43,996 bases of DNA, taken from positions 1 through 43,996 of the forward strand of contig CAJXBA010000008.1 of assembly GCA_913050185.1 (NCBI GenBank). The letters run 5' to 3'. The position numbers were made by a program, and so were the translations under genes. This document shows, one piece after another, positions 1-43,996 of the stretch (positions within the stretch are counted from its first letter, which is position 1; the number at the start of each line of letters is the position of its first letter). This stretch comes from an uncultured Pelagibacteraceae bacterium. GTDB taxonomy: Bacteria > Pseudomonadota > Alphaproteobacteria > Pelagibacterales > Pelagibacteraceae. The notes under the pieces are model-generated. The model was not told the DNA's origin and did not search any database. It saw nothing but the letters and a program-made list of their open reading frames with translations.

Positions 1-599
1 CTTTGGGAGCTTTAGATAAAAAACTTCGTGAACAAATGCAATATGAAATTAAACACATTCACGGAAATATTGGTATTACGGTTGTGTACGTTACCCATGA
101 CCAAAGTGAGGCACTGACAATGTCGAACCGTATTGCAGTATTTAATGACGGAAAAATTCAGCAAATATCAACACCTGATGTTTTATATGAAAAGCCAGAA
201 AATGCTTTTGTAGCTCAGTTCATTGGGGAAAATAATCAACTTAAAGGAAAAGTAAAATCCATTAATGGCAACATGTGCGTTGTTACAACAGGCAAAGGCG
301 ATGAAATTAAATCTCTTAAGGTTAATATCAATACAGTAGGGGATGCATCAACGGTATCATTACGTCCTGAACGAGTTGAAATTAATTCAACAGATAGTAA
401 TTTAGAAAATTCATTTAATGCAAAAGTGAAGGAATTAATCTATCTAGGTGATCATATTCGAACTAGAGTTGAAGTCTGTGGAAATGATCAGTTTATTGTA
501 AAAGTTCCCAATTCATACAAGGGAGCTGACCTCAAAGAAGGTGTATCTGTTAAACTTTCTTGGAGGGCCAGTGATTCAAGGGCTTTAGACTTAGCATAA
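1..599 (+). CDS. ABC transporter ATP-binding protein, PotA-like, 5'-truncated
   Basis: This is the C-terminal half of an ATPase subunit of a polyamine-type ABC importer, cut by the window edge. The readable part opens with the D-loop (GALDKKLRE), then the switch/H-loop (VVYVTHDQSEAL, His about residue 32 of the visible part). Walker A, the signature motif and Walker B lie outside the window. The remaining ~120 residues look like the TOBE domain usual in PotA/MalK-type ATPases. It would hydrolyse ATP at the cytoplasmic face to drive import through the permeases encoded at 1869 and 3128. The binding-protein gene follows 88 nt later on the same strand. Polyamine, or another substrate of the same family such as an opine or amino acid derivative, is inferred from the operon type only. 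Confidence 0.9.
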   Translation, partial: LGALDKKLREQMQYEIKHIHGNIGITVVYVTHDQSEALTMSNRIAVFNDGKIQQISTPDVLYEKPENAFVAQFIGENNQLKGKVKSINGNMCVVTTGKGDEIKSLKVNINTVGDASTVSLRPERVEINSTDSNLENSFNAKVKELIYLGDHIRTRVEVCGNDQFIVKVPNSYKGADLKEGVSVKLSWRASDSRALDLA

Positions 600-652
600 A
601 TTAAATATTTTTTTATTTTACAGCACCTAATCAATATGTTTAGATTGCCGGC

Positions 653-687
653 TTATACGTATAATAAATTAATCAAGAGGGAAAAAT
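653..687 (+). promoter_or_regulatory. Palindrome, candidate -10 and ribosome site of the binding-protein gene
   Basis: A perfect 12-bp palindrome TTATACGTATAA spans 653-664. It overlaps a consensus-like -10 TATAAT at 660-665, about 22 nt before the start codon. GAGGG at 676-680 is a good ribosome site. I see no convincing -35 at the expected distance. The palindrome could be an operator, or it could be chance in AT-rich DNA. A separate promoter here would raise binding-protein expression above the ATPase. Confidence 0.35.
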
Positions 688-1806
688 ATGATTAAAACAA
701 TCAAAGTTGCTTTGCTTGCAGTGATCGGGTTAGCATTTACAGCTACGGCATATGCTGACTTTACTTTTGTATCATGGGGCGGAGCATACACAATGAGCCA
801 ACAGAAGGGTTATATTGACACTTGGGGACCCGTTAAAAACGGCAGCACTAAAGTTAGTGTTGAAAACTATAACGGTGGCCTTGGTGAAGTCAAAGCTCAA
901 GTTGAATCAGGTAATGTGACTTGGGATGTCGTAGATATTTTGCCAGTGGATGCAATTAACGGCTGCGATGAAGGCTTACTAGAAGAACTGGATTTCAGTT
1001 CATGGGAAAAAGCACCTAATGGTGATAGTTTCTTAGAAAGCATACCTGACAATGGTACTGGTGTAGGCGGAACAATTTCGCCATGTGCTGCTCCACAAAT
1101 CTGGTGGACGTATGTAATAATTTACGATCCAAAAGCTTTTCCTGAAAAAAAACCAAAGAGTATGAAAGATTTCTTTGACGTTAAAAAGTTTCCTGGAAAA
1201 AGGGGTGTTCACACTTGGCCGCAAGCTGTTTTAGAAATGGCACTTGTTGCTGATGGAGTTAAACCAAGCAAAGTAAATGAAGTTTTACAAGGCGAAGGTG
1301 GACCAGATAGAGCATTTGCTAAACTTGAAGACCTTAAAGGACATGTTGTTCACTGGTCTGCTGGAGCTCAACCGTTAGAATTAGTATCAAGCGGTGAAGT
1401 GGTTATGTCCATTGTTTACAATGGTCGTGCTGGAGCTGCTATTCTTTCAGAAGGAGCTAGCTTCGATTACGTTTGGGAAGGTCAAGTTCTTGATGGAGAC
1501 TGGATAGCTATTCCTAAGGGTTCAAAAAATAAAGCGGAAGCTATTGAATTCTTAAAACACGCGACTACTTGTGCGTCTCAAGCTGAACAAGCTAAGTATA
1601 TCACTTACGGTCCAATGCGTACTTGCGGTCTTGACGTTATCAAGAAGGGCGAACCTTGGTTCCATAATGGTATAGCTGTACTACCACACATGCCTAATAC
1701 TAAGAAAAAACTTAAAAAATCTGTATTAACGGATCCTGTATGGTGGGCTGATCACAATGCTGAGCTCAAAGAACAATGGGCAGCTTGGATGGCAGGTAAT
1801 AAATAA
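688..1806 (+). CDS. ABC transporter periplasmic substrate-binding protein, PotD/PotF-like
   Basis: A 372-residue extracellular solute-binding protein of the spermidine/putrescine class. Residues 1-23 form a signal peptide (MIKTIKVALLAVIGLAFTAT then AYA, cleavage before DF). The mature start TFVSWGGAYTMSQQ is typical of PotD/PotF-like proteins, and the usual Trp/Asp-rich pocket residues are scattered through the chain. It would capture solute in the periplasm and deliver it to the permeases downstream. GAGGG lies 7 nt before the ATG. A strong terminator follows directly, so this gene is probably expressed more highly than the permeases, as is common for binding proteins. Ligand identity is not determinable from the sequence: polyamines are the family default, but many marine alphaproteobacterial members bind other amines. 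Confidence 0.9.
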   Translation: MIKTIKVALLAVIGLAFTATAYADFTFVSWGGAYTMSQQKGYIDTWGPVKNGSTKVSVENYNGGLGEVKAQVESGNVTWDVVDILPVDAINGCDEGLLEELDFSSWEKAPNGDSFLESIPDNGTGVGGTISPCAAPQIWWTYVIIYDPKAFPEKKPKSMKDFFDVKKFPGKRGVHTWPQAVLEMALVADGVKPSKVNEVLQGEGGPDRAFAKLEDLKGHVVHWSAGAQPLELVSSGEVVMSIVYNGRAGAAILSEGASFDYVWEGQVLDGDWIAIPKGSKNKAEAIEFLKHATTCASQAEQAKYITYGPMRTCGLDVIKKGEPWFHNGIAVLPHMPNTKKKLKKSVLTDPVWWADHNAELKEQWAAWMAGNK

Positions 1807-1830
1807 TAATATTAATATATTGATAAAAAA

Positions 1831-1857
1831 GGCGGGATTTTTGTCCCGCCTTTTTTT
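1831..1857 (+). terminator. Rho-independent terminator between binding protein and permease genes
   Basis: GGCGGGA (1831-1837) pairs perfectly with TCCCGCC (1844-1850) around a TTTTTG loop, followed by seven T (1851-1857). This is the strongest terminator in the window. It lies inside an operon that evidently continues, so it probably attenuates permease expression relative to the binding protein. A TATAAT (1857-1862) starts at its last T, six nt before the permease ATG. Confidence 0.9.
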
Positions 1858-1868
1858 ATAATAGCCTT

Positions 1869-3122
1869 ATGAATCAAACAGCAAAAGGCGAGATATTAAC
1901 GACTGACGGAATACCCTTAAAAGTCAGCCTTAGACGTTCAGAGCGTATAAATAAATTTAGAGCATTTGCTCTAGTTCTTCCGCTTACACTGTTTATTATA
2001 ATTACATTCGTAATTCCTATTATTGCTATGTTGACAAGAAGTATTGATGATAAACAAATCAATACAGTATTTCCAAAAACTTTTGAAATATACAAACAAT
2101 GGGACCGCAAGGAACTTCCTCCCGAAGAAATGTATGCTACTATCTTTGGTGAGATTGTGAGTGCTGAAAAAAGAGCAATCGGTAAAGCCAGCACTCGTAT
2201 GAATTATAGCCGGTCAGGATGGAAAAGTTTAATTAAAAAATCGAAAAGAAAATTCAAAAAAATCAAAGAAGGCCCCTATAAAGAACAAATGATTGCATTA
2301 GATAAGCGATGGGGAAAAATAGAGTTTTGGAAAGCTTTAGGAGAAATGGTTGATCCCTATACATTCGGATATTTTTTAAATGCCGTAGATTTAAAATACG
2401 ATTCAAATAAAGAAATTATACGACAACCAGAAAAAAGAAGAATTTATAATTATACTTGGTACAAAACTGTAAAAATTAGTGTTCTTGTGACGTTGTTTTG
2501 TTTGATTTTGGGATACCCTATTGCGCATCTCTTAGCCACTTTACCATTGAAGTACAGTAATCTTCTTATGATTTTTGTTCTCCTGCCTTTTTGGACATCG
2601 TTATTGGTTCGGACGGTTTCATGGATAATAATATTAATGAAAAAAGGAGTTTTTAATAGCATCTTGGTTTGGGCCGGTGTCATTGCCGATGAGAACCGTA
2701 TGCAATTGATATACAATGAAACGGGCACATTAATTGCAATGACCCAAATCTTACTACCATTCATGGTGTTGCCTTTATATAGTGTGATGAAAACAATTCC
2801 GCCTAGTTATATGCGAGCAGCGTTAAATTTGGGAGCGCAACCAATGCATGCTTTTTACAAAGTTTATATGCCTCAAACAGTTCCAGGAATTAGCGCAGGT
2901 GGCTTGCTCGTCTTCGTTCTTGCTATTGGGTATTTTATTACACCAGAGCTTGTTGGAGGTGCAGATGGACAATTAATTGGCCACTGGATCGCTTATCATC
3001 TGAAATCAACTTTAAATTGGGGATTATGTGCAGCACTAGGAACTATACTGTTAGTGGTAATGTTAACTCTGTACTGGGTCTATAATAAAATAGTCGGCAT
3101 TGAAAATATAAAATTAGGATAA
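1869..3122 (+). CDS. ABC transporter permease, PotB-like, with large N-terminal periplasmic insert
   Basis: Inner-membrane permease of the polyamine-type importer, 417 aa. The first membrane segment is around residues 31-55 (ending VIPIIAML). A hydrophilic, strongly basic stretch follows (about residues 56-195, including KKSKRKFKKIKEG), then the remaining membrane segments. The EAA loop that contacts the ATPase is visible near the C-terminal end (ALNLGAQPMHAFYKVYMPQT, followed by VPG). Typical PotB proteins are about 280 aa, and the extra length is this insert. There is no Shine-Dalgarno before the ATG. A TATAAT overlapping the end of the preceding terminator suggests a leaderless secondary transcript. 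The second permease starts 5 nt downstream. Confidence 0.88.
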   Translation: MNQTAKGEILTTDGIPLKVSLRRSERINKFRAFALVLPLTLFIIITFVIPIIAMLTRSIDDKQINTVFPKTFEIYKQWDRKELPPEEMYATIFGEIVSAEKRAIGKASTRMNYSRSGWKSLIKKSKRKFKKIKEGPYKEQMIALDKRWGKIEFWKALGEMVDPYTFGYFLNAVDLKYDSNKEIIRQPEKRRIYNYTWYKTVKISVLVTLFCLILGYPIAHLLATLPLKYSNLLMIFVLLPFWTSLLVRTVSWIIILMKKGVFNSILVWAGVIADENRMQLIYNETGTLIAMTQILLPFMVLPLYSVMKTIPPSYMRAALNLGAQPMHAFYKVYMPQTVPGISAGGLLVFVLAIGYFITPELVGGADGQLIGHWIAYHLKSTLNWGLCAALGTILLVVMLTLYWVYNKIVGIENIKLG

Positions 3123-3127
3123 TAATT

Positions 3128-4018
3128 ATGGCTTTACCTACATATACGACAAATGGACAAAGAATTGGTTATTATACCTACTTGTTTTATTGTGGGTTGG
3201 TATTCTTTTTTCTTATAGCTCCAATCTTTATGATTGTTCCGTTATCTTTTAATCAATCCCCTTTTTTTGGTTTTACCCCAGAAATGCTAAGATTTGAGCC
3301 TGAAGCATTTTCTCTTCGATGGTATAGGCAAATGCTCGGTATATGCAGACCGGATGATATTATTACAACTGTCTGTACAAATAAGTGGATGGTAGGGACT
3401 AAGAATAGTTTTATTATTGGTTTGTCAGCAACTTTTCTAGCAACAGCGTTAGGAACAACTGCAGCTCTGGGTTTGAGTAAACCGCATATGCCTTTTAAAG
3501 GTGCAATGATGGCTTTATTGATTTCACCTATGATTGTTCCTTTGATTATAACTGCGGCTGGGATTTTCTTCTTTTATGCAAAATTTGGATTGGTAGGTAC
3601 TTACACTGGACTTATATTAGCTCATACAGCACTAGGAACGCCATTTGTTGTCATAACAGTTACTGCAACACTTACCGGATTTGATACCAACCTTATACGA
3701 GCTTCTCAAAGTTTGGGAGCAGATACAATGAGAACATTTTTTAAGGTGATTATGCCACTCATTCTTCCTGGAGTAATTTCGGGAGCTTTGTTTGCTTTTA
3801 TTACTTCATTTGATGAAGTGGTGGTTGTTCTCTTTTTGGGAAGCGTTGAACAACAAACTATCCCTCGACAGATGTGGTCCGGTATACGACAAGAAATAAG
3901 CCCGGTAATACTTTGTATGGCAACATGCCTTGTTGCCTTATCAATTATGTTATTAACTACAGTTGAATTGTTGAGAAGAAGATCTGAACGATTACGTGGT
4001 ATAAAATTACGCAATTAA
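3128..4018 (+). CDS. ABC transporter permease, PotC-like
   Basis: Second inner-membrane permease of the importer, 296 aa, near the usual PotC length. It has about six hydrophobic segments, starting near residue 17 (YLFYCGLVFFFLIAPIFMIV). The EAA loop IRASQSLGADTMRTFFKVIM, then PLILPG, sits in the C-terminal half. An insertion with two cysteines follows the first segment (MLGICRPDDIITTVCTNKW), facing the periplasm if the topology is normal. It would pair with the 1869 permease to form the channel. It is last in the operon, and the next gene is convergent. I see no terminator hairpin in the 67-nt gap 4019-4085. Confidence 0.9.
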   Translation: MALPTYTTNGQRIGYYTYLFYCGLVFFFLIAPIFMIVPLSFNQSPFFGFTPEMLRFEPEAFSLRWYRQMLGICRPDDIITTVCTNKWMVGTKNSFIIGLSATFLATALGTTAALGLSKPHMPFKGAMMALLISPMIVPLIITAAGIFFFYAKFGLVGTYTGLILAHTALGTPFVVITVTATLTGFDTNLIRASQSLGADTMRTFFKVIMPLILPGVISGALFAFITSFDEVVVVLFLGSVEQQTIPRQMWSGIRQEISPVILCMATCLVALSIMLLTTVELLRRRSERLRGIKLRN

Positions 4019-4085
4019 ACTAATCCGTCATCATACCAACTGACCATAAAACTAAAACAATATATAACCAAACCATAACCCGATT

Positions 4086-5276
4086 CTAAATCAACTTATC
4101 TCTGAGATCAATGAGCATCTTCAAACAAAGTTTTAGTTGATCAAAGGTTACATATTCGTCAACGGTATGAGCCTGCTCGATTGATCCAGGACCACAAACT
4201 ACAGTGCTAATACCAAATTTCTGAAACAGTCCTGCCTCTGTGCCGAAAGATACAACATCTTTTGAATTATCGCCCGTTAAATTACAAATAAGATTAACAG
4301 CTTCAGATCCTTCCTTTTCGTCAAAACCAACTACTTCTCCAACAGTTACTTTATTAATAGTTGCTTCTGGGTAAATCTTTTTCATTTCTGGTAACAAAGT
4401 TTTTTCGGTATAAGAATCGATATTTTTATTAATGAATTCTCCATCTTCTCGAGCAACTGGCCTCACTTCCCAATCAAGAATGCATCGATCAGCAATAACA
4501 TTTGTACCTATTCCTCCAGTAATTTTTCCTATTTGTAGCGTCGAGTAGGGAGGAGAAAAAAGTGTTCTTTTTGGTTTTCTTTTTTTTAATTCATTTCTTA
4601 ATTCCATAAGTTTGTTACTGTATCGAATTGCGTATTCGACAGCATTTACACCACGTTCAGGATTCGAGGCATGTCCTGATAAACCGGTAAAATATGTTAC
4701 ATATTCATTATAACCTTTATGCGCAGTAATAGCTTTCATACTGGTAGGCTCACCAATTATACAAGCAGAGTAATCAATTTTTCGTTTTTTTAAATCAGCT
4801 AGCATCAAGGGAGCACCCAAGCATGCGGTTTCTTCATCAAAAGTATATGAAAAATGAATTGGTTTTTTTAAATTTTCAGAAGCAAATAATGGTGCCACTG
4901 CTAGAGTACAAGCAATAAATCCTTTCATATCACATGATCCTCGTCCATAAATTTTGTTGTCCTTTTCTCTTGCAACATATGGATCAGATGACCATTCCTT
5001 TGGTGAAGCCGGAACAACATCTGTGTGGCCAGATAATATAATACCGCCACCATTTAATTTTTTTTTGCCATTTATAGTTGAAAACAAATTTGCCTGCTGT
5101 GTAGATTCATTAATAGTTTTGGACGATATTGCTCCAAGCTTACTTAATTTTTTTTCACAATATTCGATTAGCTTGAAATTAGGGGCGCCCGAAACAGTTT
5201 GAAATTTTATTAGATCTGATAAAATTTTCAAAGTTTCAGGAAATATTTGATCGATAACTTTATTTTGCGTACCCAT
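4086..5276 (-). CDS. argE: M20 family deacylase, acetylornithine deacetylase-like
   Basis: A 396-aa zinc metallopeptidase-fold amidohydrolase closest in pattern to ArgE, which converts N-acetylornithine to ornithine and acetate. The metal-site motifs are in order: SGHTDVVPA (His and Asp ligands), GRGSCDMKGFIA (bridging Asp), DEETACLGAP (catalytic Glu and ligand Glu), and the C-terminal GPGSIEQAHTVDEYV (His ligand). Length fits ArgE/DapE/CPG2 proteins. No arginine biosynthesis gene is nearby, so another N-acyl amino acid could be the substrate. It is divergent from the CsaA-like gene with only 30 nt between the start codons, and that gap is almost pure A/T. I am confident of the family, less so of the substrate. 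Confidence 0.8.
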   Translation of the reverse strand: MGTQNKVIDQIFPETLKILSDLIKFQTVSGAPNFKLIEYCEKKLSKLGAISSKTINESTQQANLFSTINGKKKLNGGGIILSGHTDVVPASPKEWSSDPYVAREKDNKIYGRGSCDMKGFIACTLAVAPLFASENLKKPIHFSYTFDEETACLGAPLMLADLKKRKIDYSACIIGEPTSMKAITAHKGYNEYVTYFTGLSGHASNPERGVNAVEYAIRYSNKLMELRNELKKRKPKRTLFSPPYSTLQIGKITGGIGTNVIADRCILDWEVRPVAREDGEFINKNIDSYTEKTLLPEMKKIYPEATINKVTVGEVVGFDEKEGSEAVNLICNLTGDNSKDVVSFGTEAGLFQKFGISTVVCGPGSIEQAHTVDEYVTFDQLKLCLKMLIDLRDKLI

Positions 5277-5306
5277 TTAAATAAAAATATATTATATATT
5301 CTCAAT

Positions 5307-5648
5307 ATGAAACAAGAAATAACATACGAAGATTACAGTAAAGTAGAGATTAAAGTTGGCACAGTTTTGAGTGTTAAAAAAAATGAAAAAGCAAGAAAAC
5401 CTTCATTAGTTGTTGAAGTTGATTTTGGTAAAGAGACGGGAATAAAGAAATCCTCGGCTCAGATCACACATTACTATAATGAACAAAACTTAATCGGCAA
5501 GCAAGTTATAGGAGTTTGTAACTTTCCAAAAAAAAATATAGCGGGAATAGTTTCCGAAGTTCTTATATTGGGCGCAATTGAAAAAGATGGAAAAGTGGTC
5601 TTGGTTCATCCGTCACAAAAAGTTGAAAACGGCTTGGGAATAGCTTAA
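5307..5648 (+). CDS. csaA: CsaA-like tRNA-binding-domain protein
   Basis: A small OB-fold protein of 113 aa, the usual CsaA length. The start is set at the ATG giving MKQEITYEDYSKVEIKVG, because the 20 residues encoded upstream do not resemble the family. Typical features are the KVEIKVGTVLSV strand, KPSLVVEVDFG, SSAQITHYY and the C-terminal ENGLGIA-type ending. CsaA proteins are proposed to bind tRNA or act as export-related chaperones; the biological role is uncertain. The ATG lies six nt after a TATATT (5295-5300) and has no Shine-Dalgarno, so the transcript may be leaderless. The LysE gene follows 27 nt later. Confidence 0.82.
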   Translation: MKQEITYEDYSKVEIKVGTVLSVKKNEKARKPSLVVEVDFGKETGIKKSSAQITHYYNEQNLIGKQVIGVCNFPKKNIAGIVSEVLILGAIEKDGKVVLVHPSQKVENGLGIA

Positions 5649-5675
5649 TACCAAAGTAAATTAATATATCCTGAT

Positions 5676-6254
5676 ATGACAACATTAATGATTTTCATGT
5701 TTGTGGCAGCGTTTACACCGGGGCCAAATAATCTTTTATCTTCCTATTCAGGTTTTAATTTTGGAATCAAAAAAACACTTCCTTTGATATACGGAGTTAC
5801 TTTTGGGTTTCCTATACTATTAATAGTAATCAATTTTGGATTGATAGTTTTTTTTAAAAAGTTTCCAGCACTTCAAGAAGTTATAAAAGTACTTGGTTCA
5901 TGTTTTATATTATATTTTGCATATAAAATTGCACAAGACAAAAAAAGCGAAGAGAAAAAAATAGAAAATCCTACTAAATTTATTAATATGCTTTTTTTTC
6001 AATTCGTTAATCCTAAGGCAGTTTTATTCGCAATTGTGATAGTATCCACATTTATTGATCCAAATGAAAATTTTGTTAGAGATACAATAGTAGTTTTGAG
6101 TGTAGCTATTAGTTTTAGCTTCGTAAGTATTTTTTCATGGTGCCTGCTCGGTAAATTTTTGAGAAAATTTGCAACAAATGAGAAATTTATACAGACGTTT
6201 AACTATGTTATGTCCTTTTTGCTCATCGTTTGTGTTATAATGTTTTATTTATAG
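5676..6254 (+). CDS. LysE/RhtB family amino acid exporter
   Basis: A 192-aa inner-membrane exporter with about five or six hydrophobic segments. The family motif near the N-terminus is visible (FVAAFTPGPNNLLSSYSGF), as is the second conserved loop QFVNPKAVLFAIV. LysE/RhtB proteins export amino acids and related small molecules by proton antiport. The substrate cannot be read from sequence. It has no clear ribosome site; TATATC lies five nt before the ATG. It ends 3 nt before the aconitase start, so the two are probably co-transcribed, although their functions are not obviously linked. Confidence 0.85.
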   Translation: MTTLMIFMFVAAFTPGPNNLLSSYSGFNFGIKKTLPLIYGVTFGFPILLIVINFGLIVFFKKFPALQEVIKVLGSCFILYFAYKIAQDKKSEEKKIENPTKFINMLFFQFVNPKAVLFAIVIVSTFIDPNENFVRDTIVVLSVAISFSFVSIFSWCLLGKFLRKFATNEKFIQTFNYVMSFLLIVCVIMFYL

Positions 6255-6257
6255 AAG

Positions 6258-8927
<2,670 letters not shown>

Positions 8928-8941
8928 AGTAGGAAAAAAAA

Positions 8942-10447
8942 TTGAGAAATATTAAATTAAAAGTACACAAATCAGCATCAAGGTTAGAAAAGGAAGATCA
9001 GTTAGCTTGGAAGATAGCAGAAATAGCTTCTGACGAAGCACCTTTAAATGAAGATTCCATTGATATGGTTATTAATAGAATTATTGATAATGCTGCTGTG
9101 GCAATTGCTTCTCTTCAAAGAAAACCTGTAATCTCCGCAAGAGACATGGCCTTAGCTCATCCAAGAGAAAATGGAGCAACTGTTTTCGGTATTAATCCGG
9201 ATCAAAGATTCCATTGTGAATGGGCCGCATGGGCAAATGGAACCGCTGTAAGAGAGTTGGATTTTCACGATACTTTTTTGGCAGCTGACTATAGCCATCC
9301 GGGGGATAATATTCCTCCAATTATAGCTGTAGCTCAGCAAAAAGATTTAAGTGGTATCGATTTAATCAGAGGAATTATTACTGGGTACGAAGTTCAAGTG
9401 AACTTAGTTAAAGGGATTTGTTTACACGAACATAAAATAGATCACATTGCACATCTAGGTCCAAGTGTTGCAGCAGGAATTGGATCTGCACTAAAACTTG
9501 ATACGAAAACTATTTATCAATCTATTCAACAGGCTTTACATACAACAATTTCTACAAGACAATCGAGGAAGGGAGAAATTTCAAGTTGGAAAGCATTTGC
9601 TCCAGCGCACGCAGGCAAGTTAGCCATTGAAGCTGTAGATAGAGCCATGAGAGGAGAAGGTGCACCAAGTCCAATATACGAAGGTGAAGATAGTATAATA
9701 GCCTATGTTCTTTCAGGACCCAAGGCAAGATATACAGTTCCTTTACCAAAAATTAATGAAGAAAAAAAAGCTATTTTAGAAACTTACACCAAAGAACACT
9801 CTGCCGAGTATCAATCACAGGCACTGATTGATTTAGCTAGAAGTTTGAATAAAAAAATTAAAAATATTTCAGATATAAAAAAAATAGAAATTCATACCAG
9901 TCACCATACCCACAATGTCATTGGCTCTGGCGCTAACGATCCTCAAAAAATGGATCCAAATGCAAGCAGAGAAACATTAGACCATTCAATTATGTATATT
10001 TTTGCAGTGGCGCTTGAGGATGGAGAATGGCATTATATTAATTCCTATACTCAAAAAAGAGCTAACACCAAGAGTACGGTTGAACTGTGGAAAAAGATTA
10101 AAACTTTTGAGGATAAAAAGTGGACTAAAAAATACCATGATCCTAATCCTAAAAAAAAATGTTTTGGAGGACATATCATCATTAAAATGAAGGATGGCTC
10201 AAAAATCGCTGAACAAATTAGTGTCGCAAACGCTCATCCTAATGGAAAAAATCCTTTTAAAAGGAAAAACTATATTCGTAAGTTTAAGACACTCACGAGC
10301 AACATTATCGACTCAGAAGAATCTGAAAGATTCTTAAACGATGTTCAAAATTTGAGAAATATAAGCAAATCAGAACTTCACAAACTAAATATCAAAGCCA
10401 AATCTGATCTTCGAAAAAGCACAATTTTAAAAAAAGTTATATTTTAA
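8942..10447 (+). CDS. prpD: MmgE/PrpD family dehydratase, probably 2-methylcitrate dehydratase
   Basis: A 501-aa PrpD-fold protein. PrpD dehydrates 2-methylcitrate to 2-methylaconitate in propionate breakdown. Recognisable stretches are [58 protein letters not shown] and [20 protein letters not shown]. The start is TTG at 8942, with AGG at 8931-8933 eight nt upstream; the first in-frame ATG is about 42 residues inside the conserved fold, so TTG is preferred. It follows aconitase by 14 nt. prpB and prpC are not in the window, so a full methylcitrate cycle is unproven. Other MmgE/PrpD members act on different substrates, such as cis-aconitate or iminodisuccinate. Confidence 0.85.
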
Positions 10448-10457
10448 ATTCAACAAA

Positions 10458-11528
10458 ATGTTGAGAATTTTTTTTTCATTAGTAATTTTATTTTCTAATT
10501 TTAATTTTGCAAGTGCTGAGGATTTTAAATTAACCAAGATTCTTGAAGGTCTTAATTCCCCTTGGAGTCTGTCTTTTGTTAGTCAAAATGAAGTGTTAAT
10601 AACAGAAAAATCAGGAAATATAATTTATGCAAATATTGAAAATAAAAAACAGAAAAAAGTTAAACATAACTTACAAGTTCTAGAACATGGGCAGGGTGGT
10701 TTATTGGATGTTTTATACCATAATAAAAAAGTATTTATTTCTTATTCTGAAAAAAGAAAAGATTTTGAATCCAGCACATCAATTGCTCAAGGCAATTATA
10801 GTAACATTAAAATAAATTTTAAAAATATATTTAGAGCCGAGCCTCAGATAGAGTCCAGATATCATTTTGGATCAAGATTAGTTATTCAGGACAATTATTT
10901 ATTTGCTTCTGTTGGAGAAAGGGGGCAAGGTATGATTGCGCAAGATCCAACAAAACATCCAGGAAGCATTATTAGAATTAATATTGACGGATCTATTCCA
11001 AAAGATAATCCAAAATTTAAAGGAAAAAATAATTGGCTTCCTGAAATTTTTCAAATTGGCGTAAGAAACCCTCAAGGATTAACACTATCTTCTTTTGATC
11101 AAAAAATTTATATGAGCAATCATGGGGCCAAAGGTGGAGATTGGTTTGGTGAGGTAAAATTTGGTGAAAATTATGGATGGAAACTTTTAGGCTGGGGTGG
11201 AAAAAACTATTCAGGTACGGTAATAGGTCCAAAATGGAAATCCGGTTTTACCAAAGCCATCCATTATTGGGTTCCTTCAATAGCAACAAGTGCAATTGCG
11301 ATATACAAGGGAAAAGAATTTAATGACTGGAATGGTCATGCTCTGATTACATCTTTAAAAGATCGTTCTTTGAGAAAATTGATATTTAAAGATATAAAAG
11401 AAGTGAAGGAAGACATAATTTTTAAAAACAAAATTGGAAGAATTAGAGACATCAAAATTCATAAAAAAACTGGAAAAATATTTTTTTTAACTGACAATGG
11501 TTATCTTTGGAAAATGGAAAAAAAATAA
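10458..11528 (+). CDS. PQQ-dependent sugar dehydrogenase family protein (soluble GDH/Asd type)
   Basis: A 356-aa exported six-bladed beta-propeller protein of the GSDH family, related to E. coli aldose sugar dehydrogenase YliI. Residues 1-20 are a signal peptide (ending NFNFASA). Conserved blocks are LNSPWSLSFVSQNEVLITEK, HFGSRLVI, SVGERGQG, HPGSIIRINIDGSIP and QIGVRNPQGLTLS. The calcium/PQQ loop reads SNHGAKGGDWFGEVKFGENY, then GWK. The usual HGPxGGDE motif has Trp where the family has Glu, which may affect ligand binding. Family members oxidise aldoses in the periplasm using PQQ. No pqq biosynthesis genes are in view. It starts 10 nt after prpD ends, suggesting the same transcript. Confidence 0.82.
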   Translation: MLRIFFSLVILFSNFNFASAEDFKLTKILEGLNSPWSLSFVSQNEVLITEKSGNIIYANIENKKQKKVKHNLQVLEHGQGGLLDVLYHNKKVFISYSEKRKDFESSTSIAQGNYSNIKINFKNIFRAEPQIESRYHFGSRLVIQDNYLFASVGERGQGMIAQDPTKHPGSIIRINIDGSIPKDNPKFKGKNNWLPEIFQIGVRNPQGLTLSSFDQKIYMSNHGAKGGDWFGEVKFGENYGWKLLGWGGKNYSGTVIGPKWKSGFTKAIHYWVPSIATSAIAIYKGKEFNDWNGHALITSLKDRSLRKLIFKDIKEVKEDIIFKNKIGRIRDIKIHKKTGKIFFLTDNGYLWKMEKK

Positions 11529-11545
11529 TAAATTTTTTTAGTATT

Positions 11546-12157
11546 TTAAAACCAAGAAGCAAAAGGTTCATGAATTGTAAGAACACCGTAGCCCATTAAT
11601 CCCCCAATGATTAACTGAATAGCAACTAGTAATATTACTACTAGACCTACATAACCTACCCATTGATGTTCTTGAATATATTTTGCGAAATATGAAGCTG
11701 CTGCTCCTATAAGAACAACTGATAAAAATAAACCAAAAAATAACAAAAGGTAATGATCCTTTGCTGCGCCAGCAACCCCCAAAACATTATCGAAACTTAA
11801 AGTAATGTCAGCTATAAGAACTTTATATACTCCGCTTATGAAAGATGGTTCTTTAGATTGTCTTGTTGGAGATTTGATTTTTTTAATTATAAATAGATCT
11901 TGTCTAAGTTCGTTAACAATCCATAAAAGAAGAGCTCCTCCTACTAATTTAATAAATGAAAATTGAAATAAAAAGGTAGCAGAAAAAGCAAAAACAACTC
12001 TAAAAATAAATGCTGCAAAAACACCCCACATAATGATTTGTTTTCTATTTTTTGGGGCAAAACTCGCAGCAACCATTCCAATAATAATGGCATTATCTGC
12101 AGCCATCACGATGTCTATGAATATAATTTGAATAAATATTAGGGTTTCTTCTAACAC
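11546..12157 (-). CDS. TerC family membrane protein (YjbE-type)
   Basis: A 203-aa integral membrane protein with about six or seven hydrophobic segments. The two acidic TerC signatures are visible: FIDIVMAADNAIIIGM near residues 13-28 and ADITLSFDNVLGVAGAA near the middle. TerC-family proteins are linked to metal ion (manganese) efflux and to metalation of exported proteins. This short form matches the YjbE/YkoY type. The start codon is GTG at 12155-12157 with only a weak ribosome site. It is convergent with the sugar dehydrogenase (17-nt gap) and divergent from dctP (95-nt gap, 12158-12252), which must hold both promoters. Confidence 0.85.
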   Translation of the reverse strand: MLEETLIFIQIIFIDIVMAADNAIIIGMVAASFAPKNRKQIIMWGVFAAFIFRVVFAFSATFLFQFSFIKLVGGALLLWIVNELRQDLFIIKKIKSPTRQSKEPSFISGVYKVLIADITLSFDNVLGVAGAAKDHYLLLFFGLFLSVVLIGAAASYFAKYIQEHQWVGYVGLVVILLVAIQLIIGGLMGYGVLTIHEPFASWF

Positions 12158-12252
12158 TTTTTATATTCTTTAATTCTATAATCTAAATAATTGTATTGCA
12201 ATTAGTCATTCTTCATTGTGAAATGAGATATTAATAATTTTCTGGAGGGAAT

Positions 12253-13227
12253 ATGAAATTAATTAGAAATATTATTCTGACATTGGTTGCGCTTATATTT
12301 AGTGTAAATGTTGCTAATGCTGGAGAGAAATGGGATATGGCTCTTGCATACGGAGCTGGAAATTTCCATTCTGCAAATGCAACAGAATTTGCAAAAAATG
12401 TTACTGATAAAAGCGGTGGAAAACTAACAATTGTAACTCACCCAGGCGGATCACTGTTTAAAGGTGGAGAAATTTTTAGAGCAGTGAGAACTGGTCAGGC
12501 TCCCATTGGAGAAAGATTTATGTCTGCCTTAGGAAAAGAAGATCCATTATTGGAAGTAGATTCACAACCGTTTTTGGCTACAAATTATGGAGCGGCAATG
12601 AGACTTTATAATGCTTCAAAACCTGAAATTGTAAAAGGTCTTGATAGTAAAGGCTTAGTGTTTTTATACGCAGTGCCATGGCCCGCTCAAGGTTTGTACA
12701 GCAAAAAAGAAATTAATAGTGTTGCAGATCTGAAAGGCTTGAAGTTTAGAGCTTACAATGCAGCGACAATTAGAATTGCTGAATTGACTGGAATGGCGCC
12801 AACAAAAATTGAAGCGGCTGAGATTAGTCAAGCTTTTTCAACAGGTGCAGTTGAAAGTATGATTACATCACCAACAACAGGAAAAAATAAAAAAATTTGG
12901 GAAAATGGCGTTGGATATTTTTATGATATCGCCGCATGGTTTCCAAAGAATATGGTGATTGTAAATAAAGATGCTTGGAATAAATTAGATGCTGATACTC
13001 AAAAACTTATCATGTCAGAAGCTGCCAAGGCTGAGAAAAAAGGTTGGGACTTATCTAAAGAAGGAAATAAAAACGATAAAAAAGCCCTCGCGGATGCCGG
13101 TATGAAAGTTGGCAAAGTTAATACGGCTTTGAAAAAGCATTTTGAAGAAGTAGGTGCAACAATGTCGAAAGAATGGGCTGATCGTGCTGGAGCTCGTGGA
13201 CAAGCTGTTTTATCTGCTTATAAATAA
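12253..13227 (+). CDS. dctP: TRAP transporter periplasmic binding protein, DctP family
   Basis: A 324-aa TRAP-T solute receptor. Residues 1-23 form a signal peptide ending NVANA, before GEKWDMALAYGAG. The family hallmark Arg region is LKGLKFRAYNAATIRIAELT, where the Arg usually salt-bridges the ligand carboxylate. GGSLFKGGEIFRAVRTGQAP and WENGVGYFYDIAAWFP are also typical. An excellent ribosome site GGAGGG is at 12244-12249. The membrane subunits follow after a terminator, then the 5-oxoprolinase genes. The ligand is therefore inferred to be 5-oxoproline (pyroglutamate). As precedent, the Bordetella TRAP receptors DctP6/DctP7 are known to bind pyroglutamate. Another carboxylate remains possible. 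Confidence 0.9.
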   Translation: MKLIRNIILTLVALIFSVNVANAGEKWDMALAYGAGNFHSANATEFAKNVTDKSGGKLTIVTHPGGSLFKGGEIFRAVRTGQAPIGERFMSALGKEDPLLEVDSQPFLATNYGAAMRLYNASKPEIVKGLDSKGLVFLYAVPWPAQGLYSKKEINSVADLKGLKFRAYNAATIRIAELTGMAPTKIEAAEISQAFSTGAVESMITSPTTGKNKKIWENGVGYFYDIAAWFPKNMVIVNKDAWNKLDADTQKLIMSEAAKAEKKGWDLSKEGNKNDKKALADAGMKVGKVNTALKKHFEEVGATMSKEWADRAGARGQAVLSAYK

Positions 13228-13241
13228 TAAATTTAATTCTG

Positions 13242-13277
13242 AAAAAAAGGCCGTATAATTAAACGGCCTTTTTTTTT
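13242..13277 (+). terminator. Terminator between TRAP receptor and membrane subunit genes
   Basis: GGCCGT (13249-13254) pairs with ACGGCC (13263-13268) around an 8-nt loop, preceded by seven A and followed by nine T (13269-13277). The A tract can pair with the T tract to lengthen the stem. The dctQ ATG follows the last T directly, so read-through transcripts carry no ribosome site except the hairpin itself. TATAAT occurs in the loop region (13254-13259). It probably sets a high receptor-to-permease ratio. Confidence 0.88.
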
Positions 13278-13769
13278 ATGTTTTGTAAAATTGATAATTA
13301 CTTAAGAATTCTTTATAGGCTATCAGGCTATATAGCTGCTATATTTCTTATACTTGTTGCAGTATTTATTCTTACGGGAATAGCTTCAAGAATATTTGGT
13401 TTTTATATTCGAGGCCTGGCAGAGTACTCGGGCTACTGTATGGCTGCTTCTTCATTTCTTGCTTTAGCTTATACTTTTGGAGAAAAAGGACACATTAGAA
13501 TCACATTATTTTTGGAAAAAGCTAATAAAGAAGTTAGAAGATTTTTAGATTTATGGTGCTTATCAATAGCAACTTTTTTTTCTTGTTTTTTGTCTTATTA
13601 CTTTATCAAAATGTTAATCATTTCAATCCAATTTGGAGAAAGAAGTGAAGGAGCTGATGAGATTTATATTTGGATACCGCAGGTTGCTGTAGCATTAGGT
13701 TCAACAATATTTTTTGTTTGTGTATTGCATAATTTTATTATGTTAATTTTAAAACGGAACAATAATTAA
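13278..13769 (+). CDS. dctQ: TRAP transporter small membrane subunit, DctQ family
   Basis: A 163-aa membrane protein with four hydrophobic segments, at about residues 15-40, 55-70, 88-112 and 130-155, the DctQ pattern. The conserved mid-region AEYSGYCMAASSFLALAYTF followed by GEKGHIRI fits the family. It forms the permease with DctM. The ATG sits directly on the T tract of the preceding terminator and has no Shine-Dalgarno. A later start is unlikely, because the first segment would be lost. dctM begins 2 nt after the stop codon. Confidence 0.88.
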   Translation: MFCKIDNYLRILYRLSGYIAAIFLILVAVFILTGIASRIFGFYIRGLAEYSGYCMAASSFLALAYTFGEKGHIRITLFLEKANKEVRRFLDLWCLSIATFFSCFLSYYFIKMLIISIQFGERSEGADEIYIWIPQVAVALGSTIFFVCVLHNFIMLILKRNNN

Positions 13770-13771
13770 TT

Positions 13772-15082
13772 ATGCCAGAATTATTTCTAACAATCTTTTT
13801 TATTTCTATTTTACTAATTTTTCTGGGCACAGGAATATGGGTAGCCCTTAGCATGGTAGGTGTATCCGCAATCGGGATGTTGCTTTTCACATCCAGACCT
13901 GTTGGGGATGCAATGGCCACAACAATTTGGGGAACGAGTTCATCTTGGACTTTGACTGCATTGCCATTATTTGTTTGGATGGGTGAAATTTTATTTAGAA
14001 CCAAGCTATCTGAAAATTTATTCAAAGGTTTGGCTCCATGGATGTCACGCCTGCCAGGAGGTTTAATTCATGTTAATGTTGTTGGTTGTGCTTTGTTTGC
14101 CGCAATTTCTGGTTCCTCAGCTGCAACGGTTGCAACTGTTGGAAAAATGTCTATTCCTGAATTAAGAAAAAGAAATTATCCAGAAAAGTTACTACTTGGA
14201 AGTTTAGCAGGATCAGGAACTTTAGGCCTATTAATACCGCCATCAATTATATTGATTATTTATGGAGTAACAGTTCAAGAATCTATTGCTAAACTTTTTA
14301 TAGCTGGGATTATCCCAGGAATCATGATTGCTATATTTTTCATGCTTTATGTAATCGGGTGGTCAATTGTTAATAAAAACAGTATGCCCAAAATGGAAGA
14401 AACGTTTTCTTTTTCTCAAAAAATCAAACAATCAGGTCAATTGATACCTGTAATAGTTTTAATCGCAGCTGTTATAGGATCTATCTATGTTGGAATAGCA
14501 ACGGCAACCGAAGCTGCATCACTGGGCGTAGTGGGAGCTTTAATACTATCTTCCTTTCAAAAAAGTCTAAATAAAGAAACTTTTAAATTATCTTTACTGG
14601 GCGCTACAAAGACTTCATGTATGATCGCATTTATTTTAGCAGGTTCTGCTTTTTTATCTTTAGCAATGGGTTTTACTGGGCTTCCCAGAAATCTTGCGAT
14701 TTGGATAAATGAAATGAGTCTGTCCCCATATGTTTTAATTATGGTTTTGACAATTTTTTATATTATTCTTGGAATGTTTTTGGATGGAATTTCAGCCGTT
14801 GTATTAACGATGGCAATTATAGAACCAATGATTAGACAGGCTGGCTTCGATATGATTTGGTTTGGAGTTTTCTTAGTTATTGTTGTTGAGATGGCACAAA
14901 TCACTCCTCCTGTTGGATTTAATTTATTTGTACTTCAAGGAATGGCAAATAAAGATATGGGTTTTATTGCAAAAAGTGCCTTTCCACTTTTTCTTTTAAT
15001 GATCTTAGCTGTAATTGTAATAATTATTTTTCCCGAAATTGCACTTTGGCTTCCACAACAAATGATTCAGCCGCTTAAATAA
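13772..15082 (+). CDS. dctM: TRAP transporter large membrane subunit, DctM family
   Basis: A 436-aa sodium-coupled TRAP permease with about 11-13 hydrophobic segments. Family blocks are LPLFVWMGEILFRTKLSENL, GSSAATVATVGKMSIPELRK, GSLAGSGTLGLLIPPSI, GIATATEAASLGVVGA and EMAQITPPVGFNLFVLQG. Length is standard. It would move the receptor-bound solute across the inner membrane with DctQ. Its last 8 nt overlap the 3' end of pxpA on the other strand, a tight convergent arrangement with no room for a terminator. Confidence 0.92.
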   Translation: MPELFLTIFFISILLIFLGTGIWVALSMVGVSAIGMLLFTSRPVGDAMATTIWGTSSSWTLTALPLFVWMGEILFRTKLSENLFKGLAPWMSRLPGGLIHVNVVGCALFAAISGSSAATVATVGKMSIPELRKRNYPEKLLLGSLAGSGTLGLLIPPSIILIIYGVTVQESIAKLFIAGIIPGIMIAIFFMLYVIGWSIVNKNSMPKMEETFSFSQKIKQSGQLIPVIVLIAAVIGSIYVGIATATEAASLGVVGALILSSFQKSLNKETFKLSLLGATKTSCMIAFILAGSAFLSLAMGFTGLPRNLAIWINEMSLSPYVLIMVLTIFYIILGMFLDGISAVVLTMAIIEPMIRQAGFDMIWFGVFLVIVVEMAQITPPVGFNLFVLQGMANKDMGFIAKSAFPLFLLMILAVIVIIIFPEIALWLPQQMIQPLK

Positions 15083-15848
15083 ATTTTTTCAGTTTATTTA
15101 AAGGCTTTAAAATTATTCCTGATTTTATCAATCCTTTTTTTATTTCTTTAGCAGTACCTACAGCATTTGCACCATCACCATGGACGCAAATAGAGTCAAA
15201 TTCACAAGGAATTTGTTTTCCCGAATAACAGTTCAGAGCTTGATCTCTTACCATTTTAATAACATGTTTTTTTGCAACTTCTGGATCTGTGATCATTGCG
15301 TTGCTCTTTGATCTAGAAACCAAATTTCCATCATCTTCATAATTTCTGTCAGCAAATATTTCTGCTGCAATTTTCATTCCAAGTTTTTTTCCAACCTTCT
15401 CCATTTGAGATCCAGTTGGAACTAAAAAAATTAACTCTTTGTTAACTTCAAGAATAGATTCAGAAATTAATTTTGCTAAATCATAATTTTCACAAGCCAT
15501 GTTATTTAGAGCTCCATGGGGTTTTACATGAGTTACTTGCATATCCAATTTAGTGCATATATTTGAAAGAGTGTTAATTTGATCAATAATTAATTTCCTT
15601 ATTTCACCAGAAGGCAAGTTAAGCCTTTTTCTTCCAAAATTTTCTGGATCATCAAAAGATGGATGAGCACCAATACTGACATTATTTTCCTTTGAAATTT
15701 TAGCCGTTTTTTCCATAGTTGGTTTATCTCCCGCATGATAGCCACAGGCGATATTTGCTGAGTTAACAATTTTCAGCAATGAGGGGTCATTTTCGGTTGA
15801 ATGAAACTTTGAACTTTCACCTAAATCGCAATTAATATTAATTTCCAT
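15075..15848 (-). CDS. pxpA: 5-oxoprolinase subunit A (LamB/YcsF family)
   Basis: A 257-aa LamB/YcsF protein, the A subunit of the prokaryotic ATP-dependent 5-oxoprolinase PxpABC, which opens 5-oxoproline to glutamate. Motifs in order are INCDLGESSKF at the N-terminus, NIACGYHAGDKPTM, SIGAHPSFDDPENFGR, THVKPHGALNNMAC, AEIFADRNYEDDG and DSICVHGDGANAV. Length matches the family. It is transcribed away from pxpB through a 52-nt divergent gap, and AAAGG lies about 9 nt before the ATG. Opposite-strand placement relative to pxpBC is less common than a simple pxpABC operon. Confidence 0.93.
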   Translation of the reverse strand: MEININCDLGESSKFHSTENDPSLLKIVNSANIACGYHAGDKPTMEKTAKISKENNVSIGAHPSFDDPENFGRKRLNLPSGEIRKLIIDQINTLSNICTKLDMQVTHVKPHGALNNMACENYDLAKLISESILEVNKELIFLVPTGSQMEKVGKKLGMKIAAEIFADRNYEDDGNLVSRSKSNAMITDPEVAKKHVIKMVRDQALNCYSGKQIPCEFDSICVHGDGANAVGTAKEIKKGLIKSGIILKPLNKLKKFI

Positions 15849-15900
15849 TTTTTAAAACCTTTGTATATTTAATAAGGAAAAATATTTATTATATCAATTT

Positions 15901-16587
15901 ATGTTCAAGAAATTAAGTAATATTGGTGACTGTGGCATTGTTTGTGATTTTGGAGATGAAGTTAATCAAAAAATAAACAGCAATGTTATTAAGTTATTTC
16001 ACCACGTAAGAAAACAAGTTTTAAAGGAAAATTTAAAAGGAATATTAAACTACACACCCTCGTATAATAAATTAATTATAAATTTTGATCTTCAAAAAAT
16101 TAATTCTTCTACAATTATTGAATTTTTAGAATCAGTAGATTTTTCTCAACTAAGTTTTTCTCAAAATAAAAAAGAATGGGAAATTCCTATTTGTTATGAC
16201 TTTGCAATGGATCTTAAAAATATAAGTAAAACTTTGAAAATTGATGAAAACGAAATCATAAATATTCACTTAAAGACTATTTTCTTTATATATATGGTTG
16301 GTTTTATTCCTGGGCATCCTTTTATGGGTGATTTAGATTCAAAACTTTTCTTAAATCGTTTAAAAACTCCAAGGGTTAAGATTCCTGCAGGATCGATTGG
16401 TATCGTAGAAAAATTTTGCAATATTTATCCCTACGAAAGTCCTGGTGGGTGGCACATTATAGGAAGAACACCAACAAAACTTTTTAATACAAAAGATAAT
16501 TCTAATCCTTGTCTATTATCGCCAGGTGATATTGTAAAATTTAAATCTATTTCAAAAAAGGAGTTTGAAAACTTGAATAATGAATAA
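15901..16587 (+). CDS. pxpB: 5-oxoprolinase subunit B (KipI family)
   Basis: A 228-aa KipI/allophanate-hydrolase-subunit-1-type protein that forms the ATP-using core of 5-oxoprolinase with PxpC. The diagnostic C-terminal region is clear: VGFIPGHPFMGDLD, KTPRVKIPAGSIGIVEKFCN, YPYESPGGWHIIGRTP and SPGDIVKFKSIS. The last 8 nt overlap pxpC, implying translational coupling. The start codon lacks a Shine-Dalgarno; TATTAT at 15887-15892 lies eight nt upstream, so the transcript may be leaderless. B. subtilis KipI also inhibits a sporulation kinase, but that role is irrelevant here given the complete pxpABC set. Confidence 0.92.
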   Translation: MFKKLSNIGDCGIVCDFGDEVNQKINSNVIKLFHHVRKQVLKENLKGILNYTPSYNKLIINFDLQKINSSTIIEFLESVDFSQLSFSQNKKEWEIPICYDFAMDLKNISKTLKIDENEIINIHLKTIFFIYMVGFIPGHPFMGDLDSKLFLNRLKTPRVKIPAGSIGIVEKFCNIYPYESPGGWHIIGRTPTKLFNTKDNSNPCLLSPGDIVKFKSISKKEFENLNNE

Positions 16588-17539
16588 TAATTTTTTTGAA
16601 GTATTGCGACCAGGAATTAATACTACTTATCAAGATAAAGGTCGTTTTCATATGCAGCATTTGGGAGTAGCTCCTAGTGGTTGCATGGATCAAAAATCCT
16701 ATTTAATCGCTAATAAAATTGTATCCAATCAAAATCAAGAAGGAGTTTTAGAATTTGCTTATCAAGGTCCATTATTAAAGTTAACAAAAGGCAAAACAAA
16801 ATTTTCTATTACCGGAAATGTAATTTTTAAAATCATAAAATCAAATAACAAAACTATAAATGGAGAATGTAATAGAAGTTATGATTTAGATGAAAAGGAT
16901 CAACTAGACATTCTTGCAACCAAAGATTCGGTTTATGGATATCTAGCTGTTGAAGGTGGATTTGCTGTAACCCCTTTTTGTAATAGCATTTCAACTTTAT
17001 CAAGAGCAAACATTGGACCAAATAATGGGAAAAAAATTAATCTTAAAGATAAAGTATTTTTTAAAAAAGACAGACAACAAAAAAATAATTTTTCAATTAA
17101 TGTTTTAAGTGAAAAAAATAATGTAATTAGAGTACTAAAAGGACCTCAATTTAATTATTTTTCAAAGACAGCACAAAAAGAATTTTTCTCTCAAGAATAC
17201 AAAATTACTAACCTTACAGATCGTATGGGTATGAGATTAGAAGGCAAAGGTTTAGAAAATATTGTTAGTACCAATATTAGATCTGAAGGAATTACTAAAG
17301 GAGCTATACAAGTGCCAGAAGACGGTCAGCCAATTGTACTTTTGACTGATCATCCAACAATAGGTGGTTATCCTAAAATTGCTAATGTTATTTCAGCTGA
17401 TTATGATTTGTTGGTACAAAAAATACCAGGGACAAATATAGAATTTAAATATATAGAACTTAAAGAAGCTGAAGAAGCTTTTAAAATTTATTACGACAAG
17501 ATTTCAAAAGATTTAAATAATATATCCATATTAAAATGA
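16580..17539 (+). CDS. pxpC: 5-oxoprolinase subunit C (KipA/biotin-dependent carboxyltransferase family)
   Basis: A 319-aa KipA/allophanate-hydrolase-subunit-2-type protein, the partner of PxpB. Recognisable blocks are VLRPGINTTYQDKGR near residue 9, GVAPSGCMDQKSYLIAN, LEFAYQGPLLKL, YGYLAVEGGFAVTP, LTDRMGMRLEGKGL, IRSEGITKGAIQVPEDGQP, and LLTDHPTIGGYPKIANVIS. Length is normal. It starts inside the end of pxpB and overlaps the DMT permease gene by 4 nt (ATGA), so pxpB, pxpC and the permease form one coupled unit. Confidence 0.93.
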   Translation: MNNNFFEVLRPGINTTYQDKGRFHMQHLGVAPSGCMDQKSYLIANKIVSNQNQEGVLEFAYQGPLLKLTKGKTKFSITGNVIFKIIKSNNKTINGECNRSYDLDEKDQLDILATKDSVYGYLAVEGGFAVTPFCNSISTLSRANIGPNNGKKINLKDKVFFKKDRQQKNNFSINVLSEKNNVIRVLKGPQFNYFSKTAQKEFFSQEYKITNLTDRMGMRLEGKGLENIVSTNIRSEGITKGAIQVPEDGQPIVLLTDHPTIGGYPKIANVISADYDLLVQKIPGTNIEFKYIELKEAEEAFKIYYDKISKDLNNISILK

Positions 17540-18393
17540 AATTTATTTATAAAATACCAGGGCCAATTTTAATTCTAATGGGTTCCTTTTTTTTAAGTTA
17601 CGGAGGAATAGTTGTTAAATCTTTTGAAGGAGCAGATCTATGGCAAATTGTTTTTTGGAGATCTATATTTTGCGCAATGACAATAGGTATTTTTCTATTA
17701 ATCACATATAAAAAAAAAGCGGTTGAAAAATTTAAAATCGCTGGTTTCCCCGGTTTTGTTGCTGGGTTTTTTATGTCATTAAGTTTTTCTTCTTACGTTT
17801 TTGCGATGTATCATACTACAGTTGCAAATGTAAATTTTATTATACCAAGTCAAATTATTTTTTTGGCTATGGTCGGATATTTCTTTTTAAAAGAAAAAAT
17901 TTCAGTTTATACATTAATTTCAATCGTTCTTGCATTGAGTGGAATATTACTAATGGTTGGTTTTTCAGTTTCTTCCGAAGGTTTTTTAGGAAATATGGTT
18001 GCTTTGTTAATTCCGATTTCTTTTACAGCGCTCGTGACTGTTGTAAGAAAAAATCCAAATGTTGACATGGTTCCTGCTATGTTTATAGCTGGTCTTCTAG
18101 CTGCTTTGTATGCTTCGTTAATAGTAAAAAGTTTTTATATTTCTCCAAAAGATCTTTTTTTAGCTTTTTTTCTTGGAACCTTTCAAATTGGCTTAGGCTT
18201 TATTTGCCTCACAATTGGTTCCAAAAGCACACCAGCCGCCATTGTGGGAATATTTTCACTAACAGAAGCTATTCTTGGACCAATATGGGCTTGGATATTT
18301 ATAAATGAAGTACCACCGTTAATTGTAATAATAGGAGGTGCAATTATTATGTTTTCCGTTTTATTTCAATCATTTTTTGCAAGAAAAAGTTAA
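17536..18393 (+). CDS. DMT superfamily permease with EamA domains
   Basis: A 285-aa inner-membrane protein with ten hydrophobic segments arranged as two EamA repeats. Family features include WRSIFCAMTIG, the end of the first repeat (FIIPSQIIFLAMVGYFFLKE then KIS), and in the second repeat GFICLTIGSKSTPAAIVG and LTEAILGPIWAWIFINEVPP. Such proteins are usually metabolite exporters or exchangers. The ATGA overlap with pxpC suggests a role in the same module, for example exporting excess product or a second route for 5-oxoproline, but this is inference from position. It ends just before the inverted repeat and glycine riboswitch leader. Confidence 0.85.
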   Translation: MKFIYKIPGPILILMGSFFLSYGGIVVKSFEGADLWQIVFWRSIFCAMTIGIFLLITYKKKAVEKFKIAGFPGFVAGFFMSLSFSSYVFAMYHTTVANVNFIIPSQIIFLAMVGYFFLKEKISVYTLISIVLALSGILLMVGFSVSSEGFLGNMVALLIPISFTALVTVVRKNPNVDMVPAMFIAGLLAALYASLIVKSFYISPKDLFLAFFLGTFQIGLGFICLTIGSKSTPAAIVGIFSLTEAILGPIWAWIFINEVPPLIVIIGGAIIMFSVLFQSFFARKS

Positions 18394-18408
18394 CGATTTA
18401 ATGGTTCG

Positions 18409-18431
18409 AATCTGTTTTTTTGTAACAGATT
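18409..18431. repeat. Perfect 8-bp inverted repeat upstream of the glycine riboswitch
   Basis: AATCTGTT (18409-18416) and AACAGATT (18424-18431) flank a 7-nt spacer. No T tract follows on either strand, so it is a poor intrinsic terminator for the permease gene. TATGCT (18435-18440), just downstream, is a candidate -10 for the riboswitch transcript, and the repeat would cover the -35 region. An operator role is possible. The sequence alone cannot decide. Confidence 0.4.
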
Positions 18432-18454
18432 ATGTTATGCTCCTGATGTGTTTA

Positions 18455-18622
18455 GAAAGACATAACGGGAGAAACTGCTGAGTAGTGCAGTGCCGACGGA
18501 GACAAGTTGCTAAATCCTGTAACGAAACTCTCAGGCAAAAGGACCGTACATAATAACTCTGGAAAGAAGGTTTTTTGCCTCACCGAAGGAGTAAATCTCT
18601 CAGGTAACCGGACAGAGGGGGC
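18455..18622 (+). ncRNA. Tandem glycine riboswitch controlling gcvTHP
   Basis: Two glycine aptamers lie directly upstream of gcvT. Aptamer 1 (about 18463-18549) has the signature GGGAGA, a P2 hairpin CTGC/GCAG, GCCGACGGAG, and CTCTCAGGCAAAAGGACCG. Aptamer 2 (about 18557-18622) has CTGGAAAGA, a G-rich/T-rich P2, TCACCGAAGGAG, and CTCTCAGGTAACCGGACAGAG. Its closing helix is CTCTG (18557-18561) with CAGAG (18613-18617). A short linker joins the two, as in classical cooperative tandems. There is no terminator between aptamer 2 and the start codon, so control is probably at translation. TAATAACTCT (18551-18560) is also perfectly complementary to AGAGTTATTA (18629-18638), which includes the first base of the gcvT start codon. 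Confidence 0.95.
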
Positions 18623-18637
18623 TGATTAAGAGTTATT

Positions 18638-19732
18638 ATGGAAATACAAAAAACAGCTTTATATAATTACCACAAGAGTCTCGGAGCAAAATTTGTTTCT
18701 TTTGCTGGGTATGAAATGCCAGTTCAGTATTCATCTGGTGTAATAGAGGAACATAAAATGACCAGAAATAACGCAGGTTTGTTTGATGTTTCGCATATGG
18801 GGCAGTTATTAATAGAAGGAAGTATAGATTTAGCAGAAGAATTAGAAAAAATTATCCCTATAGATCTAGAGAAAATAAAACTTAACCAATCGAAATATTC
18901 CTTTCTTACCAATGAAAATGGCGGAATCTGTGATGATTTAATTGTAACCAAGGTTGAAAATGGTTTTAATATCATTCTCAATGCGGCATGCAAAAATAGT
19001 GACTTCAAAATATTTAAAAATTCGCTTGGGAATAAATTCAAATTAACACTACATAAGAATTTATCCCTAATTGCATTACAAGGACCAAATTCTTCAGAAA
19101 TTTTAGAAAAAATAATTCCGAAGGTTTCTTCGCTCAAGTTTATGAATGGAAATAAATTTTCTTTTAGTGAGAAAAGTGTTTACGTTACTAGATCTGGTTA
19201 TACAGGAGAGGATGGTTTTGAAATTTCTCTGCCAGACAATCTTGCGGAAAATTTTGCTAAAAGGTTAATAGAACAGGGAGCCAAACCAATAGGTTTAGGA
19301 GCAAGAGATACGTTAAGATTAGAAGCAGGATTATGTTTGTATGGTCATGACATTAGTGAAACGACGAATCCTATTGAAGCAAACCTTAAATGGGCAATTT
19401 CCAAAAGAAGAAGAGAAGAGGGCGGTTTTGTGGGGTATAGCAAAATTAAATCAGATATTAATGGTAGATTAAACCGCTTGAGAATGGGCATAAAACCTGA
19501 GGGGAAAATTATAGCACGAGAAGGTGTCAAAATTTTTTCTAAGGATAATCAAGAAATAGGACTGATCACAAGCGGAAGTTTTGGTCCAAGTGTTAATGGT
19601 CCTGTGGCAATGGGTTATGTAAAATATGATTTTTCTAAACCTGGGACCAAAATCCTCTTGGAAGTTAGAGGAAAAAAATGTGATGCTGAAGTATCTGAAC
19701 TTCCTTTTTATAAAAAAAGTTATGTGAGGTGA
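18638..19732 (+). CDS. gcvT: Glycine cleavage system T protein (aminomethyltransferase)
   Basis: A 364-aa T protein that transfers the methylene group from the H-protein arm to tetrahydrofolate and releases ammonia. Family blocks are YHKSLGAKFVSFAGYEMPVQ at the N-terminus, GLFDVSHMGQLLIEG (conserved Asp of the folate site), RSGYTGEDGFEIS, and LGARDTLRLEAGLCLYGHDI. The C-terminal barrel domain includes GLITSGSFGPSVNGPVAMGY. Length is standard. It is the first gene after the riboswitch, and its start codon lies within a possible regulatory helix. The next gene starts 3 nt after the stop. Confidence 0.97.
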   Translation: MEIQKTALYNYHKSLGAKFVSFAGYEMPVQYSSGVIEEHKMTRNNAGLFDVSHMGQLLIEGSIDLAEELEKIIPIDLEKIKLNQSKYSFLTNENGGICDDLIVTKVENGFNIILNAACKNSDFKIFKNSLGNKFKLTLHKNLSLIALQGPNSSEILEKIIPKVSSLKFMNGNKFSFSEKSVYVTRSGYTGEDGFEISLPDNLAENFAKRLIEQGAKPIGLGARDTLRLEAGLCLYGHDISETTNPIEANLKWAISKRRREEGGFVGYSKIKSDINGRLNRLRMGIKPEGKIIAREGVKIFSKDNQEIGLITSGSFGPSVNGPVAMGYVKYDFSKPGTKILLEVRGKKCDAEVSELPFYKKSYVR

Positions 19733-19735
19733 AGA

Positions 19736-20116
19736 ATGAATGATAAAAAATTTTCAAAACAACATGAATGGATTTCTATAGAAGGCGAAGTGGCTACAAT
19801 TGGTATTACCAAACATGCGGCAGAAATGTTAGGAGATATAGTTTTTGTAGAGTTACCAGAAAAAGGAAAAAATGTTGAAAAAGAAGGCCAAGCCGGTGTA
19901 GTGGAGTCAACAAAGGCAGCAAGTGATATTTATACCCCAATTACTGGCGAAATTGTGGAAACTAATCAATCTATCGTAGATGATCCTGCTGAGATTAATA
20001 AAAATCCGGAAGGAACAGCTTGGTTGTTTAAGATTAAAATAAAAAATAAATCAGAACTAGATGAATTAATGAATAGGGCTGATTACGAAAAATTTGTAAA
20101 AGAAAATCCAAGCTAA
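19736..20116 (+). CDS. gcvH: Glycine cleavage system H protein
   Basis: A 126-aa lipoyl carrier protein that shuttles the aminomethyl group between P, T and L proteins. The lipoylated lysine is K60 in [20 protein letters not shown]. The N-terminal [20 protein letters not shown] and the glycine-rich turn [14 protein letters not shown] are typical. AGGTGA overlaps the gcvT stop just upstream and supplies a ribosome site. The stop codon is immediately followed by the gcvP ATG with no spacer. Confidence 0.97.
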
Positions 20117-22993
20117 ATGATAAACGATACATCCAAAGAATTTATAAGAAGACACATCGGTCCATCAGAAAAAGATATAGATAAAATGCTGAGTGCAGTT
20201 GGGGCGAATTCTCTAGACGACCTTATCAAAAAAACAGTTCCGGGCAATATATTATTAAAAGATAAACTCAAGATAGGAGACCCAACTTCTGAGCATGAAT
20301 CAATGAAACAAATAAAAGCTATTTCAGAAAAAAACAAATTATATAAAAATTATATAGGAATGGGCTATTACAATACCTACATGCCAAACGTTATACTAAG
20401 AAACATATATTGTAATCCAGGCTGGTACACAGCTTATACCCCATATCAGCCCGAAGTGGCTCAAGGAAGATTGGAGATGTTGTTAAATTTTCAACAGATG
20501 ATTTTAGATTTTACAGGTATGGACATAGCAAATGCATCATTACTCGATGAATCAACCGCTGCAGCAGAAGCTATTGGACTAAGTCATAGATTAAATAAAA
20601 GTAATTCGAATAAGATATTTATTTCTGATGATTGCAATCCCCAAACTATCGATGTGATTAAAACGAGAACTGAAGTTTTTGGCTTAAAACTAGTTGTAGG
20701 TGATCAAGAAAAAGATTTAGAAAATTTAGAAGAAAATATTATTTGCGGAGTTCTTCAATATCCAGGGACGTTAGGGGATATTAGAGATCCCAGCGAAGCA
20801 ATAAGCAGAATCCATAAAAAAAACGGTAAAGCTATTTTAATTTGTGATCTTTTGGCTTTAGCAAAACTTAAAACTCCAGCAGAACTTGGAGCCGATATTG
20901 CCGTAGGTAGTTCTCAAAGATTTGGGATTCCAATGGGTTATGGAGGACCTCATGCTGCATTCTTTTCGACCAGAGATGAATTTAAAAGAGCAATGCCGGG
21001 TAGAATTATAGGAGTTTCCGTTGACCGATTAGGAAAAAAAGCACTACGGATGGCGTTACAAACTCGAGAACAACATATAAGAAGAGAAAAAGCCACAAGC
21101 AATATTTGTACGGCACAAGCATTATTAGCAGTAATTTCTGCTGCCTACGCGATCTATCATGGGCGCGAAGGCATCAATCAAATAGCCGAGAGGATATCAA
21201 AGTTGGCTAAAAGTTTTGCCGATAAAATTAAAAAGTCGGGCTATGAACTTTATTCCGATAGTTTTTTTGATACCGTCACTATTCTTACAAAGGATAAAAC
21301 TCAAAATATTTATAAAAATGCTTTGAGAAATGGAGTTAATCTAAGAGTGGTTGATGAGAATAGATTATCCGTAGCTTTTGATGAGAGAAAAACAGTTGAA
21401 AAAACTAATGAACTTTTAAAAATTTTCAACAGCTCAGAATCAATTAATCGGACAGGAAAAGTCGAATTAAACAATATACCAAAAAAATTGGAAAGATCTT
21501 CTAAATACCTGACACATCCTGTTTTTAACTCATATCATTCGGAAACTGAAATGACTCGATATTTAAAAAAATTAGAAGATTCAGATATTGCATTAAATAG
21601 ATCAATGATCTCATTAGGTTCCTGCACCATGAAATTGAACGCGGTATCAGAAATGATTCCGGTTACTTGGAATGAATTTTATGAACCGCATCCTTTTGCA
21701 CCCGTTGAACAAATGGAAGGATATAGAAATTTATTTACCGATATGAAAAATTGGTTGAGAGAAATAACTGGTTTTTCAGGCGTTTCTTTACAGCCTAATG
21801 CGGGAGCGCAAGGTGAATTTGCAGGATTAATGGTGATTAGAAAATATCATTTGAAAAATGGTGATAAAGACAGAAATGTATGTCTTATACCAAATTCAGC
21901 ACACGGAACTAATCCAGCGAGCGCTCAAATGTCAGGAATGAAAGTTATTGTAGTAGCTTGCGACAAGGACGGTAATATTGATTTTGAAGATTTAAAATCT
22001 AAGGCGGAACAATATTCAAAAAATTTATCTACTTTAATGGTTACTTATCCGTCGACGCATGGGGTCTTTGAAGAAAAAATTGAAGAAATTTGTAAAATTA
22101 TTCATGATAATGGCGGTCAAGTATATATGGATGGAGCTAATCTTAATGCGCTAGTTGGGATTGCCAAACCAGGAAAATTTGGTCCTGATATAAGTCATAT
22201 TAATTTACATAAAACATTTAGTATCCCTCATGGCGGAGGTGGACCGGGAATGGGACCCATAGCATGTAAAAAACACTTAGATCCTTTTCTTCCAAAACAT
22301 GAAGTTATCAAAGATTGTGGTCCAACAACTGGGATTGGAGCTGTTTCCGCGGCACCTTGGGGTAGTTCAAGTATTTTAGTAATTTCATGGATGTATATAA
22401 AAATGATGGGGGCGGAAGGTTTAAAAAGGGCTTCTCAAGTGGCTATATTAAATGCTAACTATATTGCAAGAAAGTTGCATAAATATTTTCCTATTCTTTA
22501 CACTGGCAAAAATGGAAAAGTTGCTCATGAATGTATAATTGATATTCGTCCAATTAAAAAGGAAACAGGAATTACGGAAGAAGATGTTGCAAAACGATTA
22601 ATTGATTTTGGTTTCCACGCACCAACAATGTCTTGGCCAGTTCCTGGAACTATTATGATTGAACCAACAGAAAGCGAAAGTTTATATGAACTTGATCGTT
22701 TTTGTGAAGCATTAATAAAAATAAAAGAAGAAATCAATAAGGTTAAAACAGGAGTGTTCGATAAGATAGATAATCCTTTGAAAAATGCACCTCATACTCA
22801 TGTTGAACTTACAGCTAGTGATTGGAAACATCGGTATGATAGAGAAAGTGCAGCTTATCCTTTTGCAAGCTCGAAATCTTACAAGTACTGGCCCCCAGTA
22901 GCTAGAGTAGATAATGCATATGGTGATAAAAATCTTTTTTGTTCATGCCTGCTATGGAAGAATATCAGAACTCAGCGGCCTAAAAAATCATGA
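20117..22993 (+). CDS. gcvP: Glycine dehydrogenase (decarboxylating), full-length P protein
   Basis: A 958-aa PLP enzyme that decarboxylates glycine and loads the aminomethyl group on lipoyl-GcvH. It is the fused single-chain form, not the split gcvPA/gcvPB type. The N-terminal half has RRHIGPSEKDIDKML and YTPYQPEVAQGRLEMLLNFQ. The C-terminal half carries the PLP lysine K699 in HINLHKTFSIPHGGGGPGMG. GSCTMKLNAVSEMIPVTW and SAAPWGSSSILVISW are also conserved. The final 4 nt overlap the next gene. No L-protein (lpd) gene is in the window; it is usually shared with other dehydrogenase complexes. Confidence 0.97.
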   Translation: MINDTSKEFIRRHIGPSEKDIDKMLSAVGANSLDDLIKKTVPGNILLKDKLKIGDPTSEHESMKQIKAISEKNKLYKNYIGMGYYNTYMPNVILRNIYCNPGWYTAYTPYQPEVAQGRLEMLLNFQQMILDFTGMDIANASLLDESTAAAEAIGLSHRLNKSNSNKIFISDDCNPQTIDVIKTRTEVFGLKLVVGDQEKDLENLEENIICGVLQYPGTLGDIRDPSEAISRIHKKNGKAILICDLLALAKLKTPAELGADIAVGSSQRFGIPMGYGGPHAAFFSTRDEFKRAMPGRIIGVSVDRLGKKALRMALQTREQHIRREKATSNICTAQALLAVISAAYAIYHGREGINQIAERISKLAKSFADKIKKSGYELYSDSFFDTVTILTKDKTQNIYKNALRNGVNLRVVDENRLSVAFDERKTVEKTNELLKIFNSSESINRTGKVELNNIPKKLERSSKYLTHPVFNSYHSETEMTRYLKKLEDSDIALNRSMISLGSCTMKLNAVSEMIPVTWNEFYEPHPFAPVEQMEGYRNLFTDMKNWLREITGFSGVSLQPNAGAQGEFAGLMVIRKYHLKNGDKDRNVCLIPNSAHGTNPASAQMSGMKVIVVACDKDGNIDFEDLKSKAEQYSKNLSTLMVTYPSTHGVFEEKIEEICKIIHDNGGQVYMDGANLNALVGIAKPGKFGPDISHINLHKTFSIPHGGGGPGMGPIACKKHLDPFLPKHEVIKDCGPTTGIGAVSAAPWGSSSILVISWMYIKMMGAEGLKRASQVAILNANYIARKLHKYFPILYTGKNGKVAHECIIDIRPIKKETGITEEDVAKRLIDFGFHAPTMSWPVPGTIMIEPTESESLYELDRFCEALIKIKEEINKVKTGVFDKIDNPLKNAPHTHVELTASDWKHRYDRESAAYPFASSKSYKYWPPVARVDNAYGDKNLFCSCLLWKNIRTQRPKKS

Positions 22994-24093
22994 ATGATAT
23001 CGTTATAATCGGTGGTGGAATAATTGGAGCTTCGACTGCGTACTTTCTTTCAAAAACGGGAAGAAAAGTATGCGTTTTCGAACGTGATCCTGCTTATAAG
23101 AAGGCTTCTTTTCCATTATCTTTAGGGGGGTTTAGAAGACAATTTTTTCAAAAAGAAAATATATTACTAGGGAAGTTTGCTAAAGAATTTATTTTTCAAT
23201 TGCCCGATTTATTAGAAACAAAAAATGATGGAAAACCTACAGTTAGCGTTATCCCTAATGGATATCTATTATTGTTTGGTCCTGAGCATGCTCAAGAACA
23301 ATATGAAGCTTTAAAGAATCATAAAGCTTGTGACGCCGAAACAAAAAATGTTAAAGCAGAAGAACTAAAAAAATTTTTCCCCTGGATTAACGCAGAAGGT
23401 TTGGAAACAGCAACTTTTACCAATACTAAAATAGAAGGATGGATTGACCCTCATATGTTTCATGCTGCTTTAAAAAATAAAGCAATTGAATTAGGAGCAA
23501 ATTTTGAAAAAAAAGAAATCAAAAAAATTTCAGACATTAATGCAGAAATAATTATATCTGCGGCAGGATGTTGGACAAACGAATTACTATCAGATATTCC
23601 AGTTTTTCCTCAAAAACATACGATTTTTAGAGTGAAGTGTCCTAATCATATTTCTGAGATGCCATTAACTGGAGATTTATCTACAGGTGTTTACTGGAGA
23701 CCCGAAGGTAAGGAATATTTGGCAGGATCTCCTAATTCGAAATTTGATGCACCTGATTTAGAACCAGAATGGAATGATTTTGAAGACATAGTTTGGCCAG
23801 CACTTGCAAAAAGAGTTCCAGTATTTGAACAGCTGAAACTTACTGGAGGATGGGCAGGTTATTATGATTGTAATAAATTAGACAATAATGCAATTGTTGG
23901 AAAACACCCAAAAATGAAAAATGTTTATTTGGCAACTGGATTTACTGGAAGAGGATTAATGCAAGCTCCCGGTATAGGCAGAGGACTAACTGAATTAATT
24001 ACTACAGGAAAGTATCAGACAATTGATCTATCTAGTTTTAGTGTAGAGCGAATTTTGTCCGACAAAAAAAGAACCGAACCTTATGTTTTGTAA
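22990..24093 (+). CDS. FAD-dependent amine oxidoreductase (DAO family, FOXRED1/sarcosine-oxidase-like)
   Basis: A 367-aa single-domain DAO-family flavoprotein. The Rossmann FAD site is at the extreme N-terminus (IVIIGGGIIGASTAYFLS, then the acidic end of strand 2 in KVCVFERDP). SLGGFRRQFFQKENILLGKF resembles FOXRED1-like proteins. The C-terminus has the flavin-contact motif ATGFTGRGLMQAPGIGRGLT. It overlaps gcvP by ATGA and is translationally coupled to the glycine cleavage genes. The most economical reading is oxidation of a secondary amine such as sarcosine to give glycine for GcvP. It lacks the C-terminal GcvT domain of full sarcosine/dimethylglycine dehydrogenases. D-amino acid or proline-type oxidation is an alternative. 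Confidence 0.8.
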   Translation: MNDIVIIGGGIIGASTAYFLSKTGRKVCVFERDPAYKKASFPLSLGGFRRQFFQKENILLGKFAKEFIFQLPDLLETKNDGKPTVSVIPNGYLLLFGPEHAQEQYEALKNHKACDAETKNVKAEELKKFFPWINAEGLETATFTNTKIEGWIDPHMFHAALKNKAIELGANFEKKEIKKISDINAEIIISAAGCWTNELLSDIPVFPQKHTIFRVKCPNHISEMPLTGDLSTGVYWRPEGKEYLAGSPNSKFDAPDLEPEWNDFEDIVWPALAKRVPVFEQLKLTGGWAGYYDCNKLDNNAIVGKHPKMKNVYLATGFTGRGLMQAPGIGRGLTELITTGKYQTIDLSSFSVERILSDKKRTEPYVL

Positions 24094-24096
24094 TGC

Positions 24097-26883
24097 CTAG
24101 GCTGAGGCTCCTTTTTTTATTTCAACATCAGGCACAGCTTTTCCTTTGAATTTATTTGATATTTTTTGAACTTCAACTGCAGAAACCTTATATTCTGCAC
24201 ACAAGGTTTCTTCATCTTTTCCCTGACCAGTTACCATATTAACCATGTGTTCAGGAAAATGGAATGTGGTGAATACAATTCCCTTCTTTACTTTATCTGT
24301 TACTTCAACCATAAGTGAAACTTCGCCTCTAGCAGAATATAATCTTGCAATATCTCCGGTGTTCAGATCTCTTTTATCAGCATCTTCTCTATTGATCAGC
24401 AAAACGTCCTCATTTACTATTTTTAAATTATTGGTTCTTCTAGTCATTGTAGCAGCATTATAATGTTGTAAAATTCTACTTGTTGTTAAAATAAGTGGAA
24501 ATTCCTTTTTATTTTCAATCAATTCGTTTGTTTCTTTCCAATCGAAATATTTAATTTGTCCTTTGCCTAATTTAAAAGTTTCTGTATGTAATATTTTTGT
24601 GTCAGTACCGTCTTCTTTCACAGGCCACTGCAAACCTAATTTACCGAGTCTTTCTCGAGTTACTCCCTTAAAGAAAGGAACAACATCAGCAATTTCAACC
24701 AACACCTCATCTGCATCATAAAGCGATTGTTTATAACCCAATCGTTGCATCATTTCTGTTATTATTATGCCATCAGGTTTACTTCCTGAAAGAGGTTTGG
24801 CAACTTGATTTACTTTTTGAACACGTCTCTCCGTATTTGTAAAAGTTCCATTTTTTTCTAAGAAAGTTGTTCCAGGCAATACAACGGTCGCAAGTTTTGC
24901 GGTTTCACTCATAAATATTTCTTGAACAACTAGAAGATCTAAAGCTTTCATGGCTTTAATTACGTGAGCGCTATTCGGATCGGTTTGAACAACATCTTCT
25001 CCAATAATCCATAAAGCTTTTAAGTTGCCATTAATTGCAGCATCAAATATTTGTGGAATTTTTAATCCTGCTTTTGTTGGATGTACAACGCCATATTTTT
25101 CAGTGTAATATTTTTGTATTTTTTTATCTGCTACTGATAAATAACCAGCACCTTGGTGAGGTTGGCATCCCATATCGGCAGCGCCCTGAACATTATTTTG
25201 TCCGCGCAATGGATTTACTCCCACACCTTTTCTTCCCAGATTAGCCGTAATCATAGCAAGGTCAGCTATAAGCATTACTGTTTTAGAACCTTGCGTATGC
25301 TCGGTTACTCCTAAACCATGAAATTCCATAGAATTTTTTGCTGTTGCATATGCAATTGCAGCTTTTTTAATAAGTTCACGATTTACGCCACATGCTTTTT
25401 CTAACTGGTCTACATTTAATTTTTTAATTTCTTCATAAAAATTTTCAAATCCTTCACAACGTTCTTTAATAAATGTTTTCTTTTCTAAGCCTGCTTCTAA
25501 AATAAAATAGAGCATCATATTTAAAACAGCGACATTCGTGCCAGGTCTAAGCTGAATATGATAATCAGCTATTTTTGCCAACTCTGTTTTAACAGGATCA
25601 AGGACGATAAGTTTTTTTCCTTTCATGACCTGTTGTTTAATTTTGGCGCCTGTTACCGGATGTGCATTTGTAGGGTTAGCTCCTATTATTAAAAATAAAT
25701 CAGCATGATAAATATCGTCAGCAGAATTTGTTGCCGCTCCTGTTCCAAATGCTTTTTGCAATCCTAATGCAGTTGGTGAATGACAAATTCGAGCACAACA
25801 ATCAATATTATTTGTGCCAATCACAGCTCGTATCATTTTTTGAAATACGTAATTTTCTTCATTTGTGCATCGCGCTGAAGAAATACCTGCTATTGCATCG
25901 GGACCATATTTTTTTTTAGTTTGATTTAATTTATCCTTGATAAAATTGTAAGCCTCATCCCATGTTGCCTTTTCAAATTTTTCATTCCTTTTTATAAGAG
26001 GAGTTGTTAATCGATCCTTGTGATTATAGAAACCGAAAGCATAACGTCCTTTTAAGCAGGTGTGACCAGCATTAACTTCGGTATCTTTTGGTGTATCAAT
26101 AGATAGAACTTTATTATCTTTAACAGCTACCTCTAAATTACATCCTACTCCGCAATATGAACAAGTAGTTCTTATTTTTTTGTCAGCTATGGCTGATTTG
26201 GATTGAAATACATCTGATATAGCATCAGTTGGACAAGTGTGCGCACATGCTCCGCATGAGACACAAGAAGAGTCACCAAATAACATACCATTATCTGTCG
26301 TAATTTTAGATTCAAAACTTCTTCCACTCATTGTTAAAACAAAAGAACCTTGAATTTCATCGCACGCCCTGACACAACGCCCACAATTAATACAGTTGTC
26401 TAAATTCATTCGCATGTACGCGTGTGAAGTATCTTTAGGAATTCCTTTGTTTTGTTTTGGTTTGCTATAACGATGTTCACTTATGCCTAAATCACTAGCT
26501 ACGGTTTGTAATTCACAATTATTATTTACTTCACAAGTTGAGCATGCCATTGGATGATCAGTTAGAACTAGTTCAACGATGTTTTTTCTCAAGCTTTGCA
26601 GCCTTTCGTTATTGGTAAGAATGTATGAATCTTCGGTAATGGGGGTATGACAGGATGCTACGGTTTTAATTGGTCCGTCTTTTTGAAGCGCAATTTCCAC
26701 CGAACAGATTCTACAAGCTCCATAAGGTGCCAAGTTTGAATCATCACATAAACTTGGAATTTTTTTTTCACCTGAATATTCCCTAACAAATTTTAAAACA
26801 GAAGTATGATTTGGTTTAATTTGATGAGCTACGCCGTCAACATAGGCGACTTTACGATTTTTTCCATTCGTTCCGTTTTTCAC
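24097..26883 (-). CDS. fdsA: Formate dehydrogenase alpha subunit (molybdenum, NAD-linked type)
   Basis: A 928-aa molybdenum bis-MGD subunit that oxidises formate to CO2. Domains in order: NuoG-like [2Fe-2S] (C46, C57, C60, C78); His-ligated [4Fe-4S] (H110, C114, C117, C123); two ferredoxin [4Fe-4S] sites (C164/167/170/174 and C207/210/213/217); the catalytic-domain [4Fe-4S] (C241, C244, C248, C276); and the Mo active site DCCARICHSP with Cys367 and His368. Cys replaces selenocysteine, as in FdsA. The C-terminal half is the molybdopterin-dinucleotide domain (HYNAATMTRRTNNL). Electrons would pass to the FdsB partner and NAD+. It is the last gene of the minus-strand operon and ends 3 nt from the convergent flavoprotein gene. 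Confidence 0.95.
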   Translation of the reverse strand: MKNGTNGKNRKVAYVDGVAHQIKPNHTSVLKFVREYSGEKKIPSLCDDSNLAPYGACRICSVEIALQKDGPIKTVASCHTPITEDSYILTNNERLQSLRKNIVELVLTDHPMACSTCEVNNNCELQTVASDLGISEHRYSKPKQNKGIPKDTSHAYMRMNLDNCINCGRCVRACDEIQGSFVLTMSGRSFESKITTDNGMLFGDSSCVSCGACAHTCPTDAISDVFQSKSAIADKKIRTTCSYCGVGCNLEVAVKDNKVLSIDTPKDTEVNAGHTCLKGRYAFGFYNHKDRLTTPLIKRNEKFEKATWDEAYNFIKDKLNQTKKKYGPDAIAGISSARCTNEENYVFQKMIRAVIGTNNIDCCARICHSPTALGLQKAFGTGAATNSADDIYHADLFLIIGANPTNAHPVTGAKIKQQVMKGKKLIVLDPVKTELAKIADYHIQLRPGTNVAVLNMMLYFILEAGLEKKTFIKERCEGFENFYEEIKKLNVDQLEKACGVNRELIKKAAIAYATAKNSMEFHGLGVTEHTQGSKTVMLIADLAMITANLGRKGVGVNPLRGQNNVQGAADMGCQPHQGAGYLSVADKKIQKYYTEKYGVVHPTKAGLKIPQIFDAAINGNLKALWIIGEDVVQTDPNSAHVIKAMKALDLLVVQEIFMSETAKLATVVLPGTTFLEKNGTFTNTERRVQKVNQVAKPLSGSKPDGIIITEMMQRLGYKQSLYDADEVLVEIADVVPFFKGVTRERLGKLGLQWPVKEDGTDTKILHTETFKLGKGQIKYFDWKETNELIENKKEFPLILTTSRILQHYNAATMTRRTNNLKIVNEDVLLINREDADKRDLNTGDIARLYSARGEVSLMVEVTDKVKKGIVFTTFHFPEHMVNMVTGQGKDEETLCAEYKVSAVEVQKISNKFKGKAVPDVEIKKGASA

Positions 26884-26892
26884 AATCTCCCC

Positions 26893-28551
26893 TTAAACAT
26901 CGTGCTTTATATCATTTTTAAATTCGTGGGTAAAATATTTCAGTATGTTGCTAATGGGTACCGGAATTGCACCACATAAAGCACACAAGCAACCTTCTTT
27001 CATGGTAACGAGTAATTCATCAAGCAGTTTAATTGGAATTTTTTCACTTTTATCTAAAACTTGGTCGAACATTTCTTTTCCTCGATAAGAACCTAGTCTT
27101 CCAGGAAAACATTTGCCACAAGATTCATCTGATGAAAATTTAAATAAATGGTGGATGTATTTAACCATACTGAATGTTTCGGGTATACTAACAATACCTC
27201 CGTGACCCAACATAAAACCTGCCTCAGCAAATTCTTGAAAATCTAAATTTAATTTATTAACTTCTGAAATTGGTATCACTCCTCCCAAAGGGCCACCAAT
27301 TTGGAGTGCCTTTACTGCTTTAGTAAAGCCACTACCAATTTCGTAGATTATTTTTTTCATGGGAGTCCCCATATCAATTTCGTAAACTCCAGGTTTTATA
27401 AATAATCCATCTAAACAAACCAATTTAGTTCCAGCAGATTTTTTGTTTCCGGTGGACGAAAATGATTTTGCACCATATTTCAATATGCCTGGAATAGCTG
27501 CCAAGGTTTCAACATTGTTCACGACGGTTGGTTTTTTATATAATCCTTCTACTGTAGGAAAAGGTGGTCTTACATCAACCTCCGCTCTTCTGCCTTCTAT
27601 TGAAGCAATCAAAGCTGTTTCTTCTCCACATATGTAAGCACCCTGACCAATACAAATATTTAGATCACAAGAAAATTTTGTGTCTAAAATATTTTTACCT
27701 AATAAGTTTAATTCTTTTAATTCATTAATTGCTCCATTAATTATTTCAATAGATTTGGGATATTCTCCCCTAATGTAAAGGACCCCTTCATCGCTTCCTA
27801 TAATGTAGGCGCAAACGATCATTCCAAACAACACTTTTAAAGGTTGTTTTTCAAGGAGATATCTGTCAGAGAAAGCTCCTGAATCTCCTTCATCGGCGTT
27901 GCATATAACATATTTTTTTTCTGATTTTTGCTGACTACAAAAATTCCATTTCATTCCAGCAGGAAAACCAGCTCCACCTCTACCACAGAGATTTGAATCG
28001 GTTATAATTTGAAGTATATTTTTTTTATCTTTTTTTAAAATTTCAGAAAGTAAACTTTTAAATTTTTCAATTGATGAAAGATCTTCTCCCATTAGTATAC
28101 TTTTAGTTGCAAAAGTTACCGCATTAATATTATCACTGCTAATTTTTTTTCCTTTTATTATTTCATCTATTTGATCAATATCCTTTCCGGAATAATTATG
28201 TCCATTATAGTGAAAAGCACTATTTTCGTAGCACCGTCCTAAACAAAACATTTCGCCAACTTTATCTTGTCCTAATTTATTTACTAACTTTCTCTTTAAT
28301 ATTTCTTGAGTTCCCGCACACAAGCATGCGCTACCATTGCATATCCACGTTTTTTTTTCTTTGTGTTCAGGCCTTAAAAATTCATAAAAACTTTCAGCAC
28401 CATGAATTGTCGATATACCAACATAATATTCTTCGGCTAATTGTTTAATTTGTTTAGTGTCGTGAGATTTTTTTGTAGTGTCGATTATCCTTTTGAACAA
28501 ATTATTTTTTAAACCTTTTCTACCCGAAAGTTTACTTATGTTTCTTGACAT
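26893..28551 (-). CDS. fdsB: Formate dehydrogenase beta subunit (NuoE-like plus NuoF-like)
   Basis: A 552-aa diaphorase subunit that takes electrons from FdsA and reduces NAD+. Residues 1-130 are a NuoE/thioredoxin-like domain with four candidate [2Fe-2S] cysteines: C71 and C76 (CNGSAC), C103 and C107 (CLGRC). The rest is NuoF-like: the FMN/NADH motif GRGGAGFPAGMKW near residue 190, CNADEGDSGAFSDRYLLE, GAYICGEETALIASIEGRRA, and the [4Fe-4S] cysteines in ESCGKCFPGRLGSYR plus the later GCLCALCG. A separate FdsG gamma subunit, usual upstream of fdsB, is not encoded here. The gap to fdsA is 9 nt and to fdhD one nt. Confidence 0.93.
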   Translation of the reverse strand: MSRNISKLSGRKGLKNNLFKRIIDTTKKSHDTKQIKQLAEEYYVGISTIHGAESFYEFLRPEHKEKKTWICNGSACLCAGTQEILKRKLVNKLGQDKVGEMFCLGRCYENSAFHYNGHNYSGKDIDQIDEIIKGKKISSDNINAVTFATKSILMGEDLSSIEKFKSLLSEILKKDKKNILQIITDSNLCGRGGAGFPAGMKWNFCSQQKSEKKYVICNADEGDSGAFSDRYLLEKQPLKVLFGMIVCAYIIGSDEGVLYIRGEYPKSIEIINGAINELKELNLLGKNILDTKFSCDLNICIGQGAYICGEETALIASIEGRRAEVDVRPPFPTVEGLYKKPTVVNNVETLAAIPGILKYGAKSFSSTGNKKSAGTKLVCLDGLFIKPGVYEIDMGTPMKKIIYEIGSGFTKAVKALQIGGPLGGVIPISEVNKLNLDFQEFAEAGFMLGHGGIVSIPETFSMVKYIHHLFKFSSDESCGKCFPGRLGSYRGKEMFDQVLDKSEKIPIKLLDELLVTMKEGCLCALCGAIPVPISNILKYFTHEFKNDIKHDV

Positions 28552-28552
28552 A

Positions 28553-29395
28553 TTAATTTTCTTTCAAAATACGATTTTCACCACAATAAATATTGAAAGT
28601 ATCGGATTTTACAAAGCCTATTAAACTTATATCAAAGCGTTTTGCTAGGTCGATAGCAAGACTAGTTGGTGCGCCCATGCCTATCAGAAGACCGATATTT
28701 GCCATAAGAGTTTTTTGAACTAATTCGAAGCTTAAACGACCGGAACATGCAATAAATTGATTATTAGTGTCGAAGATGGAATTTTTAAAACTATGACCAA
28801 TCACTTTATCTAAAGCATTATGGCGTCCCACATCTTCCCTGATTATCAAAATTTTTCCGTTTTGATCAAGTAAGGCGCTAGCGTGGATTCCTCCAGTTTT
28901 TGAAAATTCAGATTGATTTTGTTTTAAAAAGCTAGGAATTTTAGTTATTAAGGAGCTCATAATTTTTGGATTATTTTTATTTATTTTTGTTTTACAAATG
29001 ATTTCCAAAGAGTCCATAGATGCTTTTCCGCAGACACCACAACTTGAATTTGTTAAAAAATTTCTTCTAAGATGTTTAAGGTCAAGATTTTCACCGTTAT
29101 CAAGCGTAACGCGTATTTTGTTTTTTAATTTGAATTTTCCAGATTCATGACCTAATAGTTCGATCTTTTTGATTTCAGAAAAATTGTTAACGATTCCTTC
29201 ACAAAATAATAAACCAATAATTAAATCTTCGTCATTTTTAGGAGTTCGCATGGTGATAGAAATGGAATCGTCGATCCAATCGTTATTTTTTTTATAACGA
29301 ATTATCATTTCAAGTGGCTCTTCGATGGATATCAATTCATCAGTGCTTGAAGGTTTATTTTGTTTATATTTAATAGACTGGTACTTTAAATTCAT
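28553..29395 (-). CDS. fdhD: Formate dehydrogenase accessory sulfurtransferase FdhD
   Basis: FdhD transfers sulfur from a cysteine desulfurase to the Mo-bis-MGD cofactor before insertion into formate dehydrogenase. The protein is 280 aa from the chosen ATG (MNLKYQSIKY). A longer reading to a TTG at 29431 adds 12 residues with no family similarity. The sulfur-carrying pair is visible as C119 and C122 in NSSCGVCGKASMDSL. Also conserved are RTPKNDEDLIIGLLFCEGI, GGIHASALLDQNGK and REDVGRHNALDKVIGH. It sits one nt from fdsB, consistent with co-expression. Neither candidate start has a strong ribosome site. Confidence 0.94.
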   Translation of the reverse strand: MNLKYQSIKYKQNKPSSTDELISIEEPLEMIIRYKKNNDWIDDSISITMRTPKNDEDLIIGLLFCEGIVNNFSEIKKIELLGHESGKFKLKNKIRVTLDNGENLDLKHLRRNFLTNSSCGVCGKASMDSLEIICKTKINKNNPKIMSSLITKIPSFLKQNQSEFSKTGGIHASALLDQNGKILIIREDVGRHNALDKVIGHSFKNSIFDTNNQFIACSGRLSFELVQKTLMANIGLLIGMGAPTSLAIDLAKRFDISLIGFVKSDTFNIYCGENRILKEN

Positions 29396-29457
29396 AGACC
29401 AAATAATATTAGAGGCTAGGATATTGAGCAATCTTTATAAATTGCAAAAAAGGTTAC

Positions 29458-29949
29458 TTATTTCCAGGTTATAGGATATTTTTTTTTTAAAAGTAAACGA
29501 TTGTAAATTATACCACCAATAATAATTGTTATAGCGCCTACCATTACTGGAAATATTAAGAAACGAAATGATACATCACCAATCATAGCCACAATTATAG
29601 TACCTCCAGCAGGAGGATGTGTAATCTTTAGTGCCAACATAAGCATTGTAGCAATTCCAACTGCTAAACCTAAAGTTATAAAAGAAATTTCAAAAAAAGT
29701 AATAAATATTATTCCAATTAATGCACATAGCAAATGGCCAAATAATACGTTTTTTGGTTGTGAATTTCTATTTTTAGGAAATCCAAAGACATTAATTACT
29801 GTAGAACCAAAAGAAGCGACGAGCCAAAAACCATATCCAGTACCAGATAAAATAGATTCATAAGTAATATATCCAAGAATTCCAATGGTAACTGCTGTGC
29901 CAACACCAGCTAATAGAGGTGGCCAACAAATTATTTTTTTAAAATTCAT
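29458..29949 (-). CDS. HPP family integral membrane protein
   Basis: A 163-aa membrane protein with four hydrophobic segments. The family-defining motif reads KITHPPAGGTIIVAM near residue 110. The second signature, NSQPKNVLFGHLLCALIG, lies in the middle, preceded by WLVASFGSTVINVFGFP. HPP proteins are small membrane proteins; members in chloroplasts and cyanobacteria have been reported as nitrite transporters. Here the gene lies inside the formate dehydrogenase operon, between the SufU-like gene (4-nt overlap) and fdhD. An anion-transport role tied to formate dehydrogenase (formate, or molybdate) is an attractive inference with no direct evidence. Confidence 0.88.
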   Translation of the reverse strand: MNFKKIICWPPLLAGVGTAVTIGILGYITYESILSGTGYGFWLVASFGSTVINVFGFPKNRNSQPKNVLFGHLLCALIGIIFITFFEISFITLGLAVGIATMLMLALKITHPPAGGTIIVAMIGDVSFRFLIFPVMVGAITIIIGGIIYNRLLLKKKYPITWK

Positions 29950-30356
29950 AAGGGCTGATTATTTAGAGCATCAAGCATTGTTTTAATAGGTAACAACAAA
30001 CAGTCTTTTCTTGAAATGTTATTTTTACTCATTATTTTATTGAACTCTTTCCATTCTTTATCAAAAGAATTTACACTACGATCAAAGCTTTTATTTGCTT
30101 GGTTTGCAAAATTGTTAATTTTTTCAAATGTTTTATTTTTTGCATTTCTAGATAATAAACTTGTGGAAGCTTGACAATAAATGCAGGATTCACACTCGTA
30201 TTTAAAATTTGTGATTATATCTTTTTCCACAATTAAGTATATTTTTACAATATCGCCACATATAGAATTTTTTAGTTTTGAAAAATGAGTGTAGTTATCA
30301 AGGACACCGTGATTTTTGGTATTTGAAGCTATTTTTATGATTTCTCTGTCTATCAT
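29946..30356 (-). CDS. SufU/IscU-like iron-sulfur scaffold protein
   Basis: A 136-aa protein of the NifU N-terminal/IscU fold. Three scaffold cysteine regions align: C33 in NSICGD, C58 or C61 in CESCIYCQASTSLLSR, and C119 in RKDCLLLPIKTMLDAL. The spacing from the second to the third region (58-61 residues, versus about 43 in IscU) indicates the insertion found in SufU-type proteins. An extra CxxCxxC (C55, C58, C61) is unusual. It is the first gene of the formate dehydrogenase operon, whose enzyme needs about seven Fe-S clusters, so a dedicated assembly or repair role is likely. The isc/suf systems are not nearby. Its promoter faces the mobA promoter within 41 bp. Confidence 0.85.
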   Translation of the reverse strand: MIDREIIKIASNTKNHGVLDNYTHFSKLKNSICGDIVKIYLIVEKDIITNFKYECESCIYCQASTSLLSRNAKNKTFEKINNFANQANKSFDRSVNSFDKEWKEFNKIMSKNNISRKDCLLLPIKTMLDALNNQPL

Positions 30357-30397
30357 TCAAACTTTATTGTATTTTTTTAGCATTTATAATTTGTTTT
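30357..30397. promoter_or_regulatory. Divergent promoter of formate dehydrogenase and Moco operons
   Basis: Only 41 bp separate the two start codons. On the plus strand TATAAT (30385-30390) lies 7 nt before the mobA ATG. On the minus strand TACAAT (complement of 30366-30371) lies 9 nt before the scaffold gene ATG. The predicted start sites therefore fall at or within a few nt of both start codons, and neither gene has a Shine-Dalgarno. The -35 matches are weak. A single regulator bound here could control enzyme and cofactor genes together. Confidence 0.55.
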
Positions 30398-31027
30398 ATG
30401 AGTGAAAACAATATAGTCGGTGCAATCCTTGCTGGTGGACAATCAAAGAGAATGGGTAGAGACAAACCCTTTCTTATGTTTGATAGCAAGGCACTTATTG
30501 AACATACAATAGACAAAATCAAAAAGTATTTAAAAAAAATAATTATAATTACCAATCAAAACAACGAATTTTTTTCAAAAAATAAATTAGTAACCGTTAA
30601 AGATTGTATCGAGGGCCAACAAGGTCCTTTAGTTGGTATATTAACGGCAATGAAGTGGGCAAAAAAAAATTTTAATGAATGTTTATGGGTAGCTACTTTT
30701 CCTTGCGATTCACCTTTTTTTCCCGAGAGTATTATTCAAGATTTTATTAAAGAATCTAAAAAAAATGAATCTTTGCTATTGTGTGCTAGTTCACATGAAC
30801 GCAAACATAATATTTTTGGTTTGTGGTCTTTAAGCCTTTGTGACAAACTCCAAGATGATTTAATTAACAACAAAGTAAGAAAAATTCAGGATTGGACAGA
30901 AAAAAATAAAATAAAAAATTTGGAATTTAAATTTAACGATTATGATCCGTTTTTTAACATTAACACACAAGAAGATTTAGAGTTTGCAAAAAAGTTAAAC
31001 AAAAGGATTAAAAGTGAAAATCAATAA
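30398..31027 (+). CDS. mobA: Molybdenum cofactor guanylyltransferase
   Basis: A 209-aa nucleotidyltransferase that joins GMP to molybdopterin, making the MGD form used by formate dehydrogenase. The N-terminal GTP-binding loop is AILAGGQSKRMGRDKPFLMF. EGQQGPLVGILTAMKWA and ATFPCDSPFFP supply the other conserved active-site blocks, and the C-terminus has FFNINTQEDLEFAK. It is the first gene of the cofactor operon and overlaps moaC by 14 nt. The AUG is probably at or very near the 5' end of the transcript. Confidence 0.94.
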   Translation: MSENNIVGAILAGGQSKRMGRDKPFLMFDSKALIEHTIDKIKKYLKKIIIITNQNNEFFSKNKLVTVKDCIEGQQGPLVGILTAMKWAKKNFNECLWVATFPCDSPFFPESIIQDFIKESKKNESLLLCASSHERKHNIFGLWSLSLCDKLQDDLINNKVRKIQDWTEKNKIKNLEFKFNDYDPFFNINTQEDLEFAKKLNKRIKSENQ

Positions 31028-31550
31028 AAAATTAGAAGATTCTTTAAATAAAATATTTTCATCTTCGAGTTACAAAATGGTAGATGTTAGTAGCAAAGAA
31101 ATTACTCATCGTAAAGCTCTTGCTGTAGGGGAAATAATTTTAAGTTTGAAAGTAATAAAAATGATCAAGAATAAGAAAATGCCCAAAGGTGACCCTCTTG
31201 CTATTGCGGAAGTTTCTGGAATTAATGGAGTTAAAAGGACAAGCGATCTGATACCTCTTTGTCATCCATTGTCCTTGGATCATATTTCTATTCATACAGA
31301 GATCGATGAATCAAAGAATTCGATTATTGTTTATTGCTTAGTATCTGCAAATTCTAAAACAGGCGTTGAAATGGAAGCTTTATCTGGAGTTAACTCTGCT
31401 TTACTTGCCATTTATGATCTTTCTAAAATTGTTGAACCAAATTTAAAAATTACTAACACAAAATTATTGGTAAAATCTGGTGGAAAGAAAGGTTTATGGA
31501 TGAACCCAAGCGGGATACCAAGAAAAATAAAAAAAATATTGAATCTGTAA
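31014..31550 (+). CDS. moaC: Cyclic pyranopterin monophosphate synthase
   Basis: A 178-aa MoaC, which converts the MoaA product to cyclic pyranopterin monophosphate. Active-site blocks are YKMVDVSSKEITHRKALAVG, GVKRTSDLIPLCHPLSLDHI and SKTGVEMEALSGVNSALLAI, then YDLSK with the catalytic Lys. The GTG start at 31014 lies inside the end of mobA with an AAAGG-like purine tract upstream. About 20 residues precede the usual MoaC start. moeA begins at the base after the stop codon. Confidence 0.94.
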   Translation: MKINKKLEDSLNKIFSSSSYKMVDVSSKEITHRKALAVGEIILSLKVIKMIKNKKMPKGDPLAIAEVSGINGVKRTSDLIPLCHPLSLDHISIHTEIDESKNSIIVYCLVSANSKTGVEMEALSGVNSALLAIYDLSKIVEPNLKITNTKLLVKSGGKKGLWMNPSGIPRKIKKILNL

Positions 31551-32792
31551 ATGATTTCATATAGCAAAGCGATAAGTCTGATCAATAATAATTCGGCAAT
31601 ATTACCAACAGAAAAAATTCCCATTGAACAAGTTTTACACAAGGTTTGTGCTGAAGACATTTTATCTACATCTAAATATCCTTCCTCTAATAATTCTGCA
31701 TTTGATGGTTTTGCTTTAGTCTCAAAAGAAACAAAGGGATTAAATTCAAAAAAAACTAAAAAATTTAAGCTAATAAAAACTATTGCTGCCGGAGATAAAC
31801 CAACAATAAATAATTATAGAAAAAATTCAGCTGTTGAAATTATGACAGGAGCTTTAATTCCTAAAAAATTTGACACAATTTTACCTGTAGAAAATGCTAA
31901 ATACTTTCCATCTAAAGAAAAAGCCACTCATATCATCGTAGATAAAGAGGTAAAAAAATATTCATATGTAAGATTTGCAGGAGAGGATTATAAATTAAAA
32001 GATACCGTACTAAAAAAAGGTGAAGTAATTAAAGCCAATCATCTTATGACTTTTGCAACTCTTGGAATAAAAGAAGTTCCAGTAAAAAAAATACCAAAAA
32101 TTATTATTTTTGGAACAGGTAATGAAATTGTTGATTATAGAATCAAAGGTATTCCTCCATGGAAAGTTAGAAATTCAAATAATCTTTATTTTTATTCTTT
32201 TGGAAAAAGTTTAAACTTAGAAGTTATAGATGGCGGCATCATTAAAGACAATGAACCCAGCAAACTTAAGAAAGCTTTAGAGAAAACAATACGTTCTGAT
32301 ATAGATCTATTTGTAACATCAGGAGCTGTTTCCGCAGGTAAATTTGATTTTATACCAAAATTTATGAAAGATCTTGGATTTCAAAATCAATTTAAAGGAG
32401 TAAAGATTAAGCCAGGAAAACCAATTATGTTTTCCAAATATAAAAAAAAATTATTTTTTGGTCTTCCTGGGAATCCCATATCGCTAGTAGTAGGTTTTAG
32501 ATTTTTCATTTATCCTTTGGTTCGAAATATATTGGGAATGAAAAAAGAAAAAATATTTATAGCAAAATTGTTAAATAAGTATTCTAAAAAAAAGGATTTC
32601 ACTCATTTTTTAAGATGCTCAATGACAGTAACAAACAAGGGGTTCTGTGAGTTAAAAATATTAAAAGGGCAACAATCTAATAAATTAAAGGCATTAACCG
32701 AGGCAAATTGTTGGGGTATTTTTGAAAAAGGGAAAACGAAATACAAACGAGGCGATTTTGTTAAGTGTTTGCCTTTAGTTCCTAGTAGCTAA
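31551..32792 (+). CDS. moeA: Molybdopterin molybdenumtransferase
   Basis: A 413-aa MoeA, which inserts molybdate into adenylylated molybdopterin. Visible blocks are SNNSAFDGFALVSKE near residue 48, AVEIMTGALIPKKFDTILPV, VRFAGEDYKLKDTVLKKGE, FVTSGAVSAGKFDFIPK, and KIKPGKPIMF with FFGLPGNPISLVVGF in the C-terminal half. It follows moaC with no gap. No mogA/moaB adenylyltransferase gene is in the window; it may be encoded elsewhere. Confidence 0.95.
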   Translation: MISYSKAISLINNNSAILPTEKIPIEQVLHKVCAEDILSTSKYPSSNNSAFDGFALVSKETKGLNSKKTKKFKLIKTIAAGDKPTINNYRKNSAVEIMTGALIPKKFDTILPVENAKYFPSKEKATHIIVDKEVKKYSYVRFAGEDYKLKDTVLKKGEVIKANHLMTFATLGIKEVPVKKIPKIIIFGTGNEIVDYRIKGIPPWKVRNSNNLYFYSFGKSLNLEVIDGGIIKDNEPSKLKKALEKTIRSDIDLFVTSGAVSAGKFDFIPKFMKDLGFQNQFKGVKIKPGKPIMFSKYKKKLFFGLPGNPISLVVGFRFFIYPLVRNILGMKKEKIFIAKLLNKYSKKKDFTHFLRCSMTVTNKGFCELKILKGQQSNKLKALTEANCWGIFEKGKTKYKRGDFVKCLPLVPSS

Positions 32793-32820
32793 AGAAATAT
32801 TATTATGGTTTAATTTATTT

Positions 32821-33810
32821 ATGTTGATAGATCTTTTTCAAAGAAAAATATCCTATCTAAGAGTTTCCGTAACCGATAGGTGCGATTTTAGATGCACGTA
32901 TTGTATGGACGGAGATATGGAATTTTTACCAAAAAAAGATGTTCTATCTCTAGAAGAGCTAGATAGGCTTTGTAATACATTTATCGATCTTGGAGTAAAA
33001 AAAATTAGGATAACTGGAGGAGAGCCTCTGGTCCGAAAAAATATTATGCAATTATTTAGCAATCTTGGAAAAAAAATTGGTCACGAATTGGAAGAATTAA
33101 CACTTACTACCAATGCTTCTCAACTTGATCGTTATGCAATAAATTTATTTAATAGTGGAGTTAGAAGAATTAATGTTTCATTGGATTCCTTAGACAAAAA
33201 TAAATTTAAAAGAATTACTAGAGCTGGAGATTTCGATAAGGTTATTAAGGGAATTATGGCCGCTAAAAATACTGGACTAAAAATAAAAATTAATACGGTG
33301 GCTCTGAGGGGAATTAATGATAACGAAATTTTAAATTTAGTAAATTGGTGTGGTGAACATAAATTTGCATTAACCTTTATAGAAGTAATGCCAATGGGAG
33401 AAATTGGAGAAAAAAGAGCTGATCAATACATGCCTTTAACAGAAGTTAAAGATTTAATACAGAAAAAATACAGTATCACTGATGACCCTCTAAGAACTGC
33501 TGGTCCAGCACGATATGTACATTGCCATGAAACAAATCAAAAAATTGGTTTTATTACTCCACATACTCACAACTTTTGCGAATTATGTAATCGAGTAAGA
33601 ATTACGTGTACTGGAGAAATGTATATGTGTTTAGGGCAACAGGATAAGGCAGATTTAATAACACCTTTAAGAAAAAGTAAAAATAACCAATTATTGAAGG
33701 ATGCTATATATAAAGCTATTTCAAGAAAGCCAAAGGGCCATGATTTTGTGATTAAGCGAGAAGAAAATGAACAATTTGTTCCTAGGCATATGAATATAAC
33801 AGGTGGTTAA
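32821..33810 (+). CDS. moaA: GTP 3',8-cyclase (radical SAM)
   Basis: A 329-aa MoaA, which performs the first step from GTP in molybdopterin synthesis. The radical-SAM cluster is C21, C25 and C28 in TDRCDFRCTYCMDGDMEFLP. The SAM-binding RITGGEPLVRKN is clear. The C-terminal [4Fe-4S] ligands are in HNFCELCNRVRITCTGEMYM, and the protein ends NITGG, the double-glycine tail needed for MoaA function. There is no strong ribosome site. TTTAAT lies 6 nt before the ATG, so internal leaderless transcription is possible. It overlaps or abuts moaD. Confidence 0.96.
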   Translation: MLIDLFQRKISYLRVSVTDRCDFRCTYCMDGDMEFLPKKDVLSLEELDRLCNTFIDLGVKKIRITGGEPLVRKNIMQLFSNLGKKIGHELEELTLTTNASQLDRYAINLFNSGVRRINVSLDSLDKNKFKRITRAGDFDKVIKGIMAAKNTGLKIKINTVALRGINDNEILNLVNWCGEHKFALTFIEVMPMGEIGEKRADQYMPLTEVKDLIQKKYSITDDPLRTAGPARYVHCHETNQKIGFITPHTHNFCELCNRVRITCTGEMYMCLGQQDKADLITPLRKSKNNQLLKDAIYKAISRKPKGHDFVIKREENEQFVPRHMNITGG

Positions 33811-33811
33811 A

Positions 33812-34078
33812 ATGGAAATTCAATTAAAACTTTATGGATCATCAAAAATATTAAGCGATAAAGATACATTAAATATTCAATTACCAGAAAATTCAAATAT
33901 AGAAAAACTTAGAAATATTTTAACTAAAATTATTTCTGAAAAATATTCAAAGAGTAATTTAGAAAACTTACCAAAGACCGCAGCTTTCTTTAGTGAAAAG
34001 GATGAAGTTGTAGATGATAGTTATAAGCTAAGGAATCAAGAATTCATTTCAATTATTCCTCCTATTGGCGGAGGTTAA
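33812..34078 (+). CDS. moaD: Molybdopterin synthase small subunit (sulfur carrier)
   Basis: An 88-aa ubiquitin-like sulfur carrier that ends IPPIGGG; the C-terminal Gly is thiocarboxylated and donates sulfur to the pterin. The ATG at 33812 is preferred over a GTG at 33803, because AGGTGG (33801-33806) is then correctly placed and MEIQLKLYGSSKIL matches the usual start. The ribosome site overlaps the end of moaA. The stop codon shares one base with the moaE start (TAATG). The activating enzyme MoeB is not in view. Confidence 0.92.
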   Translation: MEIQLKLYGSSKILSDKDTLNIQLPENSNIEKLRNILTKIISEKYSKSNLENLPKTAAFFSEKDEVVDDSYKLRNQEFISIIPPIGGG

Positions 34079-34533
34079 TGAGTTTACATACAGCTCTTAT
34101 TAAAATAGAGGAAGAAAAAATTTCCTCAGAAAAAGCAAAAAAATTCATTTCATCTGAAAAAAATGGTGCAGAATCTATTTTTATTGGAAAGGTTAGAAAT
34201 GAAAATAGTGGAAAAAAAGTGATTGCCGTTACTTATGATGCTCATGACCAAGCTGTCATAAAATCTTTTCAATCAATTTGCAAAAATGCAAAAAATAAAT
34301 TTGATAAAAATGCTAAGATTTTCTTAGAACATGCAAAAGGTTATGCGCCAGTAGGTGAAATAAGTATCCTGATAGCAGTTGGATCAGGACATAGGGATGA
34401 AGCATTTAAAATTTGTAGATATATTCTTGAAGAAGTTAAACATCAGTCTCCAATATGGAAAAAGGAACATTATGCTGATGGAAAAGAAGAATGGCTCCCA
34501 GGACATTCATTAAGACCTAAAAAAGAAATATAA
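34078..34533 (+). CDS. moaE: Molybdopterin synthase catalytic subunit
   Basis: A 151-aa MoaE, which inserts two sulfurs into cyclic pyranopterin monophosphate with MoaD as donor. Conserved blocks are GAESIFIGKVRNENSGKKV, VTYDAHDQAVIKSF, IAVGSGHRDEAFKICRYI, and EEVKHQSPIWKKEHYADG with the catalytic Lys. Length is normal. Its start overlaps the moaD stop by one base, as expected for two subunits made in fixed ratio. The DMT gene starts 4 nt after its stop. Confidence 0.95.
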   Translation: MSLHTALIKIEEEKISSEKAKKFISSEKNGAESIFIGKVRNENSGKKVIAVTYDAHDQAVIKSFQSICKNAKNKFDKNAKIFLEHAKGYAPVGEISILIAVGSGHRDEAFKICRYILEEVKHQSPIWKKEHYADGKEEWLPGHSLRPKKEI

Positions 34534-34537
34534 TAAA

Positions 34538-35440
34538 ATGACAAAAGGTAAAGCTGATTCAGCAATTTTAATTGTTTTAATCGCAGGAATATTCTGGTCT
34601 TTTGGCGCATTGGTAGTTCGTTTTATTGAAGATGCGCAATCCGTTCCTTGGCAGTATCTCTTCTTTAGAGGCTTTACCATTTTTTTACTAATAAATTTTT
34701 ATTTGTTTGCAAAAGAAGGAAAGTCATTTATTAAAAACTACAAAAAAATTGGAACTTCAGGAATTCTCGGTGGAATATGTTTAGGAATCGCAATGATGTG
34801 TTTCATATGGTCAATAACTCATACAACAGCAGCCGTTACACTTTTGATGTTGGCAGCGATGCCTTTTATAACAGCAATTTTAGGTTTCATTTTCCTTAAA
34901 GAAAAAGTTTCAAATACAACTTTAGTTGCAATAATTATTGCAGCCTTAGGAATCATTTTTATGGCCTTTAATAGTCGACAAATTGGAACTTTATTTGGTT
35001 TAATGGTTGGACTTTTATCAGCTTTAGGGTTTTCATTTTTTTCTGTTTCGTTAAGGTGGAGAAAAAATACACCAAAATTTACAACTGTTGCAGTTGCAGG
35101 GTTATTTTGTGGAATCTTTTCTTTTTTTGTTTTAATTTTTAACGATACTAATTTTTTTACTACATTCAGAAATTCGTCTTTATCAGCTTTACATGGAACT
35201 TTGGTTTGTTCAGGAATGATACTTTATTCTATAGGATCAAAACATTTGCCTGCTGCTGATCTTACTTTATTATCTTTAACTGAGGTCTTAGGTGGTATTT
35301 TTTGGGTTTGGTTACCTATTTTTGGAATAAATGAAGTTCCAACAGCCAATACAATAATTGGAGGAAGTGTTATAACTTTTGCACTTTTGTATTATAGTTT
35401 GAATACTAAAAGAAATAGACGTTTTATCGGTTTGAATTAA
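34538..35440 (+). CDS. DMT superfamily permease with EamA domains
   Basis: A 300-aa inner-membrane protein with ten hydrophobic segments in two EamA repeats. Typical pieces are GIFWSFGALVVRFIEDA near the N-terminus, LAAMPFITAILGFIFLKEKV, and the second-repeat LTLLSLTEVLGGIFWVWLPI followed by NEVP. It starts 4 nt after moaE and is probably transcribed with the cofactor genes, but nothing shows a role in molybdenum metabolism. The substrate is unknown. It is related in layout to the permeases at 17536 and 37020. Confidence 0.85.
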   Translation: MTKGKADSAILIVLIAGIFWSFGALVVRFIEDAQSVPWQYLFFRGFTIFLLINFYLFAKEGKSFIKNYKKIGTSGILGGICLGIAMMCFIWSITHTTAAVTLLMLAAMPFITAILGFIFLKEKVSNTTLVAIIIAALGIIFMAFNSRQIGTLFGLMVGLLSALGFSFFSVSLRWRKNTPKFTTVAVAGLFCGIFSFFVLIFNDTNFFTTFRNSSLSALHGTLVCSGMILYSIGSKHLPAADLTLLSLTEVLGGIFWVWLPIFGINEVPTANTIIGGSVITFALLYYSLNTKRNRRFIGLN

Positions 35441-35449
35441 TTTTATATT

Positions 35450-35677
35450 CTAGCTTGGATTTTTTTTTAAAAATTCGATGTAATCGACAACTTCTTGAAA
35501 TTTTTCATCTTCAATATCCTTATAACTTTTTTGAAATTTTGACTTGACGCATATAGCTACATGGGCATATGGGTTTCTTCCTTTAGGGTGATTGGGATGT
35601 TCTGGCAGTTGGTCCTGTAAATAATCACCAGCTTCCTGTATGATTTTCCATAGTTTACTGGCGTTTCCGTCGTTCAT
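35450..35677 (-). CDS. Small conserved-looking protein of unknown function
   Basis: A 75-aa soluble protein that I do not recognise. It is rich in charged residues, with a central HPNHPKGRNPYAHVAICVKS and a C-terminal helix EKFQEVVDYIEFLKKNPS. It has no signal peptide and no membrane segment. Its start overlaps the MFS gene stop by 4 nt (ATGA type), so it is translationally coupled to that transporter. The codon pattern and lack of a better reading on the other strand support it being real. It could be a small regulator or accessory factor; I assign no function. Confidence 0.7.
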   Translation of the reverse strand: MNDGNASKLWKIIQEAGDYLQDQLPEHPNHPKGRNPYAHVAICVKSKFQKSYKDIEDEKFQEVVDYIEFLKKNPS

Positions 35678-36963
35678 TTTTTCTCAGTACTCGATAAGTC
35701 AGCAGCGGTTGTTGGATCAAGTTCCATACCCAAAGGAGTAACATTTCTTTGAAGTGGAGTAAAAGTGGATTCTGGATTATCTTTAACTTTTCTTCGAGTC
35801 ATTCTGTAAATACCAAACAATCCGATCAGAACATGAAAAATAATTAAAAAAATAAAAAAACCATTAGCACCATACTGACTCATAAAAATAGTGCAAAGTA
35901 TAGGACCAATTATTGCACCCATTCCGAATACTAATTGCAAACCTCCACCAGCGGCTACGAATTTCTCTTTAGGAATAAAATCATTTGTATGGGCAAGATT
36001 AAGAGAATAAATAGGGAGCGATACACCAGCAAAAAGAGTTACAAATATAAAAAATGCCAGTTTATTCATTTCCCAATCTACGGCAAGAAACATAAGTTCA
36101 GGAGCTGATCCTACGGCGATAATTGCTGCAAGACTAAAAAAGGCGGCTGCCAATGAACAGATAACAATTATTAATCTTCGATCATGTAGATCGGAATAAT
36201 ATCCTATTGGCCATTGAAAAATAGCTCCAGATATAGTGATTAAAAATAATAATATAGAAATTTCAAAAATAGTGAAATGCATTATGGCCGAATAAACAGC
36301 CAACAAAGTAAATATTGCGGAATGAACAAAGCCTGTAAAAAAAGAACTAACAACACCCATCGGCGAAGTTTTGTAAAGGTCAACTAATTTTATACTAGTT
36401 ATTTTTTTAAATTTTGGAGCCTGTCGTTTTATAAGAAGTATGGGTACCAATGCAATAGACCACATAAGAGAAATCAAGATAAAAGGTTCATATTTTTCAG
36501 GACTACTAAAATTTAGTAACAACGATCCACACGCTATTGAAGTGAAAGTAATAGACATATACACGGATAATATCTTACCGCGCGTTCTATTATTTGCTCG
36601 GTCATTAAGCCAACTTTCTGTGACTATAAAAATTCCTATTATACTTAGTCCAGTTACATATCTCGCAACAGTCCATATAAAAGGATTAACAAAAACAGCA
36701 TGAACCAAAACACTTAAAGAAGCCATGGAAGCAAAAGCTGCAAATACTCTGATGTGGCCTACTTTAGAAACTAAGTTTGGAACAATATTGGCACCTGTAA
36801 AATATCCCAAGAAGTATGCTGACATTAGAATACCCGTTGCTAGAACATCAAAATCTTCTATTACGGATCTAATACCCAGCAGGTTTCCTTGAAGTCCTTG
36901 GGCAACCATGATCATTGCATAACCAGTAAATAAAGCCCACGAATTTTTTAATATTTTTCTCAT
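35674..36963 (-). CDS. Major facilitator superfamily transporter, YcaD-like
   Basis: A 429-aa MFS permease with about 12 hydrophobic segments. It resembles YcaD-type proteins: AMIMVAQGLQGNLLGIRSV at the N-terminus, GYFTGANIVPNLVSKVGHIR, and FIVTESWLNDRANNRTRGKI in the first half, which is the MFS-type cytoplasmic loop of this subgroup. The C-terminal 40 residues are hydrophilic. The substrate is unknown. It is followed by the overlapping 75-aa gene. Its own start lies 56 nt from the next gene on the same strand (37020). Confidence 0.87.
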   Translation of the reverse strand: MRKILKNSWALFTGYAMIMVAQGLQGNLLGIRSVIEDFDVLATGILMSAYFLGYFTGANIVPNLVSKVGHIRVFAAFASMASLSVLVHAVFVNPFIWTVARYVTGLSIIGIFIVTESWLNDRANNRTRGKILSVYMSITFTSIACGSLLLNFSSPEKYEPFILISLMWSIALVPILLIKRQAPKFKKITSIKLVDLYKTSPMGVVSSFFTGFVHSAIFTLLAVYSAIMHFTIFEISILLFLITISGAIFQWPIGYYSDLHDRRLIIVICSLAAAFFSLAAIIAVGSAPELMFLAVDWEMNKLAFFIFVTLFAGVSLPIYSLNLAHTNDFIPKEKFVAAGGGLQLVFGMGAIIGPILCTIFMSQYGANGFFIFLIIFHVLIGLFGIYRMTRRKVKDNPESTFTPLQRNVTPLGMELDPTTAADLSSTEKK

Positions 36964-37019
36964 AACCGAACTGTAAATATGCTTTCGTTAGGACAAATGC
37001 AATAGAATAAATTAAGGGA

Positions 37020-37877
37020 CTATATTTTTTTTAGGGCCAATACAGAGTGTAACGCTATCGTAACAATGATCACAATTCCTCCTAAAATAGTTTCTATACT
37101 CGGCTGTTCATGAATTACTAGCCAGACCCAAAGTGGACCCAATATGGTTTCAAGCAAGAAGAAAAGGTTGACCTCAGCCGCAGTAATATATCTTGGAGCC
37201 AAAGTTATCAGAACAAATGGTATTGCAACACACATGACGCACATGAGAGGAACAATAGTTAAGTCGTTTCCCTCCAATTTTAATTTGTCTACAAATAATA
37301 GTGCAATTAATGCTACCATTAATTTGCCCAGCATTGCCGAGGGAACTAGGCTAATTTTTTTTGCAGATCTTATGATTACAGCTCCAACGGCTAAACCAGT
37401 TGCACAAACCAAACCTAAAAAATTTCCTAAAAAATCCCCAGCATCCAGCGCATCATAAAAAATGAAAATTACTGCTAATGTAGTAATTATTATGGCTATC
37501 CAAGTTTTTTGATCTGGGTTTTCTTTCAAGAAAATGAAACTAATTATTGCAGACAACATGGGTGCCAGAGCGATCATTATCAAAGTATTTGCAACATTGG
37601 TATTTTCAATTGAAATAACAAACATAATATTTGTTACGGTAAATGTCCCGGCATAGGCAACACCATGCCAACCATTATTTACAAGCTCTGAAATTAATCT
37701 GTTCTTATAAATAATTAAAAGGCCAACGAAAACCACAAAAAAAGGAATAAATCCTCTATAAAAAATTAAATTCCAAGATTCAATACTGGCTAATCGAATA
37801 AATAAAGAATCCGGAGTAATAAACACGATGGCAGTAAATGCAAGTAACGTTCCCTTTTTTTGATTACTATATTGCAT
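37020..37877 (-). CDS. DMT superfamily permease with EamA domains
   Basis: A membrane protein of 285 aa from the chosen ATG, with ten hydrophobic segments in two EamA repeats. Visible blocks are FITPDSLFIRLASIESWNLI then FYRG, and LMIALAPMLSAIISFIFLKE. The second repeat has ITAAEVNLFFLLETILGPLW followed by VW. An ATG 45 nt upstream (37922) would add MCKFKHSNVLLSITI. I reject it because the strong bhmT promoter (37886-37914) would then lie inside the coding region, and the extra residues precede the normal family start MQYSNQKKGTLLAF. The gene diverges from bhmT. The substrate is unknown. Confidence 0.82.
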   Translation of the reverse strand: MQYSNQKKGTLLAFTAIVFITPDSLFIRLASIESWNLIFYRGFIPFFVVFVGLLIIYKNRLISELVNNGWHGVAYAGTFTVTNIMFVISIENTNVANTLIMIALAPMLSAIISFIFLKENPDQKTWIAIIITTLAVIFIFYDALDAGDFLGNFLGLVCATGLAVGAVIIRSAKKISLVPSAMLGKLMVALIALLFVDKLKLEGNDLTIVPLMCVMCVAIPFVLITLAPRYITAAEVNLFFLLETILGPLWVWLVIHEQPSIETILGGIVIIVTIALHSVLALKKI

Positions 37878-37885
37878 AATTGTAA

Positions 37886-37914
37886 TTGACAATAATACAT
37901 TAGAATGTTTAAAT
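37886..37914 (+). promoter_or_regulatory. Sigma-70-type promoter of the bhmT leader
   Basis: A perfect -35 TTGACA (37886-37891) is followed by a 17-nt spacer and TTAAAT (37909-37914), four of six matches to the -10 consensus. The predicted start site is near 37921, two nt before the first paired base of the upstream pseudoknot. This is the best promoter match in the window. Confidence 0.75.
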
Positions 37915-37922
37915 TTACACAT

Positions 37923-37972
37923 AGCGCCAAGTTGATTCGGATTGCGGGCGCTTTAAAAGTCCTGCAAAAGCG
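37923..37972 (+). ncRNA. SAM-II-like pseudoknot, distal element of the bhmT leader (candidate)
   Basis: P1 is AGCGCC (37923-37928) with GGCGCT (37947-37952). The loop contains TTGCG (37942-37946), which pairs across with TGCAA (37963-37967), and CG (37938-37939) can pair with CG (37971-37972). This is the SAM-II topology (P1, loop, P2 strand abutting P1', A-rich linker, P2 strand). The primary sequence differs from the SAM-II consensus I know, so the ligand is inferred from topology and from the downstream gene. It starts at the predicted transcription start and is followed by a terminator. Confidence 0.5.
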
Positions 37973-37980
37973 ATTGTTTT

Positions 37981-38010
37981 AAACCACCGACTTTAGTCGG
38001 TAGTTTTTTT
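37981..38010 (+). terminator. Intrinsic terminator in the bhmT leader (attenuator)
   Basis: ACCGAC (37986-37991) pairs with GTCGGT (37996-38001) around TTTA. AAAC (37981-37984) can extend the stem with GTTT (38003-38006) past one mismatch, and seven T end at 38010. It lies 60-90 nt after the predicted start site and 82 nt before bhmT. GACTTT (37989-37994) in its 5' arm and loop is complementary to AAAGTC (37956-37961) in the pseudoknot linker, giving a possible antiterminator. Confidence 0.8.
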
Positions 38011-38034
38011 GAAATTGATTTCAATTAAAAACCT

Positions 38035-38085
38035 GGTATTTAACCATATTGTGTACCCGATACTTATCGAAGCACTAAAAAGGAG
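38035..38085 (+). ncRNA. SAM-V (SAM-II family) riboswitch covering the bhmT ribosome site
   Basis: P1 is GGTA (38035-38038) with TACC (38054-38057). The loop carries TTTAACC, then TTGTG (38049-38053), which pairs with CAC and AA of CACTAA (38073-38078). CC (38044-38045) can pair with GG (38082-38083) of the Shine-Dalgarno AAGGAG (38080-38085). The core TTTAACC and ACTAAAAAGG closely match the SAM-II/SAM-V consensus. A small hairpin CGATA/TATCG fills the linker. SAM binding would hide the ribosome site. SAM-V before bhmT is established in Pelagibacter. Confidence 0.8.
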
Positions 38086-38091
38086 AAGTAG

Positions 38092-39156
38092 ATGAAAAAT
38101 AAAAAAAGAGATTTAATCGAAAGATTAAATTCTGGACCTGTGATTTGCGCAGAGGGTTTTCTTTTCGAAATTGAAAGAAGAGGATATATGGCATCCGGAC
38201 AATTTGTTCCAATGGTTTCTCTGGAACATCCAGAGGCTTTGGAAAATCTTCATAGAGATTTTCAACACGCAGGCTCAGATATTGTTCAAGCCTTTACCTA
38301 CAACGGTCATCGTGAAAAAATGAGAGTGATTAACAAGGAAGAGTTATTAGAACCTTTAAATAGATCAGCATTGAAAATCGCAAAAAAAGTTGCAAATAGT
38401 CCAATTGGATCTGAACCTAATTTAATGGCCGGGAATATTTCAAACTCTAATATTTGGAATGATAAAAATCCCAAATCACACATAGAAGTTGAGAAAATAT
38501 TTACAGAAATGATTGGATGGGCTGTTGATGAAGGTGCGGATATATTGATTGGTGAAACTTTTTACTATGCTGGAGAAGCCTATAAAGCTTTAGAAGTTAT
38601 GAAAAAAACTAATCTTCCATGCGTTATTACCATTGCACCTATGGGTGAAAATATTATGAGAGACGGAGTTTCGATTGTAGATACCTGCAAAGAATTAGAA
38701 CAACGTGGGGGCGACGTAGTGGGAATGAATTGTTTTAGAGGTCCCGCAACAATGATGCCTTACCTTAAAGAAATCAGAAAGGTTTTAAAATGCCATGTTG
38801 CCGCTTTACCTATTAATTTTAGAACAACTAAGGAACATCCAACTTTTTTCAATTTGCCGGATAACAATGGATGCACATGTCATACGCCTCACAAAACACC
38901 ATTTCCTACTGCACTAGATCCTTTACAATGTAACAGGTATGAAATTGGAAAATTCACAAAGGAAGCTTTCGACCTTGGTGTGAATTACTTAGGCGTTTGT
39001 TGTGGAGCAAACCCAATGTTAATTAGAGAAGTTGCGGAGTCGGTTGGACTAAAAGTGCCAGCTAGCAAATACAGAGAGGATATGTCGACTCACTTTATAT
39101 ACGGAACACATAAAAGAATAGCAAAGCATATGAAAGATTATGCAGACAAAGCATGA
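38092..39156 (+). CDS. bhmT: Betaine-homocysteine S-methyltransferase family protein
   Basis: A 354-aa zinc-dependent methyltransferase of the homocysteine S-methyltransferase fold. It would transfer a methyl from glycine betaine (or a related donor) to homocysteine, making methionine and dimethylglycine. The zinc cysteines are C214 in VVGMNCFRG and the pair C303/C304 in GVNYLGVCCGANPMLIRE. VICAEGFLFEIERRGYM and GADILIGETFYYAGEAYKAL are family blocks. AAGGAG is 6 nt before the ATG and lies in the SAM-V-like structure, so methionine/SAM status should control it. Dimethylglycine dehydrogenase, which would use its by-product, is encoded 1.2 kb downstream. Confidence 0.9.
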   Translation: MKNKKRDLIERLNSGPVICAEGFLFEIERRGYMASGQFVPMVSLEHPEALENLHRDFQHAGSDIVQAFTYNGHREKMRVINKEELLEPLNRSALKIAKKVANSPIGSEPNLMAGNISNSNIWNDKNPKSHIEVEKIFTEMIGWAVDEGADILIGETFYYAGEAYKALEVMKKTNLPCVITIAPMGENIMRDGVSIVDTCKELEQRGGDVVGMNCFRGPATMMPYLKEIRKVLKCHVAALPINFRTTKEHPTFFNLPDNNGCTCHTPHKTPFPTALDPLQCNRYEIGKFTKEAFDLGVNYLGVCCGANPMLIREVAESVGLKVPASKYREDMSTHFIYGTHKRIAKHMKDYADKA

Positions 39157-39180
39157 CTTGTCTTGTCTTTTGAAAATCAG

Positions 39181-39654
39181 GTGAAAATTTTTAAAATTAA
39201 GTTAGAAATTTTTATTGCTGTATTTGTTATTTTAACAACTGATTTAGTAGCTCATGAATATAAAATAGGTAATTTAAAAATTTTACATCCTTATATTATA
39301 GAAACCCCACCAGGTGCTGTGGTTGCAGGCGGATATATGAAAATTGTAAATACAAGCAATCAATTCGATCGATTGAACGCAGTCGTTGTTAAATTTGCAA
39401 AATCTGCCAAAATCCATGAAATGAAAATGGAAAATGATGTGATGAAAATGAGAGAAGTAAAAGACGGATTAAAAATCCCAGCTCATGGTTCAGTAGAATT
39501 AAAACAAGGAGGATATCATATTATGTTTATGAATTTAATAAAATCTATGACCACAGGAGAAACTTATGAGGGAATTTTATTTTTTGAAAAATCTGGCAAT
39601 ATTAAAGTTTTATTTAGCGTTGAAGAAGTGGGTTTTAAGTTAAAAGACAATTAA
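39181..39654 (+). CDS. Copper chaperone PCu(A)C family protein
   Basis: A 157-aa exported copper-binding protein. The start is taken as GTG at 39181, giving a proper signal peptide (MKIFKIKLEIFIAVFVI...LVAHEY). An upstream TTG (39163) would add six residues. The copper ligands follow the PCuAC pattern: H79 and M81 in IHEMKMEN, and H113 and M115 in GYHIMFMNL. ETPPGAVVAGGYMKIVN and IPAHGSVELKQGG are typical. PCuAC proteins deliver Cu(I) in the periplasm to the CuA or CuB site of cytochrome oxidase, often together with SCO proteins, and a SCO gene follows 6 nt later. Confidence 0.88.
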   Translation: MKIFKIKLEIFIAVFVILTTDLVAHEYKIGNLKILHPYIIETPPGAVVAGGYMKIVNTSNQFDRLNAVVVKFAKSAKIHEMKMENDVMKMREVKDGLKIPAHGSVELKQGGYHIMFMNLIKSMTTGETYEGILFFEKSGNIKVLFSVEEVGFKLKDN

Positions 39655-39660
39655 TAAACA

Positions 39661-40260
39661 ATGAAAATAAATTCAGTACGCGCCTTAATCATAGCAGGTT
39701 TTTCTATTTTAATATTGTCATTAATCGGTTTACTTTTACCCAGTATTTTGAAAAAAAACTTTCAAACTCAATACTCCTCTGAAGCAAAACTAGGAGCCTC
39801 TTTTGAATTAATAGATTCTAATGGTAATAAAATAACCGAGGCAGCTTTTGTTGGCTCTCCAACCGTTTTGTTTTTTGGTTTTACTCATTGTCCTACCGTT
39901 TGCCCTCTTGCCTTACATAGACTGTCGTTATTGATAGAAAAATTAGGTAAAGATCAAAACAAATTAAAAGCTTACTTTATTACTCTTGACCCAGAACGAG
40001 ATACCTGGAAGGTTTTGAACAAATATTTAACCGGTTTTAATAATAGAATTATTGGAATCACCGGAGAATCTGAAAAAATAAAAATCTTAGCAAAATCATG
40101 GGGAATATACTCAAAAAAAGTTCCACTTGATGGAGATAATTACTCAATCGATCATACCGCTTTAATCTTTCTATTAAAAAACAACGGAAATTTTTTAAAA
40201 ACAATTGATTTTGAAGATGATTTTGAATTATCCTTAAAAGAAATCAAAAAACTTTTGTAA
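39661..40260 (+). CDS. SCO1/SenC family protein
   Basis: A 199-aa thioredoxin-fold protein anchored by an N-terminal membrane segment (about residues 8-28). It acts in copper delivery to, or thiol reduction of, the CuA site of cytochrome c oxidase. The copper ligands are C77 and C81 in FFGFTHCPTVCPLALHRL and H165 in SIDHTALIFLL. ITLDPERDTWKVLNKYL is the usual middle block. It pairs with the PCuAC gene upstream. No cytochrome oxidase genes are in the window. The 116-nt gap downstream holds the promoter of the dehydrogenase gene. Confidence 0.92.
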   Translation: MKINSVRALIIAGFSILILSLIGLLLPSILKKNFQTQYSSEAKLGASFELIDSNGNKITEAAFVGSPTVLFFGFTHCPTVCPLALHRLSLLIEKLGKDQNKLKAYFITLDPERDTWKVLNKYLTGFNNRIIGITGESEKIKILAKSWGIYSKKVPLDGDNYSIDHTALIFLLKNNGNFLKTIDFEDDFELSLKEIKKLL

Positions 40261-40329
40261 TTCTAATTAATTTTATTTTGAATAAGGTGTTCTGCTAAAT
40301 ATTTTTTATAACTATTACAGTTTATCATC

Positions 40330-40370
40330 TTGTGGGTTATGTTTCATAATATATAATATTTGAAGAGGGG
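40330..40370 (+). promoter_or_regulatory. Promoter and ribosome site of the dimethylglycine dehydrogenase gene
   Basis: TTGTGG (40330-40335), a 16-nt spacer and a perfect TATAAT (40352-40357) form a plausible sigma-70 promoter. AGAGGGG ends at 40370, six nt before the ATG, and is a strong ribosome site. The start site would fall near 40363, so the 5' leader would be only about 14 nt, with no room for a riboswitch. Confidence 0.55.
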
Positions 40371-40376
40371 AAAAAA

Positions 40377-42809
40377 ATGCCAGAAGAAAAAGTGGTTTCA
40401 CATGCAAAGGTAGGTATTATTGGTGGAGGAATCATGGGAGTAAGTTTGCTCTATCATTTGGCAAAAGAAGGATGGAAAGATTTAGTTTTAGTTGAAAAAG
40501 GAGAATTAACATCAGGATCAACTTGGCATGCTGCTGGTCAATGCCCTCAAATGATGGGAAGTTATAATTTAGCTAAAATTCATAAAGAATCTAACAATCT
40601 CTATAAAAAACTCGAAAAAGAAACAGAACAACCTACGGGATTTCATGAATGTGGAAGTTTAAGAATAGCTTACAAAAAAGAAGATTTAGATTGGTTTAAA
40701 TATGTAAAAGGAATTTTAGATAATATTGGAGCTCCCTCAGAAATTATTTCAACAAATGAAATTAGAAAAATTCATCCTTTCATTAAATTAGATGGAATAC
40801 TTGGTGCATTCCATACACCAGATGATGGACATACTGATTCAACTAGCACAACAAATGCTATGGCTAAAGGTGCAAGAAATTACGGTGCCAAAATATATAG
40901 AAAGAATAGAGCAACAGATATTAAACATCTTCCTTCAGGAGAATGGAAACTAATTACTGAAAAAGGAGATATTATTTGTGAACACGTTGTTAATGCCGCT
41001 GGAAGTTACGGCCCAGAAGTTGGAGCAATGGTTGGATTAAAGAACATTCCATCTATTAACATGATTCACCATTATTTAGTTACAGACGAGCATCCTTCTA
41101 TTGCAAAATTAGAAAAAGAATTGCCTGTTGTAAGAGATCCCCAGGCTTCGGCCTATTTAAGGCAAGAAGGAAAAGGCTTGTTAATTGGTCCTTATGAAAA
41201 AAATACAAAGTGCTGGGCTTTGAATGAAATGGATTGGAAATTTGATATGGAATTATTGGAACCTGAACTTGATAGAATTGAAGAACATTTAAATATCGGA
41301 ATGAACAGAATACCTGAATTCAAAGATGTTGGTATTAAAAAAATTATTTGCGGACCCATTACTCATACGCCGGATGATAATTTTCTTGCAGGACCTGCGC
41401 CAGGTTTAAAAAATTTTTGGATGTTTTGTGGAGCGAGCATTGGAATAGCTCAAGGTGGAGGAGCTGGAAAATACATGGCTCAATGGATGATACATGGTGA
41501 TGCAGATATCAATATGTTGGAATTTGAACCAAGAAGATACATGAGTTGGGCTAATAAAGATTATGCAATTAACAAATCTTCTGATCAATATAGGAGAATG
41601 TATTTTACTCCGTTACCAAATGAAAGCATCGAAATTGGCAGACCCATGAAAACAACACCCATCTACAACAAGTTGAAAAATTTTGGAGCATTGTATTTAG
41701 ATTCATATGGCTGGGAAAAACCTTGCTGGTTTGGAAAAAAAGGAATGAAAGAAGAATATGGTTTTAAAAGAACAAATGCTTTTACCTATGTTCAAAAAGA
41801 ATGTGAAAACGTTCAAAATAACGTTGGAGTTTTAGATCTAAGTACTTTTGCAAAGTATGAAATTTCTGGCAAAGGTAGCGAAGCATTTTTAGAAAGATTA
41901 TGTGCAAATCGCATACCCAAGAAAGATGGAAGTATTATTTTAACACATATGCTCAACTCAAAAGGTCGCATTCAAAGCGAACTTACTATTACTCGTTTTC
42001 CCAATAATCTTTTTTACGTTCTATCATCTACAGCATCTGAAATTAGAGATTTAGATTGGTTTAATCATCATCTTTATAAAAAAGAAGAAGTGAATATAAA
42101 AAATGTTACAAAAGATTATGGTGTACTTGTTCTTGCGGGACCAAAATCAAGAACGGTTTTGTCCCAAATAACCTCCCAAAATTTAAATAATAATGATTTT
42201 CCATGGTTGAAAGGTAAGGAAATTTTAGTTAACAAAATTCCAGTTCGTGCACTTAGAGTAAATTATGTGGGTGAATTGGGTTGGGAATTACATCATCCAA
42301 TGAATCAAATGGAAGCTTTATACGATGCTATTTGTGAAGTTGGCAAAAAAGAAAATATAATCAATTTTGGAACCTATGCGGTGAATTCCTTGAGAATGGA
42401 GAAAGCATATAGAGGATGGGGTAGTGAATTAACCGGAGAAATAAGTTTGGTTGAAGCTGGCATGGATCGATTTTTTAATTTAAAGAAAAAAAATAATTTT
42501 TTTGGAGCGAAAGCTTTACAGAATAAAATACAATCTGGAGTTGACATAAAAATAGTTTATTTAGAAGTAGAAGTTGATAATGCTGATGCAAGGGGGAACG
42601 AACCCGTTTATCACAATAACAAGACAGTGGGAGTAGTAACTTCAGGAGGATACGGTTTTAGAACTAACAAAAGTCTAGCATTTGCTTACGTAAAATCAGA
42701 TTTAACCAATGGTGGAAACTTAGAAATTGAAATTCAGGGTCAAAAAAGAAAAACAAAGATACTCGATAGGGTTGCCTACGATCCAGATAATCAAAAATTG
42801 AGAGCCTAA
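40377..42809 (+). CDS. Dimethylglycine/sarcosine dehydrogenase (FAD plus GcvT domains)
   Basis: An 810-aa two-domain enzyme. Residues 10-400 are a DAO-type FAD domain with VGIIGGGIMGVSLLYHLAKE and SGSTWHAAGQ, where H51 matches the covalent-flavin histidine of dimethylglycine dehydrogenase. Residues 420-800 are a GcvT-like folate domain (VGVLDLSTFAKYEISGKGSE, then VNYVGELGWELHHPMN and VTSGGYGFRTNKSLAFAYV). It would oxidatively remove a methyl from dimethylglycine or sarcosine and load it as methylene-tetrahydrofolate. BhmT upstream would supply dimethylglycine. A closely related gene follows. Distinguishing the dimethylglycine from the sarcosine reaction needs phylogeny. Confidence 0.9.
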   Translation: MPEEKVVSHAKVGIIGGGIMGVSLLYHLAKEGWKDLVLVEKGELTSGSTWHAAGQCPQMMGSYNLAKIHKESNNLYKKLEKETEQPTGFHECGSLRIAYKKEDLDWFKYVKGILDNIGAPSEIISTNEIRKIHPFIKLDGILGAFHTPDDGHTDSTSTTNAMAKGARNYGAKIYRKNRATDIKHLPSGEWKLITEKGDIICEHVVNAAGSYGPEVGAMVGLKNIPSINMIHHYLVTDEHPSIAKLEKELPVVRDPQASAYLRQEGKGLLIGPYEKNTKCWALNEMDWKFDMELLEPELDRIEEHLNIGMNRIPEFKDVGIKKIICGPITHTPDDNFLAGPAPGLKNFWMFCGASIGIAQGGGAGKYMAQWMIHGDADINMLEFEPRRYMSWANKDYAINKSSDQYRRMYFTPLPNESIEIGRPMKTTPIYNKLKNFGALYLDSYGWEKPCWFGKKGMKEEYGFKRTNAFTYVQKECENVQNNVGVLDLSTFAKYEISGKGSEAFLERLCANRIPKKDGSIILTHMLNSKGRIQSELTITRFPNNLFYVLSSTASEIRDLDWFNHHLYKKEEVNIKNVTKDYGVLVLAGPKSRTVLSQITSQNLNNNDFPWLKGKEILVNKIPVRALRVNYVGELGWELHHPMNQMEALYDAICEVGKKENIINFGTYAVNSLRMEKAYRGWGSELTGEISLVEAGMDRFFNLKKKNNFFGAKALQNKIQSGVDIKIVYLEVEVDNADARGNEPVYHNNKTVGVVTSGGYGFRTNKSLAFAYVKSDLTNGGNLEIEIQGQKRKTKILDRVAYDPDNQKLRA

Positions 42810-42870
42810 ACGAATCCATCTAGACAATTAAAATGAAATAAAGCATATTCCAAATTTTTAGGGGAGGTTA

Positions 42871-43996
42871 ATGGCAACAAGAACAAATGCACCTCCAAAA
42901 CCACATTTAGGTTTTGGCACTAGAATTAGAAAGTCGCCGTTTTTTGAATCTACTTTGGCATGGGGATGTAAAGAATACACAACATACAATCACATGTATT
43001 TTCCGGTTTATTATAATACTCCAGAGGAAGATTTCTGGAGTCTGGTTAATGATGTTACTCTTTGGGACGTTTCTGTTGAGCGTCAAGTAGAGATTACAGG
43101 ACCAGATGCATCGAAATTTACACAACTATTAACTCCAAGAAATTTATCAAATTGTGAAGTAAATCAGTGCAAGTATGTTCTAAATACAAATTATCAAGGT
43201 GGTATTCTTAGTGATCCGATATTATTGAGATTGGCAGAAGATCATTGGTGGTATTCAATTTCAGACAGCGATCTTTTACTTTGGGCAATGGGTGTTGCTG
43301 GTAATAACAAATACGACATTGAATTAAGAGAACCAGATGTTTCACCACTACAAATTCAAGGACCAAAATCACGCGCTTTAATGACAGATTTATTTGGATC
43401 ATGGATTAATGATCTAAAGTATTACTGGAGCAAACAGACAGATTTAAATGGAATACCAGTAGTTGTTTCAAGGACAGGATGGAGTGGTGAAATTGGTTTT
43501 GAGGTTTATCTAAGAGATGGGAAGCGAGGTGCAGATTTATATGAAAAGATCATGGCTGCTGGAAAGCAATACAAGATTGCTCCAACTGGCCCATCACAGG
43601 TTAGAAGAGTAGAGGCTGGAATATTTTCTTACTTCCAAGATATGAGAGTTACAGATAATCCTTTTGAGATTGGAATGGATAGATTGGTAGATCTTGAAAT
43701 GGAGGCGGATTTTGTAGGTAAGGAAGCACTTAAGAAAATTAAAAAAGAAGGAATTAAAAGAAAATTGGTTGGTATAGAAATTCTTGGAGACCCTATAAGC
43801 AAAGTTGTTCCACCACAATATACACCCGGATACTTTGTTCCTGATCATTGGCCTGTATATGATGATAAAAAAGAAATTGGTTATGTTACATCAAAGTGTT
43901 TTTCCCCAAGATTAAAGAAAAATATTGGATATGCATTTATTCCTATTGATTATGCAAAAAATGATACTGAAATAGAAATTAGATCTCCTTATGCAA
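42871..43996 (+). CDS. DmdA/GcvT-like aminomethyltransferase, truncated by window end
   Basis: An open frame from ATG 42871 runs without a stop to the window end (375 codons). GGAGG (42863-42867) is only 3 nt before the ATG; an in-frame ATG at 42886 is a weaker alternative. The protein is a stand-alone GcvT-fold folate enzyme. Its pieces RIRKSPFFESTLAWGCKEYT, YNHMYFP, VTLWDVSVERQVEITGPDA, GGILSDPILLRLAEDHWWYS, ISDSDLLLWAMGVA and SRTGWSGEIGFEVYL resemble dimethylsulfoniopropionate demethylase DmdA more than GcvT. However, DmdA has many paralogues in SAR11-type genomes. Position after the dimethylglycine dehydrogenase suggests it acts on a methylated amine or sulfonium C1 donor. I do not assign dmdA. 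Confidence 0.85.
   Translation, partial: MATRTNAPPKPHLGFGTRIRKSPFFESTLAWGCKEYTTYNHMYFPVYYNTPEEDFWSLVNDVTLWDVSVERQVEITGPDASKFTQLLTPRNLSNCEVNQCKYVLNTNYQGGILSDPILLRLAEDHWWYSISDSDLLLWAMGVAGNNKYDIELREPDVSPLQIQGPKSRALMTDLFGSWINDLKYYWSKQTDLNGIPVVVSRTGWSGEIGFEVYLRDGKRGADLYEKIMAAGKQYKIAPTGPSQVRRVEAGIFSYFQDMRVTDNPFEIGMDRLVDLEMEADFVGKEALKKIKKEGIKRKLVGIEILGDPISKVVPPQYTPGYFVPDHWPVYDDKKEIGYVTSKCFSPRLKKNIGYAFIPIDYAKNDTEIEIRSPYA

Follow-up and report, generated by a model that had tools for sequence, protein, structure and literature searches.

The tandem of SAM-II and SAM-V riboswitches known from Pelagibacter is one of the few natural cases in which a single metabolite is sensed twice, first at transcription and then at translation. 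Its counterpart upstream of bhmT in the window, the 43,996-nt stretch of contig CAJXBA010000008.1 from an uncultured Pelagibacteraceae bacterium analyzed here, raises the question of whether both stages still respond to SAM. Earlier work has described the tandem, the logic of its two levels and how it responds to sulfur limitation (PMC2704228, PMC5069961, PMC9481103). A sequence-only reading of the leader had proposed a promoter, a SAM-II-like pseudoknot, an intrinsic terminator and a SAM-V-like element on the ribosome site, and hence two layers of control by one metabolite, citing a Pelagibacter precedent before bhmT that indeed exists (PMC2704228, PMC5069961, PMC11508383, PMC9481103). The order of parts was borne out by the sequence, an Rfam scan and the leaders of the same genus. 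The two layers of control were not, as the equivalent of U44 is an A and the antiterminator is gone. We consider it probable, from comparison of sequences, that this is a SAR11 tandem bhmT leader whose first module lost its switch. The coordinates are collected in Table 1.

Table 1. Features of the bhmT leader in the window and the evidence on which each is based.
Feature	Position	Strand	Evidence
Putative sigma-70-type promoter	37886..37914	+	-35 TTGACA 37886-37891, 17 nt, -10 TTAAAT 37909-37914
SAM-II-derived aptamer	37922..37975	+	SAR11 SAM-II model, 48.6 bits, E 2.5e-9
Aptamer P1	37923-37928/37947-37952	+	SAM-II homology
Aptamer P2	UUGC 37942-37945 with GC..AA 37964-37968	+	SAM-II homology
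Aptamer P2a	37937-37938/37972-37973	+	SAM-II homology
Aptamer strand pairing with the terminator in relatives (CCUGCUAAAGCG), degraded here to CCUGCAAAAGCG	37961..37972	+	Covariation; shuffle test
Equivalent of U44 (SAM adenine contact in SAM-II), A here	37966	+	Alignment of 64 leaders
Intrinsic terminator	37981..38010	+	Stem ACCGAC/GUCGGU, loop UUUA, lower stem with C.A mismatch, 7 U
SAM-V aptamer	38024..38088	+	Rfam RF01826, 42.5 bits vs gathering 41
SAM-V P1; P2	38035-38037/38055-38057; 38049-38054/38072-38078	+	
SAM-V P3; P2a	38059-38061/38066-38068; 38044-38045/38082-38083	+	
Shine-Dalgarno AAGGAG, two G paired in SAM-V P2a	38080..38085	+	Sequence; mechanism by homology to PMC6061858
bhmT, homocysteine S-methyltransferase, 354 aa	38092..39156	+	PF02574, 124 bits

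The leader (37886-38091) is flanked by a divergent EamA-type transporter gene and the homocysteine S-methyltransferase gene. The minus-strand ORF 37020-37922 would overlap the promoter only when started at its first ATG, and an in-frame ATG at 37877 keeps the leader intergenic. The proposed motif TTGACA-N17-TTAAAT is present; its pattern alone is not above chance in this AT-rich DNA (1 found vs 2.1 in shuffles), and TTGACA stands at the same place in bhmT leaders across the genus of the window, where the order of TTGACA promoter, SAM-II, terminator, SAM-V and bhmT recurs. By homology and position, the parts thus follow the order of a tandem leader before a methionine gene. A hairpin with seven T ends at 38010, where the terminator had been predicted, and the region holds two terminator-like sites, with 0.3 expected from shuffles. 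For comparison, we used 63 further SAR11 bhmT leaders from named records that align end to end with the SAM-II and terminator of the window; no relatives were found in viral contigs.

The element next to the gene is a SAM-V aptamer by score and by predicted structure, and it contains the AAGGAG, as had been proposed. It exceeds the gathering score, forms the P1/P2 pseudoknot and P3, and keeps both the contact U38076 and the P2a pairing on the Shine-Dalgarno sequence, departing from the family at one conserved column only. In the alignment with 63 further leaders (59 distinct rows) SAM-V helices covary, including P3.

The distal element, judged by homology, is SAM-II by descent. Of the two Rfam models by which the sequence-only reading proposed to check the leader, SAM-V passes its gathering score and SAM_alpha (SAM-II, RF00521) does not, with 24.0 bits of the required 36 (E 0.0033 at 37914-37989, cmscan). 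The SAM-II cut-off is however uninformative for SAR11, because 0/297 Pelagibacteraceae genomes reach it, while matches at E <= 0.001 occur in 183 of them. We relied on a SAR11 SAM-II model built from elements of other genera, with the genus of the window excluded; one of its members, L033, is presumably the sequence of the crystallized metX aptamer. This model detects the element in the window, at a score below the 62-68 bits of its genus mates. The pseudoknot begins at 37923 as predicted, is of the H-type, and its P1, P2 (UUGC/GC.AA) and P2a pairs can all form. GAUU/AAUC had been considered as P2 and was ruled out, as the published triples (PMC3764141) place P2 at UUGC/GC.AA. Across 63 distinct rows the SAM-II helices are 98% paired. 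Their covariation, put forward as a check on the distal helices, says almost nothing, because P2 never varies and P1 varies little; where covariation does occur, it links the core of the aptamer to the terminator.

The departure from the SAM-II consensus that had been noted earlier is seen in the Rfam score and in residue 44. U44 of SAM-II hydrogen-bonds the adenine of SAM and is described as completely conserved (PMC3764141), and at the equivalent base of SAM-V a replacement by isocytidine abolished binding (PMC6061858). The residue is a U in 63 of the 64 aligned leaders and an A in the window only; it is likewise a U in 30/30 checked SAM-II matches from a scan of 297 Pelagibacteraceae genomes, which in part are the same loci as the leaders. 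No second genome with A44 was found in this material. Because the contact base is absent, we file the element as SAM-II-derived rather than as a SAM-II riboswitch. The equivalents of U11, U21 and A47, which contact the sulfonium and methionine moieties, are retained, and besides column 44 the conserved columns altered are 37929 and 37959. As 31/34 conserved columns and every helix are kept, more than expected of a dead element, residual selection on the aptamer may remain. In the predicted fold of the window, U44A strengthens a hairpin, UUGCGGG/CCUGCAA, that competes with P1 and excludes it. Placing a U at 37966 in silico raised the probability of P1 from 0.53 to 0.90, but the antiterminator was not regained, and therefore at least two separate changes are involved.

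What this antiterminator is becomes apparent from the relatives. There the loop and 3' arm of the terminator, CGCUUUAGC(A/C)GG, show complementarity to the strand CCUGCUAAAGCG of the aptamer. Over the 12 possible pairs, 90.5% of the cells are paired, and the covariation score is 0.177, as opposed to at most 0.025 for every slid register. This complementarity beats shuffled aptamer strands in 63/63 relatives, with a mean of -16.3 kcal/mol. Calculated without pseudoknot, SAM or transcription kinetics, the mean energy of the antiterminator is -11.9 vs -9.8 kcal/mol for the terminator, and the former dominates the ligand-free ensemble in 55/63 relatives; in several of them the U-tract pairs with the A-rich stretch of the aptamer. 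The sequence suggests that the helix is an antiterminator made up of the strand that binds SAM. The sequence-only reading had overlooked this helix, although it is the strongest evidence on the mode of action of the first layer. We did not find its complementarity or covariation described in the literature. Poiata 2009, reportedly the original SAM-V paper and the one credited with the tandem SAM-II/SAM-V of HTCC1062 bhmT, may already draw an antiterminator.

From these observations we infer how an ordinary tandem, represented by the 63 relatives, would work. CCUGCUAAAGCG, the 3' strand of the pseudoknot, could pair with either of two partners but not with both at once. If SAM binds while the RNA is being transcribed, the strand would stay in the pseudoknot, the terminator would fold and transcription would stop. 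Without SAM, the strand, including its SAM contacts, would pair with the loop and 3' arm of the terminator, often extended by the A-rich stretch of the aptamer on the U-tract, and polymerase would read through. SAM would thus have to secure the pseudoknot while the terminator is still untranscribed. Transcripts that reach full length would next be subject to SAM-V, whose SAM-bound form would occlude the Shine-Dalgarno sequence.

The terminator of the window is a rebuilt one: an A has been inserted into the loop, the upper stem is longer, seven U stand in place of nine, and there is one mismatch. Its hairpin has a calculated energy of -10.3 kcal/mol. The duplex of aptamer and terminator reaches -8.7 kcal/mol (p 0.31 vs shuffles), the weakest of all 64. 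In the ligand-free fold the probability of the antiterminator is 0.00 and that of the terminator 0.98, as opposed to means of 0.76 and 0.13 in the relatives. The window is thus alone among 64 leaders in having U44 replaced by A and an antiterminator complementarity no better than shuffled. The antiterminator would no longer form because of the rebuilt terminator (the inserted A and the longer upper stem) together with A44. Most likely the transcriptional stage is no longer SAM-responsive and control rests on SAM-V; the hairpin would terminate a SAM-independent share of transcripts, and SAM would act on bhmT mainly at translation.

The antiterminator itself could be a by-product of a terminator and an aptamer that are conserved separately, with no helix involved, and the finding that 10/12 pairs are without compensatory change, so that the covariation rests on two columns, is in line with this. 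Those two do covary, however, while the slid registers do not: columns 54-79 are paired in 64/64 leaders as C-G, A-U or G-U, and the second variable pair appears as G-C, U-A or A-U in 54/64. The bhmT DNA tree, used for counting independent changes because the BhmT protein tree with just 2 supported contrasts is too weak, gives six independent contrasts on supported branches, all agreeing (sign test p 0.031), a count that leader recombination could inflate. In view of this and of the shuffling results in all relatives, we judge a mere by-product improbable. An error in the draft assembly, with a true sequence that has U44 and a normal terminator, has slightly less to recommend it. The 1.24-Mb draft, whose genus mates are recorded as Pelagibacteraceae, does consist of 87 contigs with 3.5% contamination, and we found no second record of the species, which is represented by one assembly. 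Yet the error would have to account for several separate differences (37929, 37959, 37966, the inserted A in the terminator loop and 38002) and for a new terminator stem that is internally complementary, and the U44 introduced in silico does not restore the antiterminator. Moreover, the bhmT product itself is only 79-89% identical to its genus mates.

If the differences are real, they could still be compatible with function. The adenine of SAM could perhaps still be paired by A44, in a trans A.A geometry. A fully working canonical tandem would tolerate A44, its SAM-II would still bind SAM, and another antiterminator would substitute for the lost one; the hairpin that excludes P1 could act as such a switch, and the promoter, the terminator, SAM-V, all SAM-II helices and most conserved columns are kept. 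The presence of U44 in all other SAR11 SAM-II elements examined, its complete conservation in the published account (PMC3764141), and the ligand-free prediction of a nearly fully formed terminator beside an antiterminator not above chance make this unlikely. A change of ligand seems hardly probable at all: A44 and G10 (37931) would have to form a new base-reading triple, and while the contacts equivalent to U11, U21 and A47 remain as the adenine-reading base changes, the antiterminator was lost simultaneously, G10 occurs together with U44 in 13 relatives, and neither a second A44 genome nor a change of the regulated gene is seen. Only marginally better are the prospects of an element re-tuned rather than broken, in which A44 and G10 would recognize some other base or metabolite, and a new switch would consist of the rebuilt terminator together with the UUGCGGG/CCUGCAA hairpin. 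If true, an ordinary SAM-V would here be preceded by a variant of SAM-II whose ligand has changed.

Loss of the switch in the first module thus remains our preferred reading, and the helix that it presupposes bears on an observation made with 'Candidatus Pelagibacter ubique' HTCC1062. Feng et al. (2024) reported that isolated SAM-II responds to SAM while the SAM-II of the full-length RNA does not, and that oligonucleotides against the linker restore the response, which the authors did not understand (PMC11508383). We recovered the HTCC1062 leader (L137, from G045; its coordinates match Table 1 of PMC2704228). A helix between nt 41-52 and nt 66-78, numbered as in that study, is predicted at a probability of about 1 and buries the contacts U46, A47 and A49. 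In the model, an antiterminator would explain the failure of SAM-II to respond within the full-length RNA: once the RNA is complete, its SAM contacts would lie buried in this helix, so that SAM-II would be readable only during transcription. The covarying helix between core and terminator is thus a specific and testable answer to the puzzle of 2024. Note that one of the oligonucleotides covers the U-tract and not the terminator loop (PMC11508383), and that the HTCC1062 fold pairs the U-tract with the Shine-Dalgarno region. In this leader and six others (L070, L074, L080, L101, L104 and L107), some 70 nt separate SAM-V from bhmT. They include a pyrimidine tract, CUUCUUUUCUCC, with two potential partners, the Shine-Dalgarno sequence of SAM-V and a second GGAG before bhmT, which would make it a possible relay.

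The comparison also revealed a miniature SAM-II directly upstream of SAM-V in Pelagibacter metY and mmuM leaders, which are listed as SAM-V only (PMC2704228); this arrangement appears to be unreported. The element has a 3-bp P1, all contact bases and a P2a of UCC/GGA, and follows the pattern GCC-GAUUUGAUCC-UAUUGC-GGGC-N6-9-GCUAAANNGGA, 20-35 nt before SAM-V. One P1 pair shows a compensatory change. The SAR11 SAM-II model matches every miniature element searched with 25-33 bits, while Rfam finds it just once, weakly and not at threshold. It lacks a terminator in 25 leaders fetched from SAR11 genus g3, whose metY/mmuM leaders, HTCC1062 included, are L136, L138-L140, L142-L144 and L146-L165. In three leaders of the genus of the window (L003, L005 and L022) it is followed by an intrinsic terminator, SAM-V and metY, and L023 carries the full bhmT-type tandem before metY. 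We make no claim for a switch helix CCGAUU/AAUCGG of the metY leaders, as it is 95% paired but does not covary.

No close metY homolog was found in the genome of the window. A weak SAM-V of 33 bits (L002 1501-1565; contig C5 21236-21300, minus strand) stands beside rplM, where metY is found in HTCC1062. It lacks a clear Shine-Dalgarno sequence, no metY follows it, and it has the appearance of a remnant riboswitch whose gene was lost. In L006 (G022) and L007 (G003), the Shine-Dalgarno sequence of SAM-V serves a short ORF before bhmT, of about 45 aa in L006, and not bhmT itself. Ten leaders labelled SAR86 (L116, L118, L120, L122, L124, L126, L128, L131, L132 and L135) have a single SAM-II-like element without SAM-V before a bhmT that is 76-77% identical to the SAR11 gene, which suggests gene transfer or a wrong label. 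The window also contains, at 18549-18625, a glycine riboswitch (RF00504, 56 bits). It is separated by 12 nt from a gene at 18638 that encodes 364 aa and resembles gcvT, the gene of an aminomethyltransferase.

Set against the known systems, the distal element shares with SAM-II (RF00521, structure 2QWY) the H-type pseudoknot, P1, P2 and P2a, the U-rich L1 and the GC-AAA strand, and differs in the A at U44, an A at the position of G8, a G at that of U10, and its Rfam score of 24 vs 36 bits. The proximal element has P1, P2, P3, the contact U and the P2a overlapping the Shine-Dalgarno sequence in common with SAM-V (RF01826, PMC6061858) and is ordinary but for a P1 mismatch of 38034 with 38058 and a U.G pair in P2. 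With the bhmT tandem of HTCC1062 the leader has the gene and the order of parts in common, SAM-II preceding an intrinsic terminator and SAM-V preceding the gene, but U44 and the complement for the antiterminator are missing, and SAM-V directly covers the bhmT start, whereas in HTCC1062 SAM-V and bhmT are several tens of bases apart. The window thus offers a natural case in which helix and contact base were lost and the second sensor was kept. 'Bi-mechanism' tandem riboswitches likewise combine control of transcription and then of translation by one ligand (PMC9481103), but in the genome of the window the first of these stages is predicted to be unresponsive.
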